NCBI RefSeq assembly: GCF_018129005.1
Contig: NZ_JAAEDL010000018.1
Coordinates: 1 to 64,000 of the forward strand
Source of the DNA: Neoroseomonas eburnea
GTDB taxonomy: Bacteria; Pseudomonadota; Alphaproteobacteria; Acetobacterales; Acetobacteraceae
Direction of reading: 5' to 3'
Length of the DNA: 64,000 nucleotides
The notes beneath the pieces were generated by a model. That model worked only from the letters and a program-made list of their open reading frames with translations. It was not told the DNA's origin and ran no database searches. Each line of letters starts with the position of its first letter. Within the stretch, counting starts at the first letter, position 1. The position numbers and the translations under genes were made by a program. Shown in pieces: positions 1-64,000 of this stretch.

Positions 1-32
1 AGAACCGGCGCGTGGAAATCGTCCTCCGCTGA
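1..32 (+). CDS. C-terminus of an OmpA-family protein (partial)
   Basis: Only the last nine codons and the TGA are in the window. They read NRRVEIVLR, identical to the end of the complete OmpA-family protein that follows at 155-1288. The cut-off gene is therefore probably a tandem paralogue with the same peptidoglycan-binding C-terminal domain. A strong hairpin terminator follows at once. Confidence 0.7.
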   Translation, partial: NRRVEIVLR

Positions 33-62
33 TCCTGCGCTTCCGCGCAAGGTCCACACGGG

Positions 63-89
63 AAGGGGCGCCGAAAGGCGCCCCTTTCT
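63..89 (+). terminator. Rho-independent terminator
   Basis: A perfect 10-bp stem (63-72 with 77-86) closes a GAAA tetraloop and runs into a short T-rich tail. It ends the upstream OmpA-family gene and separates it from the paralogue at 155. Confidence 0.8.
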
Positions 90-154
90 GCGTTGCGGTG
101 CCCTGGTCGCTCGGCCACACTCCTTTCGCCCGCATGTGATAAGCTCAGACTTCA

Positions 155-1288
155 ATGCCGCCTGCCATCCGCTGCCGTCGCCTTCCCTGCGCGATCCTCC
201 TCGCTGCCGCCCCCTTTGCCGCAGATCCGCGGCCGGCGGCCGCGCAATTCCCGGAAGGCCCCTACATCGCCGGCGGTGCCGGCGTGAACCTGGTGCCCAA
301 CACCGACCTCAACCTCGACCAGACGACCCGACTCGGACTCGGGCAGGCCGGCTATGGCGGCTCCAGCTCGGTCGGCTTCACCACCGGATTCGCCGGCGTG
401 CTGAGCCTCGGCTGGGGCTTCGGCAACGGGCTGCGCGCCGAGATCGAGGGCTCCTGGCGCAGCAACGACCTGAACAGCGCCTCCGGTCTCGCCGGCTGGG
501 CGAGTGCGGGCGAGCCCGGCGGCCGCCAGGAAAGCTGGGGCGTCATGGGCAACCTGCTGCTCGACCTCGGCGTGATCGGCCCGGTCGTGCCCTATGTCGG
601 CCTCGGCGCCGGCTACATCGTGACCGACTGGTCGGGCGTGCGGGGCATCGGGCACAACGGCACCCTGCGCATGACGGTCGACGACAGCGACGGCCGCTTC
701 GCCTACCAGGGCATCGCCGGCCTCGCCTTCCCGCTCAATTTCGCGCCGGGCCTCTCGGTCACCGCCGAGTACCGCTTCCTCGGCACGCTGCAGCCGCAAT
801 TGCGGGCACGCTTCGACAATCCGACGACTGGCGCCGCGGTCGCGACCGGAACGGTGGAACCGGACAACTTCAACCACTCGCTGATGCTCGGCCTGCGCTA
901 CTCCTTCGCGCGGCCGTCCGTCGCCCCCGCGCCGGCGCCGGCCGCCGCTCCACAGGCGCAGCGGACCTTCCTCGTCTTCTTCGACTGGAACCGCGCCGAT
1001 CTTACCGACCGCGCGCGCCAGATCATCGGCGAGGCGGTGCAGCACGCCCGCACGCAGCGCAGCACGCGGATCGAGGTCGCCGGGCATGCCGACCGCTCCG
1101 GCACCGTGCAGTACAACCAGGCGCTGTCGCGCCGCCGGGCGGAAACCGTCGCGGCCGAACTCGTCCGCCAGGGCGTGGCGCGGGAGGAGATCTTCGTCAC
1201 CGCGCTCGGCGAGACGCAGCCGCTGGTCCCCACAGCCGACGGGGCCCGCGAACCGCAGAACCGCCGCGTCGAGATCGTGCTGCGCTGA
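155..1288 (+). CDS. OmpA-family outer membrane beta-barrel protein
   Basis: This 377-aa protein is an outer membrane porin-like barrel with a periplasmic OmpA domain. Residues 1-30 are a signal peptide ending AAA before QFPEG. Residues about 31-250 have alternating, glycine- and aromatic-rich strands typical of an eight-stranded barrel. A Pro/Ala linker (about 252-268) leads to an OmpA/MotB-type domain from about residue 270 with AGHADRSG and the NQALSRRRAE helix, which in this family binds peptidoglycan. The upstream gene has the same last nine residues, so this is a tandem pair. The ribosome-binding site is weak and the start rests on the signal peptide. Confidence 0.85.
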   Translation: MPPAIRCRRLPCAILLAAAPFAADPRPAAAQFPEGPYIAGGAGVNLVPNTDLNLDQTTRLGLGQAGYGGSSSVGFTTGFAGVLSLGWGFGNGLRAEIEGSWRSNDLNSASGLAGWASAGEPGGRQESWGVMGNLLLDLGVIGPVVPYVGLGAGYIVTDWSGVRGIGHNGTLRMTVDDSDGRFAYQGIAGLAFPLNFAPGLSVTAEYRFLGTLQPQLRARFDNPTTGAAVATGTVEPDNFNHSLMLGLRYSFARPSVAPAPAPAAAPQAQRTFLVFFDWNRADLTDRARQIIGEAVQHARTQRSTRIEVAGHADRSGTVQYNQALSRRRAETVAAELVRQGVAREEIFVTALGETQPLVPTADGAREPQNRRVEIVLR

Positions 1289-1560
1289 AGGCCGGCACCG
1301 CCCCGCAACGCGCCGGACCGGAGCATTCCGCATCCGCGCCGGCTCACGGGGCGACCGCTCCGGTCGGCGGGTCCTGACGGGCAGCCTGGCGCGATCCGCC
1401 CTCTCTGCCGGGAAGGCAGGCGATCGCCGCGCAGACCCGGCGCCTCGCCGCCGGATCTCCGCCGGGCGGTGCCGCTGCCGATCCGACCCGGAGGCGAGGC
1501 TCGCGACCGGCAGCCGGGCGCGTCATGCCCTCACCCGATACCAAGCGCGGCTGTTCGCGA
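1289..1560. other. Gap with no supported gene
   Basis: This is very GC-rich sequence downstream of the OmpA gene. Open frames exist on both strands, but none has a convincing start, ribosome-binding site or recognisable protein. It leads into repeats A1 and D1. Confidence 0.4.
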
Positions 1561-1693
1561 CCGCCGGGATCCGGCTTTTCCGCCCTCGGACGCCGGGCGC
1601 AAACCTTCGGCTTGCCTGGCTTCGCCGGACTGCCGGCGGGCCGCATTCCGGATCCCCGGTCGCGGCCTCGGCACGGGTCAGGAACTCATGCCG
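1561..1693 (+). repeat. Dispersed repeat family A, copy 1
   Basis: The segment contains CCCTCGGACGCCGGGCGC, an AAACC...GGTTT-like arm, the GCTTCGCCGGACTGCCGGCG block and a GCGGCCTCGGCAC end. The same order of blocks is found at 8092-8235, 8249-8396, 17947-18205 (reverse) and 38499-38955 (reverse). Every copy is intergenic. Confidence 0.75.
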
Positions 1694-1814
1694 CTGGCAG
1701 GAGGTGACCGGGCATGGCGCAGGGCGTGCCACACGCAGGACAGGCGCGAAGACCGCATCGCGAAGGCGACGCTCTCCCGCGAAGGCCACGCTCTCCTACG
1801 AATGCTCTCCCGCA

Positions 1815-1870
1815 CAGCCCAGCCCTTCGGCTGGCCCGGGCTCGGAGTCCTGGCCTCGCGGTCGGCCGCC
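1815..1870 (-). repeat. Dispersed repeat family D, copy 1
   Basis: Read on the minus strand this matches 25704-25762 and 30521-30576: a GGCGGCCG start, a GCGAGGCCAGG-like middle, and a GGGCCAGCCGAAGGGCTGG hairpin at the end. It lies just beyond the stop of the lipoprotein gene at 1936, and the other copies also sit at gene 3-prime ends. Confidence 0.6.
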
Positions 1871-1935
1871 CCGCCGGCCCCGCGCAACGCACGGCCGAGC
1901 CTCGCCCACGAGGCAGCCGGCAAGGCTCGCCGGTA

Positions 1936-2568
1936 TCAGTAGCCCGCGCCGAGCCCGTCGGTGATCGCGCCGGGCGCGCCGGCCTGCCACCAGTTCCCCG
2001 CCCCGGCCCAGCCGCGGTCGAGATCGAGCCGCCGCACCTCCCGCGCCAGCGCCGCCATGGCCTGCTCCGCGGCCGGCAGCGGGCCGAGATCGCCGAGACG
2101 ATCAAGCGTCGGCGCCCCTCCGGGCTCGAAGATCGGCGCCGCGAGCGCCGCCTCCGCCCCCGCACGGTCCCCCGCCCGCAGGCGCGCCGCCGTGGCGGAG
2201 AGCGCCCGTACGACATCCGCCCCCGCCGCGCTCCGCGCCGCCCCGAGCGCGGCACGGTTCTCGTCCCGCGCCGTGCGCATCGCGAAACCGATGGAGGGCG
2301 ACAGCGAGGGCCAGGCGCGGCCGTTGGTGACCTCCATCTCCAGCGCCTCGAGCCGCGCGAGGGCGAGCGCGGCCTCGGCCGGGTGGCCGGCCAGCGCCGC
2401 ACCCTCTCGGGCGAAGGCAGCCGCCGTCGCCTGCACCGCCGCGCGCAGCGGTGCACCGGCCTGCGGCGCGCCGGCGAGCACCGCGGGCGGCGGCGCGGCC
2501 GGCGTGCGCAGTTCCTCGCAGGCGGCGGCAAGCAGGGGCGTGAGGAGAAGCAAGCGACGAGATGTCAT
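1936..2568 (-). CDS. Putative lipoprotein, third of three tandem paralogues
   Basis: This is a 210-aa predicted lipoprotein of unknown function. The N-terminus MTSRRLLLLTPLLAAAC is a short lipoprotein signal with the lipid-bearing Cys at 17. The body is Ala-rich and helical. A GHPAEAALALARLEALEMEV stretch aligns with GNPVEAAQAISEAEHLAVEL of the upstream gene and with GQPAEAARVIGQAEFLAVEL of the first paralogue, so the three share ancestry, this one being the most diverged. Its ATG overlaps the previous stop (ATGA, 2565-2568), which indicates translational coupling in the panE operon. Confidence 0.7.
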   Translation of the reverse strand: MTSRRLLLLTPLLAAACEELRTPAAPPPAVLAGAPQAGAPLRAAVQATAAAFAREGAALAGHPAEAALALARLEALEMEVTNGRAWPSLSPSIGFAMRTARDENRAALGAARSAAGADVVRALSATAARLRAGDRAGAEAALAAPIFEPGGAPTLDRLGDLGPLPAAEQAMAALAREVRRLDLDRGWAGAGNWWQAGAPGAITDGLGAGY

Positions 2569-3155
2569 AGCCAAGGCCGATTCCTCGAATCCTGCCTCTG
2601 GATACGCCACATCTCCTGCATTGCCATCTGCGAGGCCCAGGCGGTCCTCGGTAGAGGCGGCAGTTCCGCCAGCCGTTGCAGGCTGGCCGCCCCGCCCGGC
2701 GCGACGACCGGCGGCCGCAAGGCGGCCGCGGCGCCCGGCGGGTTCTGCGCGGCGAGGGCGAGGCGCACCGCCGTCATGGCATCGATCACCGCCTGCGGTG
2801 CCGCCTCCGGGGCGATGCCCAGCGCGCCGCGCCATTCCTCCCGCGCCTGGGCGAAGGCCATCGGCACCAGCGGCGACATCTCGACCCAGCGTGGCCCGTA
2901 GCGCAGCTCGACGGCGAGATGCTCGGCCTCCGAGATCGCCTGCGCCGCCTCGACCGGATTGCCGCGCAGCGAGGCCGGCTGCGGGAACACGTAGGACGCG
3001 TGGATGATCGCCTGCCGCGTCGGGTCGGCGAAGCCGAGCGTCGGGTCCACCGGCAGCCGCGTCACCGGCGGCTGCGGCAGCCCCGTGCATCCCGCGGCCA
3101 GGCCGCATAGCGCCAGCGACACCGCCCGCCGACCGAAGCCCGAAGAGTTCACCAT
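2565..3155 (-). CDS. Putative lipoprotein, second of three tandem paralogues
   Basis: This 196-aa predicted lipoprotein has signal MVNSSGFGRRAVSLALCGLA followed by AGC, which gives an LAAGC lipobox. It shares with its upstream neighbour the blocks GFADPxRQAII, EREEWRG-like (AREEWRGALGIAPEA), PPQAVIDA-like (APQAVIDAM) and a C-terminal LQRLAELPPLP. A good Shine-Dalgarno (GGGAGGAA) precedes the ATG. Function is unknown. The common blocks suggest a periplasm-facing helical domain anchored to a membrane. Confidence 0.75.
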   Translation of the reverse strand: MVNSSGFGRRAVSLALCGLAAGCTGLPQPPVTRLPVDPTLGFADPTRQAIIHASYVFPQPASLRGNPVEAAQAISEAEHLAVELRYGPRWVEMSPLVPMAFAQAREEWRGALGIAPEAAPQAVIDAMTAVRLALAAQNPPGAAAALRPPVVAPGGAASLQRLAELPPLPRTAWASQMAMQEMWRIQRQDSRNRPWL

Positions 3156-3208
3156 GGCCGGTTCCTCCCGGCCCGCATCTGGCCCTTCCGCGAGGATGCC
3201 GCAACGCC

Positions 3209-3778
3209 TCACGGCTCGACGTCGATCTGCACCGACTCGCGCCACATCTCGGACTCGGCGTCCGACGCCGCGCGCGCGGCGAGCGGCAGCGGCGGCAGGG
3301 CGGCGAGGCGCTGAACCGCGCCCTCCCCTCCGCCGGGAACGGTCGTCGGCGACAGCGCCGCGATCGCCGCGCGCCGGTCGCCGGCGAGCAGCGCGCCACG
3401 TGTCGCGAACAGCGCGTCGATCACCGCCTGCGGCGGCGCCTCGGGCGCAATGCCGATGACCCCGCGCCATTCGCGCCGCGCCGCCGCGAATTCCTGCGCC
3501 ACGTACGGCGCGAAGCCGATCCAGCGCTGCCCGGTGGCGAGTTCCACCGCGAGGAATTCCGCCTGCCCGATCACCCTGGCGGCTTCCGCCGGCTGTCCCG
3601 CCAGGGAGGAGGGCCGGCCGAAACTGTAGGCGGTGACGATGATCGCCTGCCGCGCCGGATCGGCGAAGCCGACCGTCGCCTCCGGCGGCAGCGCGACCGG
3701 CGGCGCCACGGACCCGCCGCAGGCGGCGAGCGACAGCAAGGCCGCCATGGCCCAGCCCCGGCGCCGCGCGAAGCTCAT
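3209..3778 (-). CDS. Putative lipoprotein, first of three tandem paralogues
   Basis: This 189-aa predicted lipoprotein begins MSFARRRGWAMAALLSLAAC, with the lipobox Cys at 20. It carries GFADPARQAIIVTAYSF, FLAVELATGQRW, ARREWRGVIGIAPEAPPQAV and LQRLAALPPLP-like blocks, clearly homologous to the gene at 2565. Its ATG overlaps the panE stop (3775-3778), so panE and the three lipoproteins form one coupled operon. No known function was recognised. Confidence 0.75.
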   Translation of the reverse strand: MSFARRRGWAMAALLSLAACGGSVAPPVALPPEATVGFADPARQAIIVTAYSFGRPSSLAGQPAEAARVIGQAEFLAVELATGQRWIGFAPYVAQEFAAARREWRGVIGIAPEAPPQAVIDALFATRGALLAGDRRAAIAALSPTTVPGGGEGAVQRLAALPPLPLAARAASDAESEMWRESVQIDVEP

Positions 3779-4755
3779 GGCAGGCACCCCGCCGCCCGCG
3801 CCCGCGCGCGCACCAGCGCGAGCACGGTCCGGCAGGTCGGCGCTGCCTCCCCGACCAGCTCCGCCAGTTCCACCACGGCGCCGAGCAGCGCCTCGATCTC
3901 CATCGGCCGCCCGCGTTCGAGGTCCTGCAGCATCGAGGTCCTGTGCGCGCCGACCTCCGCCGCGCCGGCGATGCGCCTGTCCACGTCGATGGCGAAGCGC
4001 ACGCCGAGCGCCTCCGCCACGCGCTGGCCTTCCAGCATCATCGCGCGCGCCACGCCGCGCTGCCCGTCGTCGTTGACCAGCACGTCGAGCGTCGCGGTGG
4101 TCAGCGCCGAGATCGGGTTGAAGGCCATGTTGCCCCACAGCTTGACCCAGAGCTCGTCGCGGATGCGCGGCCGCACCGGCGCCTTGAAGCCGGCGGCGAT
4201 CAGCGCCTGGGAGAGCCGCTGCGCGCGCGGGCTGCGCGAGCCGTCCGGCTCGCCGAGGGAGAAGCGGTCGCCATAGCCGTGCTCGATGACACCGGGCTCG
4301 ACCACCTCCGCCGCCGGGTAGACGATGCAGCCGATCGCACGCGACGGCGGCAGCAGGCGGGAGACGATGCCGCCGGGATCGACGCTCTCGACGATGCGGC
4401 CCTCATGCGCGCCGCCGATGCCGTGGAAATACCACCAGGGCACGCCGTTGACGGCGCTGACCACCGCCGTCTCCGGCCCGAGCAGCGGCTGCATCTGCGC
4501 CGCTGCCCCGGGCAGCGAATGCGCCTTCAGCGTGACGAGGACGTAGTCCTGCGGGCCGGCTTCCCCGGCGCTGGCGACGCAGCGCGGGCGGGCGACGATC
4601 TCCCGGCCCTCGCTGACCAGGCGCAGCCCGTCCGCCTGCATGGCGGCGAGGTGGGGGCCGCGCGCGATGACGGTGACCTCGGCCTCGCCGCGAAGCGCCA
4701 GCTTCGCCGCCATGAGACCGCCTATGGCGCCGGCGCCGAAGACGCAGATCCTCAT
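3775..4755 (-). CDS. panE: Ketopantoate reductase family protein (2-dehydropantoate 2-reductase)
   Basis: This 326-aa protein is of the PanE/ApbA family, which reduces 2-dehydropantoate to pantoate with NADPH in coenzyme A synthesis. The Rossmann motif GAGAIGG is at residues 7-13. The family's LKAHSL lysine region follows, and ELWVKLWGNMAFNPISALT is the conserved C-terminal catalytic helix. Length is normal. The ATG at 4755 was chosen because the fold begins at the next residues. Linkage to lipoproteins is not a standard pantothenate context, so the substrate may be another 2-oxo acid. Confidence 0.8.
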   Translation of the reverse strand: MRICVFGAGAIGGLMAAKLALRGEAEVTVIARGPHLAAMQADGLRLVSEGREIVARPRCVASAGEAGPQDYVLVTLKAHSLPGAAAQMQPLLGPETAVVSAVNGVPWWYFHGIGGAHEGRIVESVDPGGIVSRLLPPSRAIGCIVYPAAEVVEPGVIEHGYGDRFSLGEPDGSRSPRAQRLSQALIAAGFKAPVRPRIRDELWVKLWGNMAFNPISALTTATLDVLVNDDGQRGVARAMMLEGQRVAEALGVRFAIDVDRRIAGAAEVGAHRTSMLQDLERGRPMEIEALLGAVVELAELVGEAAPTCRTVLALVRARARAAGCLP

Positions 4756-4938
4756 CTTCCGGTCATCCGCTTCACATTCCGCTTCCCGCACCGCGCGCCG
4801 CTGCGCTCCACCGGCGTCCTGATTCCGAAGTCCGGCGGACGTCGCTCCCACGCCGCTGGCCATGGCTTGCAGTGGCCTGCTCCTCCGCTTCGCTCGCTGG
4901 CGATCCGGCGAACTTCGCGGGCACGACACTCGGCATCG

Positions 4939-6450
4939 TCATGCCGTCAGCCCCAGCTTCTCGGCGAGCCCGATGCGCATCAGCTTGCCCGTCGCGCCCT
5001 TCGGGATCTCCTCCAGGAAGACCACCCTCCGCGGCACCTTGAAGTCGGCAAGGTGGCGGGCGGCGAATTCGCGCAGTTCGCGTTCGGTGCAACCCATGCC
5101 GTCGCGCAGCACCACCGCCGCGCCGACCTCCTCGCCGAGCTTGACGTGCGGGATGGCGAAGGTCAGCGCCTGCGCCACCGCCGGGTGGCCGGAGAGCACG
5201 CCGTCCACCTCCAGCGGGCTGACCTTCTCCCCACCGCGGTTGATCAGCTCCTTGAGCCGGCCGGTCAGGGTGAGGAAGCCGTCGGCGTCGAAGGCGCCCT
5301 GGTCGCCGGTGCGGAACCAGCCATTCGTGAAGGCCTTGGCGTTGGCCTCGGGGTTCGCCTCGTAGCCGGCGGTGACGTTGGGGCCGCGGATGACGACCTC
5401 GCCGATCGCGCCCGGCGGCAGCAGCGCGCCGTCCTCGTCCATGATGGCGACCTCCGGCCCCGCCGGCTGTCCGACCGAGCCCGGCTTGCGCGGCCCCGCC
5501 AGCGGGTTGGAGCACATCTGGTGGGCGGCCTCGGTCATGCCGTAGCTCTCGACCAGCGGGGCGGAGAAGACCTCCTCCAGTTGCCGCATCACCGGCCCGG
5601 GCAGGGACGCCGAGGATGACCGCAGGAAGCGCAGCCGCGCGCGCCGGATGATGTCGGCATTGCGCTCGGCGCGGGCGAGGATCGCCTGGTGCATGGTCGG
5701 CACCGCCGTCACCCAGGATGGCCGTTCCTCGTCCAGCCAGCGGAAGAAGCGCAGCGCGTCGAATCCCGGCGTGCAGACCACCGCCCCGCCCGCGCCCACC
5801 GAGGCCAGCACCGCGGCCATCAGCCCGTGGATGTGGAACAGCGGCATGATGTTGAGGCAGGCATCGTCCGGCCCGAGTTCCAGCGTGCGCGCGATGTTGC
5901 GCGCCGAGGCGCAGATGTTCGCCTGGGTCAGCGGCACGATCTTGGGCCGTGCCGTGGTGCCGGAGGTGTGCAGCACCAGCGCAGCGTCCTCGGGCCAGGC
6001 CAGGCCGGGCTTCGCCGCATTGCCGGGGGCCCCACCTTCCAGCGTGAAGTCGCCGGCCGCCACGCCCGGCACCAGGTCGAGCACCGGGATGGAGAGCCGC
6101 GCCGCCACCTCCCGCGCATCGCTCGCCATGCCGTGCAGGATGACCAGCGCCCGGGCCTCGAGGTCGGTCAGGTAGAAGGTGAATTCCTCCGCGCGGTAGG
6201 CCGGGTTGAGCGGCGCGGTGGTGGCCCCCGCGCCGACCGCCAGGAAGGCGGCGGCCATCTCCGGGCCGTTGGGCAGCACGATCGCCACACGGTCCCCGCG
6301 CCCGATGCCGAGCCGGTTGAGCGTGGCGACCGTCCGCCCGCACAACTCGCGCAAGGCGCCGAAGCTCATCGCCGGCCGGTCGTTGGTGCCGCGGATCGCG
6401 GCGGCGCCGGCGGCACCACCCGCCAACAGGCGGGATATCGTCTCGGTCAT
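4939..6450 (-). CDS. Acyl-CoA synthetase, oxalate-CoA ligase (AAE3/PCS60)-like
   Basis: This is a 503-aa AMP-forming acid-CoA ligase. The P-loop HTSGTTARPKIVPLTQ, the PLFHIHGLMA block, ESYGMTEAAHQMCSNPL, the GWFRTGDQG hinge and the final PKGATGKLMR lysine are all present. The wording of these motifs is closest to the plant/yeast oxalyl-CoA synthetases AAE3/PCS60 rather than to acetate or long-chain ligases. It would activate a small carboxylate to its CoA thioester in the cytosol. GGAGAGG lies before the ATG. Specificity is inferred from motif resemblance alone. Confidence 0.75.
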   Translation of the reverse strand: MTETISRLLAGGAAGAAAIRGTNDRPAMSFGALRELCGRTVATLNRLGIGRGDRVAIVLPNGPEMAAAFLAVGAGATTAPLNPAYRAEEFTFYLTDLEARALVILHGMASDAREVAARLSIPVLDLVPGVAAGDFTLEGGAPGNAAKPGLAWPEDAALVLHTSGTTARPKIVPLTQANICASARNIARTLELGPDDACLNIMPLFHIHGLMAAVLASVGAGGAVVCTPGFDALRFFRWLDEERPSWVTAVPTMHQAILARAERNADIIRRARLRFLRSSSASLPGPVMRQLEEVFSAPLVESYGMTEAAHQMCSNPLAGPRKPGSVGQPAGPEVAIMDEDGALLPPGAIGEVVIRGPNVTAGYEANPEANAKAFTNGWFRTGDQGAFDADGFLTLTGRLKELINRGGEKVSPLEVDGVLSGHPAVAQALTFAIPHVKLGEEVGAAVVLRDGMGCTERELREFAARHLADFKVPRRVVFLEEIPKGATGKLMRIGLAEKLGLTA

Positions 6451-6590
6451 GGGCGTTCCTCTCCCGGAGACGGGCGCGACTATGGGATCGGCGCGAGGCC
6501 GCGTCAGCCCCCCGCGTGCGCGACCGCGCTTCCCCGGGGCGGCCCGCCCATGGCAGGCTGCCACGGCCTTCAGGATCCGGACACGCACCG

Positions 6591-8087
6591 ATGCGACGCC
6601 TGGTCCTCCTGCTCGTTGCCGCCATGCTGTCCGCCACCGCGCCCGCGGCGGCGGAGCGCGTGGCACTCGTCATCGGCGTCGGCGGCTACCGGCATGTCCC
6701 GCCCCTCGCCAACCCGCCCAACGATGCGGAGGACGTGGCGGCGGCGCTCACGCGGCTCGGCTTCCGCACGGATCTCGTGACCGACCCCGACCGTGCGCAA
6801 TTGGAACAGGCGGTGCGACGGCTCGGCCAGGCGGCGCGCGGGGCGGAGGCGGCCATCTTCTTCTACGCCGGCCATGCGCTGGAAGCCGGCGGGCGCAACT
6901 GGCTGCTGCCGGTCGGCGCGAATATCGGCAGCGAGCGCGACCTGCGCTTCGAGGCGCTCGACATGGACATCGTCACCGAGCAGCTCGACGGCATCGCGCG
7001 GCTGTCGATCGTGCTGCTCGATGCCTGCCGGGACAATCCCTTCCGCCTGCGGCTCGCGGCCGGGACGCGCAGCGGCGCGACGGGGATGGGCCTCGGCCGG
7101 GTGCATGCGGCGGTGGGCACGCTGGTCGCCTTCTCCACCGCGCCCGGCACCGTCGCCGCCGACGGCAGCGGGCGCAACAGTCCCTTCACCGCCGCCCTGC
7201 TCCGCCGCATCGGCACGCCGGGGCTCGAGTTGCGGCAGATGCTCGCCGAGGTGCGCCGCGACGTGCGGGAGGCGACCGGCGGCCAGCAGGTGCCCTGGGA
7301 GCATTCGGCACTGGAGGGCAGCTTCTATTTCTCGGGCGGCCCGCCGGCCATCGGCGTGGAGCAGGTCTTCTGGGAGAGCGTGCGCGGCAGCGCCGACCGG
7401 CGCGACCTCGAAGCCTACCTCGCCCGCTATCCGCAGGGCGCCTTCGTCGACCTGGCGCGCAACCGGCTGCGCGCCATGGCCGCGCCGACCTCCCCGCAGG
7501 GCATCGTGCTGACGGAGGACACGCTCGCCGCCGCGCTCGCGACGCAACTGCCGCTGGATACCGCGCGCCGGATCGCCGCCGCCTACCTCTCGGAACGCGG
7601 GCCGGCCAAGGCCATTGCCATCAATCCCGCCCGGCGCCGCAGCTTCCGCGTGACCGCCGCGGCGGAAGGCAGCGACGTGGCGGAAATGGTGCTCGAACGC
7701 TGCCAGCTCTTCTACGGTTCGCCGTGCCAACTGGTCGGCCTGGACGAGGAGCTGACGCCCGGGCGCCGGCCGGAACCCATGCCGCGCCTCGCCCATGCCG
7801 GGGCCTTCGACCCCGCGCAGGTGCCGGGCCAGCCGGCCTCGCGGCGCGGGCCGGACTCCGACCTGCTGCGCTACGCCGCGGGGCGGGAGCACAAGGCGAT
7901 GGCGATCCACGGCACCGGCCGGCTCTACTGGCGCACCGGCGCCGCCAGCGACGAGGAGGCGCAGGAGGCCGCGCTGCGCGCCTGCACCGAGGCGAACGAG
8001 CGCGCCAACCGCGAAGGCCCCTGCCTGCTCTATGCCGTCGGCGACCGTGTGGTGCTGGCCGAAAGGCGGCGCGGCATCCGCCGCTGA
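6591..8087 (+). CDS. Caspase-family (peptidase C14-like) protein, exported
   Basis: This 498-aa protein starts with a signal peptide (residues 1-21, ending PAAA-E) and a caspase-like p20 fold: RVALVIGVGGYRHVPPLANP, then YAGHAL with the catalytic His at 95 and LLDACRDNPF with the catalytic Cys at 146. Both dyad residues are intact. After about residue 245 comes a helical AYLARYPQGAFVDLARNRLR segment (SPOR/TPR-like), then a Cys-containing C-terminal part of unknown type. Such bacterial orthocaspases are usually secreted or membrane-linked; the substrate is unknown. The gene stands alone and is followed by two A repeats. Confidence 0.8.
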   Translation: MRRLVLLLVAAMLSATAPAAAERVALVIGVGGYRHVPPLANPPNDAEDVAAALTRLGFRTDLVTDPDRAQLEQAVRRLGQAARGAEAAIFFYAGHALEAGGRNWLLPVGANIGSERDLRFEALDMDIVTEQLDGIARLSIVLLDACRDNPFRLRLAAGTRSGATGMGLGRVHAAVGTLVAFSTAPGTVAADGSGRNSPFTAALLRRIGTPGLELRQMLAEVRRDVREATGGQQVPWEHSALEGSFYFSGGPPAIGVEQVFWESVRGSADRRDLEAYLARYPQGAFVDLARNRLRAMAAPTSPQGIVLTEDTLAAALATQLPLDTARRIAAAYLSERGPAKAIAINPARRRSFRVTAAAEGSDVAEMVLERCQLFYGSPCQLVGLDEELTPGRRPEPMPRLAHAGAFDPAQVPGQPASRRGPDSDLLRYAAGREHKAMAIHGTGRLYWRTGAASDEEAQEAALRACTEANERANREGPCLLYAVGDRVVLAERRRGIRR

Positions 8088-8091
8088 GGCT

Positions 8092-8235
8092 CATGCCGCC
8101 GGCCGCTATTCGCGGCCGGTGGCATGAGCTTTTCCGTGCCCTCGGACGCCGGGCGCAAACCTCCGGTTTGCTGGGCTTCGCCGGACTGCCGGCGGGCCGC
8201 ATTCGCGGCCTCGGCACGAGTCAAAGACCCGCGCC
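8092..8235 (+). repeat. Dispersed repeat family A, copy 2
   Basis: This is the best-preserved copy. It starts with a hairpin whose 15-nt arms (8092-8106 and 8112-8126, one mismatch) close a TATTC loop. It continues through the GGACGCCGGGCGCAAACC and CTTCGCCGGACTGCCGGC blocks to a GGCCTCGGCACGAGTCA end. It follows the caspase gene by 4 bp and may also serve as its terminator. Confidence 0.8.
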
Positions 8236-8248
8236 GCCCGTATCGTAC

Positions 8249-8396
8249 CGCCGGCCGCTACTCGCGGCCGGTGGCATCCGCCTTTTTCGTGCCCTCGGTC
8301 GCCGGGCGCGAACCTCCGGTTCGCCTGGCTTCGCGCGACTGCCGGCGGGCCGCTTTCGCGGCCTCGGCGTGAGTCAGGGCCTCATGCCGCGGGTCT
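8249..8396 (+). repeat. Dispersed repeat family A, copy 3
   Basis: This is a second direct copy about 155 bp after copy 2, with the same hairpin (loop TACTC) and the same block order but several substitutions. The two copies fill the gap between the caspase gene and the convergent carbonic anhydrase gene. Confidence 0.8.
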
Positions 8397-8426
8397 GATG
8401 CCCGTCAGCAGAAAGGCTGACCGGGA

Positions 8427-8975
8427 TCAGCCACCGAGGGAACGGCGGTGCCGCCCGGACAGTTCCACGTAGTGCGGCGCCGTGCGGTCGAAGCCGGCGC
8501 GATGTTCCGGCGTCAGCACCCGCACCAGCTTGGCGGGGTTGCCCATCCAGAGCTCCAACGCGCCGATCTTCTTGCCCGGCGGCAGCACGGAGCCGGCGGC
8601 GAGCACGCCGCCTTCCTCGATCACCGCCTCGTCCAGCACGGTCGCGCCCATGCCGACGAAGGCGCGGTTCATCAGCGTGCAGGCGTGGATGATGGCGGCG
8701 TGGCCGACCGTCACGTCGTCGCCGATCGTGGTGCACTGGCGGCCGGCATTCACGTGGATGATGGTGCCGTCCTGGATGTTGCTGCCGCGGCCGATGGTGA
8801 TGGTGTTGGTGTCGCCGCGCAGGACGCAATGATACCAGATGTTCGACCCCTCCCCGATCGTCACCTGGCCGATCACGGCCGCGGTCGGCGCCACGAAGGC
8901 CGAGGGATGCACGACCGGCCGGTGCCCTTCGAAGACATAGAGCGGCGGCGCGGTCAGGGTCTGGTTGGTGTCCAT
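8427..8975 (-). CDS. Gamma-class carbonic anhydrase family protein
   Basis: This 182-aa protein is a left-handed beta-helix hexapeptide-repeat protein of the gamma-carbonic anhydrase/PaaY group. The three metal-ligand histidines are at 74, 92 and 97 (TIIHVNAG and VGHAAIIHACT). The N-terminal RGDTNTITIG turn and C-terminal WMGNPAKLVR segment are typical. It could hydrate CO2 in the cytosol, although many family members have no proven activity. GGGAGGAA precedes the ATG. Confidence 0.85.
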   Translation of the reverse strand: MDTNQTLTAPPLYVFEGHRPVVHPSAFVAPTAAVIGQVTIGEGSNIWYHCVLRGDTNTITIGRGSNIQDGTIIHVNAGRQCTTIGDDVTVGHAAIIHACTLMNRAFVGMGATVLDEAVIEEGGVLAAGSVLPPGKKIGALELWMGNPAKLVRVLTPEHRAGFDRTAPHYVELSGRHRRSLGG

Positions 8976-9051
8976 GGCGGGTTCCTCCCGGTCGTTCGGG
9001 TGCAGGATGCGCCGACGGGCGGGGCAGCGGAAGGCCGCCCCGCCCGGTTGG

Positions 9052-10017
9052 TCACTCGGCGGCGCGCGGCGCCGCGATCGGCAGGTCGGCATTCACCGGA
9101 ATGCCGAGCATCAGCCCGAGGTTCTGCACCGCCGCGCCGGACGCGCCCTTGCCGAGGTTGTCGAAGCGCGCCACCAGCACCGCCTGGCCGAGCGCCGCAT
9201 CGCCATAGACGCGGATCTCGAGCGCATTGGTGCCGTTCAGCGCCTGCGGCTCGATCTTGCCGTTGCCCTCGGCCGGCACGACGCGGACGTATTCGCTGCC
9301 CGCGTAGCGCTCGCGCAGCAGCGTCTCGATCTCCGCCGGGCTGACCTTGCGCTGCAGCGTGTCGAGATGCAGCGGGATCGCGTCCAGCATGCCCTGCGCG
9401 TAGTCCGCCACCGCCGGCACGAAGATCGGCCGGCGCGTCAGCAGCGAATAGGCCTGGAGTTCCGGCAGGTGCTTGTGATGCAGGCCGAGGCCGTACATCT
9501 CGAAATCCGGCGCGGTGCGGGCCTCATAGGCGGCGACCATGGACTTGCCGCCGCCGGTGTAGCCGGAGACCGCATTGACCGTGACCGGATGGTCGGCGGC
9601 CATGATCCCGGCCTCGACCAGCGGGCGCAGCATCAGGATCGCGCCCGTCGGGTAGCAGCCCGGATTGGACACGCGCTGCGCCGCCGCGATCGCCGCCGGC
9701 TGGTCGGGCGTCAGCTCCGCCAGGCCATAGACCCAGTCGGGATCGACGCGGTGCGCCGTGGAGGCATCGAGCAGCTTCGGCGCCCTGGCCCCCAGCGAGG
9801 CGGCGAGCTCCGCGCTTTCCTTCGCCGCGTCGTCCGGCAGGCAGAGGATGACGAGATCCACCTCCTCCATCAGCTCGCGCCGCGCCCCGGGGTCCTTGCG
9901 GCGGTCGGCGGCGATCGATCGCAGCGCGACATGCGGGTTCGCCGCCAGACGCTCGCGGATCTGCAGGCCGGTCGTGCCGGCCTCGCCGTCGATGAACACC
10001 GTGGGGGTCTTGGCCAT
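9052..10017 (-). CDS. argC: N-acetyl-gamma-glutamyl-phosphate reductase
   Basis: This 321-aa enzyme catalyses the third step of arginine synthesis, NADPH reduction of N-acetylglutamyl-phosphate to the semialdehyde. The catalytic Cys is C121 in SNPGCYPTG, and the HHKHLPE segment is conserved. The nucleotide-binding start [13 protein letters not shown] and the length of about 320 aa mark the short (type 2) ArgC common in alphaproteobacteria. It lies downstream of rplM-rpsI on the same strand, but a terminator-like hairpin separates them. Confidence 0.93.
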
Positions 10018-10071
10018 GGGATGGACCTCCGTTGTCTGGCCATTTGCCGCGAATTGCGGCCCGAAATGCAA

Positions 10072-10101
10072 GAGGGGCGGACCCTCGCGGATCCACCCCT
10101 C
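10072..10101 (-). terminator. Probable terminator after rpsI
   Basis: On the minus strand a 10-bp stem with one G-U pair (10092-10101 with 10072-10081) is followed by TTGCATTT. It lies between the rpsI stop (10156) and the argC start (10017). Confidence 0.55.
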
Positions 10102-10155
10102 CTGCATGACAGTCCTGCGTAGAACGGACCGGCGCCGGACGCCGATCCGCTGGCG

Positions 10156-10641
10156 TCAGCGCTTGCTGAACTGGAAGGAACGTCGCGCCTTCGCCTTGCC
10201 GTACTTCTTGCGCTCCACGACGCGGGGGTCGCGGGTCAGGAAGCCGGCCTTCTTCAGGATGGCGCGCAGCTCGGGTTCGAAGTTGCAGAGCGCGCGGGAG
10301 ATGCCGTGGCGGACCGCGCCGGCCTGGCCCGAAAGCCCGCCGCCATTCACCGAGCAGAACACGTCGAACTGCTGGTAGCGGTCGGCCACCAGGAAGGGCT
10401 GCGTGATCAGCATGCGAAGCACGGGACGGGCGAAATAGCGCGCCGCCGGCTTGTCGTTGATCAGGATCTGGCCCTTGCCGGGCTTCACCCACACGCGGGC
10501 CACGGCGTCCTTGCGGCGGCCGGTGGCATAGGCGCGGCCGAAGGCATCGCGCTTCGGTTCGCGCTTCGGGGCGGCCTCGGGCGCCGCCGGCGTGCCGGCG
10601 ACGAGTTCCTTGAGGTCCGCGAGGGTACGGGTCTCGCTCAT
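10156..10641 (-). CDS. rpsI: 30S ribosomal protein S9
   Basis: This 161-aa protein is S9 of the small subunit, whose C-terminal tail reaches the P-site tRNA. The signature [19 protein letters not shown] and the basic tail ending RRSFQFSKR are complete. An N-terminal extension of about 35 residues before [14 protein letters not shown] is usual in alphaproteobacteria. It follows rplM by 4 bp in the standard two-gene operon. Confidence 0.98.
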
Positions 10642-10645
10642 CGCC

Positions 10646-11131
10646 TCAGGCCACCTTCTTCACGAGCACGGAGTTCTTGCGGTTCAGCGCCGCGACGTCG
10701 AGCGCCTGCGGCTGCTGGCCGGCATGCGGATGCTCGGCGCCCGCATAGACGTGCAGGTTGCGCATCTGCTGGCGACCCAGCGGGCCGCGCGTGATCATGC
10801 GCTCCACCGCCTTCTCGATCACCCGCTCCGGGTACTTGCTCTCAAGCCGCTCGCGCACGGTGCGCTGCTTGATGCCGCCCGGGTAGCCGGTGTGCCAGTA
10901 GAACACCTTCTGCTCCGCCTTCGCGCCGGTGACGCGGATCTTGCGGGCATTGATGATGACGACGTGGTCGCCGCAATCGACATGCGGGGTGAACTGCGGC
11001 TTGTGCTTGCCGCGAAGGCGATTGGCCACGAGCGTCGCGAGGCGGCCGAGCACGAGCCCGTCCGCATCGATCAGCACCCAGCCCTTCTTCACCTCCGCCG
11101 GCTTCAGCGAGGTGGTCTGTCTCGTGAGCAT
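10646..11131 (-). CDS. rplM: 50S ribosomal protein L13
   Basis: This 161-aa large-subunit protein has the hallmark [20 protein letters not shown] and the [11 protein letters not shown] and MLPRGPLGRQ-type ([20 protein letters not shown]) segments. It is the first gene of rplM-rpsI and has a recognisable promoter 37-65 bp upstream. Confidence 0.98.
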
Positions 11132-11167
11132 CGGTTTTCCAAGTGTCAGGCGTGTTCAGTGGCGCGG

Positions 11168-11196
11168 CTTATCGCGGTCGGGGGCCGGAAAGTCAA
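11168..11196 (-). promoter_or_regulatory. Promoter of rplM-rpsI
   Basis: On the minus strand TTGACT (11191-11196) and GATAAG (11168-11173) are separated by exactly 17 bp. This is a sigma-70-type promoter that would start transcription about 30 nt before the rplM ATG. Confidence 0.65.
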
Positions 11197-11219
11197 GCCG
11201 GAAGCGGGATTTGCGGTTG

Positions 11220-11235
11220 CGGTATCATGATACCG
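11220..11235. promoter_or_regulatory. Perfect 16-bp palindrome, candidate operator
   Basis: CGGTATCATGATACCG reads identically on both strands. It lies in the divergent gap between rplM and the Bug receptor gene, 97 bp before the latter. GGTATC/GATACC half-sites resemble operators of GntR-type regulators of carboxylate uptake, but no regulator gene is adjacent. Confidence 0.5.
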
Positions 11236-11331
11236 TCATTCCCGATCGGCCCTCTTCCCCTCCGTCCGGGCGCCTGCGAGGCTGGTCCCAAGCGCGCCCG
11301 AAGGCGCAACAGCATTGCTTGGGGAAACGCC

Positions 11332-12306
11332 ATGACCCGTCTCGACCGCCGCGCCTTCTTCGCCGCCACCGGGCTTCTCGCCGCGCCGCGCCTCGTCCGC
11401 GCCCAGGGCAACTGGCCGCAGGGCCAGACCACCAGCCTGGTCATCCCCTATGCGGCGGGTGGCTCGCCGGACGTGCTCGGGCGGATCATCACCCAGGGCT
11501 TCGCCGAGCGGACCGGCGCGACCTTCATCATGGACCACAAGCCGGGAGCCTCCACCACGCTCGCCGCCCGCCACGTCGCCCGCGCGCGACCGGACGGCGC
11601 GACCCTGCTGATGGGCACCATCGTGACCTTCACCATGGCGCCCTATGCGCTGCGCAACCTCGGCTACGACCCGGTGGGCGACTTCGCCCACATCACCCAG
11701 ATCGCCGAGACGCTCTTCGTCATGGTGGCCCATCCGCGGTGGGAGAGCCTCGATCATGTCCTCGCCGAGGCGCGGCGCCGCCCGGGGCAGCTCACCTACG
11801 CCACCTGGGGCGTCGGCAGCACCTCCCATCTCGGCATGGTCGACCTGATGCAGCGGACGGGCACGGAGCTGCTGCACGTCCCCTTCAACGGCACGCCGCC
11901 GGCGCTGACCGAAACCATCGCCGGGCGGACGGACGTGATGATCTCCACCTTCGCCCCGGCCAAGCCGCATGTGGAAAGCGGCCGGCTGCGCGCGCTCGGC
12001 ATGGTCTCGGCCGCGCGGACCCCGGCCCTGCCGGACGTGCCGACCATGACGGAACTCGGACAGAGGGATTTCGTCGTCGGCGGCTGGTTCAGCCTGCAGG
12101 CGCCGGCGGGCACGCCGAAGCCCATCCTCGACCGCGTCAACGACCTGGCGAAGGAGGCCTTCGGCACGCCGGCCGCGGCCGAGACCTTCGCCCGTCTCGG
12201 CTTCGCCGCCGCGGAACCGGGCCCCGAGGCGCTGATCGCGCGCATCCGGCGGGAGCTCGACCAGAACCGCGAGCTGATGCGCCGCGCCGGCATCCAGCCG
12301 GAATAG
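11332..12306 (+). CDS. Bug (TctC-type) periplasmic solute-binding protein
   Basis: This 324-aa protein is a tripartite tricarboxylate receptor-family binding protein. The N-terminus MTRLDRRAFFAATGLLAAPR carries a twin-arginine-like signal, cleaved near VRAQ. VIPYAAGGSPDVLGRII is the ligand-loop signature, and the domain runs to the end at normal length. These receptors bind carboxylates in the periplasm. No TctAB membrane genes are adjacent, as is common for orphan Bug proteins. A glyoxalase-fold gene and an IlvD/Edd dehydratase follow. Confidence 0.88.
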   Translation: MTRLDRRAFFAATGLLAAPRLVRAQGNWPQGQTTSLVIPYAAGGSPDVLGRIITQGFAERTGATFIMDHKPGASTTLAARHVARARPDGATLLMGTIVTFTMAPYALRNLGYDPVGDFAHITQIAETLFVMVAHPRWESLDHVLAEARRRPGQLTYATWGVGSTSHLGMVDLMQRTGTELLHVPFNGTPPALTETIAGRTDVMISTFAPAKPHVESGRLRALGMVSAARTPALPDVPTMTELGQRDFVVGGWFSLQAPAGTPKPILDRVNDLAKEAFGTPAAAETFARLGFAAAEPGPEALIARIRRELDQNRELMRRAGIQPE

Positions 12307-12381
12307 CGCCACCCGCCGATCCGCAACCCGGATCAACGCCGCCGCGCTAGCCTGCCGGCGCGGCGGAGGAGGCCGCTCCCG

Positions 12382-12774
12382 ATGTACAGCCATGTCACCC
12401 TCGGCACGAACGACATCCGCCGCGCCGTCGCCTTCTACGACCCCCTGCTGGCGGATCTCGGCCTGCAGCGGCAGGAGTCGGACCTGGATCGCGGCTATGC
12501 CGGCTACGCGGCGAAGCCCGAGACGACGCCGCAGTTCTGGGTCACCACCCCGCTCGACCGCAGGCCGGCCACCGTCGGCAACGGCGTGACCATCGCCTTC
12601 GAGGCCCCCGACCGCGCCACGGTGGACCGCTTCCACGCCGCCGCCCTGGCCGGGGGAGGGACGGATGAGGGCAAGCCCGGCCTGCGCCCGCACTACCACC
12701 CCGACTACTACGGTGCTTATGTGCGCGACCCTGACGGCAACAAGATCTGCTGCGTCTGCCACCGCCCCGCCTGA
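12382..12774 (+). CDS. VOC (glyoxalase/bleomycin resistance) family protein
   Basis: This 130-aa protein has the paired beta-alpha-beta-beta-beta modules of the vicinal oxygen chelate fold. YSHVTLGTNDIRRAVAFYDP is the usual first module and HYHPDYYGAYVRDPDGNKIC the second, the latter carrying the metal/active-site region. GGAGGAGG precedes the ATG. The substrate is unknown. Confidence 0.85.
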   Translation: MYSHVTLGTNDIRRAVAFYDPLLADLGLQRQESDLDRGYAGYAAKPETTPQFWVTTPLDRRPATVGNGVTIAFEAPDRATVDRFHAAALAGGGTDEGKPGLRPHYHPDYYGAYVRDPDGNKICCVCHRPA

Positions 12775-12810
12775 GGGCCGGGGGCCGCGGCGGCGGGACA
12801 AAGGACGCCC

Positions 12811-14508
12811 ATGACCGACAAGCCCCACGGCCTCGGCCGCAACGCCTCGAACTACGGCGACCCCGCCTTCGCGCTGTATCTGCGGCGCTCCTTCGCCAAG
12901 TCCATGGGCTATTCGCAGGCGATGCTCGACAAGCCGGTGGTCGGCATCGCCGACACCGCGAGCGACTACAACAACTGCCACCGCACGGTCCCGGAACTGA
13001 TCGAGGCGGTGAAGCGCGGCGTGCTCGCCGCCGGCGGGCTGCCCCTCGCCTTCCCGACCATCAGCATCTGCGAGCCCTCGCTCTCGCCGTGTTCCATGCA
13101 CTACCGCAACCTGATGGCGCTCGACACCGAGACGATGCTGGCGAACCAGCCGATGGATGCGGCGGTGCTGGTGGGCGGCTGCGACAAGACGGTGCCGGCG
13201 CAGCTCATGGGCGCGATCAGCTCGGGCACGCCGTCGGTGATGCTGGTGGTCGGCCCGATGCTGGCGCAGGCCTTCGAGGGCGAGCGCCTGTCCGCCTGCA
13301 CCGATTGCCGCCGCTACTGGGCGCGCTACCGCGCCGGCGAGGTCTCGGACGAGAAGATCAGCACGCTGGAGGGCAAGCTCGCCACCACCGCGGGCACCTG
13401 CGGCGTGATGGGCACGGCCTCCACCATGGCCTGTCTCGCCGCGACGCTCGGCTTCATGCCGCTCGATGCGGCCTCGGCGCCTGCGGTGCATGCCGACCGG
13501 CTGCGCATCGCCGAGGAAGCCGGCGCGCAGGCGGTGCGGCTGATCCGCAACCCGGTCGCGCCGCTCTCGCTGATGACGCAGGGCAATCTCGACAATGCGG
13601 TGCGCGTGCTGCTGGCGCTCGGCGGGTCGACCAATGCCATCGTCCACCTCGCGGCCATCGCCGGGCGCGCGGGGCTGGCGCTCGACCTGAAGCGGCTCGA
13701 TGCGCTGTCCGAGACCACGCCGGTGCTGGTGGACCTCAAGCCCACCGGCGAAGGCTACATGGAGGACTTCCACAGTGCCGGCGGCATGCGCGCCCTGCTG
13801 TGGGAATTGCGCGACCTGCTCGACCTGACGGCGAAGGACCTCGACGGCGTCTCGCTTGCCGACCGCATCGGCGACGGCAAGCATTTCGTCGACCGTCGCA
13901 TCATCCGCGCGCGCGGCGAGCCGGTCTCGCCGGTCGGCGGGCTGGTGGCGCTGTTCGGCTCGCTGGCGCCGGACGGCGCGATCCTCAAGCGCAGCGCGGC
14001 GACGCCCTCGCTCTTCGAGACCGAGGCGCGCTGCCTGGTCTTCGACGGGCTGAAGGACCTGTCGGACCGCATCGACGACCCGGATCTCGACGTCACGCCG
14101 CAGGACATCCTGGTGCTGAAGAACGCCGGTCCGCGCAGCCCGGCGGGCATGCCGGAGGCGGGCTACCTGCCCATCCCGAAGAAGCTCGCGCGCCAGGGCG
14201 TGAAGGACATGGTGCGCATGAGCGACTGCCGCATGTCCGGCACCGCCTTCGGCACCATCGTCCTGCACATCGCGCCGGAAGCCTCGGTCGGCGGCCCGCT
14301 CGCGCTGGTGGAGACCGGCGACCGCATCCGGCTGTCGGTGAAGAACCGCAGCCTGGACCTGCTGGTGGACGAGGCGGTGCTGGCGAAGCGCCGCGCCGCC
14401 TGGACGCCGGCGCCGGCGCCGGCACGCGGCTGGGACCGCCTGGTGCATGAGCAGGTGACGCAGGCGCCGCTCGGCGCCGACCTCGCCTTCCTGCGCGCAG
14501 CACCTTGA
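12811..14508 (+). CDS. IlvD/Edd family dehydratase, probably for a sugar acid
   Basis: This 565-aa protein belongs to the iron-sulfur dehydratases that remove water from dihydroxy acids. The cluster Cys residues are C56 (DYNNCHRTV), C124 (VGGCDKTVPAQLMG) and the Cys in TAGTCGVMGTASTM. The SACTDCRRYWARYRAGE insert and the lack of the canonical [15 protein letters not shown] region set it apart from the true IlvD at 30580. It is nearer to arabonate/xylonate-type dehydratases. AAGGA lies before the ATG. The next gene starts on its stop codon. Confidence 0.82.
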   Translation: MTDKPHGLGRNASNYGDPAFALYLRRSFAKSMGYSQAMLDKPVVGIADTASDYNNCHRTVPELIEAVKRGVLAAGGLPLAFPTISICEPSLSPCSMHYRNLMALDTETMLANQPMDAAVLVGGCDKTVPAQLMGAISSGTPSVMLVVGPMLAQAFEGERLSACTDCRRYWARYRAGEVSDEKISTLEGKLATTAGTCGVMGTASTMACLAATLGFMPLDAASAPAVHADRLRIAEEAGAQAVRLIRNPVAPLSLMTQGNLDNAVRVLLALGGSTNAIVHLAAIAGRAGLALDLKRLDALSETTPVLVDLKPTGEGYMEDFHSAGGMRALLWELRDLLDLTAKDLDGVSLADRIGDGKHFVDRRIIRARGEPVSPVGGLVALFGSLAPDGAILKRSAATPSLFETEARCLVFDGLKDLSDRIDDPDLDVTPQDILVLKNAGPRSPAGMPEAGYLPIPKKLARQGVKDMVRMSDCRMSGTAFGTIVLHIAPEASVGGPLALVETGDRIRLSVKNRSLDLLVDEAVLAKRRAAWTPAPAPARGWDRLVHEQVTQAPLGADLAFLRAAP

Positions 14509-15362
14509 TCGCGCTGGTCGGCGCCAGCGGGCGCTCCGGCGCCGCGCTGGCGCGGGCGCTGGCGGCGCATGGCATGCCCTTCGTCCCGGTGGTCCGCAGC
14601 GCCGCGAAATGGACGGCGCTCGGCCTGGCGGGCGAGCCGCGGGTGGCCGACCTGCGCGACGCCGCGGCCCTGCGCCGCGCCCTGGCCGGAGCGGATCGCG
14701 TGGTCAGCACGGTGCATGCCCGCTGGGCGCCGGCCCTGCTCGCCGCCGCGGAGCCCGCCGCATCCTGGGTGCTGATGGGCTCCACCCGCCGCTTCTCGCA
14801 ATGGCCCGATGCCCATGGCGACGGCGTGCGGGCGGGCGAGGCCGCCTTCCTGGCCGCCGGCCGCCCCGGGGTCATGCTGCACCCGACGATGATCTACGGG
14901 GCGCAGGGCGAGGACAACGTCCAGCGCCTCGCCGCCCTGCTGGCGAAGCTGCCCGTCGCGCCGCTGCCGGGCGGCGGCCGCGCGCTGGTCCAGCCGATCC
15001 ACCAGGACGACGTGACGCGCTGCCTGATCGCCGCGATCCGGCACGGCTGGACGAAGCCGGAGACGATCGTCATCGCCGGGCCTTCCCCGCTCGCCTACCG
15101 CGACTTCCTGCGCGCCGTCGCGGCGGCGGCCGGGCTGCGCGCCCCGCCGATCCTGCCCATCCCGGCCCTGCCGCTGCGCCTGCTGGCGCCGCTGGCGCGC
15201 ATCATTCCGGGCCTGCCGCGCATCGGCGGCGACGAGATCCGCCGGCTGACCGAGGACAAGGCCTTCGACATCGGCCCCATGCGCCGGATCCTGGGGGTCG
15301 AGCCGATTCCGCTCGATCAGGGTCTTGCCCTCACCTTCCGGCGGGACCAAACCTCGGCCTGA
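14505..15362 (+). CDS. NAD(P)-binding epimerase/NmrA-like protein
   Basis: This 285-aa atypical short-chain dehydrogenase-like protein starts with the GASGRSG nucleotide-binding loop. The initiation codon appears to be TTG (14505-14507), which overlaps the upstream TGA, so it is translationally coupled to the dehydratase. The glycine loop begins six residues in, which leaves little room for a different start. The sequence TMIYGAQGEDNVQRLAALL, then HQDDVTRCL, is typical of complex-I-associated NDUFA9-like/NmrA-like members. No clear SDR Tyr-x3-Lys dyad is seen. Confidence 0.75.
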   Translation: MIALVGASGRSGAALARALAAHGMPFVPVVRSAAKWTALGLAGEPRVADLRDAAALRRALAGADRVVSTVHARWAPALLAAAEPAASWVLMGSTRRFSQWPDAHGDGVRAGEAAFLAAGRPGVMLHPTMIYGAQGEDNVQRLAALLAKLPVAPLPGGGRALVQPIHQDDVTRCLIAAIRHGWTKPETIVIAGPSPLAYRDFLRAVAAAAGLRAPPILPIPALPLRLLAPLARIIPGLPRIGGDEIRRLTEDKAFDIGPMRRILGVEPIPLDQGLALTFRRDQTSA

Positions 15363-15402
15363 AGGATCTTCCGGGACTGCGCCGAACGACGCATTCCCGA
15401 TG

Positions 15403-15483
15403 CGGCACCGGCCCGCACCCCCATTTGGCGCCCCTTCCGGACGACGATCGCCGGATGCCTCGTGGGGATGCGGGCCGGTGCCG
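15403..15483. repeat. Dispersed palindromic repeat family E, copy 1
   Basis: A perfect 15-bp inverted repeat, CGGCACCGGCCCGCA (15403-15417) against 15469-15483, encloses 51 bp. It is related to 39588-39663 and lies between two co-directional genes. Confidence 0.65.
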
Positions 15484-15523
15484 GCATTCTCCACCAGCCT
15501 CTGACACGCCCCGGAGCCGCCTC

Positions 15524-16705
15524 ATGCCTGTCAACAACCGCATCGCCGATTTCCACGCCGAGATGACCGCCTGGCGGCGGGACTTCCACGAACACCCCGA
15601 GCTCGCCTTCGAGGAGGTCCGCACCTCCCGCATCGTCGCCGAGAAGCTGCGCGAATTCGGCTGCGACGAGGTGGTGACCGGCATCGCGAGGACCGGCGTG
15701 GTCGGCGTGATCCGTGGCAACAACGCCGCCTCCGGCCGCGCCATCGGGCTGCGCGCGGACATGGACGCGCTGCCGATCCTCGAGGACACCGGCCTGCCGC
15801 ACGCGTCCAAGACGCCCGGCAAGATGCACGCCTGCGGCCATGACGGGCACACCACCATGCTGCTCGGCGCGGCGAAGTACCTCGCGGAGACGCGCAACTT
15901 CGACGGCACCGTCTACGTCATCTTCCAGCCCGCCGAGGAGAATTTCGGCGGCGGCGAGGTGATGGTGAAGGAGGGCCTGTTCGAGCGCTTCCCGATGGAG
16001 CGCGTCTTCGGACTGCACAACTGGCCCGCCCTGCCGGCCGGCACCTTCGCCTGGCGGGAAGGCCCGGTGATGGCCGCCGTCGCCAACCTGGAAGTCACCA
16101 TCACCGGCAAGGGCGCGCACGGCGCCATGCCGCACAACGGCAACGACCCGATCGTGATCGCCGCCGCCATCGTGCAGGCGCTGCAATCCATCGTCGCGCG
16201 CAACGTCGAACCGGTCGATGCCGGCGTCATCACCATCGGCCACATCACCGGCGGCCACACCTACAACGTGATCCCGCAGACGGTGCAGATGCTCGGCACC
16301 GCGCGGTGGTTCGCCAAGGAGGTCGGCGACCTGCTGGAGAAGCGCTTCCTCGAGACCGTCACCGGCATCGCCGCGGCCTTCGGCGCCACGGCGGAGGCGA
16401 AGTTCATCCGCCTCTACCCCGCCACGATCAACGAGGTGACGAGCGTGCACCTCGCCGCCGATGCCGCGCGCGCGGTGCAGGGCGAGGCGCGCGTCATCAC
16501 GATGCCCAAGCCGACCATGGGCGGGGAGGATTTCTCCTTCATGCTCAACGCCAAGGACGGCGCCTACCTGATGCTCGGCGGCGGGCGCTCGGAGCAGGAC
16601 GCCAACGTCCACCATCCGAAATACGACTTCAACGACGAGATCCTGCCGGTCGGCGCCTCCTGGTGGGCGGCGCTGGCGGAGCGGCTCCTGCCGCGCCAGG
16701 ATTGA
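15524..16705 (+). CDS. M20 family amidohydrolase (hippurate/indole-acyl amino acid hydrolase type)
   Basis: This 393-aa cytosolic metallohydrolase cleaves N-acyl amino acids. The metal-binding motifs RADMDALPILEDTG, HACGHDGHTTMLLGAAK (with the family Cys and His ligands), FQPAEENFGGG and the late PTMGGEDFSFM are all intact. The dimerisation segment GKGAHGAMPHNGNDPI lies in the middle. Length fits the HipO/AmhX group. The true substrate cannot be read from the sequence. Confidence 0.9.
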   Translation: MPVNNRIADFHAEMTAWRRDFHEHPELAFEEVRTSRIVAEKLREFGCDEVVTGIARTGVVGVIRGNNAASGRAIGLRADMDALPILEDTGLPHASKTPGKMHACGHDGHTTMLLGAAKYLAETRNFDGTVYVIFQPAEENFGGGEVMVKEGLFERFPMERVFGLHNWPALPAGTFAWREGPVMAAVANLEVTITGKGAHGAMPHNGNDPIVIAAAIVQALQSIVARNVEPVDAGVITIGHITGGHTYNVIPQTVQMLGTARWFAKEVGDLLEKRFLETVTGIAAAFGATAEAKFIRLYPATINEVTSVHLAADAARAVQGEARVITMPKPTMGGEDFSFMLNAKDGAYLMLGGGRSEQDANVHHPKYDFNDEILPVGASWWAALAERLLPRQD

Positions 16706-16782
16706 TCCGGCGGCGTTAGCAGGGCCGAAACCATGGGCGGATGAAGGTGGCGCAGGCATGACCCCGCGACCGGAACCCGCCC

Positions 16783-17268
16783 ATGGCCCGTCCGACCCCC
16801 GCCTTCGACCCCTGGCCGCTGCTGCCGCGCCCGGCCGGCGGCCGCCCGCGGCCCGAGGATGACCCGGCGCGCGCGGCGGTCGCGGCCTGCATCGGCCTCG
16901 CGGCGCTGCTGCTGCCGCTCCGCCTCGCGCTGCCGGGAAGCGGGCTGGGGCCGGAACTGGCCAAGCTCGTCGCGCTGGTCGGCTGCAGCGGCGGATTCGC
17001 GCTGCTGCTGGCGCTGGTCGCGATGCTCGTCGGCGTCGCCGTGGTCACGCCGGTCCTCACCCTGCCGGCACCGATGCGCCAGGCCGCGCTGCGCGCCTTC
17101 GACAACGCCGTCCATCTCGCCTTCGTGCTGAGCGTGACCGGCGTGCTCGGCATCATCGTGCTGCACGAAAGGGTGCCGCCGGTGGCGATCTGGTTCACCG
17201 GCCAGGCGGCGCTGCTCTGGGCCTGCCACCGCACGCGGCTCTGGCTCGCCGGGCCGAGCATCGCCTGA
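16783..17268 (+). CDS. Small integral membrane protein of unknown function
   Basis: This 161-aa protein is not recognised as a known family. After a Pro-rich N-terminus it has four likely membrane segments near residues 32-51, 62-92, 108-127 and 132-150. The codon pattern matches its neighbours and supports a real gene. It lies alone between the amidohydrolase and the cupin gene. Confidence 0.5.
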   Translation: MARPTPAFDPWPLLPRPAGGRPRPEDDPARAAVAACIGLAALLLPLRLALPGSGLGPELAKLVALVGCSGGFALLLALVAMLVGVAVVTPVLTLPAPMRQAALRAFDNAVHLAFVLSVTGVLGIIVLHERVPPVAIWFTGQAALLWACHRTRLWLAGPSIA

Positions 17269-17428
17269 CGGGCGGGAAAGTCCTCCCCGCCGCGGGCAGC
17301 GCAACAGCACGGCCTGCTCCGCGCGCGCCGCGCCGGAGCAGCGCATCGCTATTTTCGCGGCCCGCTTGCGGTGGCGCGCGGAAAGGCCTCCTTCCCTGGG
17401 CAGGACACCCCTGCCGAGGACCCGCGCC

Positions 17429-17926
17429 ATGCCCCATGACGGCCACGACCATCCCTCCATCCCCGAGGATGGCTGGAAGCACACCGGCGTCCGCGTCATT
17501 CCCGGCGACAGCCTGGACACCAACACGGCGCAGACGCCCGGCATGAACCGCGCCGCCGCGATCAATGCGGCGCGCGTCGGCGCGCAGAAGATCTGGGCGG
17601 GCACGGTGCACATCCACCCCGATGCCAAGACCGGCGCGCACCATCACGGCCATCTGGAAAGCGTGATCTACGTGGTGCGGGGCAAGGCCCGCATGCGCTG
17701 GGGCGAAAGGCTCGAATTCGTCGCCGAGGCCGGCCCCGGCGACTTCATCTACGTGCCGCCCTACGTGCCGCACCAGGAGATCAACGCCTCCGCCGACGAG
17801 ACGCTGGAATGCGTGCTGGTGCGCAGCGACAACGAGGCGGTCGCCATCAACATCGACATCGAGCCGGTGGAGAAGCCGGAAACCGTGCTCTGGGTGGACC
17901 CCATCCACCGCGCGCCAGGCGGCTGA
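17429..17926 (+). CDS. Cupin-domain protein
   Basis: This 165-aa single-domain cupin has the first metal-binding motif in GAHHHGHLESVIYVVRGKARM and the second as PGDFIYVPPYVPHQEINAS, so the usual His/Glu ligands are present. The acidic His-rich start MPHDGHDHPS may also hold metal. Such proteins bind a metal and act as small dioxygenases, isomerases or sensors; nothing here selects one role. Confidence 0.8.
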   Translation: MPHDGHDHPSIPEDGWKHTGVRVIPGDSLDTNTAQTPGMNRAAAINAARVGAQKIWAGTVHIHPDAKTGAHHHGHLESVIYVVRGKARMRWGERLEFVAEAGPGDFIYVPPYVPHQEINASADETLECVLVRSDNEAVAINIDIEPVEKPETVLWVDPIHRAPGG

Positions 17927-17946
17927 CCCCGGCCGGCCTGTCGGTT

Positions 17947-18205
17947 GACGTGGCATCATGCCGGCGGCACGCGTTCCTCACTCGTGCCGAGGCGCGAATG
18001 CGGCCTAGGGTCATCCGGCGAAGCCGGGCAAACCGGAAGCCCCCGCCAAGTGTCCCAAGGCAGGAAAAGCGAGAGCAGATCCTGATCGGGTGGAGATGCT
18101 CGCGACAACGCAAGGCGAGAGTGGTTGCCGTGAGCCAGGTCGAACGGAAGCCGCCCTGAAACCGGCAGTCGCGAATGGCGGCTGCTGGCATCAAGATCCT
18201 GTTTC
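17947..18205 (-). repeat. Dispersed repeat family A, copy 4, interrupted by a C element
   Basis: On the minus strand the A blocks (GGCCTCGGCACGAGT end, CTTCGCCGG core) occupy 17947-18069. The A hairpin with a TCGCGAA-type loop reappears at 18168-18200. Between them is C1, inserted just after the GGAAAAGC block of A. Confidence 0.65.
18070..18163 (-). repeat. Dispersed repeat family C, copy 1
   Basis: The segment runs from GAGAGCAGATCC to GAACGGAAGCCGCC. It matches the reverse complement of 22108-22215, including TGATCGGG, AGATGCTCGCGA and GGTTGCCGTGAGCCA, but it lacks an internal stretch of about 18 bp and its ends have decayed. It is nested inside A copy 4. Confidence 0.75.
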
Positions 18206-18377
18206 GCGCTCGGCCACCCCAGCAGCGCGGATGAGGTCATCGGCAAGGCTCGGCGGCATGATCGCGAAGCGCGAGGGCTCGCCCCCCGGCAGGGTCCCGG
18301 CGCGCCGGGCCGGCGTGGCGACCGCCCGCGCAGCAGGGGCTTTCCTGCCGGACCGGCCTGCGCCATCCGCGGCGCGG

Positions 18378-19226
18378 TCACCGCGCGGCGCTGTCCACCA
18401 CGATCAGCATCCGCCCGGCGATCGCCGTCGGCGTCCGGTCGGGGGCAAGCAGCGCGGCCATGCGCGGGCTCTCGGCCGCGATACGCTCGGCATCGGCGTC
18501 GATGACGCCGTGGCGGTCGAGGAAGATGTTCATCGCCCCGCCGATGCGCACGCAGCCCTGCGATCCCGGCTCGCCGAGGCGCGGCTCGAAATGGTCGGGG
18601 TCGGTGGCGTGGAGGAGGAAGCGGATGGGCGCCTCGCTGCCGTCCTCCGTCCAGCCGCGCGGTGCCCAGACCCAGCCGAAATCCCAGGCCCGCATGCCCT
18701 GCGCGCCAAGGCCGCGGATGCCTTCGCGATTGGGCGTGCCGAGCGCGCGATAGCCCATGATGCCGCCATCGTTCACGAAGACGCCGGTCGGGGTGACGAA
18801 ATAGCCGCGCCGGCCGGTGATGCCGGTCGAGGCCGGTGCGGTGGCCAGCACCTCCCAAGGGCCTTCGGCGCGCAGCAGCAGCAGGCCGATGCGCTGCACG
18901 GCGGGCGCGCGGTCCACCAGGAGCGCCAGTTCCGTGCCCTGCGGCAGGCGGCCGGCCGCGTCCAGCGCGCTGCGCGCAAGGGCGATCCAGCGCGCCGCCT
19001 GCGCCGGATCCGGCACCGCGGCGCCGGGCACGTCGGCGAGCATGATGGCGCGCAGGCGTTGGGCCTCCGCGCCGGCGGCATCGGGCGGCGGCGGGGCGGC
19101 CGGCCGGCGGGCGGCGCAGGCGGCGACGGAGGCCGCGGCGAGGACGAGCCAGCCGCGACGGGCACAGCCGCGTCGCGGCGCGTCGCCACGGCTGCGGCCT
19201 GCACGGGTCCCATCGCATCTGGGCAT
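18378..19226 (-). CDS. L,D-transpeptidase (ErfK/YbiS/YcfS/YnhG) lipoprotein
   Basis: This 282-aa predicted periplasmic enzyme cross-links peptidoglycan or attaches proteins to it. A basic start and hydrophobic stretch end in a VAAC lipobox (Cys about 37). The YkuD-type catalytic core has His about 206 (FLLHATDP) and Cys about 225 in GSQGCVRIGG. TPTGVFVND is the usual strand before them. The ATG at 19226 has AGGCGGAG 8 nt ahead and is preferred over a TTG 21 nt upstream. Confidence 0.85.
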   Translation of the reverse strand: MPRCDGTRAGRSRGDAPRRGCARRGWLVLAAASVAACAARRPAAPPPPDAAGAEAQRLRAIMLADVPGAAVPDPAQAARWIALARSALDAAGRLPQGTELALLVDRAPAVQRIGLLLLRAEGPWEVLATAPASTGITGRRGYFVTPTGVFVNDGGIMGYRALGTPNREGIRGLGAQGMRAWDFGWVWAPRGWTEDGSEAPIRFLLHATDPDHFEPRLGEPGSQGCVRIGGAMNIFLDRHGVIDADAERIAAESPRMAALLAPDRTPTAIAGRMLIVVDSAAR

Positions 19227-19405
19227 CGGTACGCTCCGCCTGCGCAATCTGGGCCCCGGGGAATTCTAGGACGCATCGATGCCGCCGGGAAACCGTGCGC
19301 GTGCCGCCGCGCGCAGGGTCGGCCGCGATCGAGGGCTTGCGCACCGTGCCGGACGGCCCCATCCGTGTGCGGGGCCTCAACGGCACCGGGGGAATGGGAA
19401 CGACC

Positions 19406-20389
19406 ATGACGGAAACGATGCGCGCGGCTGTCGTCACGGCGGAGGGCGTGCGGGTGCAGGACATGCCCCGCCCCGCCCCGGGGCCCGAGGAGGTGCTGGT
19501 CCGCGTCCGCGCCGCGACGCTGAACCGCGCCGATCTCGGCGTTGCCGCCGGGCATGCGCATGGCGCGATGGGCGGGCCGGGGACCATCCTCGGCCTCGAT
19601 TTCGCCGGCGAGGTCGCCGCGGTCGGCAGCGCCGTCACGGGGATCAGGCCGGGCGACCGCGTGACCGCCTCCGGCGCCGGCGGCTATGCCGAATACGCGA
19701 TCGCGGACATGGGCCGCGTGCTGCCGGTGCCGGACCGCAACCTCTCCTGGGAACAGGCGGCGACGCTGCCGGTGGCGCTCGCCACCATGCACGACGCGCT
19801 GGTGGTGAACGGGCGGCTGGCGAAGGGCGAGAGCGTGATGATCCTCGGCGCCTCCTCCGGCGTCGGGCTGATGGCGATGCAGATCGCGAAGTTCATGGGG
19901 GCGGGCTTCGTCGCCGGCACTTCGACCGATGCGGCGCGGCGGGGGAGGCTCGCCGAGTTCGGCGCCGACCTCGCGGTGGACACCGGGGATGCCGGCTGGC
20001 CGGATGCCGTGCTGGCGGCGACCGGCGGCAAGGGCGCGGACCTGGTGGTGGACCAGGTCAGCGGGCCCACCATCAACGCGGCGATGCGCTGCACCGCGAT
20101 CACCGGCCGCATCGTCAATGTCGGGCGGCTCGGCGGCAGCAGGGGCGAGTTCGACTTCGACCTGCATGCCAACCGCCGCATCGCCTATATCGGCGTCACG
20201 CACCGCACGCGGTCCCGCGACGAGATCCGCGCCGAATACGCCGCGATGAAGCGCGACCTGTGGGGCGCCGTGCAGGAAGGCCGCTTCAGCCTGCCGATCG
20301 ACAAGGTCTTCCCGCTGGACCAGGCGGTCGAGGCGCTGGCCCACATGAAGGCCAACCGGCACTTCGGCAAGATCGTGCTCTCGGTCTGA
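19406..20389 (+). CDS. Quinone oxidoreductase-like medium-chain dehydrogenase
   Basis: This 327-aa MDR-superfamily enzyme probably reduces quinones or enones with NADPH. The GroES-like N-terminus has LNRADLGVAAG and GLDFAGEVAAVG. The Rossmann motif is MILGASSGVGLMAMQIAK. There are no clustered zinc cysteines, so it is a zinc-free QOR type rather than an alcohol dehydrogenase. It is 12 bp ahead of the amidohydrolase gene and probably co-transcribed. Confidence 0.83.
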   Translation: MTETMRAAVVTAEGVRVQDMPRPAPGPEEVLVRVRAATLNRADLGVAAGHAHGAMGGPGTILGLDFAGEVAAVGSAVTGIRPGDRVTASGAGGYAEYAIADMGRVLPVPDRNLSWEQAATLPVALATMHDALVVNGRLAKGESVMILGASSGVGLMAMQIAKFMGAGFVAGTSTDAARRGRLAEFGADLAVDTGDAGWPDAVLAATGGKGADLVVDQVSGPTINAAMRCTAITGRIVNVGRLGGSRGEFDFDLHANRRIAYIGVTHRTRSRDEIRAEYAAMKRDLWGAVQEGRFSLPIDKVFPLDQAVEALAHMKANRHFGKIVLSV

Positions 20390-20401
20390 AGGAAGCGCAG
20401 C

Positions 20402-22111
20402 ATGCACGACCTGGTCATCCGCGGCGGCACCGTGGTGGACGGCACCGGCGCCGCGCCGTTCGAGGCCGATGTCGCGGTGCAGGGCTCCCGCATCGTCGAG
20501 GTCGGCCGCGTCGCCGGCCGCGGCGTGGAGGAGATCGACGCCAAGGGCCTGCTCGTCACGCCCGGCTTCATCGACATCCACACCCACTACGACGCGCAGG
20601 CGACCTGGAGCAGCCAGCTCCTCTCCTCCTCCATCAACGGCGTCACCACCGCGCTGATCGGCAATTGCGGCGTCGGCTTCGCGCCCTGCCGGCCGGAACG
20701 GCGCGACATGCTGGTGAAGCTGATGGAGGGTGTGGAGGACCTGCCCGAGGTCGTGCTGACGGAAGGCCTGCCCTGGTGCTGGGAATCCTTCCCCGACTAC
20801 CTGAACTTCCTCGGCGGCCGCCGCTACGACACCGACATCGCGGCGATGGTCACGCACGCTCCGCTGCGCGTGCATGTGATGGGCGAACGCGCGGAAGCCC
20901 ATGCCGAGGCGACCGAAGCCGAATGCCTGGAGATGGCGCGGCTGGCGGCGGAGGGCCTGGCGGCGGGTGCAGTGGGCATCTCAACGTCCCGCGCGCTGGC
21001 GCATCGCACGCTGGACGGGCGGCACATCCCCACCCTCGGCGCGCCCGAGGCCGAACTCGAAGCCCTGGCCCGCGCGCTGCGCAACCACGGCGGCGGCTGG
21101 CTGCAGGTGATCTCCGACTTCGACGACCCGGCCGAGGAGGAATTCGCCCGCCTGCGCCGCGTCGCCGCGGTGGCGGGGCGGCCGCTCACCTTCTCCCTGT
21201 TGCAGCGGGAATCGAAGCCCGCCTTCTGGCGCTGGCTGCTCGACCGGGTCGAGGACGCCAATGCCGATGGCGTGACGATGTTCGGCCAGGTCATGGGCCG
21301 CCCGGTCGGGCTGATGTTCGGCTTCGAACTCTCGCAGCACCCTTTCCTGACGCGGCCGTCCTATCGCGAGGTCGCGCATCTGCCGCTGCCCGAGCGCGTC
21401 GCCATGCTGCGCGACCCGGCGCGGCGCGCGCGCATCCTGGCGGAGCCGACCGACGACAGCGCGCTGAAGGTACGGCTGAACAACTGGGACAAGATCTTCC
21501 CGCTCGGCGACCCGCCCGACTACGAACCGCCGCCCGAGCGTTCCGTCGCCGCCATGGCCGCCGCGCGCGGCATGGCGGCCGAGGCGCTGTGCTACGACCT
21601 GATGCTGGAACGCGACGGGCGCGCCATCCTGAACCGGCCGCTGCTGAACTACGCCGATGGCGACCTCGCCGCGATCCGCGAGATGATGACGCATCCGCAC
21701 ACGCTGATGGGCCTCGGCGATGGCGGGGCCCATGTCGGCTACATCTGCGATGCGTCCTGCATGACGCATATGCTGGTGCATTGGGCGCGCGACCGCACGC
21801 GCGGGCCGCGGCTGCCGCTGGAGCAGGCGGTGAAGCGCATCAGCCACGACAATGCGGTGGCGATGGGGCTGGCGGATCGCGGCGTGGTGGCGGCCGGGCG
21901 CAAGGCCGACATCAACGTCATCGACTTCGCGCGGCTGCGGATGCGCCCGCCCGAGATGCGCTATGACCTTCCCGCCGGCGGCAAGCGGCTGGTGCAGGAG
22001 GCGGAAGGCTATGTCGCGACGGTGCTGTCCGGCGCGATCACCTATCGCGAGGGCGAGGCGACGGGGGCGCTGCCCGGCCGCCTCGTGCGTGGGCCGCAGG
22101 CCGTCGCCTAG
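20402..22111 (+). CDS. D-aminoacylase/N-acyl-D-amino-acid deacylase family amidohydrolase
   Basis: This 569-aa metal-dependent amidohydrolase has the first metal motif DIHTHYDAQ (His 60 and 62), then [12 protein letters not shown] with the family Cys ligand. A late [16 protein letters not shown] carries the catalytic Asp region, and the C-terminal [14 protein letters not shown] strand closes the barrel. It would release D-amino acids or hydrolyse related amides or hydantoins. GAAGGA lies before the ATG. The stop TAG is contributed by repeat C2. Confidence 0.83.
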
Positions 22112-22215
22112 AGCGGCTTCCGTTCGCCTTGGCTCACGGCAACCGCTCCAGCCTTTTGTTTTCGCGAGCATCTTTGCCCGATCAGCTGATTCCACCTGAT
22201 CGGGATCTGCTCTAG
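22108..22215. repeat. Dispersed repeat family C, copy 2, with terminal inverted repeats
   Basis: This 108-bp element begins CTAGAGC (22108-22114) and ends GCTCTAG (22209-22215), a perfect 7-bp terminal inverted repeat. The TAG in each end is the stop codon of the gene that runs into it: 22109-22111 for the plus-strand amidohydrolase and 22212-22214 for the minus-strand gene. It fills the whole gap between the convergent genes. Confidence 0.8.
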
Positions 22216-23012
22216 GACCAGACCTGCCCGGGCGTCAGGGGCCTGGAGATCAGCCCCTGCTCCGCGCAGAAGCGGCCGGCGAGCGCGATGGCCGGCGCCA
22301 GCGCCTCGGGCGTCGTCAGCGATGCCGCGAAGGCGTGCCGCAGCCCCTCCATCACCGCCGCGTCGCGCGCCAGTTCCGACTTCACCACCACCAGGTGGTT
22401 CACCGGCTTGAAGCCGTAGCGCGCCTGGAAGTCGCGCCCGGCGGCGGCGGGATCGGGGAAGACCGTCCGCATGTCCTCGGGCACCTCGAAGCCGAAGATC
22501 GCGGCGTCCAGCTCGCCGGCGCGCAGCATGCCCGCAATGTCGCTGCCCGGTGCCGCGCGCGTCACGAAGGGCGGGTCGCGAAAGGTGGGCACATGCGCGT
22601 CCTCGAAGGTCGTCCAGGCGATGGATTCCGGCGGGACGCCGTGGCTGTCCGCCAGCACGCCGCGCAGCCACATCCCCGTCGTCTGGCTGTAGGCGCGCAC
22701 GCCGACGCGCCTTCCCTTCAGATCGGCGGGACCCCGGATCGGGCTGTCCTTCGGGCAGACCAGCGCGCCTTCCTGGTAGCGTTCGGCCATCACCACCGGC
22801 AGCAGGGTGATGGGGATGCCGGCCTCCTTCGCCATCAGGAAGGTGGCGATGGCCATTTCGCAGACGTCGAAGCGCAAGTCGCGCACCATCGGCGCGAAGG
22901 CCATGTTGATGGGCGTGATCGAGACACGATCGAGCCGCAGCGCCGGTGTGTCGGCAAGGGCTGCGGTGTGCGGGTAGTCGCCGATCGCCGCGGTCAGCAC
23001 GCGCTGCGTCAT
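22212..23012 (-). CDS. 4,5-dihydroxyphthalate decarboxylase-like / substrate-binding-fold protein
   Basis: This 266-aa protein has a two-lobed type 2 periplasmic-binding fold but no signal peptide, so it is probably cytosolic. FDVCEMAIATFLMAKEAGIP and KGRRVGVRAYSQTTGMWLRG match proteins annotated as 4,5-dihydroxyphthalate decarboxylase or as NMT1-like substrate binders. An aromatic decarboxylase fits an operon with the overlapping alpha/beta hydrolase (4-bp ATGA at 23009-23012). The exact reaction is uncertain. Confidence 0.65.
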   Translation of the reverse strand: MTQRVLTAAIGDYPHTAALADTPALRLDRVSITPINMAFAPMVRDLRFDVCEMAIATFLMAKEAGIPITLLPVVMAERYQEGALVCPKDSPIRGPADLKGRRVGVRAYSQTTGMWLRGVLADSHGVPPESIAWTTFEDAHVPTFRDPPFVTRAAPGSDIAGMLRAGELDAAIFGFEVPEDMRTVFPDPAAAGRDFQARYGFKPVNHLVVVKSELARDAAVMEGLRHAFAASLTTPEALAPAIALAGRFCAEQGLISRPLTPGQVWS

Positions 23013-23875
23013 GCGCCGACCTCCGCGAAGAAGGCATCCACCTTGGCGTTGAAGGCCGCGGCATGCTCGAAGTGACCGGAATGCCCCGCCTTCGGCAGCG
23101 GCGAGACGCGCGCGCCCGGGATCACCGGCGCCATCCCCGCCGGCGCGAAGGGCGGGATGACCACGTCCTCCTCACAGGGCACGAACATCACCGGGGTGTT
23201 CGCGGCCGCGAAATCCTCCGGCCGCCGCGTCCGGGCCGCATGCAGCTTCGCGCGCACCGCCTCCCGGTCGAAGCCCTGCGACAACCCGTTGATGTGGGTG
23301 TAGAGCTGGTGCAGCGCCGGCTGTTCCTCCGCCATGCGCGCGCCCGAGGCCGGCAGCATGTTGCGCGCCAGCAGGTCCGACCGCGCCTCCGCGCTCTCCC
23401 TGCTCCAGGTCGCGAGGCGCGAGCGTTCCGGCTCCCGCATCTGCCGCGGGTCGAGCGAACCCGTCGTCGCCGCCAGCACCAGCGCCTTCACCCGTCCCGG
23501 CCGCATCAGCGCGTATTCCACCCCGCTCCAGCCGCCCATGGACTGGCAGACCATCCGGATGTCGCCCAGGCGCAGCTCGTCGACCAGCGCCGCCACATCC
23601 CCCGCATACTCCGCCGGATCGGGCCCGGCGGCCGGCGCCGTCGAGGGGAAGAACCCGCGATGGGAGAAGGCCACGCAGGTGTAGCGCGGCGCGAAATGCG
23701 CCACCTGCTGCCACCAGGAGAGCAGGCAGCCGCCGAGGCCGTGCGCGAAGACGAGCGCCGGCCCCTGCCCCGTCACCTCGTAGCGGATGCGCGCATCCGG
23801 CCGCTCGATCCAGCCCGCGCGGCGGGGCGGGGCGATGAAGCCGGCAGCCGCTTCTGCCAGGGCTGTCTTGGTCAT
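23009..23875 (-). CDS. Alpha/beta-hydrolase fold protein
   Basis: This 288-aa hydrolase has the oxyanion HGLGG (45-49) and a nucleophile elbow VCQSMGG with Ser 112. The elbow is C-x-S-x-G rather than the usual G-x-S-x-G. A terminal GHSGHFEHA provides the His. It may be an ester or C-C bond hydrolase in aromatic breakdown, judged by its coupling to the decarboxylase-like gene. Confidence 0.8.
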   Translation of the reverse strand: MTKTALAEAAAGFIAPPRRAGWIERPDARIRYEVTGQGPALVFAHGLGGCLLSWWQQVAHFAPRYTCVAFSHRGFFPSTAPAAGPDPAEYAGDVAALVDELRLGDIRMVCQSMGGWSGVEYALMRPGRVKALVLAATTGSLDPRQMREPERSRLATWSRESAEARSDLLARNMLPASGARMAEEQPALHQLYTHINGLSQGFDREAVRAKLHAARTRRPEDFAAANTPVMFVPCEEDVVIPPFAPAGMAPVIPGARVSPLPKAGHSGHFEHAAAFNAKVDAFFAEVGA

Positions 23876-24000
23876 GCGATTCCTCCGGATGCTCGCCGAG
23901 GGGGCGGAGCATGGCGCAGCCCGCCGGCGCTGTCGCCGTCTGGCGGGACGCTGGCGGCGCGCCTAGGCTGGCCCGCCACGGCAGGGAGAGTCGCGTCCAG

Positions 24001-25638
24001 ATGGCCAGCACGCCCGACACCTTCGACTACGTCATCGTCGGCGCCGGCGCCGCGGGGTCGATCCTCGCCGCGCGCCTCACCGAGGATCCGGGCGTGACCG
24101 TCTGCGTGCTGGAAGCGGGCCCGCCGGACCGCAACCCCTGGATCCACATCCCGGCCGGCTTCATCAAGACGCTGGTCGACCCTTCCGTCACCTGGCAGTT
24201 CAAGACCGCGCCGACCGAGCGCACCGGCGGCCGCGGCATCGCCACGACGCAGGGCCGGACGCTCGGCGGCTCCTCCTCGGTCAACGGCATGATCTACAAT
24301 CGCGGCCAGCCGGGGGACCTGAATTCCTGGGCGCAGCGCGGCAACCGCGGCTGGGGCTACGAGGATTGCCTGCCCTACTACATGCGCACCGAGCGCCGCA
24401 TCGGCTTCGGCCGCGACGACCGCCGCGGCAAGCAGGGGTCCCTGCCCGTCACCGACATGGACTGGATCCACCCGCTCTCGGAAGCCTTCATCGAAGGCTG
24501 CGTGGCGGCGGGCCTGCCGCGCAACCCGGACTACAACAGCGGCGACCAGGCCGGTGTGGGGTATTTCCAGCGCGGCATCCAGAAAGGCTGGCGGGTCTCC
24601 GCCGCGCGCGCCTTCCTCAGGCCGGCGATGGCGCGGAAGGAACTGGACGTCCGCACCAATGCCCGCGCCTGCGGCATCGTCTTCGAGGGCCGGCGCGCGG
24701 TCGGCATCCGCTACCTGACGCAGCGCAACGGCACGCCCATGGAGGTGCGCGCGCGGCGCGAGGTGATCATCTCCGCCGGCACGGTGAACACGGCGCGGCT
24801 GCTGCAGGTCTCGGGCATCGGCCCGGCCGCGACGCTGGCGCGCATCGGCGTGCCGGTCTTCCACGAATTGCCGGTGGGGGAGAATTTCCGCGACCACTAC
24901 GCGTCCCGCATCGTCATGCGCGCGAAGGACGGGGTGGAGACGCTGAACCAGCTCGCCAAGGGATTCAAGCTCGCGCAGCAGGTGGCGCGCTGGGCGATGG
25001 GCAGGCCGTCCATCCTCGCCACCGCGCCATCGCACGTGCACATCTTCTGGAAGTCCTTCGAGGGGCTGGACGAGCCCGACCTGCAGGGCGTCTTCACCCC
25101 CGGCTCCTATGCCGAGGGCAAGGTCTACGTGCTGGACGACTATCCCGGCTGCACCGCCGGCGCCTGGCAGCACCGCCCCGAAAGCACCGGCTGGGTCCGC
25201 GCGAGGAGCGCCGATGTCTTCGAGGATCCCGAGATCCAGCCCAACTACCTGGCCGACGAGATGGACCGCCGCGTCCACCTCGGCGGCATCCGCCTGATCC
25301 GCCGCCTGCTCAACACGCCGCAGATGGCGAAGCTGTTGGACAGCGAGGTGCTCCCCGGCGTGAATGTCGAGCGCGACGACGAGCTGCTCGACTTCGCCTA
25401 CCGCAACGGCTCGACCACCTACCACCTGATCGGCACCTGCCGCATGGGTACGGCCGAGGACAGCACCGCCGTCGTCAACGACCGGCTGCAGGTGCACGGG
25501 CTGGAGGCGCTGCGGGTGGTCGATGCCTCGATCATGCCGTCCATGACCTCGGCCAACACCTATGCGACGACGATGATGATCGCCGAGCGCGGCAGCGACT
25601 TCATCCGCGGCCGGCCGCCGCTCTCATCCGTGGCATAG
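24001..25638 (+). CDS. GMC-family FAD oxidoreductase (choline dehydrogenase-like)
   Basis: This 545-aa flavoprotein oxidises an alcohol and passes electrons to an acceptor. It has the FAD-binding GAGAAGS (residues 14-20), the GMC signature region GRTLGGSSSVNGMIYNRG, and the catalytic His 475 (TTYHLIGTCRMG) with Asn 519 (SANTYAT). Length is typical. It is unlinked to betaine genes, so the substrate could be another primary alcohol, polyol or aryl alcohol. Confidence 0.87.
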   Translation: MASTPDTFDYVIVGAGAAGSILAARLTEDPGVTVCVLEAGPPDRNPWIHIPAGFIKTLVDPSVTWQFKTAPTERTGGRGIATTQGRTLGGSSSVNGMIYNRGQPGDLNSWAQRGNRGWGYEDCLPYYMRTERRIGFGRDDRRGKQGSLPVTDMDWIHPLSEAFIEGCVAAGLPRNPDYNSGDQAGVGYFQRGIQKGWRVSAARAFLRPAMARKELDVRTNARACGIVFEGRRAVGIRYLTQRNGTPMEVRARREVIISAGTVNTARLLQVSGIGPAATLARIGVPVFHELPVGENFRDHYASRIVMRAKDGVETLNQLAKGFKLAQQVARWAMGRPSILATAPSHVHIFWKSFEGLDEPDLQGVFTPGSYAEGKVYVLDDYPGCTAGAWQHRPESTGWVRARSADVFEDPEIQPNYLADEMDRRVHLGGIRLIRRLLNTPQMAKLLDSEVLPGVNVERDDELLDFAYRNGSTTYHLIGTCRMGTAEDSTAVVNDRLQVHGLEALRVVDASIMPSMTSANTYATTMMIAERGSDFIRGRPPLSSVA

Positions 25639-25703
25639 TACCGCCGGGCCTTGCCGGTGACCCGGTCATCGGCAAGGCGAACGGCATGGCGCGCCGGGCC
25701 GGT

Positions 25704-25762
25704 GGGGCGGCTGCGCGCGAAGCAGGGCCCCCGATACGGGGCCAGCCGAGGGGCTGGCCGGC
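25704..25762 (+). repeat. Dispersed repeat family D, copy 2
   Basis: GGGGCGGCTGCGCGCGAAGC leads to a GGCCAGCCGAGGGGCTGGCC hairpin. It matches 30521-30576 and the reverse of 1815-1870. It lies in the convergent gap between the GMC gene and the DUF3422 gene and could act as a terminator. Confidence 0.6.
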
Positions 25763-25774
25763 ACAAGGCGCCGG

Positions 25775-27076
25775 TCAGGCCCCGTCGTGCTCCATGTGCC
25801 GGCGCAGGCGCCGCATGCCGGCAAAGACCGCTGCCGCGACCACCGGCACCGCGATACCCACGACGAGTCCGGGCTGCACGGCGAGCCCGCCATCGGCCAG
25901 CGCCTTGGCCACATAGGCGATGAGACCGACGACGTAGTAGGTGATCGCGGCGACCGAAAGCCCCTCCACCGTCTGCTGCAGGCGGAGCTGCAGCTGCGCA
26001 CGCCGGTCCATCGAGGCGAGCAGGGCCTGGTTCTGTCGCTCGCGCGTCAGGTCCACGCGGGTCGACAGCAGCTGCGTCGCCCTGGCGACGCGCTGGCTGA
26101 GCAATTCCTGCCGGCGCGCCACGTCGCGCACGGTGTTCATGGCGGGCGCAAGGCGCCGCTCGGTGAATTCGCGCATCGTCTGCAAGCCCTCGATGCGGCC
26201 TTCGCGCACGTCGTCGATGCGGCGCTGGACGAGCTCGTAATAGGCGCGGGCGGCCGAGAAGCGGTAGCGGTTGCGCGCCTCGGCGCTTTCGATCTCGGCC
26301 GCCAGGCGGGTCAGCCGATCAAGCAGCACCGGCTCGTCATTCTCGGCGCAGGCGACGAGCGCGCCGGTGACGTCGGCCAGTTCGCGTTCCTGGGCCGAAA
26401 GCAGGGGCGAGAGAGCGCGCGCCACCGGCAGGGCGAGCAGCGCCATGATGCGGTAGGTGTCGACCTCCAGCAGCCGCTGCAGGACGCGGCCGGCCTGGCG
26501 CCGGCCCATGCCGCGGTCGAGCAGCATGAAGCGGCTGAAACCGTCGCCATGGATCCGGAAGTCGGTGATGGCGGTGGCGCGGCCGCCACTCACCTCGGCC
26601 CCGACCAGGTCGTTGCCCGCGAAGCAGCGCTCGGCAATCCCGGCAAGGTCGAGCGGCGCGCCGTCATCGTGCAGAAGCGCGGCATGCGCGGCGACGATCA
26701 CCCGCCCGGGCAGCGCCGCCACCCAGTCGGCGGGAACCGCATCCATCGCCGTGCGCGCGAAAGGGTCGGGCGCGACGCCCGGGACGATGACCATGAAGCG
26801 GCTGAACTCGGTGTGCCGCTCCCATTTCAGCCGGAAGGCCCCGAGATCGGTGCTGTAGTGGCTCGCGCCCGGCGCCGGCGCGGGACCGCCGACGCGGCGC
26901 ACGAGGTCGCGCACGGCATCGAGCGACTGGTCGCTCGGCGCGCCCTCGGGCGGGATCAGCGCGAGGTATGAGATCGAGGCCGGCGCCACCAGCGCCTCGG
27001 GCGGACGCGCATGCACCTCGTCGTTCAGCTCGACCCGCTGCGCGTGCCAGGCCGGCAGATGGAAGCGCGCGCTCAT
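25775..27076 (-). CDS. DUF3422 family membrane protein
   Basis: This 433-aa protein belongs to a conserved proteobacterial family of unknown function. The N-terminal ELNDEVHARPPEAL motif, the FSRFMLLDRGMGRRQAGR block and a long helical middle are family hallmarks. Two hydrophobic segments lie near the C-terminus, before the basic MRRLRRHMEHD tail. It probably sits in the inner membrane with its large N-terminal part in the cytosol. Confidence 0.85.
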   Translation of the reverse strand: MSARFHLPAWHAQRVELNDEVHARPPEALVAPASISYLALIPPEGAPSDQSLDAVRDLVRRVGGPAPAPGASHYSTDLGAFRLKWERHTEFSRFMVIVPGVAPDPFARTAMDAVPADWVAALPGRVIVAAHAALLHDDGAPLDLAGIAERCFAGNDLVGAEVSGGRATAITDFRIHGDGFSRFMLLDRGMGRRQAGRVLQRLLEVDTYRIMALLALPVARALSPLLSAQERELADVTGALVACAENDEPVLLDRLTRLAAEIESAEARNRYRFSAARAYYELVQRRIDDVREGRIEGLQTMREFTERRLAPAMNTVRDVARRQELLSQRVARATQLLSTRVDLTRERQNQALLASMDRRAQLQLRLQQTVEGLSVAAITYYVVGLIAYVAKALADGGLAVQPGLVVGIAVPVVAAAVFAGMRRLRRHMEHDGA

Positions 27077-27143
27077 CGGTGCGCCGGCGACGAGGCCCCG
27101 CCCGATGGCGCCGTCCGGGCCAGGACGCGGCGCCGCACCGGCA

Positions 27144-28355
27144 TTACGCGGCGCGCTTCAGGCTGAAGCGCGCCCACACATCCCCGAGAGCCGCGACCAG
27201 CCGGTCGATGTCGGCATCGGAATGCACCGGGGACGGCGTGATGCGCAGCCGCTCCGTCCCGCGCGGCACGGTCGGGTAGTTGATCGGCTGCACGTAGATG
27301 CCGTGCTCGTCGAGCAGCAGGTCGCTGACCGTCTTGCACAGCACCGCGTCGCCGACCATCACCGGCACAATGTGGCTCGTGTTCGGCAGATGCGGCACGC
27401 CGATCGCATCGAGGCGGCTGCGCAGCGTCGCGGCGCGCTCGTGCAGCCTGTCGCGCTCCGCGCCGCTCTCGCGCAGATGCGCGATCGCCGCCCGCGCGCC
27501 CGCCGCGACCGCCGGCGGCAGCGCGGTCGAGAAGATGAAGCCCGAGGCGAAGGAGCGCACGAAATCCACCATCGCCGCCGAGCCCGCGATGTAGCCGCCG
27601 ATCACGCCGAAGGCCTTGGCGAGGGTGCCCTCGATCACCGTCAGCCGATGCGCGACGCCGTCGCGTTCGGTGATGCCGCCGCCGGTCGGGCCATAGAGGC
27701 CGACGCCATGCACCTCGTCGCAATAGGTCATGGCGCCATGGGCATCCGCGACGTCGCAGATGTCGGCGATCGGCGCGATGTCGCCGTCCATCGAGTAGAC
27801 GCTCTCGAAGGCCACGAGCTTCGGCAGGGCGGGGTCGAGCTCCGCCAGCAGGCGGCGCAGGTCGGCGACGTCGTTGTGCCGGAAGACGCGCCGATCGGCG
27901 CGCGAATGGCGCATGCCCTCGATCATCGAGGCATGGTTCATCTCGTCCGAGACGATGACGCAGCCGGGGATGCGCGAGGCCAGCGTCGACAGCGACGCCC
28001 AGTTCGACATGTAGCCGGAGTTGAACAGCAGCGCCGCCTCGGTGCCGTGCAGCGCGGCGAGGTCGCGTTCCAGCAGCACATGCTCGTGGTTGGTGCCGGA
28101 GATGTTGCGCGTGCCGCCGGCGCCGGCGCCGTAGCGGTCGAGCGCCGCATGCATCGCCGCCAGCACCTTCGGATGCTGCCCCATGCCGAGATAGTCGTTG
28201 GAGCACCAGACGGTGACCTCGCGGAGCTGCCCGCCCAGGTGGCGCATCGCGCGCGGGAAGCCGCCGGCGCAGCGTTCGATGTCGGCGAAGACGCGGTAGC
28301 GGCCCTCCCGCCGGAGGTCGTCGATCCGCGCCCGGAAATAGGCTTCGTAGTCCAT
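27144..28355 (-). CDS. hemA: 5-aminolevulinate synthase
   Basis: This 403-aa PLP enzyme condenses glycine with succinyl-CoA to make 5-aminolevulinate, the first step of haem synthesis in alphaproteobacteria. The PLP Lys is K247 in GTLAKAFG, and Asp 213 and His 216 lie in YCDEVHGVG. The glycine/CoA-site segments [16 protein letters not shown] and [11 protein letters not shown] are complete. A candidate FNR-type site lies about 70 bp upstream. Confidence 0.96.
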
Positions 28356-28666
28356 CGCTGCTCCCTCGGCGGCGCTGGGCCACCCGCCAGGTCGCGCAGC
28401 AAATCAGAGGCTTGGCGCGATGGCGTTGACATGGATCATGCGGCCGGCGGCACCCGGCCCTCGCGTGCCGGCCGATGGAGGCTGGGAATGGCGCAGGTTG
28501 CAGCCCTTCGCAAGGGCGAACAGCCCCGTCCGCGGCCCGGCGCTTTCGCCTTGCAAGATCGGCACGGCGGGCCCATTCCGCCTCAGGGGTTGGTCGAGCG
28601 AAGCGCCGAGGCACGCCGGCGCGACGCGACGTCAGCCCGGCGCGAACCCGTCGAAAGGAGTTGCCC
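28356..28666. other. Divergent gap between hemA and cytochrome c
   Basis: This 311-bp gap must hold the promoters of both genes. The only clear site is the FNR-like box at 28426-28439. The plus-strand ribosome-binding site AAAGGAG lies at 28654-28660. No supported gene was seen. Confidence 0.4.
28426..28439. promoter_or_regulatory. Candidate FNR/FnrL-type site
   Basis: TTGAC-ATGG-ATCAT matches the FNR consensus TTGAT-N4-ATCAA at 8 of 10 positions. It is about 71 bp before the hemA ATG and on the cytochrome c side of the same gap. FNR-type control of hemA is known in Rhodobacter. The assignment here is by sequence similarity only. Confidence 0.4.
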
Positions 28667-29053
28667 ATGCGACGAGTGATGGTGGCGATGGTGATGGCAG
28701 CCGCGGTGGCGATGCCGGGGACGGGCTTCGCCCAGTCCGGCGACGCGGCCGCCGGCCAGCGCGTATTCAACCAGTGCCGCGCCTGCCACACCATTGACCA
28801 GGGCGGCCGCAACGGCGTCGGCCCCAACCTGTGGGGCATCGTCGGCCGCCGTGCCGGCGCCGTCGAGGGCTTCCGCTACTCCGCCAACATGCGCAGCCTG
28901 GCGGAAGGCGGCCTGACCTGGACCGAGGACCGCCTGCGCGCCTACGTCCAGAATCCGAAATCCGTCGTGCCGACCGGCAGCATGTCCTTCCCCGGCCTGC
29001 GCAACGAGACGCAGATCAACGACCTGATGGCGTATATCGCGGCGCAGAGATAG
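28667..29053 (+). CDS. Periplasmic class I cytochrome c (c2/c552-like)
   Basis: This 128-aa protein has a signal peptide (about 1-22, ending GFA) and a haem-binding CRACH at residues 37-41. The axial Met is in TGSMSFPG, Met 106. GPNLWGIVGRRAG is the typical loop after the haem. The strong Shine-Dalgarno AAAGGAG fixes the ATG. It probably carries electrons in the periplasm. Its neighbour hemA makes the haem precursor, and the LldD-type flavoenzyme downstream may be an electron source. Confidence 0.92.
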   Translation: MRRVMVAMVMAAAVAMPGTGFAQSGDAAAGQRVFNQCRACHTIDQGGRNGVGPNLWGIVGRRAGAVEGFRYSANMRSLAEGGLTWTEDRLRAYVQNPKSVVPTGSMSFPGLRNETQINDLMAYIAAQR

Positions 29054-29121
29054 CCGCGGCGGGCGGGCGATCGCCCGCCGGAAGCGTCGAAGGGTGGCGG
29101 GGCCGCGATGGCCCCGCCCCC

Positions 29122-30354
29122 TCACACCCGCCGCAGGAACCGCGGCCCGAGTTCCGCCATCGAGTTCGCCCCGATCAGCGCGAGGTCGCGGTGGATCTCT
29201 TCCTTCAGCAGGTCGATCGCGCGTTCCACGCCGGGCTGCCCGCGCACCGCCGCGGCGCAGAGCATCGGCCGGCCGACGAAGACGAAGGCCGCGCCGAGCG
29301 CATAGGCCTTCAGCACGTCCGTCCCGCGCCGCACGCCGCCGTCGTAGATCACCGGCAATCCGCCGGCGACCTGCACGATCTCCGGCAGCATGCGCAGGCC
29401 CGACACCGCGCCGTCGAGCTGCCGCCCGCCATGGTTCGAGACCATGAAGCCGTCCACCCCGATCTCCCTCGCGCGCACCACGTCGTCCGGGTGCAGCACG
29501 CCCTTGATCAGCAGCTTGCCGGGGAAGCGCCTGCGGATGAGTTCGAGATGCGGCCAGGACAGCCCGTCGCGCGCGCCGAAGGCGCGTTCGAGCTCGCGCG
29601 AGAGGATCGGCGGGCCGCGCCCGGCATCCATGTTCTCGAAATACGGCATGCCGTGGTTCTTCAGCGTGCGGAACCACGTGCCGAAGGACCAGCGTGGATG
29701 CGTCGCCCCCTGCCAGAACAGCCGCAGGGAGGGCTTCAGCGGGATGGAATAGCCGTTGCGGATGTTGTTCTCGCGGTTGGACGAAACCTGCACGTCCACG
29801 GTCAGCACGAAGGTCTGGAAGCCCGCGGCGACGACGCGGTCCACCAGCGGCTCGATGCGCTCGGGCTCGCCCGGCAGGTAGGCCTGGTACCAGGCATCCG
29901 GATTGGCCTTCGCCACCTCCTCCAGCCTGATCAGCGAGGAGGCCGACATGATCATCGGGATGCGCTTCGCACGCGCCGCCTGGGCCAGCACCAGGTCGCC
30001 GCGATAGGCGATCAGCGCCGAGGACCCCATCGGCGGAATGCCGAAGGGCGCGTCGTACTCCTTGCCGAACAGCGTGGCGGCCGTGCTGCGCGCGCGGGCA
30101 TCGACCAGGCAGCGCGGGATGAAGCCCCATTCGGCGAAGGCGCGACGGTTGTCCTCCAGCGACCAGTCCGTCTCGACGCCGCCGGCGAGGTAGCCGTGCA
30201 GCATCCTCGGCAGGTGCTTCTGCGCCGCCGCCTCGAAATCGTTGAGCGACAGGAACTTCTGCAGGTTCGGCGGCACCGGCGGCGCGGCGCGCTTCTGGGA
30301 CAGGGCCTGCGCCGGCGTGGGCGCGCGGGACTCTGCGGGGCCTTCGGCGGTCAT
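29122..30354 (-). CDS. FMN-dependent alpha-hydroxy-acid oxidase/dehydrogenase (LldD family)
   Basis: This 410-aa enzyme oxidises an L-2-hydroxy acid such as lactate or glycolate. The FMN barrel has PMGSSALIAYRGDLVLAQAA, the flavin Lys in LLIKGVLHPDD, the catalytic SNHGGRQLDG with the active His, and YDGGVRRGTDVLKAYALGA for the phosphate. The N-terminus carries about 45 Pro/Ala-rich residues before the core. The ATG at 30354 follows a weak purine run. Lactate is the commonest substrate of the family but is not proven here. Confidence 0.88.
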   Translation of the reverse strand: MTAEGPAESRAPTPAQALSQKRAAPPVPPNLQKFLSLNDFEAAAQKHLPRMLHGYLAGGVETDWSLEDNRRAFAEWGFIPRCLVDARARSTAATLFGKEYDAPFGIPPMGSSALIAYRGDLVLAQAARAKRIPMIMSASSLIRLEEVAKANPDAWYQAYLPGEPERIEPLVDRVVAAGFQTFVLTVDVQVSSNRENNIRNGYSIPLKPSLRLFWQGATHPRWSFGTWFRTLKNHGMPYFENMDAGRGPPILSRELERAFGARDGLSWPHLELIRRRFPGKLLIKGVLHPDDVVRAREIGVDGFMVSNHGGRQLDGAVSGLRMLPEIVQVAGGLPVIYDGGVRRGTDVLKAYALGAAFVFVGRPMLCAAAVRGQPGVERAIDLLKEEIHRDLALIGANSMAELGPRFLRRV

Positions 30355-30520
30355 TGAGGTTCCACCCGGGATGTTTCCGATCAATGATGACCAGGGTGGG
30401 CGAAGGAGGCCAGACCCCACCCGCGCGGGGCTGCCGTGCGGTTCGCGGGTTTCTGGGAATCCGTTGATTCCGGCGGATCCCGCTTCGCCGGCGCGGACGC
30501 GCCGCCACCGATCCCGTGCC

Positions 30521-30576
30521 GGGCGGCCGCGCGCGAAGCCAGGATCCGGATACCGGGCCAGCCGAACGGCCGGCCG
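30521..30576 (+). repeat. Dispersed repeat family D, copy 3
   Basis: GGGCGGCCGCGCGCGAAGCC leads to a GGGCCAGCCGAACGGCCGGC hairpin. It ends 3 bp from the ilvD stop codon. Together with copies 1 and 2 this places all D elements at gene 3-prime ends. Confidence 0.6.
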
Positions 30577-30579
30577 CGA

Positions 30580-32436
30580 TCAGCCGCGCCGCAGTCCCCG
30601 CAGGTCCCGCACCGCGCCCCTGGCCGCGCTCGTCGCCATCGCGGCGTAGGCCCGCAGCGCCGTGCTGACATTGCGCGCACGGGGCGCGGCGGGCTGCCAG
30701 GCGGCCTCGCCCTTCGCCTCCATCGCCGCCCGGCGGCGGGCCAGCTCGTCCTCCGCCACCGCGAGGCGGATGCTGCGGCCGGGGATGTCGATCTCGATCC
30801 GGTCGCCGTCCTCGACCAGGCCGACCAGCCCGCCCTCCGCCGCCTCCGGCGAGAGATGCCCGATCGACAGGCCCGAGGACCCGCCCGAGAAGCGTCCATC
30901 CGTCACCAGCGCGCATTGCTTCCCGAGGCCCTTCGACTTCAGGTAGCTGGTCGGGTACAGCATCTCCTGCATGCCGGGCCCGCCGCGCGGCCCCTCATAG
31001 CGCACCACGACGACGTCGCCGGCCTTCACCGCACCGCCGAGGATGCCCTCAACCGCCGCATCCTGGCTCTCGAAGACGCGGGCCGGGCCGGAGAAGACCA
31101 GGATGGAGGCATCCACCCCCGCCGTCTTCACGATGCAGCCGTGCTCGGCGAGGTTGCCGTGGAGCACCGCCAGCCCGCCATCGGCCGAGAAGGCATGCGG
31201 GACGTCGCGGATGACGCCCCCTTCGCGGTCGAGATCGAGATCCTCCCATCGCTCGGCCTGGCTGAAGGCCTCGATGCTCGGCACGCCGCCGGGGGCGGCG
31301 CGGAAGAATTCGCGCACCTTGTCGTCGGCGGTGCGGCGCACGTCCCAGCGCTGCAGCGCCTCGGCGAGGCTCGGCGCATCGACGCGGGAGACCGAGGTGT
31401 CGAGCAGCCCGGCGCGGTCGAGCTCGCCCAGGATGCCCATGATGCCGCCGGCGCGGTGGACGTCCTCGACATGCACATTGGCGACCGAGGGCGCGACCTT
31501 GCACAGCACCGGCACGCGGCGGGACAGCCGGTCGATGTCCTGCATGCCGAAGGCGACGCCGCCTTCATGCGCCGCGGCCAGCAGGTGCAGCACCGTGTTG
31601 GTCGACCCGCCCATGGCGATGTCGAGCGTCATCGCGTTCTCGAACGCCGCGACGGTCGCGATGCTGCGCGGCAGCACGGACATGTCGTCGGTCTCGTAGT
31701 GCTGGCGCGTGATCTCGACGATGCGGCGGCCGGCTTCGAGAAACAGCCGCTTGCGGTCGGCATGCGTCGCGACGACGGTGCCGTTGCCGGGCAGCGCGAG
31801 GCCCAGCGCCTCGGTCAGGCAGTTCATCGAATTGGCGGTGAACATGCCCGAGCAGGACCCGCAGGTCGGGCAGGCCGAGCGCTCGATGACCTGCACCTCG
31901 GCATCGGTGACGCTGCTGTCGGCGGCGACGATCATCGCATCGATCAGGTCGACGCTGCGCTTCTGGCCGCGATGGACCACCTTGCCGGCCTCCATCGGCC
32001 CGCCGGAGACGAAGATCGTCGGGATGTTGAGCCGCATCGCGGCCATCAGCATGCCCGGCGTGATCTTGTCGCAGTTGGAGATGCAGACCATCGCGTCGGC
32101 GCAATGCGCGTTGACCATGTATTCGACGCTGTCGGCGATCAGGTCGCGCGAGGGCAGGCTGTAGAGCATGCCGTCATGGCCCATGGCGATGCCGTCATCC
32201 ACCGCGATGGTGTTGAATTCCTTCGCCACGCCGCCGGCGGCCTCGATCTCCCGCGCCACCAGCTGGCCGAGGTCCTTCAGGTGGACATGGCCGGGCACGA
32301 ACTGGGTGAAGCTGTTGGCCACGGCGATGATGGGCTTGCCGAAATCGCCGTCCTTCATCCCGGTCGCGCGCCACAGGCCACGGGCGCCGGCCATGTTGCG
32401 GCCATGGGTGGTGGTGCGCGAACGGTACTGGGGCAT
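30580..32436 (-). CDS. ilvD: Dihydroxy-acid dehydratase
   Basis: This 618-aa iron-sulfur enzyme makes the 2-keto acids for valine and isoleucine. Cluster and active-site blocks are complete: [41 protein letters not shown], and the C-terminal [20 protein letters not shown]. Length and the start [19 protein letters not shown] match the E. coli-type IlvD. It is the biosynthetic member; the shorter relative at 12811 lacks the CGSCSG block. Confidence 0.95.
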
Positions 32437-32553
32437 GTGCGGACGGTCCTGCGGCAGGGATGCGGCCGGGCGCCTGGGCGGCGCACCGGCCGGGGGTTGC
32501 GCATGGTCTAACGCCTTCGGGCAGGCGCGGCCAGCCCGCCCGGCGCGGCTTCG

Positions 32554-33729
32554 TTACGGTGCCGCCGCGCCGCCCTGGCCCAGCGCGGCCAGCACCGCGC
32601 GGTGGAAGGCCCTGCGCTCGGCCCCGAAATCGATGCCGTAGGCGGCGGCGTAGGGCGGCTGGGGCCAGCAGGCGAGCGTGACGATGACCACCCCCGCCGC
32701 CCGGTTGACGTAGATGCTCTGCCCGGCGAAGCCGACCGCGACCATCGCCCCGTCCGGATCGATCCACCAGCTGTAGCCGTAGCCGACCGCGCCATAGCTG
32801 TTGGTCGCGGGATCGAGGTCGAAGTGGCGGCTGCCGGCATCCGCGACCCAGCCCTGCGGCAGGATGCGGCGGCCATCCACGATGCCGTCGTCGAGGATGA
32901 ACTGGCCGAAGCGGGCGAAGTCGCGCAGCGCGATGCCGGCGCGGCTGCCGCCGATCTCCTGCCCGCCATCGGATTCCAGCGTGTAGTAGGCGTCGAATTC
33001 CATGCCGGCCGGCGCCCAGATGCTGCGCGACATGGTCTCGGCCAGGGGCTCCCCCATCGCGGCGGAGACCAGGCAGCCGAGCACATAGGTATCCCCGGTG
33101 CAGTAGCTGAAGCGGGTGCCCGGCGGCGCCTCCGGCGGCAGCGAGCGCATCAGCGCCAGCACCCCGCCCGGCACCTTGTCGCCCAGGGACTTGCTGTAGC
33201 GGTTCACGTCCGAATTGCGGTCCGTGTAGTCCTCGCTCCAGCGCACGCCGGAGGACATGGTGAGCAGGTGGCGCACCTTCACCGCGTCATAGGCCGACCC
33301 CCGCAAGGCCGGCAGGTAGCCGGCGACGCTGTCCTCGAGGCTGCCGATCCGCCCCTGCCGCAGCGCCACGCCCACCAGGGTCGAGGTCAGCGACTTGACC
33401 GTGGACATGGTCGACCAGCGCGTCGCTTCCGTCAGCCCCAGCCCATAGCGTTCGAGGACGATCTGCCCCTCACTGAGCACGATCAGCCCGGCGACGTTGG
33501 CGCGCCGCATGTAGTCCGCGATGCCGAGGTCGCGCCCGCCCACGCGGTAGCGCGCGACGATCTCCGCCCCGCGCGGCAGGGCGCGCATGCGCGGGCCGCG
33601 CAGGATGGGGCGGGTCGCGAAGATGCGGTCCACATTCGCATAGGCATGCGGCTGCTGGGACGGCGGCAGGAGGAGGAAATCCTCGCCGGCCGGCAGGCAC
33701 GCGACGGGCCGGGCGATGGCATCGCTCAT
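32554..33729 (-). CDS. Serine hydrolase of the beta-lactamase/class C-like family
   Basis: This 391-aa protein has the penicillin-binding-type SxxK nucleophile in STVK (Ser 109, Lys 112) and a second YCTGDTYVLG motif in the Tyr position. The family's GWVADAG and GYGYSWWIDPDG segments lie near the end. No signal peptide is obvious, so a cytosolic esterase or amidase (6-aminohexanoate-hydrolase-like) is more likely than a cell-wall enzyme. ATG 33729 was chosen; an in-frame ATG at 33792 would add 21 residues. Confidence 0.8.
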   Translation of the reverse strand: MSDAIARPVACLPAGEDFLLLPPSQQPHAYANVDRIFATRPILRGPRMRALPRGAEIVARYRVGGRDLGIADYMRRANVAGLIVLSEGQIVLERYGLGLTEATRWSTMSTVKSLTSTLVGVALRQGRIGSLEDSVAGYLPALRGSAYDAVKVRHLLTMSSGVRWSEDYTDRNSDVNRYSKSLGDKVPGGVLALMRSLPPEAPPGTRFSYCTGDTYVLGCLVSAAMGEPLAETMSRSIWAPAGMEFDAYYTLESDGGQEIGGSRAGIALRDFARFGQFILDDGIVDGRRILPQGWVADAGSRHFDLDPATNSYGAVGYGYSWWIDPDGAMVAVGFAGQSIYVNRAAGVVIVTLACWPQPPYAAAYGIDFGAERRAFHRAVLAALGQGGAAAP

Positions 33730-33895
33730 GCGCGCGGGCCTCGGTCGGAAGGCGGCAACCCGCGCTGCATGTCCATCATCGTCCCATGGCACTCGAAGGC
33801 CCCGGTGTACGGAAGCACGGCGAGAGCCTCAAGCCGCGGCGGGAGGCCCGCAGGCCCCTCCCCGGTACACGGCCTTCCGCGGGCGTGGCGCAGGC

Positions 33896-34807
33896 TCACG
33901 CGCCGCGCGCCGATTCCAGCAGGAAGTTCCGCAGCAGGAGCACATGCGGATCCCGCGCCAAGCCCGGCCGGTTGTGCAGGGCGAAGACCCAGGATCCCGG
34001 CAGTTCGTGCGGCGCGAACAGCCGCACCAATCGCCCCGAGGCGAGTTCGGCATCCAGCATCGGGACGCGCCCGAGCGCGACGCCGGCACCGGCGATCGCC
34101 GCCGCGATCACCTGGTTGAAACTGCTGAACCGGACGATCCGGCGCGACGCCGTCGGCAGGCCGAGCAGGCCCAGCCAATGGCGCCAATCCTTCTCGGGGC
34201 TCTCGTTGTGCGATTCCTCCAGCAGGCTGTGGCGCAGCAGCCCGTCAGGCCGTTCCAGCCCGGCAAGCGCCGGGCTGCAGACCGGAAAGATGGTCTCCTC
34301 GAACAGGAGCTGGTCCGGGGGACGCACCGCCCCGGCCCGCACGCGCAGGATGGCGAGGTCGATCCCCTCCCGCATCATGTCGGGCCGGTCCTCCTCGACC
34401 GCCCGCATGGTCCAGGCCGTGCTCGGATGCTGGCCGGCGAAGGTCGCGAGCCGCGGCGCCAGCCACAGCGAGGCGAAGGACCCGTTGGCCGCCACCGTCA
34501 GATGGGGGCGCGCCCGCCGGGCCTGGCCGCGGATGGCGTCGCAGGCATCGCCGAGCCGTGTCAGCGCCTCCTCCACCGCCACCAACAGCTCGGCGCCGGC
34601 CGGGGTCGGCTCGGTGCGGCTGTGCCCGGCGCCGTTGCGCGCACGGGTCAGCAGCGGGGTGCGCAGTTCCGCCTCCAGCGCGCGGATCTGGTGGCTGACG
34701 GCGCTGGTGCTGACGTGCAGCGAGGCGGCGGCGCGGGCGAAGCTGCCCTGGCGGGCGACGGCGGCAAAGGCGCGGAGCGCGGCCAGTGGAGGAAGATGGG
34801 CATTCAT
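33896..34807 (-). CDS. LysR-type transcriptional regulator (GcvA-like)
   Basis: This 303-aa regulator has an N-terminal winged helix-turn-helix (residues about 7-66: LAALRAFAAVARQGSFARAA then STSAVSHQIRALEAEL) and a periplasmic-binding-like effector domain. It is divergent from the CydDC-like transporter with 118 bp between starts. That gap is AT-rich around CAATATAGCTCAACAG, a likely shared control region. LysR proteins usually control the divergent gene and themselves, so the transporter is the probable target. Confidence 0.88.
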   Translation of the reverse strand: MNAHLPPLAALRAFAAVARQGSFARAAASLHVSTSAVSHQIRALEAELRTPLLTRARNGAGHSRTEPTPAGAELLVAVEEALTRLGDACDAIRGQARRARPHLTVAANGSFASLWLAPRLATFAGQHPSTAWTMRAVEEDRPDMMREGIDLAILRVRAGAVRPPDQLLFEETIFPVCSPALAGLERPDGLLRHSLLEESHNESPEKDWRHWLGLLGLPTASRRIVRFSSFNQVIAAAIAGAGVALGRVPMLDAELASGRLVRLFAPHELPGSWVFALHNRPGLARDPHVLLLRNFLLESARGA

Positions 34808-34925
34808 CGCCGTTCAATATAGCTCAACAGCAGATGAATAACCTGCGTTTGCGGAACCATCGGCTGGCGGCCAGCCTGGAGGACAAGCCTACCGCCGAAT
34901 CCTCGCGCAGCCAGGAGCGCCCAGC

Positions 34926-38498
<3,573 letters not shown>

Positions 38499-38955
38499 TG
38501 CCAACGGCACGAGTTCTTGATTCGTGCCGAAGCCGCGAATGCGGCCCGCCGGGGTCCGGCGAAGCCGAGCAAACCGGAGGTTTGCGCCCGGCGTCTGATA
38601 CCAATGGCCCGTTTGCCTGACCTGTGGAACCGAGAGGGGCCTTGCCCCTCTCGGGCTCTCCCCACCAAAGGCCGAAAGGCCTTTGGAAGCCGATACCTGG
38701 CGCCGTGCGCCACTGTCAGGATCAGTGCCGAAATCCGCCCTTGCGCACGAATCGCGCTCCGAAACGATGGGACTGTCTGAACCGCGCGGCACCAGATGAT
38801 GGTTTCCAAAGGCCTCGGGCCTTTGGCGGGGTGGCTTGGAGGGGCAGGGCCCCTCCAATTCCGCCCTCACCGGTCATTCCAAAGGGCCGTTGGTATGAGG
38901 GCACGAAAAGGCTGATGCCAGCGGTCGCGAATAGCGGCCGCTGGTATGATCCGAT
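38499..38955 (-). repeat. Dispersed repeat family A, copy 5, interrupted by a B element
   Basis: Minus-strand A blocks fill 38499-38595, from the CGTGCCGAAGCCGCGAATGC end through GGTTTGCGCCCGGCGTC. The A hairpin with its GAATA-type loop resumes at 38897-38950. The insert between (38598-38896) is bounded by inverted ATACCAAYGGCCC repeats (38598-38610, 38884-38896) and contains B1. Confidence 0.7.
38630..38857 (+). repeat. Dispersed repeat family B, copy 1
   Basis: This 228-bp element is built from nested hairpins. An outer pair of GGGGC/GCCCC hairpins (38631-38653 and 38838-38857) flanks an inner pair of CCAAAGGCC...GGCCTTTGG hairpins, and a shared centre contains GTGCCGAAATCCGCC and CAGATGATGGTTTCC. 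The same plan and nearly the same length occur at 56206-56432. Confidence 0.8.
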
Positions 38956-39237
38956 GACGAGGCAGCGACGCGCCGCGCCGTCGCTTGAGGCCCCGTCCGC
39001 ACGGAAGACGGCCGCCGGGGTACCCGCCCGCCGGGATCGCGAGCACCGAGTAGGTTACGGCTTGCCCTCTGGAAGACATTTCACGCAGGCGCGGCGAAGA
39101 GAATCCCGTTCCCGCCAACCGGCACAGGAGATCCTCGCTCGGGCGCGAGCCCGCATCTTCTCGGGCCCGCGCCTTCCATCGATCCCCATCACCGCCCAGG
39201 GCATGCTTCCGATGCCCCATGCGGTGACCCACCGCCC
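38956..39237. other. Gap with no supported gene
   Basis: This sequence between repeat A5 and the gapR stop has mixed composition and no convincing reading frame. A CTCGGGCGCGAGCCCGCATCTTCTCGGGCCCGCG stretch, split by short inverted arms, may contribute to ending transcription of gapR. Confidence 0.3.
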
Positions 39238-39507
39238 TCACATGCCGAGCGCGCGGCGGTAGAGGTCGAGCAGCGTCTCCATTTCCTCCACCTCGGCCGG
39301 CTCCTGCTTGCGGATGCGGATGATCTGGCGGATCACCTTCACGTCGAACCCGGCCGACTTCGCTTCCGCCATGATGTCCTTGATGTCGGAGGAGAGCGCC
39401 TTCTTCTCCTCCTCGAGCCGTTCGACGCGCTCGATGATGGACCGCAGCCGATCGGCCGCGATGCCGCCGACCTCGGTATCGTCCTGCTTCGTCGCCGCCT
39501 GCGACAT
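39238..39507 (-). CDS. gapR: GapR-family (DUF2312) nucleoid-associated protein
   Basis: This 89-aa protein has the same length as Caulobacter GapR and contains LRSIIERVERLEEEKKALSS and AEAKSAGFDVKVIRQIIRIR, the coiled coil and DNA-contacting region. GapR binds AT-rich, over-twisted DNA ahead of polymerases and supports replication. ATG 39507 was chosen because it reproduces family length, with GGAGG upstream. An in-frame ATG at 39564 would add 19 basic residues (MARRPKAKPAALQTEARKN). Confidence 0.88.
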   Translation of the reverse strand: MSQAATKQDDTEVGGIAADRLRSIIERVERLEEEKKALSSDIKDIMAEAKSAGFDVKVIRQIIRIRKQEPAEVEEMETLLDLYRRALGM

Positions 39508-39587
39508 GTTCTTCCGTGCCTCCGTCTGAAGGGCGGCGGGTTTAGCCTTGGGCCTGCGCGCCATCAACCTTGTCCCTTTGCGAATGT

Positions 39588-39663
39588 CGGCACCGGCCCG
39601 TGCCCCCCACCCGTCCGGAATACTGTCGTCGGGTGGCCGGGTTGGGCGCGCGGGCCGGTGCCG
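39588..39663. repeat. Dispersed palindromic repeat family E, copy 2
   Basis: A perfect 13-bp inverted repeat, CGGCACCGGCCCG (39588-39600) against 39651-39663, encloses 50 bp, much like 15403-15483. A second perfect palindrome, TTCGGGA-CAT-TCCCGAA, follows at 39680-39696 next to the DUF1244 gene stop. Confidence 0.65.
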
Positions 39664-39703
39664 GCACGAGAACGCGCCGTTCGGGACATTCCCGAATGGG
39701 CCT

Positions 39704-40015
39704 TCAATGCCCCGGATTCGCGGCGGCGAACGTCGCCTTCTGCTCGGCCGTCGCTTCCTTCTGGTACTTCGCCTGCCACTCCCGGTAGGGCATGCCGTAC
39801 ACGATCTCGCGCGCATCGGGGTCGGCGAGCGGCAGGCCCCTCGCCTCGGCGGCCTCGCGGTACCAGCGGGAGAGGCAGTTCCGGCAGAAGCCGGCCAGGT
39901 TCATCAAGTCGATGTTCTGCACGTCGGTGCGTTCGCGCAGGTGCTGGATCAGGCGCCGGAAGGCCGCGGCCTCCAGCTCGGTGCGGGTGGCGTCGTCGAT
40001 GTCGGGCACGGGCAT
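39704..40015 (-). CDS. DUF1244 family protein
   Basis: This 103-aa protein belongs to a small alphaproteobacterial family of unknown function. The family core VQNIDLMNLAGFCRNCLSRW contains a conserved CxxC pair, and EIVYGMPYREWQAKYQKEAT ends the domain. GAGGAGG lies before the ATG. The paired cysteines suggest metal or redox chemistry, but none is established. Confidence 0.88.
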   Translation of the reverse strand: MPVPDIDDATRTELEAAAFRRLIQHLRERTDVQNIDLMNLAGFCRNCLSRWYREAAEARGLPLADPDAREIVYGMPYREWQAKYQKEATAEQKATFAAANPGH

Positions 40016-40168
40016 GGCGCATCCTCCTCGTCCGGGGCCAATCTGGTGCAGGCGGAAGCGGCCGCCAACCTCCCGCCGGGATGGATTTGCCGCCCCCGGT
40101 TCGCCGGCCCCGGGTGTAGTCTTGCCGCGCGCGCGGCGGAACGATCGCCGCGCCGGGGAGGACAGGCC

Positions 40169-40555
40169 ATGTCGCACAGCGTGCCATCCGCCGCGGCCGC
40201 CTTCGATCTCGCGGCCCTGAAGCGAGCCCTCGAGCAGAGCGACGCGGACTCGCTGCTGGCGCTCTACGACGAGGATGCCGAGATGGAGATCATCGACCGC
40301 AACCGCCCGCCCAGCGCGCCGCTGCGCCTGGTCGGCCGGCCGGCGATCGCGGCCTTCTGGCGCGACGTCTGCGCGCGCGACATGACCCATGCCGTGGGCG
40401 AGGCCGTGAGCGACGCGCACCGCGCCGCCTTCGTGGAACGCTGCGCCTATCCGGATGGCTGCCACGTGGTCTCGGCGATGACGCTCGAACTGCGCGACGG
40501 GCGCATCCGCCGCCACCTGACCGTCCAGGCCTGGGACGAGGTGAGTTGCGGGTAG
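40169..40555 (+). CDS. SnoaL/NTF2-like protein
   Basis: This 128-aa cone-fold protein begins with the usual helix LAALKRALEQSDADSLLALY and the DEDAEMEIIDRN strand pair. It ends with a sheet, LRDGRIRRHLTVQAWDE. GGGGAGGA precedes the ATG. Members are small hydrolases, isomerases or binding proteins; no catalytic set can be named here. Confidence 0.75.
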   Translation: MSHSVPSAAAAFDLAALKRALEQSDADSLLALYDEDAEMEIIDRNRPPSAPLRLVGRPAIAAFWRDVCARDMTHAVGEAVSDAHRAAFVERCAYPDGCHVVSAMTLELRDGRIRRHLTVQAWDEVSCG

Positions 40556-40927
40556 TGCGCTGCCTGTTTCGTTCACTGGATCTCCGGCGGACAGGCAGGC
40601 CACCGAAGGCAAGGGCGGTGGCGTGAGAATGGCGTCCGCCTGACCGCCCGCGGACCCGACGGATGAGCAGGCCTGCTGACAACCGGGGGCCGGTGCCGCG
40701 AGAACGGCGCAAGCAGGACTTCCGCACCAGGGCGCCAGCACCCCGCCCGCGAAGGTCATGGCGTTCCGCGGGAAGGGCAGCGGATCGGCCGGCCATCGGG
40801 GGCGGTGGCTGGCAGCCCGGCGACGGCAAGCACGGGACTTCGCCACGCGAAGGCCGGCGCGCGCCCGGGATTGCCTCGCGGGCGAGAGGGCGGATGATGC
40901 CGCCCGATGAGATCGAGGACGGACCGC
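40556..40927. other. Gap with no supported gene
   Basis: There are 372 bp between the SnoaL-like gene and the glycerate kinase. Open frames are Arg/Pro-rich on both strands and have no ribosome-binding site. A GAGG at 40915-40918 serves the downstream gene. Confidence 0.4.
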
Positions 40928-42208
40928 ATGGCCCTTGACGACGCATCGGCCCGCGAGGCGCTGCGCCGCCTGTTCGACGCCGCCGTGGCGAGCGCGGATC
41001 CGCGCGTCGTGCTGGCGCGGCACCTGCCGCAGAAGCCGGCCGGCCGCGTGCTGGTGCTCGGTGCCGGCAAGTCCGCCGCCGTCATGGCCGCCGCGGTGGA
41101 GGATGCCTGGCCGGAGGTGCCGCTCTCCGGCCTCGTCGTCACGCGCTACGGCCATGGCCATCCGACCAGGCGGATCGAGGTCGTCGAGGCCTCCCACCCC
41201 GTCCCGGACGAGGCCGGCGCGATTGCGGCGCAGCGCATGCTGGACCTCGCCGCCGCGGCGGCGGCGGGCGACCTGGTGCTGTTCCTGGTCTCCGGTGGAG
41301 GCTCCTCGCTGACCACCCTGCCCGCCCCCGGGCTGGCGCTTGCCGATCTGATCGCGGTGAACAAGGCGCTGCTCGCCTCCGGCGCGACCATCCACGAGAT
41401 GAACTGCATCCGCCGACATCTCTCCGCCTTCTCGGGCGGACGGCTGGCGGCGGCGGCGCATCCGGCGCGGGTGGTGACGCTCGCCATCTCCGACGTGCCG
41501 GGGGACGACCCGACGGTGATCGCCTCCGGCCCCACCGTGCCGGATCCCTCCACCTTCGAGCAGGCCCGCGCCCTCGTCGCCCATTACCGCATGGCGCTGC
41601 CGGGGGCGGTCACCGCGCATCTCGCGCGCGCCGCGGAGGAAAGCCCCAAGCCCGGCGATCCGCGCCTGGCGGACACTGACTACCGCTTCATCGCGACGCC
41701 GCTGATGGCGCTGGAGGCCGCGGCCGGGGCCGCGCGCGGGCTGGGCTTCACGCCCCTCATCCTGGGCGACGCCCTGGAGGGCGAGGCGCGGGAGGTCGGC
41801 ACGGTGCTCGCCGGCATCGCCCTCTCCGCCCGCGCCCATGGCCTCCCCCTGCCCGCCCCCTGCGTGTTGCTCTCGGGCGGAGAGACCACGGTGACGATTC
41901 GTGCCGGGAATCCCGGCCGCGGGGGCCGGAACGGGGAATGCCTGCTCGGCTGCACCCTGGGCCTGGCCGGCGCGCCCGGCGTCTGGGCATTGATGGGCGA
42001 CACCGACGGCATCGACGGATCCGAGGAGAATGCCGGCGCCATCGCCACCCCCGACACCCTGGCGCGCGCCCGCGCCGCGGGGCTCGATCCGCGCGGCCTG
42101 CTTGCCGGCCACGACAGCCACCGCCTGTTCGCAGCACTCGGGGATCTCGTCACCACCGGCCCCACCCTGACCAACGTCAACGATTTCCGCGCGATCCTGA
42201 TCGGATGA
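40928..42208 (+). CDS. Glycerate 2-kinase (GckA/TtuD, MOFRL family)
   Basis: This 426-aa enzyme phosphorylates D-glycerate to 2-phosphoglycerate. LVLGAGKSAAVMAAAVE and FLVSGGGSSLTTLPAPG form the nucleotide- and substrate-binding parts. LSGGETTVTI and GGRNGECLLG, then DTDGIDGSEENAGA, are the MOFRL-domain signatures. In tartrate-utilisation loci TtuD lies beside pyruvate kinase TtuE, as it does here. Its 2-phosphoglycerate reaches pyruvate through enolase and the kinase 324 bp downstream. Confidence 0.9.
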   Translation: MALDDASAREALRRLFDAAVASADPRVVLARHLPQKPAGRVLVLGAGKSAAVMAAAVEDAWPEVPLSGLVVTRYGHGHPTRRIEVVEASHPVPDEAGAIAAQRMLDLAAAAAAGDLVLFLVSGGGSSLTTLPAPGLALADLIAVNKALLASGATIHEMNCIRRHLSAFSGGRLAAAAHPARVVTLAISDVPGDDPTVIASGPTVPDPSTFEQARALVAHYRMALPGAVTAHLARAAEESPKPGDPRLADTDYRFIATPLMALEAAAGAARGLGFTPLILGDALEGEAREVGTVLAGIALSARAHGLPLPAPCVLLSGGETTVTIRAGNPGRGGRNGECLLGCTLGLAGAPGVWALMGDTDGIDGSEENAGAIATPDTLARARAAGLDPRGLLAGHDSHRLFAALGDLVTTGPTLTNVNDFRAILIG

Positions 42209-42466
42209 GCGAGACCGACCGGCTGGCCGCCCGCCACCGGCGCTCCGCGGCGACGCAAGCGCGCGACCCGGACCAATGATCGCGCCCCCCCTGCGCGACG
42301 ATGCCGCCCGTGCCTGCGCGGCACTTGGCCGACACCTGGATCGCCAATGAAGCGCAGGGGGTCTTCCCCGCCGGCGCCGAGGCGCTTCCGGCTACCCGTA
42401 ATGGCCAGCCGGTCGCCTGGACCGCACCCCACGGCGGCCCGATGGCGTGGATCGCCGAACCCGAAC
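42209..42466. other. Gap upstream of the pyruvate kinase control region
   Basis: This GC-rich stretch holds only a 24-codon frame that overlaps the glycerate kinase stop (ATGA at 42205-42208), which is too short to support. After 42467 the sequence turns sharply AT-rich and carries the operator-like boxes. Confidence 0.4.
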
Positions 42467-42481
42467 CTTATTCAAGTTAAG
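42467..42481. promoter_or_regulatory. Operator-like box 1, CTTA-N7-TAAG
   Basis: CTTATTCAAGTTAAG has inverted CTTA/TAAG ends seven bases apart. It is the same spacing as box 2, with centres 41 bp apart (about four helical turns), in the AT-rich region before the pyruvate kinase. Confidence 0.5.
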
Positions 42482-42507
42482 TATCGAAAATTTCTCGGCA
42501 GTATTTT

Positions 42508-42522
42508 CTTATCCAGGATAAG
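42508..42522. promoter_or_regulatory. Operator-like box 2, perfect palindrome over the ribosome-binding site
   Basis: CTTATCC-A-GGATAAG is a perfect 7-bp inverted repeat with a single central base. It ends 9 bp before the ATG and includes the GGATAAGG Shine-Dalgarno. A 1-nt loop cannot form an RNA hairpin, so a DNA-bound dimer is the likelier reader. The helix-turn-helix at the start of the encoded protein is an obvious candidate. Confidence 0.55.
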
Positions 42523-42531
42523 GTCTCGCCC

Positions 42532-44181
42532 ATGCGCGACCCTGCCCTCGAAGAAGCCTTCGCCCGCCGCGGTGCGATCACCCGGATCGCCACCGAGCTC
42601 GGCATCTCCACCGCCGCCGTCTCCCAATGGCGCCGCGTCCCGGACGAGCGCGTCGTCGACGTCGCCCGCATCCTCGGCGTCGCACCCGAAGCCCTCCGCC
42701 CCGACCTCTCCACCCTGCCCCCGCCAAGGCCCGAAGGACCGATCCGCATGGCCTCCCGCCCCGCCTTGCGCCGCCGCCGCCGGACCAAGGTCATCGCCAC
42801 CCTCGGCCCCGCCTCCTCCACCATCGAGGTCATCGAACGCCTCTACCGCGCCGGCGCCGACGTCTTCCGCCTCAACTTCTCCCACGGCTCCCACGAGGAC
42901 CACGCCAGCCGCATCGCCATGATCCGCGAGGTCGAACGCCGCGTCGGCCGCCCCATCGGCATCCTCGCCGACGTCCAGGGCCCCAAGCTCCGCGTCGGCC
43001 GCTTCCAGGCCGGCCGCGTGCAACTCAGCCAGGGCCAGGCCTTCCGCCTCGACCTCAACCCCACCCCCGGCGACGTCCGCCGCGTCAACCTGCCGCACCC
43101 GGAGATCATCAACGCCGCCCAGATCGGCACCACCCTCCTCCTCGACGACGGCAAGCTCCGCCTCCGCGTCACCCGCGTGCGCCCCGACCACCTCGAAACC
43201 GAAGTCGTCGTCGGCGGCCCCCTCTCCGACCGCAAGGGCGTCAACGTCCCCGACGTCGCGCTGCCCATCCCCGCCCTCACCGAAAAAGACCGCGCCGACC
43301 TCGACTTCGTCCTCCCCCTCGGCATCGAATACATCGGCCTGTCCTTCGTCCAACGCCCCGAGGACGTCGCCGAAACCAAGCGCATCGCCGCCGGCCGCGC
43401 CTGGGTCATGGTGAAGATGGAAAAGCCCCAGGCGGTCGAAAACCTCGACGCCATCCTGGCGCTCACCGACTGCGTCATGGTCGCCCGCGGCGACCTCGGC
43501 GTCGAACTCCCGCCCGAGGAAGTCCCCCTGGTGCAGAAGCGCATCGTCCGCACCGCCCGCGCCCTCGGCAAGCCGGTCGTCGTCGCGACCCAGATGCTGG
43601 AATCCATGATCACGGCCCCCAGCCCCACCCGCGCCGAAGTCTCCGACGTCGGCACCGCCGTCTTCGACGGCGCGGACTGCGTGATGCTCTCGGCCGAAAC
43701 CGCCGCCGGCCAATACCCCTACGAGGCGGTGAACATGATGGACCGCATCATCGCCCGCGTGGAACAGGACAGCGACTGGCGCCGCCTCATGGACGCATCC
43801 CGCCCCGCGCCCGAGAAGTCATCCGCCGGCGCCATCGCCACCGCCGCCCGCCAGGTCGCCGAAACCATCTCCGCCGAGGTCATCGCCACCTTCTCCTCCA
43901 CCGGATCGACCACTCTGCGCGTGGCGCGCGAACGCCCCATCTGCCCGATCCTGGGCCTGACGGCGAGCGAAGCCACCGCCCGCCGCATGGCGGTGATCTG
44001 GGGCGTCCACCCGCTCGAAGTCAGCGAAATCCACTCCATGACCGAAATGGTCGGCCGCGCCATCCGCGCAGCACAGCACGAAGGCTTCGCGGGGCACGGG
44101 GACGAGGTGGTGGTGACCGCCGGGGTGCCGTTCGGCACGCCAGGGACGACGAATGCATTGCGGGTGGCGGTGGTGAAGTGA
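42532..44181 (+). CDS. pyk: Pyruvate kinase with an N-terminal Cro/YdaS-like DNA-binding domain
   Basis: This 549-aa frame has no internal stop. Residues 1-60 form a helix-turn-helix domain: ITRIATELGIS, TAAVSQWRRVP, then VARILGVAPEALRPDL, as in Cro/YdaS repressors. From residue 73 a complete pyruvate kinase follows: KVIATLGPASS, RLNFSHGSHEDH, VMVKMEKPQAVENL, MVARGDLGVELP and ATQMLESMI. It would convert phosphoenolpyruvate and ADP to pyruvate and ATP. An ATG at 42748 with GAAGGA upstream would give a normal 477-aa enzyme, so one or two products are possible. Codon use is unusually C-ending. Confidence 0.9.
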   Translation: MRDPALEEAFARRGAITRIATELGISTAAVSQWRRVPDERVVDVARILGVAPEALRPDLSTLPPPRPEGPIRMASRPALRRRRRTKVIATLGPASSTIEVIERLYRAGADVFRLNFSHGSHEDHASRIAMIREVERRVGRPIGILADVQGPKLRVGRFQAGRVQLSQGQAFRLDLNPTPGDVRRVNLPHPEIINAAQIGTTLLLDDGKLRLRVTRVRPDHLETEVVVGGPLSDRKGVNVPDVALPIPALTEKDRADLDFVLPLGIEYIGLSFVQRPEDVAETKRIAAGRAWVMVKMEKPQAVENLDAILALTDCVMVARGDLGVELPPEEVPLVQKRIVRTARALGKPVVVATQMLESMITAPSPTRAEVSDVGTAVFDGADCVMLSAETAAGQYPYEAVNMMDRIIARVEQDSDWRRLMDASRPAPEKSSAGAIATAARQVAETISAEVIATFSSTGSTTLRVARERPICPILGLTASEATARRMAVIWGVHPLEVSEIHSMTEMVGRAIRAAQHEGFAGHGDEVVVTAGVPFGTPGTTNALRVAVVK

Positions 44182-44215
44182 GGGTTATGCCGCGTTGGTG
44201 GTGAGGTCGTAGGAC

Positions 44216-44261
44216 GCAGGGGCTCTGCCCCTGCACCCCGGCAGGAAACTCAGTTTCCTGC
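44216..44261. terminator. Twin perfect hairpins in a convergent gap
   Basis: GCAGGGGC-TCT-GCCCCTGC (44216-44234) is followed after 6 bp by GCAGGAAAC-TCA-GTTTCCTGC (44241-44261). Both have 3-nt loops and no mismatches. They lie between the convergent pyruvate kinase and methyltransferase genes and probably end transcription from one or both sides. No T-run follows. Confidence 0.5.
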
Positions 44262-44332
44262 ACCTTCGGGCTGTCAGACCGTCGCACCACGCCACATGCA
44301 GGATCCATCCAGCAAAGCGCGCGACAGACGAC

Positions 44333-44989
44333 CTATTCCCCGGCGAGGGGCAGTTGCGCCTGATTGCGCTGAGAGTGATGCGAATAGGTGTCCCAGCCGA
44401 TTTCGTAATCCTCAGCCTGATTACCCCAGCCGGTCCACCCTGGCCGCGTGCCTCTCGCGAACAATTCAAGATACGGCCCGCGGCTACACGACTCTACAAT
44501 GTCATAGAATTCGTCGGGCTTGCGCGAATGCTCGCGCTTGCGGGTCGCGAGTAAATTCACTTGCCGCCGCCCAGGCGCCTCGGTCCTAGCGTTGCGACCG
44601 CGCACGCCGAATAGGACGAGTTCAGTGACATTCCGGAAATAGAAGCCTACGCCGCGCCCGTCGCTGCCCCCGTCCTTGCGGATCTTGTGCCAGACGATGT
44701 TCGACTTGTAATCGAAGCCCCACGCGCGCATCACTTGCAGCCCCTCGGGCAACAAAGCATTCGGAACCCAGAGATAAAGGTGTGCTGTCGCCGCGAGAAC
44801 GGATTGAACCGGGAGTTCCATAATCTCCGGCAGGTCCATTGTGCCATAGCGCGAAAGGCGCCGATGTTCCGGCGCCATCTTTCCCGTGCGGTTTGTAAAG
44901 CGCCAAGGCGGGTCGGCAAGCACCGTGCCGAATTTACGGCTCGAGAGCGCCTCCCGGAACTCAGCCGCAGCGTCAGGCACCTTCGTCAT
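44333..44989 (-). CDS. MT-A70 family adenine-N6 DNA methyltransferase
   Basis: This 218-aa protein methylates adenine with S-adenosylmethionine. The catalytic motif is ADPPW (FGTVLADPPWRFTNRTG). Further on, HLYLWVPNALLPEGLQVMRA and the cofactor-binding ELFARGTRPGWTGWGNQ match the MT-A70 group, which includes M.MunI-type modification enzymes. It overlaps the upstream endonuclease gene by 17 bp, so the two form a type II restriction-modification operon, and this half protects the host sites. GC content is visibly lower than in neighbours, which suggests transfer. Confidence 0.9.
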   Translation of the reverse strand: MTKVPDAAAEFREALSSRKFGTVLADPPWRFTNRTGKMAPEHRRLSRYGTMDLPEIMELPVQSVLAATAHLYLWVPNALLPEGLQVMRAWGFDYKSNIVWHKIRKDGGSDGRGVGFYFRNVTELVLFGVRGRNARTEAPGRRQVNLLATRKREHSRKPDEFYDIVESCSRGPYLELFARGTRPGWTGWGNQAEDYEIGWDTYSHHSQRNQAQLPLAGE

Positions 44990-45794
44990 CAGTCCAATCC
45001 TTTATGCAGCGCGGGGTGATGCCAACTGCTAGAACCGGGCACGCCCCGTTGCGGCCCGCATTAAGGCGATACAGCAACTTGCCCATCCAGGTTGTGCTCG
45101 CCCCGTATTTGCTTGCAGTCTGTCGCACTGTGCCTTTCTTCGTCGTCTCTGGCTGGCCGTCCTTGCGAAGTGCTGGCCCAAGTTTCCGGAACACCGGGTT
45201 GAGAGAAGCTGAACGAGTGACGAGAACAGCCACGTCAATCACGCCACAAGTCGCAAAGGCGCTGAACGCGTATAGGTCGCGGTCAAAAGTCTGATCTTTG
45301 GAATTCCATTCCAGGTCGAACGCAACCTTGCCCTTCACATAGTCGATCTTGTGGCCGTCGAGGAAACGCTCTCGCCGCAATTCCTGCCGACGTTTCTCAA
45401 TGATTGGCTTGCCTGATCGCTTCAGGCCGACTTGTTCTCGCCAATCCAGTCGCACGAGCAGGTCACCGTGGATCGCAGTCTCATGCCACCCCTGCGGCCG
45501 CAACGACGTGGACAGCAGTTTCGGAATGTCACTCTCGTTGCCTCCCGCTGTGCGAATCATATGCGTCGTGATGGAAAACTGCCTAAGCGCGTCCATCAAC
45601 TCAGCACAATGCGTCGGGTGAGCCCGGCTCAGGATCATCGCAGCGCCGCGATAGCTGTGAATTTCGTAACGATCGCGGATATCATGAGGGATTGCTGCGT
45701 CTACGATTCCCGATGGATCGGCAGCATCGTTTGGCGCGCCGGCAACGCCGCCACCATCGAGTTCTTCGTCGTCCTCATCGTCAACGTCGGACAT
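44973..45794 (-). CDS. BglII/BstYI family type II restriction endonuclease
   Basis: This 273-aa predicted endonuclease has the family core IDYVKGKVAFDLEWNSKDQ followed by FDRDLYAFSAFATCGVIDVA, and the C-terminal KYGASTTWMGKLLYRLNAG and CPVLAVGI blocks. BglII and BstYI cut AGATCT and RGATCY, so a GATC-centred hexamer is the likely target. The acidic start MSDVDDEDDEELDGG follows GGAGAG directly and was chosen over a further upstream ATG at 45881. The methyltransferase gene overlaps its 3-prime end. Confidence 0.85.
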   Translation of the reverse strand: MSDVDDEDDEELDGGGVAGAPNDAADPSGIVDAAIPHDIRDRYEIHSYRGAAMILSRAHPTHCAELMDALRQFSITTHMIRTAGGNESDIPKLLSTSLRPQGWHETAIHGDLLVRLDWREQVGLKRSGKPIIEKRRQELRRERFLDGHKIDYVKGKVAFDLEWNSKDQTFDRDLYAFSAFATCGVIDVAVLVTRSASLNPVFRKLGPALRKDGQPETTKKGTVRQTASKYGASTTWMGKLLYRLNAGRNGACPVLAVGITPRCIKDWTDDEGA

Positions 45795-45912
45795 GTCTCT
45801 CCGATCAGCAACCACGGCGCAGACGAATGCGCTAACGGCAGCACGACTCGGCATTGCCACCGAGCTTAGCCTGTATGGCACCGGCTCTGGCGGAAAGAGG
45901 TTGTATTTCCGA

Positions 45913-46503
45913 ATGTTTTCCTATATCATTAGTATGATGCGCCCCCACCCCCTCACCCCCACCCAATTCCTCGCCCTCCTCCCCTACATCCTCCCCCGTT
46001 CCCCCGCCGGCCGCCAGATCGGCGATCTCAAGGGCCGGCTCAACGCCATATTCCACCTCGCCTGCACCACCGACCCCTGGCACGCGCTCCCGCCCGAACA
46101 CGGCAAGCCCGACACCGTCTCCCGCTACTTCCGCCGCCTCACCCACGCCGGCCTGTGGGAACGCCTGCTCGAAGGCATCAAGGAAAACGATCCCAAACAT
46201 CCGCTGAACGAAATCGCCCCCCTCATCTTCCGCGCCTGCCGCCGCGCCATCCGTCTCCGCGGCCTCCGATTCATCGCCCTCATCCGCCGCCTCGGCTTCC
46301 TGCACGCGCTCAACGGCCCGCCGCACAAGCTCCCCGACCCCGATTTGTCCGAAAAGCTGAAGCGCCTGCGCCTGCCGCCCCCACCCGCCACGCGGAAGCG
46401 GATCACCGCCTATCTCGGCTACCTGAAGGCGCTCAGGCACCTCCACCGCATGGCCGGCGGGATCAAGCACATCCCCCGCCGGCTACGCCTCGGCTGGTGC
46501 TGA
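45913..46503 (+). CDS. IS5-type DUF4096-like domain protein, probable transposase relic
   Basis: This 196-aa protein carries GRQIGDLKGRLNAIFHLACT and PWHALPPEHGKPDTVSRYFR, then AGLWERLLEGI. These resemble the N-terminal DUF4096 domain of IS5/IS402 transposases. A DDE catalytic domain is missing; the rest is a basic helical tail. No terminal inverted repeats or target duplication were seen. The ATG at 45913 was taken because AAAGAGG precedes it; 45934 is an alternative, inside an ATCAT-N4-ATGAT palindrome. Codon use is strongly C-ending, unlike the endonuclease beside it. Confidence 0.55.
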   Translation: MFSYIISMMRPHPLTPTQFLALLPYILPRSPAGRQIGDLKGRLNAIFHLACTTDPWHALPPEHGKPDTVSRYFRRLTHAGLWERLLEGIKENDPKHPLNEIAPLIFRACRRAIRLRGLRFIALIRRLGFLHALNGPPHKLPDPDLSEKLKRLRLPPPPATRKRITAYLGYLKALRHLHRMAGGIKHIPRRLRLGWC

Positions 46504-46515
46504 CCCGGTGCGCCC

Positions 46516-47457
46516 TTACGCCGCCACCAGGTTCGAAGGCGTCTCCCCCGCGAAGAACGCCGCGAGCGACTCCAGCACCAGCGTCTGCTGCACCCGCTGC
46601 GCGAGCGTGGTGAAGGCCGCGATATGCGGCGTCAGCACCGCATTCGGCACCGCCAGCAGCCGCTCGGGGATCGCCGGCTCATGCTCGAACACGTCGAGCC
46701 CGGCGCCATGGATCACCCCCTGCTCCAGCGCCTCGACCAGCGCCGCCTCGTCGATCACCGACCCCCGGGCGATGTTCACCACCACGCCCTTGCGGCCCAG
46801 CGCGGCCAGCACCTCGGCATTCACCGCGTGCCGTGTCTCGGCGCTCGCCCGCACCGCGACCACGAGCACGTCGCACCACTCGGCCAGCGACAGCAGGGTG
46901 GGATGATAGGCGAACCCCACCCCCGCCTTCGGCGCCCGCCCGTGGTAGCCGATCTCCATCTCGAAGGCCGCCGCCCGCGTCGCGATCTTCATCCCGATCG
47001 CCCCGAGCCCATAGACCCCCATGCGCTGCCCCGCGAGGCCCGGCACCAGCCCCATGCTCTCGATCGTGCGCCACTTGCCCGCGCGCAGATCGCGCTCGCC
47101 CCTGCCCATGTCGCGCGCGGCGGCGATCACCAGCCCCATCGCGAACTCCGCGACCGAGGTCGCATTGGCATCCTTCGCATGCGTCACCAGGATGCCCCGC
47201 CTGGCCGCCTCCTCCACGTCCACCCCTTCGAACCCCGTGCCGTAGCAGGCGATCAGCCCGAGTTCCGGCAGCGCATCCATCATCGCCCTGTCGGTGCGGT
47301 GGCCGCCGAGGGTGATCAGCGCGCGGGCGCCGCGCGCCGCCTGCGGCACCGCGTCCGGCGTCACCGGGCTGAACGGGCCATGCACGTCGTAGATGCCGTC
47401 GAGACGTTCGCGCAGCCGCGCGGCCAGGGGCATGGCAAGAAGGATGGGCGGGGACAT
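46516..47457 (-). CDS. D-2-hydroxyacid dehydrogenase (hydroxypyruvate/glyoxylate reductase-like)
   Basis: This 313-aa NAD(P)H enzyme reduces 2-oxo acids. The dinucleotide site is GVYGLGAIGMKIA, the catalytic Arg lies in VNIARGSVIDEAALVEAL, and the Glu and His lie in DVFEHEP and TPHIAA. Length fits GhrB/hydroxypyruvate reductases. Close to glycerate 2-kinase and pyruvate kinase, it plausibly makes the D-glycerate they consume. The restriction-modification island now separates them. Confidence 0.88.
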   Translation of the reverse strand: MSPPILLAMPLAARLRERLDGIYDVHGPFSPVTPDAVPQAARGARALITLGGHRTDRAMMDALPELGLIACYGTGFEGVDVEEAARRGILVTHAKDANATSVAEFAMGLVIAAARDMGRGERDLRAGKWRTIESMGLVPGLAGQRMGVYGLGAIGMKIATRAAAFEMEIGYHGRAPKAGVGFAYHPTLLSLAEWCDVLVVAVRASAETRHAVNAEVLAALGRKGVVVNIARGSVIDEAALVEALEQGVIHGAGLDVFEHEPAIPERLLAVPNAVLTPHIAAFTTLAQRVQQTLVLESLAAFFAGETPSNLVAA

Positions 47458-47535
47458 GGCGGGAGACTCCGAAGGCTGCGTCGCGTTCGGCGCTTCACTC
47501 CCTCGCGCGCATCCCACCACGCCGCGCGGTGTCTC

Positions 47536-48609
47536 TCAACCCCGCCCGCGCCCGGCCTTCTCGCCGGCGAGCAGCGCCCGCTTGCGCTCCACCCCCCAGC
47601 GATAGCCGGTGAGGTCGCCATCCTTGCCCACCACGCGATGGCAGGGCACGGCGAGCGAGACCTTGTTCTGCGCGCAGGCCCGCGCCACCGCCCGCGTCGC
47701 GCGCGGTTCGCCGATCTCCGCCGCCAGCCCCGAATAGGTCCGCGTCTCGCCGAGCGGAATGGCCCGCAGCGCGTCCCACACCCGCTTCTGGAAGGCCGTG
47801 CCGCGCAGGTCGAGCGGCAGGTCGAGCGCGGCCTTCGGTTCGGCCACGAAGGCCACCACCTGGCGGACGGTCTCGGCGAGTTCCTCCGGGGCATCTTCGA
47901 TCCGTGCCTTGGGGAAGCGCTGCATGACGTCGCCGCGCAACCCGGCCTCGTCCTCCCCGAAGCCGATGAAGCAGACGCCGGCCTCGGTCGCGCCGACCAT
48001 CAGCGGGCCGAGCGCGCTCTCCGCCAGCGCGACGCGGATCACCTCCCCCGCCCCACCGCGCCGCGCCGAGCCCGGCGTCATGCCCAGTACGCGGGCGCTG
48101 TCCTCATAGACCCGGCTCTCGCTGCCGAAGCCGGCCTCGGCCACCGCATCGGCGACGCGCGCGCCGCTGGCGAGCGCCGCCGACAACCGCCGCGCCCGCA
48201 CGCTCTCGGCATAGGAACGCGGCGTGACGCCGGTGATGTCGCGGAACAGCCGCAGGAAGTGATGGCGCGCATAGCCGACGCGGTCCGCGAGCACCGCCAG
48301 GGAGGGAATGGTCTCGGACGCCTCGATCAGGTCGCAGGCGGCGCGGATGGCGGCGGCGTGGATCGCGGCGCGCTCCCCCTTGGGGTCGCATCGCTTGCAG
48401 GGGCGGAAGCCGGCTGCCTCGGCGGCGCCGACATCGGCAAAGAAGCGCGTGTTGCGCCGCAGCGGCGGGCGGGACGGGCAGCCCGGCCGGCAGAACACCC
48501 CCTGCGTCGTCACGGCATAGAGGAACGGCCCGCAGGCCGGGGCCGGGTCCCGCGCCAGCACGGCGGCCCAGCGGCTGTCATCGGCGGAGGGGCGGAGATC
48601 GTCGGGCAT
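47536..48609 (-). CDS. ada: Bifunctional Ada: methylphosphotriester/O6-methylguanine repair and regulator
   Basis: This 357-aa protein has all three Ada modules. The N-terminal zinc domain carries Cys 40, 44, 71 and 74 (GVFCRPGC, FRPCKRC). An AraC-type helix-turn-helix spans about 85-180. The C-terminal alkyltransferase has Cys 323 in VPCHRVVG. It repairs alkylated DNA and, once methylated on the N-terminal Cys, activates the adaptive response. Length matches E. coli Ada. Confidence 0.93.
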   Translation of the reverse strand: MPDDLRPSADDSRWAAVLARDPAPACGPFLYAVTTQGVFCRPGCPSRPPLRRNTRFFADVGAAEAAGFRPCKRCDPKGERAAIHAAAIRAACDLIEASETIPSLAVLADRVGYARHHFLRLFRDITGVTPRSYAESVRARRLSAALASGARVADAVAEAGFGSESRVYEDSARVLGMTPGSARRGGAGEVIRVALAESALGPLMVGATEAGVCFIGFGEDEAGLRGDVMQRFPKARIEDAPEELAETVRQVVAFVAEPKAALDLPLDLRGTAFQKRVWDALRAIPLGETRTYSGLAAEIGEPRATRAVARACAQNKVSLAVPCHRVVGKDGDLTGYRWGVERKRALLAGEKAGRGRG

Positions 48610-48951
48610 GCGGACCATGTGCCATCTGCATTGGCGCCAACGCCATCCGGACATTGCGGCGGCGCGTCGGGGGACATGTTCGTCCGATCGCAATCGCGAA
48701 AGGACCGGCGGCACCCGGCTGGCCCCGGCAACCTGGCCAGTTCGGAAGCGAGCCGCCCGGCGCGCCGCAGACTTCCGTCCAGCACGCCAATCGAACGTGC
48801 AACTCCGCCGCAATCTACCGCGTGCGATTCAAATTTTGCGCAGTTTTGACAGTTGCTTTCACCTTCCTGTCCTTGAGGCGCTCACGAAGGAGCGATTAAC
48901 CTTTCATTCATCTCCATCGCGTGATCGCAGCCTGCCGAGAGGGTCCTCCGG
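48610..48951. other. Divergent gap between ada and the RTX/Hint gene
   Basis: Over 342 bp the first two thirds are GC-rich and the last third AT-rich. A TTGACA hexamer at 48846-48851 could be the -35 of the RTX gene, with no good -10. A GCGCAAAAT run on the minus strand near 48830-48840 faintly resembles an Ada box but is over 200 bp from the ada start. Confidence 0.35.
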
Positions 48952-51261
48952 ATGTCCTGGTCGAATGCCGACGGTCCAACCACGGACCCTACGAATGGCG
49001 ACGACACCTTCACCGGCGACCCGCTGATCTCGGATACCCCGGTCGAGGCGGGGGCGGGCAATGATGTGCTCGAGGGCTTCGGCGGCGACGACATCCTCAA
49101 TGGCGGTGCGGATGACGACATCCTCAATGGCGGTGCGGATGACGACATCCTCAATGGCGGTGCGGATGACGACATCCTCAACGGCGGTGCGGACAACGAC
49201 AGCCTGCTCGGCGGCGCGGGCGACGACCAGATCGACGGCGGCGACGGCAACGACACGCTCGACGGCGGCGATGGCTACGACCAGATCCTTGGCGGCAACG
49301 GCGATGACAGCATCGTCGATGCCAGCGGCGATGGGTACTACGCGGGCGGCGCGGGCCACGACACGATCTCCCTCACCCTGAGCGGATCGGCCACGGTCTC
49401 CTTCACGGTCAATGCCTATGGCGGCGCCGGCAACGACCTGATCACGGCGAGCGGCCCGGGCCTCGATGGCGACGGTATCCTGATCGGAGCAAGCCTCTAC
49501 GGCGATGCGGGCGACGATACCCTCGTCGGCTCGGACGTGTATGAGCCCATCCAATACGTCAGCGGCGACGTGCTCAACGGCGGCAACGGAGCCGACAGCA
49601 TCATCGGCGGTGCGGGCGGGGACCAGATCTACGCCGATGAGGAACCCGCCTTCGGTGGCACGGCGGACAACGACACCGTGCTCGCCGGCGCCGGCAATGA
49701 CAGCGTCTACACCTACGGCGGCATCGACAGCCTCGATGGCGGCCAGGGCATCGACTACGCCGGGATCGACCGCAGCACGGCGACGCAGGACCTCGGCTAC
49801 ACGGTGGACGGCGCGAGCGGCGCCCTGCTGGCCACCGACGGCAGCACCATCGTGAACTTCGAGGCCTTCGGCATCGTCACGGGCGAAGGCAACGACACCA
49901 TCCGGCTCGGCGACGGCAGTGACAACGCCGCCGGCAGGAATGGTGACGACTACCTTGCGGGAGGCGCCGGCGACGACCGGCTCATGGGCGAGGGCGGCAA
50001 CGACACGCTCGAGGGCGGCCTCGGCTACGACGAGCTCACCGGCGGCGAGGGCCACGACCTCATCATCGACATGGGTGGGGAGGGCTACTACGACGGCGAT
50101 CTGGGCAACGATACAATCCTCATCACCCTCGAAGGTTCGGCGAGCTATGGCTACCTCGCCCCGGCGCATGGCGGCGAAGGCGACGACCTGATCATCGCCT
50201 CCGGCCCCGGCCTGGTCAGCGACGGCGTGATCTATGGTGCGGAACTCTACGGCGCCGCGGGCAACGACACCCTGGTCGGCACCGATGTGAACGACCCCGG
50301 CCGCGGCGGCGACATCCTCGAAGGCGGCGAGGGCAACGACAGCATCCTCGGCGGCGCCGGGAACGACGTGATCAGCGGCGACGACGCCTTCGCGGCCTCG
50401 CCCGGCGACGACACCCTGACCGGCGGCGCGGGCGACGACGAGATCGCCAGCGGCGGCGGCAATGACCTCGTCATCTGGCGGGAGGGCGACGGCAGCGACA
50501 CCGTCGACATGGGGGACGGCACCGACCGCCTCGACCTCGAAGGCTGGACGCCGGGCGGCAACGCGAGCTGGTCCTTCGCCGAGGGCGAGGACGGCTACAC
50601 GATCTTCACCCATATCCCGACCGGCGCGACGATCCACGCGCGGAACTTCGAGGAGGTGACCTGCTTCGCCGAGGGTACCCGCATCATGACCGCCCGCGGC
50701 GAGGTGCCGGTGGAGACCCTTCGCGCCGGCGACCTCGTGCTTGCGGTCCATGGCGGGGCGAGCCTCCAGCCCCTGGTCTGGGTGGGCCATACCCGGGTCG
50801 AGCTGGCGCGCCAGCGGGACCGCGGCAAGGTGGCGCCGGTGCGCATCCGCGCCGGCGCGCTGGGTCCCGGCGTGCCGGTCCGCGACCTGCGCGTCAGCCC
50901 GGAGCACGCCCTTTTCCTCGATGGCCAGCTCGTGCCGGCGGGGCTGCTGGTGAACGGCCGCACCATCCTGCGCGAGATCTGGTGCCCGAACGTCACCTAC
51001 TATCACCTCGAACTGGCGAGCCACGGCCTGGTCGTCGCCGATGGCGCGGTGGCAGAGACCTATCTCGACGACGGCAACCGCCACCTCTTCGACAATTCGC
51101 GGCTTGCCGCGCTGGCGGTGGATTTCGCCGCGCTGCGGGCCAATGGCCGCTACCTCGCGGCCGCCTGCGCGCCGGTGGTGCGCGAGGGCGACCCCGCGCT
51201 GGACGGCATCCGCCTGCGCCTCGCGGCCAGCCTGCGCGAGCTGGAGCCCTGCGTCGCGTAA
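48952..51261 (+). CDS. RTX-repeat protein with C-terminal Hint domain
   Basis: This 769-aa protein is acidic and probably secreted. From about residue 15 to 530 it is made of GGxGxDxL-type nonapeptides (GGADDDILN, GGAGDDQIDG) that fold as a calcium-binding beta-roll, as in type I secreted toxins. A self-processing Hint-2-type module starts near residue 570: CFAEGTRIMTARGEVPVETL, then VSPEHALFLDG and HLELASHGLVVADGA. The usual Hint termini are present, so autoproteolysis is possible. GAGAGGG precedes the ATG. No ABC secretion genes are adjacent. Confidence 0.85.
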   Translation: MSWSNADGPTTDPTNGDDTFTGDPLISDTPVEAGAGNDVLEGFGGDDILNGGADDDILNGGADDDILNGGADDDILNGGADNDSLLGGAGDDQIDGGDGNDTLDGGDGYDQILGGNGDDSIVDASGDGYYAGGAGHDTISLTLSGSATVSFTVNAYGGAGNDLITASGPGLDGDGILIGASLYGDAGDDTLVGSDVYEPIQYVSGDVLNGGNGADSIIGGAGGDQIYADEEPAFGGTADNDTVLAGAGNDSVYTYGGIDSLDGGQGIDYAGIDRSTATQDLGYTVDGASGALLATDGSTIVNFEAFGIVTGEGNDTIRLGDGSDNAAGRNGDDYLAGGAGDDRLMGEGGNDTLEGGLGYDELTGGEGHDLIIDMGGEGYYDGDLGNDTILITLEGSASYGYLAPAHGGEGDDLIIASGPGLVSDGVIYGAELYGAAGNDTLVGTDVNDPGRGGDILEGGEGNDSILGGAGNDVISGDDAFAASPGDDTLTGGAGDDEIASGGGNDLVIWREGDGSDTVDMGDGTDRLDLEGWTPGGNASWSFAEGEDGYTIFTHIPTGATIHARNFEEVTCFAEGTRIMTARGEVPVETLRAGDLVLAVHGGASLQPLVWVGHTRVELARQRDRGKVAPVRIRAGALGPGVPVRDLRVSPEHALFLDGQLVPAGLLVNGRTILREIWCPNVTYYHLELASHGLVVADGAVAETYLDDGNRHLFDNSRLAALAVDFAALRANGRYLAAACAPVVREGDPALDGIRLRLAASLRELEPCVA
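49087..49194 (+). repeat. Four tandem 27-nt repeats inside the RTX gene
   Basis: Four direct copies (49087, 49114, 49141, 49168) of a 27-nt unit encode DDILNGGAD. Copies one to three are identical and the fourth differs by a few bases. This DNA-level identity is far higher than in the rest of the RTX region, so the array expanded recently and can vary by slippage. Confidence 0.9.
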
Positions 51262-51396
51262 CCTGTCGACGGCGGTCCAGGTGGCCCTGCCACCTGGCGG
51301 AGGGTGCAGGGAGGCGGCGCCTCCCTGCCGGAGCGCGAGGCGGAGCCTCGCACTGCGCGGGGGCGCGAGGCGGAGCCTCGCGACGCCGCGATCAGA

Positions 51397-51966
51397 TCAC
51401 GTCACGTCGCCTTCCGCCTTGCGGCGCAGTTCGCGCAGCCTTTCCTGCCCGCCCCGCAGGTGCGGATGCAGGGCCAGGGCGGCCTCCATGCTGCGCAGCG
51501 CGGCGCGCGCATCGCCGGCGCCTTCCTGCAGCGCCGAGAGCGTCACCAGCGCACTGAAATGCCGCGGTTCGAGGCGCAGCGCCTCCTGCAGGTCGCGCGC
51601 CGCGGCCGCGGTGTCGCCGAGCGCCGCATAGGCCTGGGCGCGCTGGTGCCAGGCCTCGGCCGATTGCGGGGAGAGGATGATGGCGGCGTCGAAATCCTCG
51701 AGCGCCTCGTCATGGGTGCGGGCGGCGAGGTTGCGGACGCCGCGGCGCAGCAGCAGCACGGTCGCCGGCGAGGCCTGCTCGATCCAGATCGCGCGGATGC
51801 GCCCTTCGATCGCGGTGGCGAGGGGTTCGTCGGGCGCGGTCTTCAGCGCCTCGAAGAGGTTGTCGAGCTCGGCGCGGCGGTTCTGCTCGGCGCGGTTCGG
51901 CTGGGGCTGCGCGGCGGCGAGGCCGGGCGCGAGCAGCAGCATCAGGACGAGCAGGGCGGCGCGCAT
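51397..51966 (-). CDS. Periplasmic TPR-repeat protein
   Basis: This 189-aa protein has a signal peptide (MRAALLVLMLLLAPGLAAAQ) followed by three tetratricopeptide-type helix pairs: HDEALEDFDAAIILSPQSAE, WHQRAQAYAALGDTAAAARD and FSALVTLSALQEGAGDARAA. It probably scaffolds protein contacts in the periplasm. It is 47 bp downstream of glcF on the same strand and may be co-transcribed. Confidence 0.8.
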   Translation of the reverse strand: MRAALLVLMLLLAPGLAAAQPQPNRAEQNRRAELDNLFEALKTAPDEPLATAIEGRIRAIWIEQASPATVLLLRRGVRNLAARTHDEALEDFDAAIILSPQSAEAWHQRAQAYAALGDTAAAARDLQEALRLEPRHFSALVTLSALQEGAGDARAALRSMEAALALHPHLRGGQERLRELRRKAEGDVT

Positions 51967-52013
51967 GGGCCCATGCTCCGCCTTCCGGGGCGCGCGGGGC
52001 AAGCGCCGCATGG

Positions 52014-53330
52014 TCACGCTGCCGCGCGGGCGCGCGCGACCGCCGCCGGCTCCGGCCCGCCCGCCATCCAGTCGAGCAGTTCCACCGTGTGCACCGCCGG
52101 GATCGCACCGTCGCCGAGTTGCGTCAGGCAGCCGATGTTGCCCGAGGCGATCAGCGCCGCGCCGGTGCGCGCGATGCTGGCCTGCTTGCGCGCCTTGAGC
52201 TGCCCGGCGATCTCCGGCTGCAGCAGGTTGTAGGTGCCGGCCGAGCCGCAGCAGATATGGCTTTCCGCCGGCTCCTTCACGGTGAAGCCGGCGGCCTTGA
52301 GCAGCGCCTTGGGCTCGGCGGTGATCTTCTGGCCGTGCTGGAGCGAGCAGGCGGCGTGGTAGGCGACGGCCAGGCCCGGCTTCGCGCGCGTCGCCGCGTA
52401 GCCGAAGCGGGTCAGCACTTCGCTGATGTCGGCCGCGAGGGCGGCGACCTTCGCCGCCTTCTCCCGCTCCGGTTCCTCGCGGAACATGAAGCCGTAGTCC
52501 TTGAGCGTGGTGCCGCAGCCCGAGGCGTTGACCACGATCGCGTCGAGCCCCTCCCCTTCGATCTCGCGGGTCCAGGCGGCGATGTTGGCGCGGGCGAGGC
52601 GCATCGCCGGGCCGTGGTGGCCCATGTGGTGGTCGAGCGCGCCGCAGCAGCCCTGGTCCGGCGTCACCACCACCTCGATCCCCATGCGGGTCAGCAGGCG
52701 GATCGTCGCCTCGTTGATCGAGGGAGCCAGCACCTGCTGGGCGCAGCCGGTCAGGATGCCGACACGGGCGCGGCGCGGGCCGATCGCCGGATGCACCCGC
52801 GGCCGCTCGACCTCGGAGGACGACGGCACCGAGGCCGGCGCCAGGCGCAGCATCGCCCGCAGCCGTTCCGCCGTCATCGATCGGCCGGGCACCAGCCGCG
52901 CCAGGGGCCGGGCGATCGACGCGCCGATCAGCGCCAGGCGGAAGCGGCCAGTATACGGCAGCACGAAGGAGAGCACGCGGCGCAGCGCCCGCTCGGGCCA
53001 GGGCCGCGTGTAGGTCTGCTCGATATAGGCCCGCGCATGGTCGACCAGATGCATGTAGTGCACGCCCGAGGGGCAGGTCGTCATGCAGGACAGGCAGGAC
53101 AGGCAGCGATCGACATGGCGGACAACCGCCTCGGTCGCGGGCTTGCCGCTCTCCAGCATCTCCTTGATCAGGTAGATGCGCCCGCGCGGCGAATCGAGCT
53201 CGTCGCCGAGCAGCAGGAAGGTCGGGCAGGTCGCCGTGCACATGCCGCAATGGACGCAGGTGCGCAGGATGCGGTTGCTCTCCGCGGTGTCCGGGTCTGC
53301 GAGCTGCGCGGCCGAGAAGCTGGTCTGCAT
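52014..53330 (-). CDS. glcF: Glycolate oxidase iron-sulfur subunit
   Basis: This 438-aa subunit has two ferredoxin-type clusters: CVHCGMCTATCP (Cys 25, 28, 31, 35) and CLSCLSCMTTCP (Cys 76, 79, 82, 86). Two CCG-type domains follow (GCAQQ...GCCGALDHHMGH and AACSLQHGQ...HICCGSAGTYN). With GlcD and GlcE it oxidises glycolate to glyoxylate at the membrane. GlcD and GlcE are not in this window, which is unusual because they normally adjoin glcF. Confidence 0.93.
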   Translation of the reverse strand: MQTSFSAAQLADPDTAESNRILRTCVHCGMCTATCPTFLLLGDELDSPRGRIYLIKEMLESGKPATEAVVRHVDRCLSCLSCMTTCPSGVHYMHLVDHARAYIEQTYTRPWPERALRRVLSFVLPYTGRFRLALIGASIARPLARLVPGRSMTAERLRAMLRLAPASVPSSSEVERPRVHPAIGPRRARVGILTGCAQQVLAPSINEATIRLLTRMGIEVVVTPDQGCCGALDHHMGHHGPAMRLARANIAAWTREIEGEGLDAIVVNASGCGTTLKDYGFMFREEPEREKAAKVAALAADISEVLTRFGYAATRAKPGLAVAYHAACSLQHGQKITAEPKALLKAAGFTVKEPAESHICCGSAGTYNLLQPEIAGQLKARKQASIARTGAALIASGNIGCLTQLGDGAIPAVHTVELLDWMAGGPEPAAVARARAAA

Positions 53331-53433
53331 GCGGCCAATCTAGGGACCGCCGGCCACAACCGCCAGCGCCGGGCAGGTTTGCATGGAGGGCAACCGCCTG
53401 CATACCATCCGCTCGCCCCGCGGAGGACGCGCC

Positions 53434-54252
53434 GTGACCGAATTCGTGATCGAAATCGCCCGTCTCGGCGCCCTGCCCTTCGCCGGCGTCCTCTTCATCC
53501 TGCAGATGGTCTCGCGGGAGTTCGGTCTCTGGATGGGGCAGCACAGGGCAGCCAAGCGAGCCGGTGAGCCCGAAGGGGTCGGCGTCATCGTCGGCGGCAT
53601 GCTTGGCCTGCTCGCCTTCGTCCTCGCCCTTACCCTGTCCTTCGCCTCCGCCCGCTTCCAGGAGCGGCGCGAAGGAACGCTCGCCGAGGCCAATGCGATC
53701 GGCACCGCCTGGCTGCGCGCCGTCGCGATCGATCATCCCCGGGCCGCCGAAGTGGCCCGGCTGCTCGAGACCTATGCGCCGGTGCGGCGCGAGCACGTGC
53801 TGGCCCCTCTGGACGCGGAGCGGCTCGCCGAGATCCAGGCGCGCTCGGACACGCTGCAGGGAGAGATCTGGGGCCATGTCTCTGCCCTGGTGCGGGAGCG
53901 CTCGGACCCCGTCGCCGCATCCCTGATGGCTGCGGTGAACGACGTGATCGACCAATCGGCCGTCGAGCGCCTCGCCTTCGCCACCGGCATGCCGCCGACG
54001 CTCTTCTGGCTGCTGATCGGCATGACCTTCGTGAGCATGGGGGGGCTCGGCTATCAGCTCGGCCTGCGTGGCCTGCAGCTGCGCGCGCTCAGCGTGGTGC
54101 TCATCATGATGTGGACGGTGGTCATGACGGCGATCCTCGACCTCGGTTCGCCGCGGCTCGGCGATGTGCGCACCAGCACCGCACCCTACGACTGGACCAT
54201 TCAGGGCTTCGCCGGCGGCCTGCGCATTCCGCCCCTGCCGCCACCGCGCTGA
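53434..54252 (+). CDS. Bestrophin-like (DUF4239-type) membrane protein
   Basis: This 272-aa protein has two membrane segments near the N-terminus (about 5-25 and 45-68), a central helical domain with FQERREGTLAEANAIGTAWL, and two or three C-terminal segments. That plan matches the bestrophin-like DUF4239 family of unknown transport role. The GTG at 53434 is preceded by CGGAGG at ideal distance and was chosen over an upstream ATG at 53383. Confidence 0.65.
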   Translation: MTEFVIEIARLGALPFAGVLFILQMVSREFGLWMGQHRAAKRAGEPEGVGVIVGGMLGLLAFVLALTLSFASARFQERREGTLAEANAIGTAWLRAVAIDHPRAAEVARLLETYAPVRREHVLAPLDAERLAEIQARSDTLQGEIWGHVSALVRERSDPVAASLMAAVNDVIDQSAVERLAFATGMPPTLFWLLIGMTFVSMGGLGYQLGLRGLQLRALSVVLIMMWTVVMTAILDLGSPRLGDVRTSTAPYDWTIQGFAGGLRIPPLPPPR

Positions 54253-54503
54253 GGACGGCATGGCGGTCGCCCACCCGATCCGGCGCGGTCGGGGGTCCGC
54301 GGCCTCCGCCGCAGCGCCGGCCTTCGTCGCACACGCCGGGCTGGAGGCGGTGACCGCCACGCTGCACGACCCCGCTGCGGGGATTGTCACGGCAGCCCCG
54401 GAACCGCGCCCCCGGCAACCAGGTGAGGCGATCCGAGTCCCCCTTGCGCACGCATGGCGCGGGCTCGCCGCCCGCGGATCGGCATGCTATCGCGTGAGTG
54501 AGA

Positions 54504-56174
54504 ATGGCTCGCACGATCACCATCGAGGCCGCGAACGGCCCGGCACCGCGGCGTCGCCGCGCGCCTGCCTGGGCCTGGGCCTCGCTGCTGGCGGCCGCGG
54601 CGATCACCGGGCCGCTGATCGCCGTGGTGGCGACCGCCGTTGCCGTCCCGGGGGCGAGCTTCCGGCACATCGCCACCACCACCCTGCCCGAGATGCTCGG
54701 CAATTCCGCCCTGCTCGCGCTGCTGGTGGCGCTGATGGCGGGCTCCGCGGGGGCGGTCTCGGCCTGGATCGTCTCGACCTGCGAATTCCGGGGGCATCGG
54801 GTGCTGGAGGTCGCGCTGCTGCTGCCGCTCGCCATGCCGGCCTATCTCTGCGGCTACGTCTACACATGGCTGTTCGACGTGGCGGGGCCGGCGCAGGAGG
54901 CGTTCCGCAGCCTGACCGGGCTGCGCTACGGCCAATACTGGCTGCCCGAGATCCGCTCCCTGCCCGGCGCGGCGGTGATGCTGGCGATGGTGCTCTACCC
55001 TTATGTCTACCTGCTCTGCCGCGCCGCCTTCCTGCAGCAGAGCGTCTGCCTGCTCGAAGCCTCACGCACGCTTGGGCACGGGCTGCCGCGCACCTTCCTC
55101 CATGTCGCGCTGCCGCTGGCGCGGCCGGCGCTCGCCGCCGGCATCGCGCTGGCGCTGATGGAGACGCTGGCCGATTTCGGCACCGTGCAGCATTTCGGCG
55201 TGCGCACCTTCACCACCGGCATCTACGAGGCCTGGTTCGGCATGGACGACCGCGGGGCGGCGGCGCAGCTTTCGGTGGCGCTGCTCGGCTGCGTCTTCGT
55301 CTTGCTAGGGCTCGAACGCATCTCGCGCGGCGACCGCCGCTTCCATCCGACCACCACACGCCACCCGCCGCTGCGCCCGGTCGTGCTGCGCGGCTGGAAG
55401 GAAGCGCTGGCGGTCTTCTCCTGCGCCATGCCGGTGGTGCTGGGTTTCGGCGTGCCGGCGGGGGCGCTGGCTTGGCTCGCGCTGACCACGGGCGATCCGC
55501 TGGACCCCCGGCGCTTCCTGCCATTCGCGCTGAATTCCCTGACGCTCGCCGGCATCACCGCCACGCTCGCGGTGGTGATGGCGGCGGTGATGGCCTGGGC
55601 GGCGCGGATGCACCCCTCGCCGCTGCGCAGCACGGCGAACCGCGTGGCGTCGCTGGGCTACGCGCTGCCGGGCTCGGTCATCGCGGTCGGCACGCTGGTG
55701 CCGTTCGGGATCTTCGACAATGCGCTGGATGCCTGGATGCGGCAGAGGCTCGGGGTCTCGACCGGGCTGCTGCTGTCCGGGACCATGGCGGCGCTGGTCT
55801 TTGCCTATCTCGTGCGCTTCCTGGCGGTGGCGCTCTCGTCGGTGGAATCGGGGCTGGCGCGGCTGAAGCCCTCGCTCTTCGCCGCGGCGCGGGTGCTCGG
55901 CCGCACGCCGGGGCAGGCGGTGCGGGAAGTGGAACTGCCGCTCGCCCGCGGGGCTCTGTTGACAGCGGCGGTGCTGGTCTTCGTCGACACGATGAAGGAG
56001 CTGCCGGCGACGCTGATCGTGCGGCCCTTCGACCTCGATACGCTGGCGGTGCGCATCTACAACCTGGCGTCGGACGAGCGGCTGGCGGAGGCCTCGACCG
56101 CGGCGCTGCTGATCGTCGTCGCGGGGTTGCTGCCGGTGATCGCACTGACGCGGGCGATGCGAAGGGCGGAGTAG
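54504..56174 (+). CDS. Iron ABC transporter permease (FbpB/FutB type)
   Basis: This 556-aa protein contains two fused permease domains with about twelve membrane helices. Each half has an EAA-type loop: EASRTLGHGLPRTFLHVALP in the first, and AARVLGRTPGQAVREVELPL in the second. LMETLADFGTVQHFG and DTMKELPATLIVRPF are typical of ferric-iron permeases. It would work with the ferric-binding protein at 57240. No ATPase gene lies in the window. ATG 54504 was chosen over a GTG at 54498. Confidence 0.88.
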   Translation: MARTITIEAANGPAPRRRRAPAWAWASLLAAAAITGPLIAVVATAVAVPGASFRHIATTTLPEMLGNSALLALLVALMAGSAGAVSAWIVSTCEFRGHRVLEVALLLPLAMPAYLCGYVYTWLFDVAGPAQEAFRSLTGLRYGQYWLPEIRSLPGAAVMLAMVLYPYVYLLCRAAFLQQSVCLLEASRTLGHGLPRTFLHVALPLARPALAAGIALALMETLADFGTVQHFGVRTFTTGIYEAWFGMDDRGAAAQLSVALLGCVFVLLGLERISRGDRRFHPTTTRHPPLRPVVLRGWKEALAVFSCAMPVVLGFGVPAGALAWLALTTGDPLDPRRFLPFALNSLTLAGITATLAVVMAAVMAWAARMHPSPLRSTANRVASLGYALPGSVIAVGTLVPFGIFDNALDAWMRQRLGVSTGLLLSGTMAALVFAYLVRFLAVALSSVESGLARLKPSLFAAARVLGRTPGQAVREVELPLARGALLTAAVLVFVDTMKELPATLIVRPFDLDTLAVRIYNLASDERLAEASTAALLIVVAGLLPVIALTRAMRRAE

Positions 56175-56205
56175 CGGGCGGTCTTAGGGCCCCGGAAGGG
56201 CTCTT

Positions 56206-56432
56206 CCGAGAGGGGCGCCGCCCCTCTCGGGCTCACCCCGCCAAAGGCCGGAAGGCCTTTGGAAACCGTGACCTGGCATTGCGCATCGCGGTCAGGAACA
56301 GTGTCGAAATCCGCCTTCGTGCACGACGCCTGCCGCGTCGGTCCCGAATGGCCGCCGCGCCCGGCACCAAGTGATGGTTTCCAAAGGCCTTCCGGCCTTT
56401 GGTGGGGTGGTCCGGAGGGGCAACGCCCCTCC
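56206..56432 (+). repeat. Dispersed repeat family B, copy 2
   Basis: This 227-bp element has the same nested plan as 38630-38857. Outer hairpins are CCGAGAGGGG/CCCCTCTCGG (56206-56230) and GGAGGGGC/GCCCCTCC (56414-56432). An inner perfect 20-bp inverted repeat pairs 56248-56267 with 56376-56395. It lies in the convergent gap between the permease and bfr. Confidence 0.8.
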
Positions 56433-56447
56433 GTCACAGTGCCGCCA

Positions 56448-56936
56448 TCAGTGCCCCTGGTCCGGCGCCGCGTCGGAATTGAGCATCGTGTAGCGCTCGA
56501 TGCCGATCCGTTCGATCAGGTCGAACTGGGTGTCGACGAAGTCCGCGTGGTTCTCCTCGTCGCGCAGGATGGAGGCGAAGAGGTCGCGGGAGACGAAGTC
56601 GCGCACCGACTCGCAATAGGCGATCGCCTCGCGCAGGTCGTTGATCGCCTTCTCCTCGAGCTTCTGGTCGCATTCCAGGATCTCGCGCACGCTCTGCCCG
56701 GTGAGGATCGGGTTCAGCCGCTGCACGTTGGGATGGCCGCCGAGGAAGAGGATGCGTTCGATCAGCGCATCCGCATGCTTCATCTCCTCGATCGATTCCT
56801 CGTATTCGTGCTTGCCGAGCTTGGTCACGCCCCAGTGACGCAGCATGCGCGCATGCAGGAAGTACTGGTTGATCGCGGTCAGCTCGTTGGTGAGCTGAGT
56901 GTTCAGGTGCTCGATCACCTTCGGGTCGCGCAGCAT
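56448..56936 (-). CDS. bfr: Bacterioferritin
   Basis: This 162-aa ferritin-like subunit stores iron in a 24-mer. Ferroxidase ligands include Glu 18, Glu 51 and His 54, and Met 52 (EEMKHAD) is the residue that ligates haem between subunits in E. coli Bfr. NQYFLHARM and RDEENHADFVDTQ are conserved. The neighbouring bfd encodes the ferredoxin that helps release this iron. A promoter-like pair lies at 56979-57009. Confidence 0.96.
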   Translation of the reverse strand: MLRDPKVIEHLNTQLTNELTAINQYFLHARMLRHWGVTKLGKHEYEESIEEMKHADALIERILFLGGHPNVQRLNPILTGQSVREILECDQKLEEKAINDLREAIAYCESVRDFVSRDLFASILRDEENHADFVDTQFDLIERIGIERYTMLNSDAAPDQGH

Positions 56937-56978
56937 GGCATCCTCCCTCGACGCGACGAACCCCGGCGCGCCGCGCCG

Positions 56979-57009
56979 TAGATACAGGGACGGCTCGCCG
57001 GGGTGTCAA
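56979..57009 (-). promoter_or_regulatory. Candidate bfr promoter
   Basis: On the minus strand a perfect TTGACA (57004-57009) is followed after 19 bp by TATCTA (56979-56984). The spacing is longer than ideal, which suits a regulated promoter. Confidence 0.5.
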
Positions 57010-57031
57010 GCAACACCATGAATCTATTGAT

Positions 57032-57052
57032 GAATGCTTCTGCGGTGCATTC
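57032..57052. promoter_or_regulatory. Inverted repeat upstream of bfr
   Basis: GAATGC-N9-GCATTC lies just past the bfd stop and about 23 bp upstream of the bfr -35 hexamer. It could bind an iron-responsive regulator such as Irr or RirA, although it does not match a textbook consensus closely. Confidence 0.3.
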
Positions 57053-57232
57053 TCAGTTGGACTTGCACTCGCCGCCGCTGGCGCGCAGCAGGTCGAGGAT
57101 GGTCTGGCAGCAGCACCCGCATTGGGCGCCGCAGCCGCAGCCGGCATAGACTTCCGCGGGACGGGAGGCGCCGGCGGCGATCGCCGCCGTGATCTGCGCG
57201 TCCGTCAGGCGATTGCAGTGGCAAACGACCAC
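57053..57232 (-). CDS. bfd: Bacterioferritin-associated ferredoxin
   Basis: This 59-aa [2Fe-2S] protein reduces and releases iron from bacterioferritin. VVCHCN gives Cys 4 and 6, and the GCGCGAQCGCCC segment supplies Cys 38 and 41, the ligand positions of E. coli Bfd. A GTG start at 57232 follows GAGG that lies in the end of the upstream gene. Starting there gives the exact family length. It is 7 bp after the ferric-binding protein gene. Confidence 0.9.
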   Translation of the reverse strand: MVVCHCNRLTDAQITAAIAAGASRPAEVYAGCGCGAQCGCCCQTILDLLRASGGECKSN

Positions 57233-57239
57233 GGCCGCC

Positions 57240-58262
57240 TCAGCGCCAGCCGGCCCGCTGCATGATCTGCAGCGCGAGGGTGGCCCGCGCCGGATCGCGC
57301 AGCGCCTCGATGCTCTCGGCACGGAACTCGCCCATGCTGCGCAGCAGCGGATGCATCGGCGCGCCCGGCACGGCCGGGTATTCCATGTTGCCCTGGGCGA
57401 CGATCTCCTGCGCCCGGTCGGAAACCAGGAATTCCAGGAAGCGGCGCGCCGCGGCGGGGTTCGGGGAAGTCTTCACCAGCGCCGCGCCCGAGACATTCAC
57501 ATGCGTCCCGCGGTCGCCCGCCGCCTGGTTCGGGAAGATCACGCCGATGCGCTGGAACAGCGCCTGGTCCTCGGGCCGCTCCGAGCGGCCGACATGGCCG
57601 AGATAGTAGGTGTTGGAGATGGCGATGCGGCACTGACCCGAAGGCAGCGCGCGGAACTGGTCGCGGTCGCCGCCCTGCGGCGGGCGGGCGAGGTTGGCGG
57701 CGACGCCGCGCGCCCAGGCCTCGGTCGCCGCCTCGCCATCCGCGGCGAGGATGCTGGTCGCCAGCGCCACGTTGTAGGGGTGGTTGGAGGCGCGCACGCA
57801 GATCTGCCCGCGGAAGCGGGGGTCGGCCAGGTCCTCGTAGCGGTTCAGCCCTTCCGGCCGGCCCGCCTGCTTGTCGTACATGATGACGCGGCCGCGCATG
57901 GTGATGGCGAACCACTGCCCGTTCGGGTCGCGCAGCCCGGCCGGCACGCGCTGGTCCACGGCGGGGATCGCGTAGGGCTGCAGGATGCCGGCCTGCTCGG
58001 CGCGGGCGAGGCGTGTCGCATCGACCGTGATGAAGACGTCGGCCGGGCTGTTCGCCCCTTCCGAGCGGATGCGCGCGACGAGCTGGTCGGCCTCCGCCTG
58101 GATGGTGCGGACGCGGATGCCGGTCTCCCGCGTGAAGGCCTCGTAGAGCTGCGCGTCGGTATCGTAGTGGCGCGCCGTATAGATGGCGATTTCCTGGGCC
58201 TGGGCCTGGACGGCCGCGGGAGCGGCGATCACAGCCAGCGCGAGCAGATGTCGGCGGAGCAT
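57240..58262 (-). CDS. Ferric-iron ABC transporter substrate-binding protein (FutA/IdiA-like)
   Basis: This 340-aa periplasmic protein has a signal peptide (1-20, ending VQA) and the start EIAIYTARHYDTDAQLYEAF of the ferric-binding family. Iron-ligand tyrosines are expected in YTARHY and in SNTYYLGHVG. It would feed the permease at 54504. Two TGCGA-type palindromes at 58302-58340 lie 40-78 bp upstream, which fits control by iron. Confidence 0.92.
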   Translation of the reverse strand: MLRRHLLALAVIAAPAAVQAQAQEIAIYTARHYDTDAQLYEAFTRETGIRVRTIQAEADQLVARIRSEGANSPADVFITVDATRLARAEQAGILQPYAIPAVDQRVPAGLRDPNGQWFAITMRGRVIMYDKQAGRPEGLNRYEDLADPRFRGQICVRASNHPYNVALATSILAADGEAATEAWARGVAANLARPPQGGDRDQFRALPSGQCRIAISNTYYLGHVGRSERPEDQALFQRIGVIFPNQAAGDRGTHVNVSGAALVKTSPNPAAARRFLEFLVSDRAQEIVAQGNMEYPAVPGAPMHPLLRSMGEFRAESIEALRDPARATLALQIMQRAGWR

Positions 58263-58301
58263 CGGGAACCTCGTCCTGGAGCGAGGAGCGGCTTATGTCA
58301 G

Positions 58302-58318
58302 TTGCGATGCGTTCGCAA
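58302..58318. promoter_or_regulatory. Candidate iron-regulator box 1
   Basis: TTGCGA-N5-TCGCAA is a perfect 6-bp inverted repeat. It is the promoter-proximal one of two similar boxes whose centres are 23 bp apart, upstream of the ferric-binding protein gene. Confidence 0.5.
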
Positions 58319-58325
58319 GATGAAA

Positions 58326-58340
58326 TGCGAATTGTTCGCA
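58326..58340. promoter_or_regulatory. Candidate iron-regulator box 2
   Basis: TGCGAA-TTG-TTCGCA is a perfect 6-bp inverted repeat with a 3-bp spacer. This form resembles Fur/Mur sites of alphaproteobacteria. It shares TGCGA/TCGCA arms with box 1. Confidence 0.5.
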
Positions 58341-58391
58341 ATCTCCTATCTGGTTCGGCGGAGGCGACGCCGCCGCCCCCGCCCCGCGCCG

Positions 58392-59177
58392 CTATGTCTG
58401 CAGCCCGCGCAGGAACTTCGCCCGCGCGCCGCCGCCGGCCATCAGGAAGGCGTGGTCGGAGCCGGACAGCAGGAAGCGCGCGCCGAGAGCGATGTAGTCC
58501 GGCGCCACCTTCTCGTCATAGACGCCGCCCATGCCCATGTGCTTGCCATGCGCCTTGCAGGCGGCGGCGACCTTGGCATAGGCCGCGCGCACATCCGGAT
58601 GGCCGATCTGCCCGGCGATGCCCATGGACGCCGTGAGGTCGGAGGTGCCGATCATCAGGCTGTCCACCCCCGGCACCGCAGCGATGGCGTCGGCATTGGC
58701 GACGGCCTGCGGCGTCTCGATCATGACGCAGACCAGGATTTCCTTGTTCAGTTCCACCTGCGCGGCGGCGGTGTCGGCCACGACGAAGCCATAATGGGCC
58801 GGCGGGCCGCCCCAGGACCGCTCGCCGACCGGCGGGTAGCGGAAGGCGCGGACGACGGCGGCGGCTTCCTCCGGCGTGTCGATATGCGGGACGACGACGC
58901 CCATCGCGCCGTTGTCGAGGCAGCGCGTGCCTTCGAACAGCGCGTCCTTGCAGCAGCGCACGATCGGCGTGACGCCCTGGGAGAGCGCCGCCATGCACAT
59001 GCGGGTCGCGTCATCGACGCTCATCGCGCCGTGTTCCATGTCGATGAACAGCCAGTCGAAGCCGGAAGCGGCGGCGATCATGCCGACGGCCGGCGTGCGC
59101 AGGTGGTGCACGCCGAAGCCGAGGGCGAGTTCGCCCTTCTCGAGCCGGCGGCGCGCGAGATTGGGTGCGATGGGCAT
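58392..59177 (-). CDS. HpcH/HpaI family aldolase
   Basis: This 261-aa class II pyruvate aldolase-type enzyme has FDWLFIDMEHGAMSVDDATR, with the acid/metal Glu region, and ETPQAVANADAIAAVPGVDS and MIGTSDLTASMG, the second metal and pyruvate-binding part. It would cleave or form 2-keto-4-hydroxy acids such as those from aromatic or sugar-acid breakdown. It stands alone on its strand before the DNA ligase cluster. Confidence 0.87.
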   Translation of the reverse strand: MPIAPNLARRRLEKGELALGFGVHHLRTPAVGMIAAASGFDWLFIDMEHGAMSVDDATRMCMAALSQGVTPIVRCCKDALFEGTRCLDNGAMGVVVPHIDTPEEAAAVVRAFRYPPVGERSWGGPPAHYGFVVADTAAAQVELNKEILVCVMIETPQAVANADAIAAVPGVDSLMIGTSDLTASMGIAGQIGHPDVRAAYAKVAAACKAHGKHMGMGGVYDEKVAPDYIALGARFLLSGSDHAFLMAGGGARAKFLRGLQT

Positions 59178-59232
59178 GGTACGTTTCCCCTGGTTGTCGG
59201 TGGCGGCACGGCACCACGCGCCCCGGGGGCGG

Positions 59233-60828
59233 TCAATCGGCGGCAGGCCGGTTCTCCACCAGCGCCATCACCGCGGCAAGGCTGTCCGCCTCCTCCACCG
59301 GCTTGTCGCGGCGGATGCGGGCGATGCGCGGGAAGCGCAGCGCGACGCCCGACTTGTGGCGTGACGACAGTTGCGCGGCATCGAAGGCGACCTCGAAGAC
59401 GATGCCGCGCTCGACCTCCCGCACCGGGCCGAAGCGGTTGACCGTATTGCTGCGGATCCAGCGGTCGAGCCAGGCGAGTTCCTCATCCGTGTAGCCGGAA
59501 TAGGCCTTGCCGATCGGCACCAGCTCGCCGTCCTCCCGCCACACGCCGAAGGTGTAGTCGGAGTAGAAGGAGGACCGCTTGCCGTGGCCGCGCTGGGCGT
59601 ACATCAGCACGGCATCGACCGTCAGCGGGTCGCGCTTCCATTTCCACCACAGCCCCCTGGTGCGGCCGGCGACATAGGGCGCGTCGGCGCGCTTGAGCAT
59701 CAGCCCCTCGATCGACGCGGCGCGGGCGCCGTCGCGCAATCGGGCCAGCGCCTCGATGCTGTCGAAGGGCACCAGCGCCGAGAGGTCCATGCGCGCCGGC
59801 GCCGCCCTGGCATGCCAGGCTTCCAGCCGCGCGCGGCGCGCATCGAAGGGCAGCGGTCGGAGGTCCTCGGTGCCCTCCACCAGCAGGTCGTAGAGCCGCA
59901 CCGCCGCCGGGTAGTCGCGCCGCATGCGCGCCGTGACGGTCTTGCGGTTGAGCCGCTGCTGGAGGTCGGCAAAGGGCGCGACCTCCCCGTCCCGCACCAC
60001 CAGCAATTCGCCGTCCAGCACGGCGTGGAAGTCCATCGCGGCGAGGATCTCCGGGAAGGCGCCGGAGATGTCCTCCCCGCCGCGCGACCACAGCCGCTTG
60101 CCGCCGGGCCCGGCGGTGAGCTGCACGCGGATGCCGTCCCATTTCCATTCGGCGCGCCACGCCTCGGCGCGCAGCGCGGCGAGGTCGGCCGCCTCCAGCG
60201 GATGCGCCAGCATCAGCGGGCGGAAGACCGGCGCATCGCGCGGGTCCGGGCGCGGCGCGGCGCCTTCCAGCCAGCGGAACAGCGGGACATAGGGCGGGGC
60301 GACGGCGTGCCAGACCTCCTCGATCTCCTCCACCGCCTGGCCGGACCATTCGGCCAGCGCCACGCGCGCGAGCCGCGCCGAGACGCCGACGCGCAGGCCC
60401 CCGGTGACCAGCTTGATCAGCGCCAGCCGCCCGCCCGCATCGAGCGTGTCCAGCCAGCCGGCGATCAGCGCCGGCACCTCGGGTTTCGGGGCGGTTTCCA
60501 GCGTCTCCACCACCTCGGACAGTGTCGGCGGCGGCGCGTTCACGCCGGCGCGCGGCTGCCAGATCAGCGCGACGGTCTCGGCGAGGTCGCCGACATAGTC
60601 GTAGGACAGCCGCAGCAATTCGGGATCGGTGCGCTCGGCCGCGATCTCCCGGATGACCGCGGGCTTGGCGGCGGTGAAGGCCAGCTCCTCGGTCAGGGCG
60701 GCGAGGCCGATGCCGCGATCCGGGTCCGGCTGCTCCGCGAACCACTGGCCCAGCAGGGCGAGCTTGGCGTTGCGGCCGGGGGTGAAGACCAGGCGTTCCA
60801 GCAATTCGGCGAAGGCGGGCAGGCTCAT
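59233..60828 (-). CDS. ATP-dependent DNA ligase of the Lhr-Exo-Lig repair cluster
   Basis: This 531-aa ligase has an N-terminal DNA-binding domain (about 1-200) and the adenylation Lys 229 in EWKWDGIRVQ. Further nucleotidyltransferase motifs are RGGEDISGAFPE, LDGELLVV, IEGLMLKRADAPY and WWKWKRDPLTVDAVL. An OB domain follows. It seals nicks using ATP. Its ATG overlaps the exonuclease stop (60825-60828), so the two are co-translated. Confidence 0.93.
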   Translation of the reverse strand: MSLPAFAELLERLVFTPGRNAKLALLGQWFAEQPDPDRGIGLAALTEELAFTAAKPAVIREIAAERTDPELLRLSYDYVGDLAETVALIWQPRAGVNAPPPTLSEVVETLETAPKPEVPALIAGWLDTLDAGGRLALIKLVTGGLRVGVSARLARVALAEWSGQAVEEIEEVWHAVAPPYVPLFRWLEGAAPRPDPRDAPVFRPLMLAHPLEAADLAALRAEAWRAEWKWDGIRVQLTAGPGGKRLWSRGGEDISGAFPEILAAMDFHAVLDGELLVVRDGEVAPFADLQQRLNRKTVTARMRRDYPAAVRLYDLLVEGTEDLRPLPFDARRARLEAWHARAAPARMDLSALVPFDSIEALARLRDGARAASIEGLMLKRADAPYVAGRTRGLWWKWKRDPLTVDAVLMYAQRGHGKRSSFYSDYTFGVWREDGELVPIGKAYSGYTDEELAWLDRWIRSNTVNRFGPVREVERGIVFEVAFDAAQLSSRHKSGVALRFPRIARIRRDKPVEEADSLAAVMALVENRPAAD

Positions 60829-61877
60829 GCCGCGGTGGCCTCCGGCGGCTCGCCCTCGTCCTCCTCGCCGCGCCCGACCAGGTGCAGGGCGCGGCCGCGG
60901 ATGCCGCGCAGCGACAGCGCGTGGATCAGCGCATCCTCCCGCCCATGGGTCACCCAGATCTCGGGGGCCTGCACCTCCATGGCGGTCGCCAGCAGCTCAT
61001 CCCAGTCGGCATGGTCGGAGATGACGAGGGGCAGTTCCACGCCGCCCTGCTTCGCCCGCTGCCGCACGCGCATCCAGCCCGAGGCGACCGCGGCCACGGG
61101 TTCCGCCAGCCGCCGCGCCCATCGGTCCGCCACCGCCGAGGGCGGCGCCAGCACGATCGCGCCCTTGAGGTCGTCCTTCTTCGCCACCGTCGCCGTGCGC
61201 AGGGTGCCGAGCGGCACGCCGAGCTCCTCATAGGTCCGGCACAACGCGACATGCGCGCCGTGCAGATGCACCGGCCGGTCCCAGCCGGCCTGGCGCAGCA
61301 TGGCGATCAGCCGCTGGCATTTGCCGAGCGAATAGCAGCCGACGACATGGGTGCGTTCCGGGAACAGCGCGACCGAGCGCAGCAGCTTCGCGATCTCGCC
61401 TTCCGCCAGCGGGTGGCGGAAGACCGGCAGGGCGAAGGTCGCCTCGGTGACAAAGACGTCGCAGGGCTCGACCTCGAAGCCCGCGGCGGTCGGGTCGGGC
61501 TGGCGCTTGTAGTCGCCGGAGACGACGGCGCGGCTGCCGCGCCATTCCATGCAGATCTGCGCCGCCCCAAGCACGTGCCCGGCGGGTCGCAGCCACAGGC
61601 GCACGCCGTTGACGGTCAGCACCTCCCCGAAAGCCAGGGCCTGCTGGGCATGTCCCGCCCGCCCCTCCCCCAGGCGCGCGGTCATGATGGCGAGCGTCTC
61701 CCGCGTCGCCAGCACGTGCCGGTGGCCCGGCCGGGCGTGGTCGGAATGGCCGTGGCTGATCACCGCGCGGTCCACCGCGCGGGTCGGGTCGATGAAGAAG
61801 CCGCCGGGCTCGCAGAACAGGCCGGACGGCGTGACCTTCAGCCAGGTTTCGGGGTGCGGGATGCTCACGGGACGCAT
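60825..61877 (-). CDS. Ligase-associated metallo-beta-lactamase exonuclease
   Basis: This 350-aa DNA exonuclease has the metal site HGHSDH (His 42, His 44, Asp 46, His 47), GHVLGAAQICMEW with the next His, and SGDYKRQPDP with the bridging Asp. Similarity to SNM1/CPSF nucleases and the overlap with the ligase identify it as the Exo component of this repair module. ATG 61877 was chosen; an ATG at 61913 would crowd the divergent helicase start. Confidence 0.92.
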   Translation of the reverse strand: MRPVSIPHPETWLKVTPSGLFCEPGGFFIDPTRAVDRAVISHGHSDHARPGHRHVLATRETLAIMTARLGEGRAGHAQQALAFGEVLTVNGVRLWLRPAGHVLGAAQICMEWRGSRAVVSGDYKRQPDPTAAGFEVEPCDVFVTEATFALPVFRHPLAEGEIAKLLRSVALFPERTHVVGCYSLGKCQRLIAMLRQAGWDRPVHLHGAHVALCRTYEELGVPLGTLRTATVAKKDDLKGAIVLAPPSAVADRWARRLAEPVAAVASGWMRVRQRAKQGGVELPLVISDHADWDELLATAMEVQAPEIWVTHGREDALIHALSLRGIRGRALHLVGRGEEDEGEPPEATAA

Positions 61878-61925
61878 ATGGGCGGGCTTCCCGGGCGCGG
61901 GAACCATCGGCATATTGCCCCGCGG

Positions 61926-64000
61926 ATGAGAACATTGCCAGAACCTTTCGCCGGCTGGTTCGCCGCGCGCGGCTGGAGCCCGCGCCCGCACCAGATGGCG
62001 CTGCTGGACGCCGCGGCGCGGGACGAGCACGTCCTGCTGCTGGCGCCGACCGGCGGCGGCAAGACGCTGGCCGGGTTCCTGCCCTCGCTGCTGGATCTCG
62101 CGGCGCATCCGCGGGAGGGGCTGCACACGATCTACATCTCGCCGCTCAAGGCGCTGGCGGTGGACATCGCGCGCAACCTGACCGCGCCGGTCGCCGAGAT
62201 GGGCCTGCCGATCAGCATCGAGACCCGCACCGGCGACACCCCCGTCAACCGCCGCCAGCGCCAGCGCGAACGCCCGCCCAACCTGCTGCTGACCACGCCG
62301 GAAAGCCTGACGCTGCTGCTCTCCCTGCCCGATGCGCCGGAGATGTTCGCCGGCCTGTCGGCGATCGTGGTGGATGAGGCGCATGCGCTGGCCGGCACCA
62401 AGCGCGGCGACCAGTTGGCGCTGTGCATGTCACGGCTGGCCGCGCTGGCGCCGCGCGCGCGCCGCGTCGGCCTGTCGGCCACGGTCGCACATCCGCAGGC
62501 GCTGCGTGCCTGGCTCTCGCCGACCGCCCGCGCCGACGACGTCCGCCTGGTGGAGACGCGCGGCGGCGCCGCGCCGGTCTTCGACCTGCAACTGCCCGAA
62601 GGCCACCTGCCCTGGGGCGGGCATATGGGCCTCGCCTCCGCCCCGGAGATCTACCGCCGCATCGAGGCGGCGCGCGTCACCATCGTCTTCGTCAACACCC
62701 GCGCCCAGGCGGAGCTGATCTTCGCCGCGCTGTGGCGGCTGAACGAGGCGGCGCTGCCGATCGCCATGCATCATGGCAGCCTCGAGATCGGCCTGCGCCG
62801 CAAGGTGGAGGCGGCGATGGCGGTGGGCCGGCTGCGCGCCGTGGTGGCGACCGCCTCGCTCGACCTCGGCATCGACTGGGGCGATGTCGACCAGGTGATC
62901 CAGGTCGGCGCGCCCAAGGGCGTCTCGCGCCTGCTGCAACGGGTCGGCCGTGCCAATCATCGCATGGACGAACCCTCGCGCGCCGTGCTGGTGCCGGCCA
63001 ACCGCTTCGAAGTGGTGGAATGCGTCGCCGCCACCGAGGCGGTGGAAGCCGGCGACCTGGACGGCGAGCCACCCCGCCCCGGCGGGCTCGACGTGCTCGC
63101 GCAGCACGTCCTGGCCATGGCCTGTTCCGCGCCGTTCCGGCCCGACGAGCTCTACGCCGAGGTGACGCATGCCGGCCCCTATGCCGCGCTGTCGCGCCGC
63201 GACTTCGAAGACGTGGTGCGCTTCGTCGAGGATGGCGGCTACGCGCTGCAGGCCTATGACCGATTCCGCCGGCTGTTCCGAGATGCCGAGGGCTTGCTGC
63301 ATGTCCGCGGCACCTGGGTCGCGCGGCAATTGCGGATGAACCTCGGCACCATCGTCGAGACCCCGCTGCTGAAGGTGCGGCTGCGTGGCGCCGGCGTGCT
63401 GGGCGAGGTGGAGGAATGGTTCGTCTCCACCCTGGAACCCGGCGACTGCTTCCTGTTCGGCGGCCAGGTGCTGCGCTACGAGCGGCTGGAACCCGCCGCC
63501 GTCATCGTCTCCCGCGGCGGCGAGGGCGAGCCGCGCGTGCCGGTCTATGCCGGGGCGCGGATGCCGCTGACGACCTATCTCGCGGCCCGCGTGCGCGCGA
63601 TCCTGCACGACCCGCGCCGCTGGAAGCACCTGCCCGAGCCGGTGCGCGAATGGCTCCGGCTGCAACGGCTGAAGTCGGAACTGCCGCCGCGTGACGGGCT
63701 GCTGGTCGAGACCTTTCCGCGCGGCGGGAAGTGGTTCCTGGTCGCCTACACCTTCGAAGGGCGGCTCGCGCACCAGACCCTGGGGATGCTGGTGACGAAG
63801 CGGATGGAGAAGCTCGGCATGGGGCCGCTCGGCTATGTCGGCACCGACTACGTGCTCGCCATCTGGTCCGCCTTCGAGCCGACCGACGTGCAGGCCCTGT
63901 TCACCGAGGACATCCTGGGCGACGAGATGGAGGAATGGCTGGCGGAGTCCTCGATGCTGCGGCGGACCTTCCGCAACATCGCGACGATCGCCGGCCTGAT
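61926..64000 (+). CDS. Lhr-type (Lhr-Core) DNA helicase, 3-prime end outside the window
   Basis: This frame gives 691 codons and remains open at the edge. It has Walker A APTGGGKT (residues 40-47), the motif II VVDEAHAL, SAT motif GLSATVAHP, and VATASLDLGIDWG and LLQRVGRANHR motifs V and VI, followed by the Lhr winged-helix region. It is an ATP-driven 3-prime to 5-prime helicase of the ligase-associated type. It is divergent from the exonuclease with only 48 bp between start codons. A metallophosphoesterase gene often follows in this cluster. Confidence 0.93.
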   Translation, partial: MRTLPEPFAGWFAARGWSPRPHQMALLDAAARDEHVLLLAPTGGGKTLAGFLPSLLDLAAHPREGLHTIYISPLKALAVDIARNLTAPVAEMGLPISIETRTGDTPVNRRQRQRERPPNLLLTTPESLTLLLSLPDAPEMFAGLSAIVVDEAHALAGTKRGDQLALCMSRLAALAPRARRVGLSATVAHPQALRAWLSPTARADDVRLVETRGGAAPVFDLQLPEGHLPWGGHMGLASAPEIYRRIEAARVTIVFVNTRAQAELIFAALWRLNEAALPIAMHHGSLEIGLRRKVEAAMAVGRLRAVVATASLDLGIDWGDVDQVIQVGAPKGVSRLLQRVGRANHRMDEPSRAVLVPANRFEVVECVAATEAVEAGDLDGEPPRPGGLDVLAQHVLAMACSAPFRPDELYAEVTHAGPYAALSRRDFEDVVRFVEDGGYALQAYDRFRRLFRDAEGLLHVRGTWVARQLRMNLGTIVETPLLKVRLRGAGVLGEVEEWFVSTLEPGDCFLFGGQVLRYERLEPAAVIVSRGGEGEPRVPVYAGARMPLTTYLAARVRAILHDPRRWKHLPEPVREWLRLQRLKSELPPRDGLLVETFPRGGKWFLVAYTFEGRLAHQTLGMLVTKRMEKLGMGPLGYVGTDYVLAIWSAFEPTDVQALFTEDILGDEMEEWLAESSMLRRTFRNIATIAGL

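What the first reader, a model, noticed from the sequence alone, without database searches (positions are those of the whole stretch)
42532..44181. Pyruvate kinase fused in frame to a Cro/YdaS-like DNA-binding domain
Seen: an uninterrupted 549-codon frame with a helix-turn-helix domain in residues 1-60 and a complete pyruvate kinase from residue 73. Known: normal bacterial pyruvate kinases are about 470-480 aa and have no DNA-binding domain. Inference: a glycolytic enzyme that could sense PEP, pyruvate or sugar phosphates and act directly on its own promoter. The ATG at 42748 with a GAAGGA upstream may make a short form as well, giving two products from one gene.
Basis: partly seen in the sequence, partly recalled or inferred. 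Interest (0 to 1): 0.8.

Follow-up and report, generated by a model that had tools for sequence, protein, structure and literature searches.

The report
Pyruvate kinase carrying its own repressor
A glycolytic enzyme of Roseomonas-type bacteria has a phage-type DNA-binding domain fused to it, and two matching conserved binding sites sit over its own promoter, so the enzyme very probably switches its own gene; this is a prediction from sequence, not yet tested at the bench.

Summary
Window 42532-44181 is one open frame of 549 codons: a Cro/YdaS-type helix-turn-helix (HTH; residues 1-58), a short linker and a complete pyruvate kinase (83-549). The fusion is conserved: at least 44 of 299 family genomes, 13 genera. 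The HTH is under purifying selection like the enzyme's (pN/pS 0.15; HTH core 0.05; linker 0.52).

The decisive new finding lies upstream: two 15-bp palindromes, CTTA-N7-TAAG, just before the ATG, one over the presumed -10 element. In a scan of all 4-bp arms and spacers 0-16 this motif is in 54 of 56 non-redundant HTH-kinase loci (next best 12) and in 0 of 26 HTH-less relatives. In the window's 5.86-Mb genome it occurs twice, both here. The paired pattern occurs 15 times in 299 genomes, always directly before this gene. The same HTH fused to a TorD-type chaperone goes with ATAG-N7-CTAT in 12 of 13 loci.

Best reading: a phage-type Cro domain with operator and promoter was captured in front of pyk, making the enzyme an autogenous regulator, most likely a repressor. 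Metabolite sensing is untested; a conserved short form is not supported.

The parts
42532..44181 (+). HTH-pyruvate kinase fusion gene, 549 aa
   Evidence: matched from residue 1 in at least 44 of 299 family genomes
42532..42705 (+). Cro/YdaS-type HTH domain, residues 1-58; A28-W33 invariant in 44 sequences
   Evidence: Pfam on residues 1-73 alone; PDB relatives XPH1 5w8y, Cro protein 3bd1, P22-type Cro 1rzs (that 1rzs is P22 Cro is recalled); alignment A2
42706..42771 (+). linker, residues 59-80, weakly constrained (pN/pS 0.52 for residues 59-79)
42733..42750 (+). GAAGGA (42733-42738) and in-frame ATG 42748 (Met73): presumed fossil ribosome-binding site and start of the ancestral HTH-less pyk
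   Evidence: (homologous ATG in 26 of 44 loci); inference
42778..44178 (+). pyruvate kinase barrel and C-terminal domains, residues 83-549, active-site positions invariant in 43 relatives
42467..42481 (.). operator 1, CTTA-N7-TAAG palindrome
42508..42522 (.). operator 2, CTTA-N7-TAAG palindrome, ends 9 nt before the ATG
42495..42500 (+). presumed -35 element (TCGGCA here; aligned loci show a modest TGG peak at this place)
   Evidence: upstream profile of 54 loci; inference; the E. coli-type scan found no promoter
42519..42524 (+). presumed -10 element TAAGGT (TAAGnT in most loci), overlapping the right arm of operator 2; a start near the ATG would give a leaderless mRNA
   Evidence: inference
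40907..42208 (+). glycerate kinase of the DUF4147 + MOFRL (TtuD) type, frequent upstream neighbour of pyk
   Evidence: the enzyme name is recalled from the domain pair

Best explanation
The gene encodes an active pyruvate kinase that is also an autogenous transcription factor. Its N-terminal Cro-type HTH binds, as dimers, two 15-bp operators CTTA-N7-TAAG (42467-42481 and 42508-42522). Operator 2 overlaps the presumed -10 element, so binding should block RNA polymerase: negative autoregulation. The operators are mostly 41 bp apart, about four helical turns, so one pyruvate kinase tetramer, which would carry four HTHs, could hold both. The domain most likely came from a temperate-phage cro, captured together with its operator and promoter between the glycerate kinase gene and pyk; this gave pyk a promoter of its own, and pyk's old ribosome-binding site became the linker. 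SHOWN by sequence: the fusion, its conservation, the selection on the HTH, the palindromes and their tie to the HTH. INFERRED: DNA binding by this protein, repression rather than activation, tetramer bridging, the leaderless start, the phage origin. OPEN: whether a metabolite (PEP, for instance) changes DNA binding; I put that at about 0.4.
For: (1) Unbiased scan over every 4-bp arm and spacers 0-16: CTTA-N7-TAAG in 54 of 56 non-redundant HTH-kinase upstream regions (chosen from the 80 by at least 22 of 90 bases different), 84 sites, next best in 12; 0 of 26 HTH-less relatives. (2) Own genome: exactly two exact sites, both here; with spacers 1-20 there are 12 places in all, and spacer 7 gives only these two. 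(3) Paired pattern (gap 20-32) in 299 genomes: 15 places in 15 genomes, all 15 directly upstream of an HTH-kinase gene by comparison of coordinates; reversed-pattern control 0. (4) The arms are the most conserved upstream bases while the 7-bp centres vary. (5) pN/pS: HTH 0.152, its core 0.053, linker 0.524, kinase domains 0.123 and 0.149, over 15 within-genus pairs, two rows used twice. (6) In the two mixed genera the sites go with the HTH: g4 has 4 HTH loci with both sites scoring at least 7 of 8 and 3 HTH-less loci without; g45 has 1 and 5 (genera). (7) The same HTH fused to a TorD-type chaperone goes with ATAG-N7-CTAT, the same 4-7-4 geometry, in 12 of 13 loci. (8) A search of the own genome with the HTH profile finds no close paralogue: next best E 0.086. 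(9) Komagataeibacter phage phiKM1 encodes a stand-alone relative (49% identity over 59 aa, E 2e-12), divergent from an XRE regulator gene, with the palindrome CTAAACATGGTTTAG just before its ATG. (10) Spacing between operator starts: 41 bp in 23 of 40 non-redundant loci in which both sites score at least 7 of 8, range 37-42.
Against: No binding or expression data exist here. Sites are imperfect in some HTH carriers: of 44, operator 2 scores 8/8 in 33, 7/8 in 7, lower in 4; operator 1 scores 8/8 in 19, 7/8 in 5, lower in 20, so many loci may have a single operator; genus g25 is the weakest. Genus g4 has 38-39 bp spacing, off the helical phase. One HTH-less locus, L058, has a 7/8 site. An E. coli-type promoter scan of 42200-42560 found none. 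In this genome 30 further places match with one mismatch, and a frame of 683 aa elsewhere has a weak YdaS match (22 bits, below the cut-off of 30), so other targets or other binders are not excluded. HTH-carrying genomes have further exact sites: 119 in 44 genomes, of which 52 are operator 1 or 2 here; HTH-less genomes have 22 in 26. HTH carriers do not form one clade on the kinase tree: at least 7 changes, 2 forced by well-supported branches, so losses, replacements or repeated transfer must be assumed.
Confidence: 0.84

Rival explanations
1. Pure homeostasis: the kinase represses its own gene only in proportion to its concentration; the enzyme half gives oligomerisation and no metabolite changes DNA binding.
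For: Stand-alone phage Cro relatives work without small ligands (recalled; YdaS is described as a Cro analogue in passages of PMC8630535). No feature specific to ligand coupling was found. The linker is weakly constrained, which does not favour tight allosteric coupling.
Against: Fusion to the enzyme itself, rather than to a plain oligomerisation domain, is an odd way to get concentration sensing; PutA, an enzyme and repressor in one (passage of PMC6978683), is switched by its substrate (recalled).
Confidence: 0.5
2. The sites are bound by some other regulator; the HTH of the kinase binds elsewhere or is used for something else.
For: Palindromes alone do not name their binder; 30 one-mismatch sites exist in the genome, and there is one weak second YdaS match below the cut-off.
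Against: Sites and HTH come and go together, also inside genera; no close paralogue of the HTH in the genome; the same HTH on another protein has a site of the same geometry with other arms.
Confidence: 0.07
3. Autogenous activation or another use of promoter contact, not repression.
For: Operator 1 lies upstream of the presumed -35 element, a usual place for activators.
Against: Operator 2, the better kept one, overlaps the presumed -10 element.
Confidence: 0.1
4. Ordinary pyruvate kinase starting at Met73; the upstream frame is a chance open frame in GC-rich DNA.
For: ATG 42748 with GAAGGA upstream; long chance frames are common here.
Against: HTH core pN/pS 0.053; 17 invariant residues in 44 sequences; no ATG at Met73 in 18 of 44 loci; Pfam and PDB matches.
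Confidence: 0.02

Closest known systems
PutA (proline utilization A) and other trigger enzymes
   Same: A metabolic enzyme that is also a direct repressor of its own operon; PutA as dehydrogenase and repressor was seen in a passage of PMC6978683.
   Different: PutA uses a ribbon-helix-helix domain, not a Cro HTH, and acts in amino-acid catabolism (recalled); here the enzyme is a core glycolytic kinase and a ligand switch is not shown.
BzdR (HTH fused to a shikimate-kinase-like domain)
   Same: N-terminal DNA-binding domain, linker, kinase-related domain; abstract of PMC3602430 read.
   Different: By that abstract the loss of kinase activity was essential for BzdR's evolution as a regulator; here the active-site positions are invariant and this is the only pyruvate kinase match of the genome.
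Phage Cro / YdaS family (1rzs Cro, 3bd1 Cro protein, phiKM1 frame at 7111-7287)
   Same: HTH by profile (E 5e-7 to 8e-7 for the best three); in phiKM1 a palindrome just before the gene's own start.
   Different: Those are stand-alone proteins of about 60-80 aa; this one is fused to a 470-aa enzyme.
Ordinary pyruvate kinases (PDB 7oo1, 7ueh)
   Same: Residues 83-548 align end to end with 7oo1 (E 2e-159).
   Different: They lack the HTH.
HTH-TorD and HTH-NAD(P)HX-repair fusions found here
   Same: Same kind of HTH at the N-terminus and a 15-bp palindrome upstream.
   Different: Other partner proteins; arms ATAG/CTAT for the TorD group; a single case for the NAD(P)HX-repair enzyme (L165), with other arms.

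Membership tests
Pyruvate kinase | both Pfam domains and the TIGR01064 equivalog over the full length | tested here: met
Pyruvate kinase | active-site residues (R113, N115, S117, K295, E297, D321, T353) | tested here: met
   invariant in the 43 full-length sequences of A3; the roles of the residues are recalled from the muscle enzyme
Pyruvate kinase | catalytic activity and tetramer | not testable with these tools
   no assay; structure prediction switched off
Cro/YdaS-type HTH (PF14549, PF15943) | profile score above the curated cut-off | tested here: met
   residues 1-73 alone 34.6/30.2 and 30.1/30 bits; below both cut-offs when the whole 549-aa protein is scored
Cro/YdaS-type HTH | short inverted-repeat site next to its own gene | tested here: met
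Cro/YdaS-type HTH | binds that site | not testable with these tools
   needs gel shift or footprint
Trigger enzyme with fused DNA-binding domain (PutA kind) | enzyme and DNA-binding domain in one chain | tested here: met
Trigger enzyme with fused DNA-binding domain (PutA kind) | operator at the enzyme's own promoter | tested here: met
   sequence evidence only:
Trigger enzyme with fused DNA-binding domain (PutA kind) | DNA binding switched by substrate or effector | not testable with these tools
   no ligand assay

The most novel reading that the evidence does not exclude
A domesticated phage Cro switch built into glycolysis: the pyruvate kinase tetramer clamps two operators about four helical turns apart over its own leaderless promoter, and the enzyme's substrate- or effector-driven change of shape opens the clamp, so that the PEP level directly sets pyk transcription. 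The same Cro module has been fitted independently to other metabolic proteins (TorD-type chaperones, NAD(P)HX repair), which would make it a reusable autoregulation cassette.
Probability: 0.35. Interest if true: 0.87.

Novelty: new variant of a known kind. Interest (0 to 1): 0.78.

Why it matters
Pyruvate kinase is a textbook enzyme whose control is taught as allosteric, with its gene governed by separate regulators. Here the enzyme appears to be its own regulator in a whole bacterial group, with a dedicated pair of sites that a gel shift can test directly. It gives a clean candidate for a phage immunity part, operator included, taken into central metabolism, and a module (Cro HTH with a 15-bp 4-7-4 site) that recurs on other metabolic proteins and can be searched for.

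Tried and rejected
Internal start at 42748 as a conserved second product: rejected (26 of 44 keep the ATG). CtrA-type TTAA-N7-TTAA direct repeat (recalled motif): rejected, because the sites are inverted repeats. Wider regulon: nine of the 67 exact sites that lie away from pyk in the 44 HTH genomes were looked at; at 7 of 9 the longest open frame across the site is 400 bases or more, no recurrent promoter target was seen, and the genes were not identified. HTH remnants before HTH-less pyk genes: in the 1200 bases upstream of 26 loci there are six weak hits (best E 0.001), all on the opposite strand. HTH-kinase outside the family: none among the matches of 385 class genomes or 398 phylum genomes; the nine rows without a locus have open frames of 347 aa or less, too short for it. 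Plasmids: the 10 rows listed of 168 records match from residue 49 or later, not from the HTH start. Literature on an HTH-pyruvate kinase: the listings show no report of one (one search listed 20 of 31 papers, 10 of 70); this covers only the held open-access library.

The reversed-pattern control (16 hits) is not a fair expectation, since TTA and TAA are rare in coding frames of GC-rich DNA; I rely instead on the spacer comparison and the arm scan. The scan used one peptide pattern from the HTH ([TPA]AAVSQW[QRK]R), so its 80 loci are the near relatives only. An earlier count gave operator 1 as 42468-42482; the right place is 42467-42481. In one search the start of L011 was placed wrongly, so one of its sites was missed there; (as L092) and 72 use the right start. 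Alignment A1 took loci without regard to strand and was replaced by A2.

Full report
Observation. Window 42532-44181 is an open frame of 549 codons. Residues 1-73 taken alone pass the Pfam cut-offs for P22_Cro and, barely, YdaS_toxin; residues 83-549 are a full pyruvate kinase. By profile the HTH's nearest solved relatives are XPH1 (5w8y), a Cro protein (3bd1) and a phage cro protein (1rzs), E 5e-7 to 8e-7. The kinase is the only match found in the genome, and the positions that correspond to the known active site are invariant in 43 aligned full-length relatives (residue roles recalled). So this should be the cell's working enzyme, not a decayed copy.

Conservation. In 299 genomes of the family, 288 have a kinase match; at least 44, in 13 group-coded genera, match from residue 1 (its table is cut off). 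A scan of named genomes with the HTH alignment, by one peptide pattern, found 94 relatives and kept 80; all 80 run on into pyruvate kinase: 79 by a motif test and L147 by reading its translation. Their record titles are Roseomonas, Neoroseomonas, Falsiroseomonas, Plastoroseomonas, Pararoseomonas, Belnapia, Siccirubricoccus, Humitalea, Paeniroseomonas and other Acetobacteraceae or less closely named MAGs. Over 15 within-genus pairs, pN/pS is 0.152 for the HTH, 0.053 for its core (13-40), 0.524 for the linker and 0.123 and 0.149 for the two kinase domains. The HTH is thus kept for its sequence, its DNA-facing core more strictly than the enzyme.

Operators. Reading the 100 bases before the ATG in the 44 loci showed two palindromes. 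To avoid a motif picked by eye, every 4-bp arm with every spacer 0-16 was counted: CTTA-N7-TAAG is in 54 of 56 non-redundant loci (84 sites), next best 12; in the 26 HTH-less relatives it is absent from 250 bp upstream (one of them, L058, has a 7/8 site). Operator 2 starts 23 or 24 bases before the ATG wherever it scores 6 or more. In the 44 loci it scores 8/8 in 33, 7/8 in 7, less in 4; operator 1 scores 8/8 in 19, 7/8 in 5, less in 20. The bases between the arms vary freely while the arms do not. In the window's genome the motif occurs exactly twice, both here; with spacers 1-20 there are 12 places, spacer 7 giving only these two. The paired motif occurs in 15 of 299 genomes, once each, always directly before an HTH-kinase gene, with no control hit. 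Against exclusivity: 30 one-mismatch sites in the own genome, a weak second YdaS match below the cut-off and, in all 44 HTH genomes together, 119 exact sites of which 52 are at this promoter, against 22 in 26 HTH-less genomes.

Promoter. Aligned on operator 2, 54 non-redundant loci show a modest T-G-G peak 12 to 10 bases before it (62, 50 and 68%) and TAAGnT (last T in 79%) at its right arm; read as -35 and -10 hexamers these are 18 bases apart, and the ATG follows 7 bases later. There is no Shine-Dalgarno-like run beyond the AAG(G) of the operator arm itself. That suggests a promoter whose -10 overlaps operator 2 and a leaderless mRNA. This is inference; the E. coli-type scan found no promoter.

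Origin. In 22 of 26 HTH-less relatives the glycerate kinase gene lies directly upstream, in 13 of these 22 within 25 bases of the first aligned kinase codon, as in an operon. Of 31 HTH carriers with this neighbour, 21 have a gap of 56-71 bases, just room for operator, promoter, operator; the other ten have 74-1035, the window's locus 323. The linker holds what looks like a ribosome-binding site and start codon, and several HTH-less relatives have a Met at that place. The nearest phage match is an unannotated stretch in Komagataeibacter phage phiKM1 (49% identity over 59 aa, E 2e-12), divergent from an XRE regulator gene, beginning MRD like the fusion, with a 15-bp palindrome CTAAACATGGTTTAG that leaves 11 bases before its ATG. 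A captured cro with its operator and promoter explains all of this. On a tree of the kinase part, HTH presence needs at least 7 changes, 2 of them forced by well-supported branches; genera g4 and g45 are mixed. Gain, loss and replacement cannot be told apart.

The module elsewhere. The same HTH profile in 385 class-level genomes matched 12 and in 398 phylum-level genomes 28, the window's own genome included in both. The best non-kinase matches carry the HTH before a TorD/NarJ-type chaperone domain (PF02613; 5 of 13 checked by Pfam, the rest judged by their translations) and, once, before an NAD(P)H-hydrate epimerase/dehydratase. Upstream of the 13 TorD fusions the arm scan gives ATAG-N7-CTAT in 12; the next best, in 6, is CATA with spacer 9, which can be nested in it. 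Same geometry, other letters: independent support that this HTH reads a 4-7-4 palindrome beside its own gene.

Mechanism and verdict. Best reading: autogenous regulation, most likely repression, by a bifunctional pyruvate kinase (0.84). Spacing of 41 bp in 23 of 40 non-redundant loci with both sites fits binding on one face of DNA, perhaps by one tetramer; g4 (38-39 bp) is an exception. Metabolite control is plausible but untested. Closest known: PutA for the principle (passage in PMC6978683), BzdR for an HTH on a kinase-like domain that lost activity (abstract of PMC3602430), YdaS as a Cro analogue (passages of PMC8630535). No report of an HTH-pyruvate kinase appeared in the listings. I rate it a new variant of a known kind.

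Noticed in passing
L159, L160, L161, L162, L164, L166, L170, L171, L173-L176, L178: The same kind of Cro/YdaS HTH fused to a TorD/NarJ-type chaperone (PF02613) in other Alphaproteobacteria-level genomes, with ATAG-N7-CTAT palindromes upstream in 12 of 13.
   Followed up: partly
L165:1-1689 (-): HTH fused to a bifunctional NAD(P)H-hydrate epimerase/dehydratase (YjeF_N + Carb_kinase), with two GTAAGCATAACTT repeats around a TTGACA upstream.
   Followed up: partly
G499:C1:4188795-4188983 and G425:C34:72288-72467 (genome handles, no loci fetched): Two further YdaS matches above the cut-off in long open frames of 277 and 346 aa: possible further fusions, not inspected.
   Followed up: no
L186:1501-1677: Unannotated Cro-like gene in Komagataeibacter phage phiKM1, divergent from an XRE regulator, with a 15-bp palindrome before its start.
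   Followed up: partly
window 44333-45881 (-): MT-A70-type methyltransferase next to a BglII-type restriction endonuclease, downstream of the fusion gene on the other strand: a probable restriction-modification pair.
   Followed up: partly
window 42209-42466: About 260 bases between the glycerate kinase stop and operator 1; 21 of 31 HTH carriers with this neighbour have a far shorter gap (56-71 against 323 in all). Content unexplained.
   Followed up: no
L034, L035, L036, L038, L039 (genus g25): Operator 2 has drifted (right arm TAGA or TAGG instead of TAAG in four of five) together with changed HTH residues (RRGTGAKIATALGI): a possible natural case of operator-domain co-evolution.
   Followed up: no
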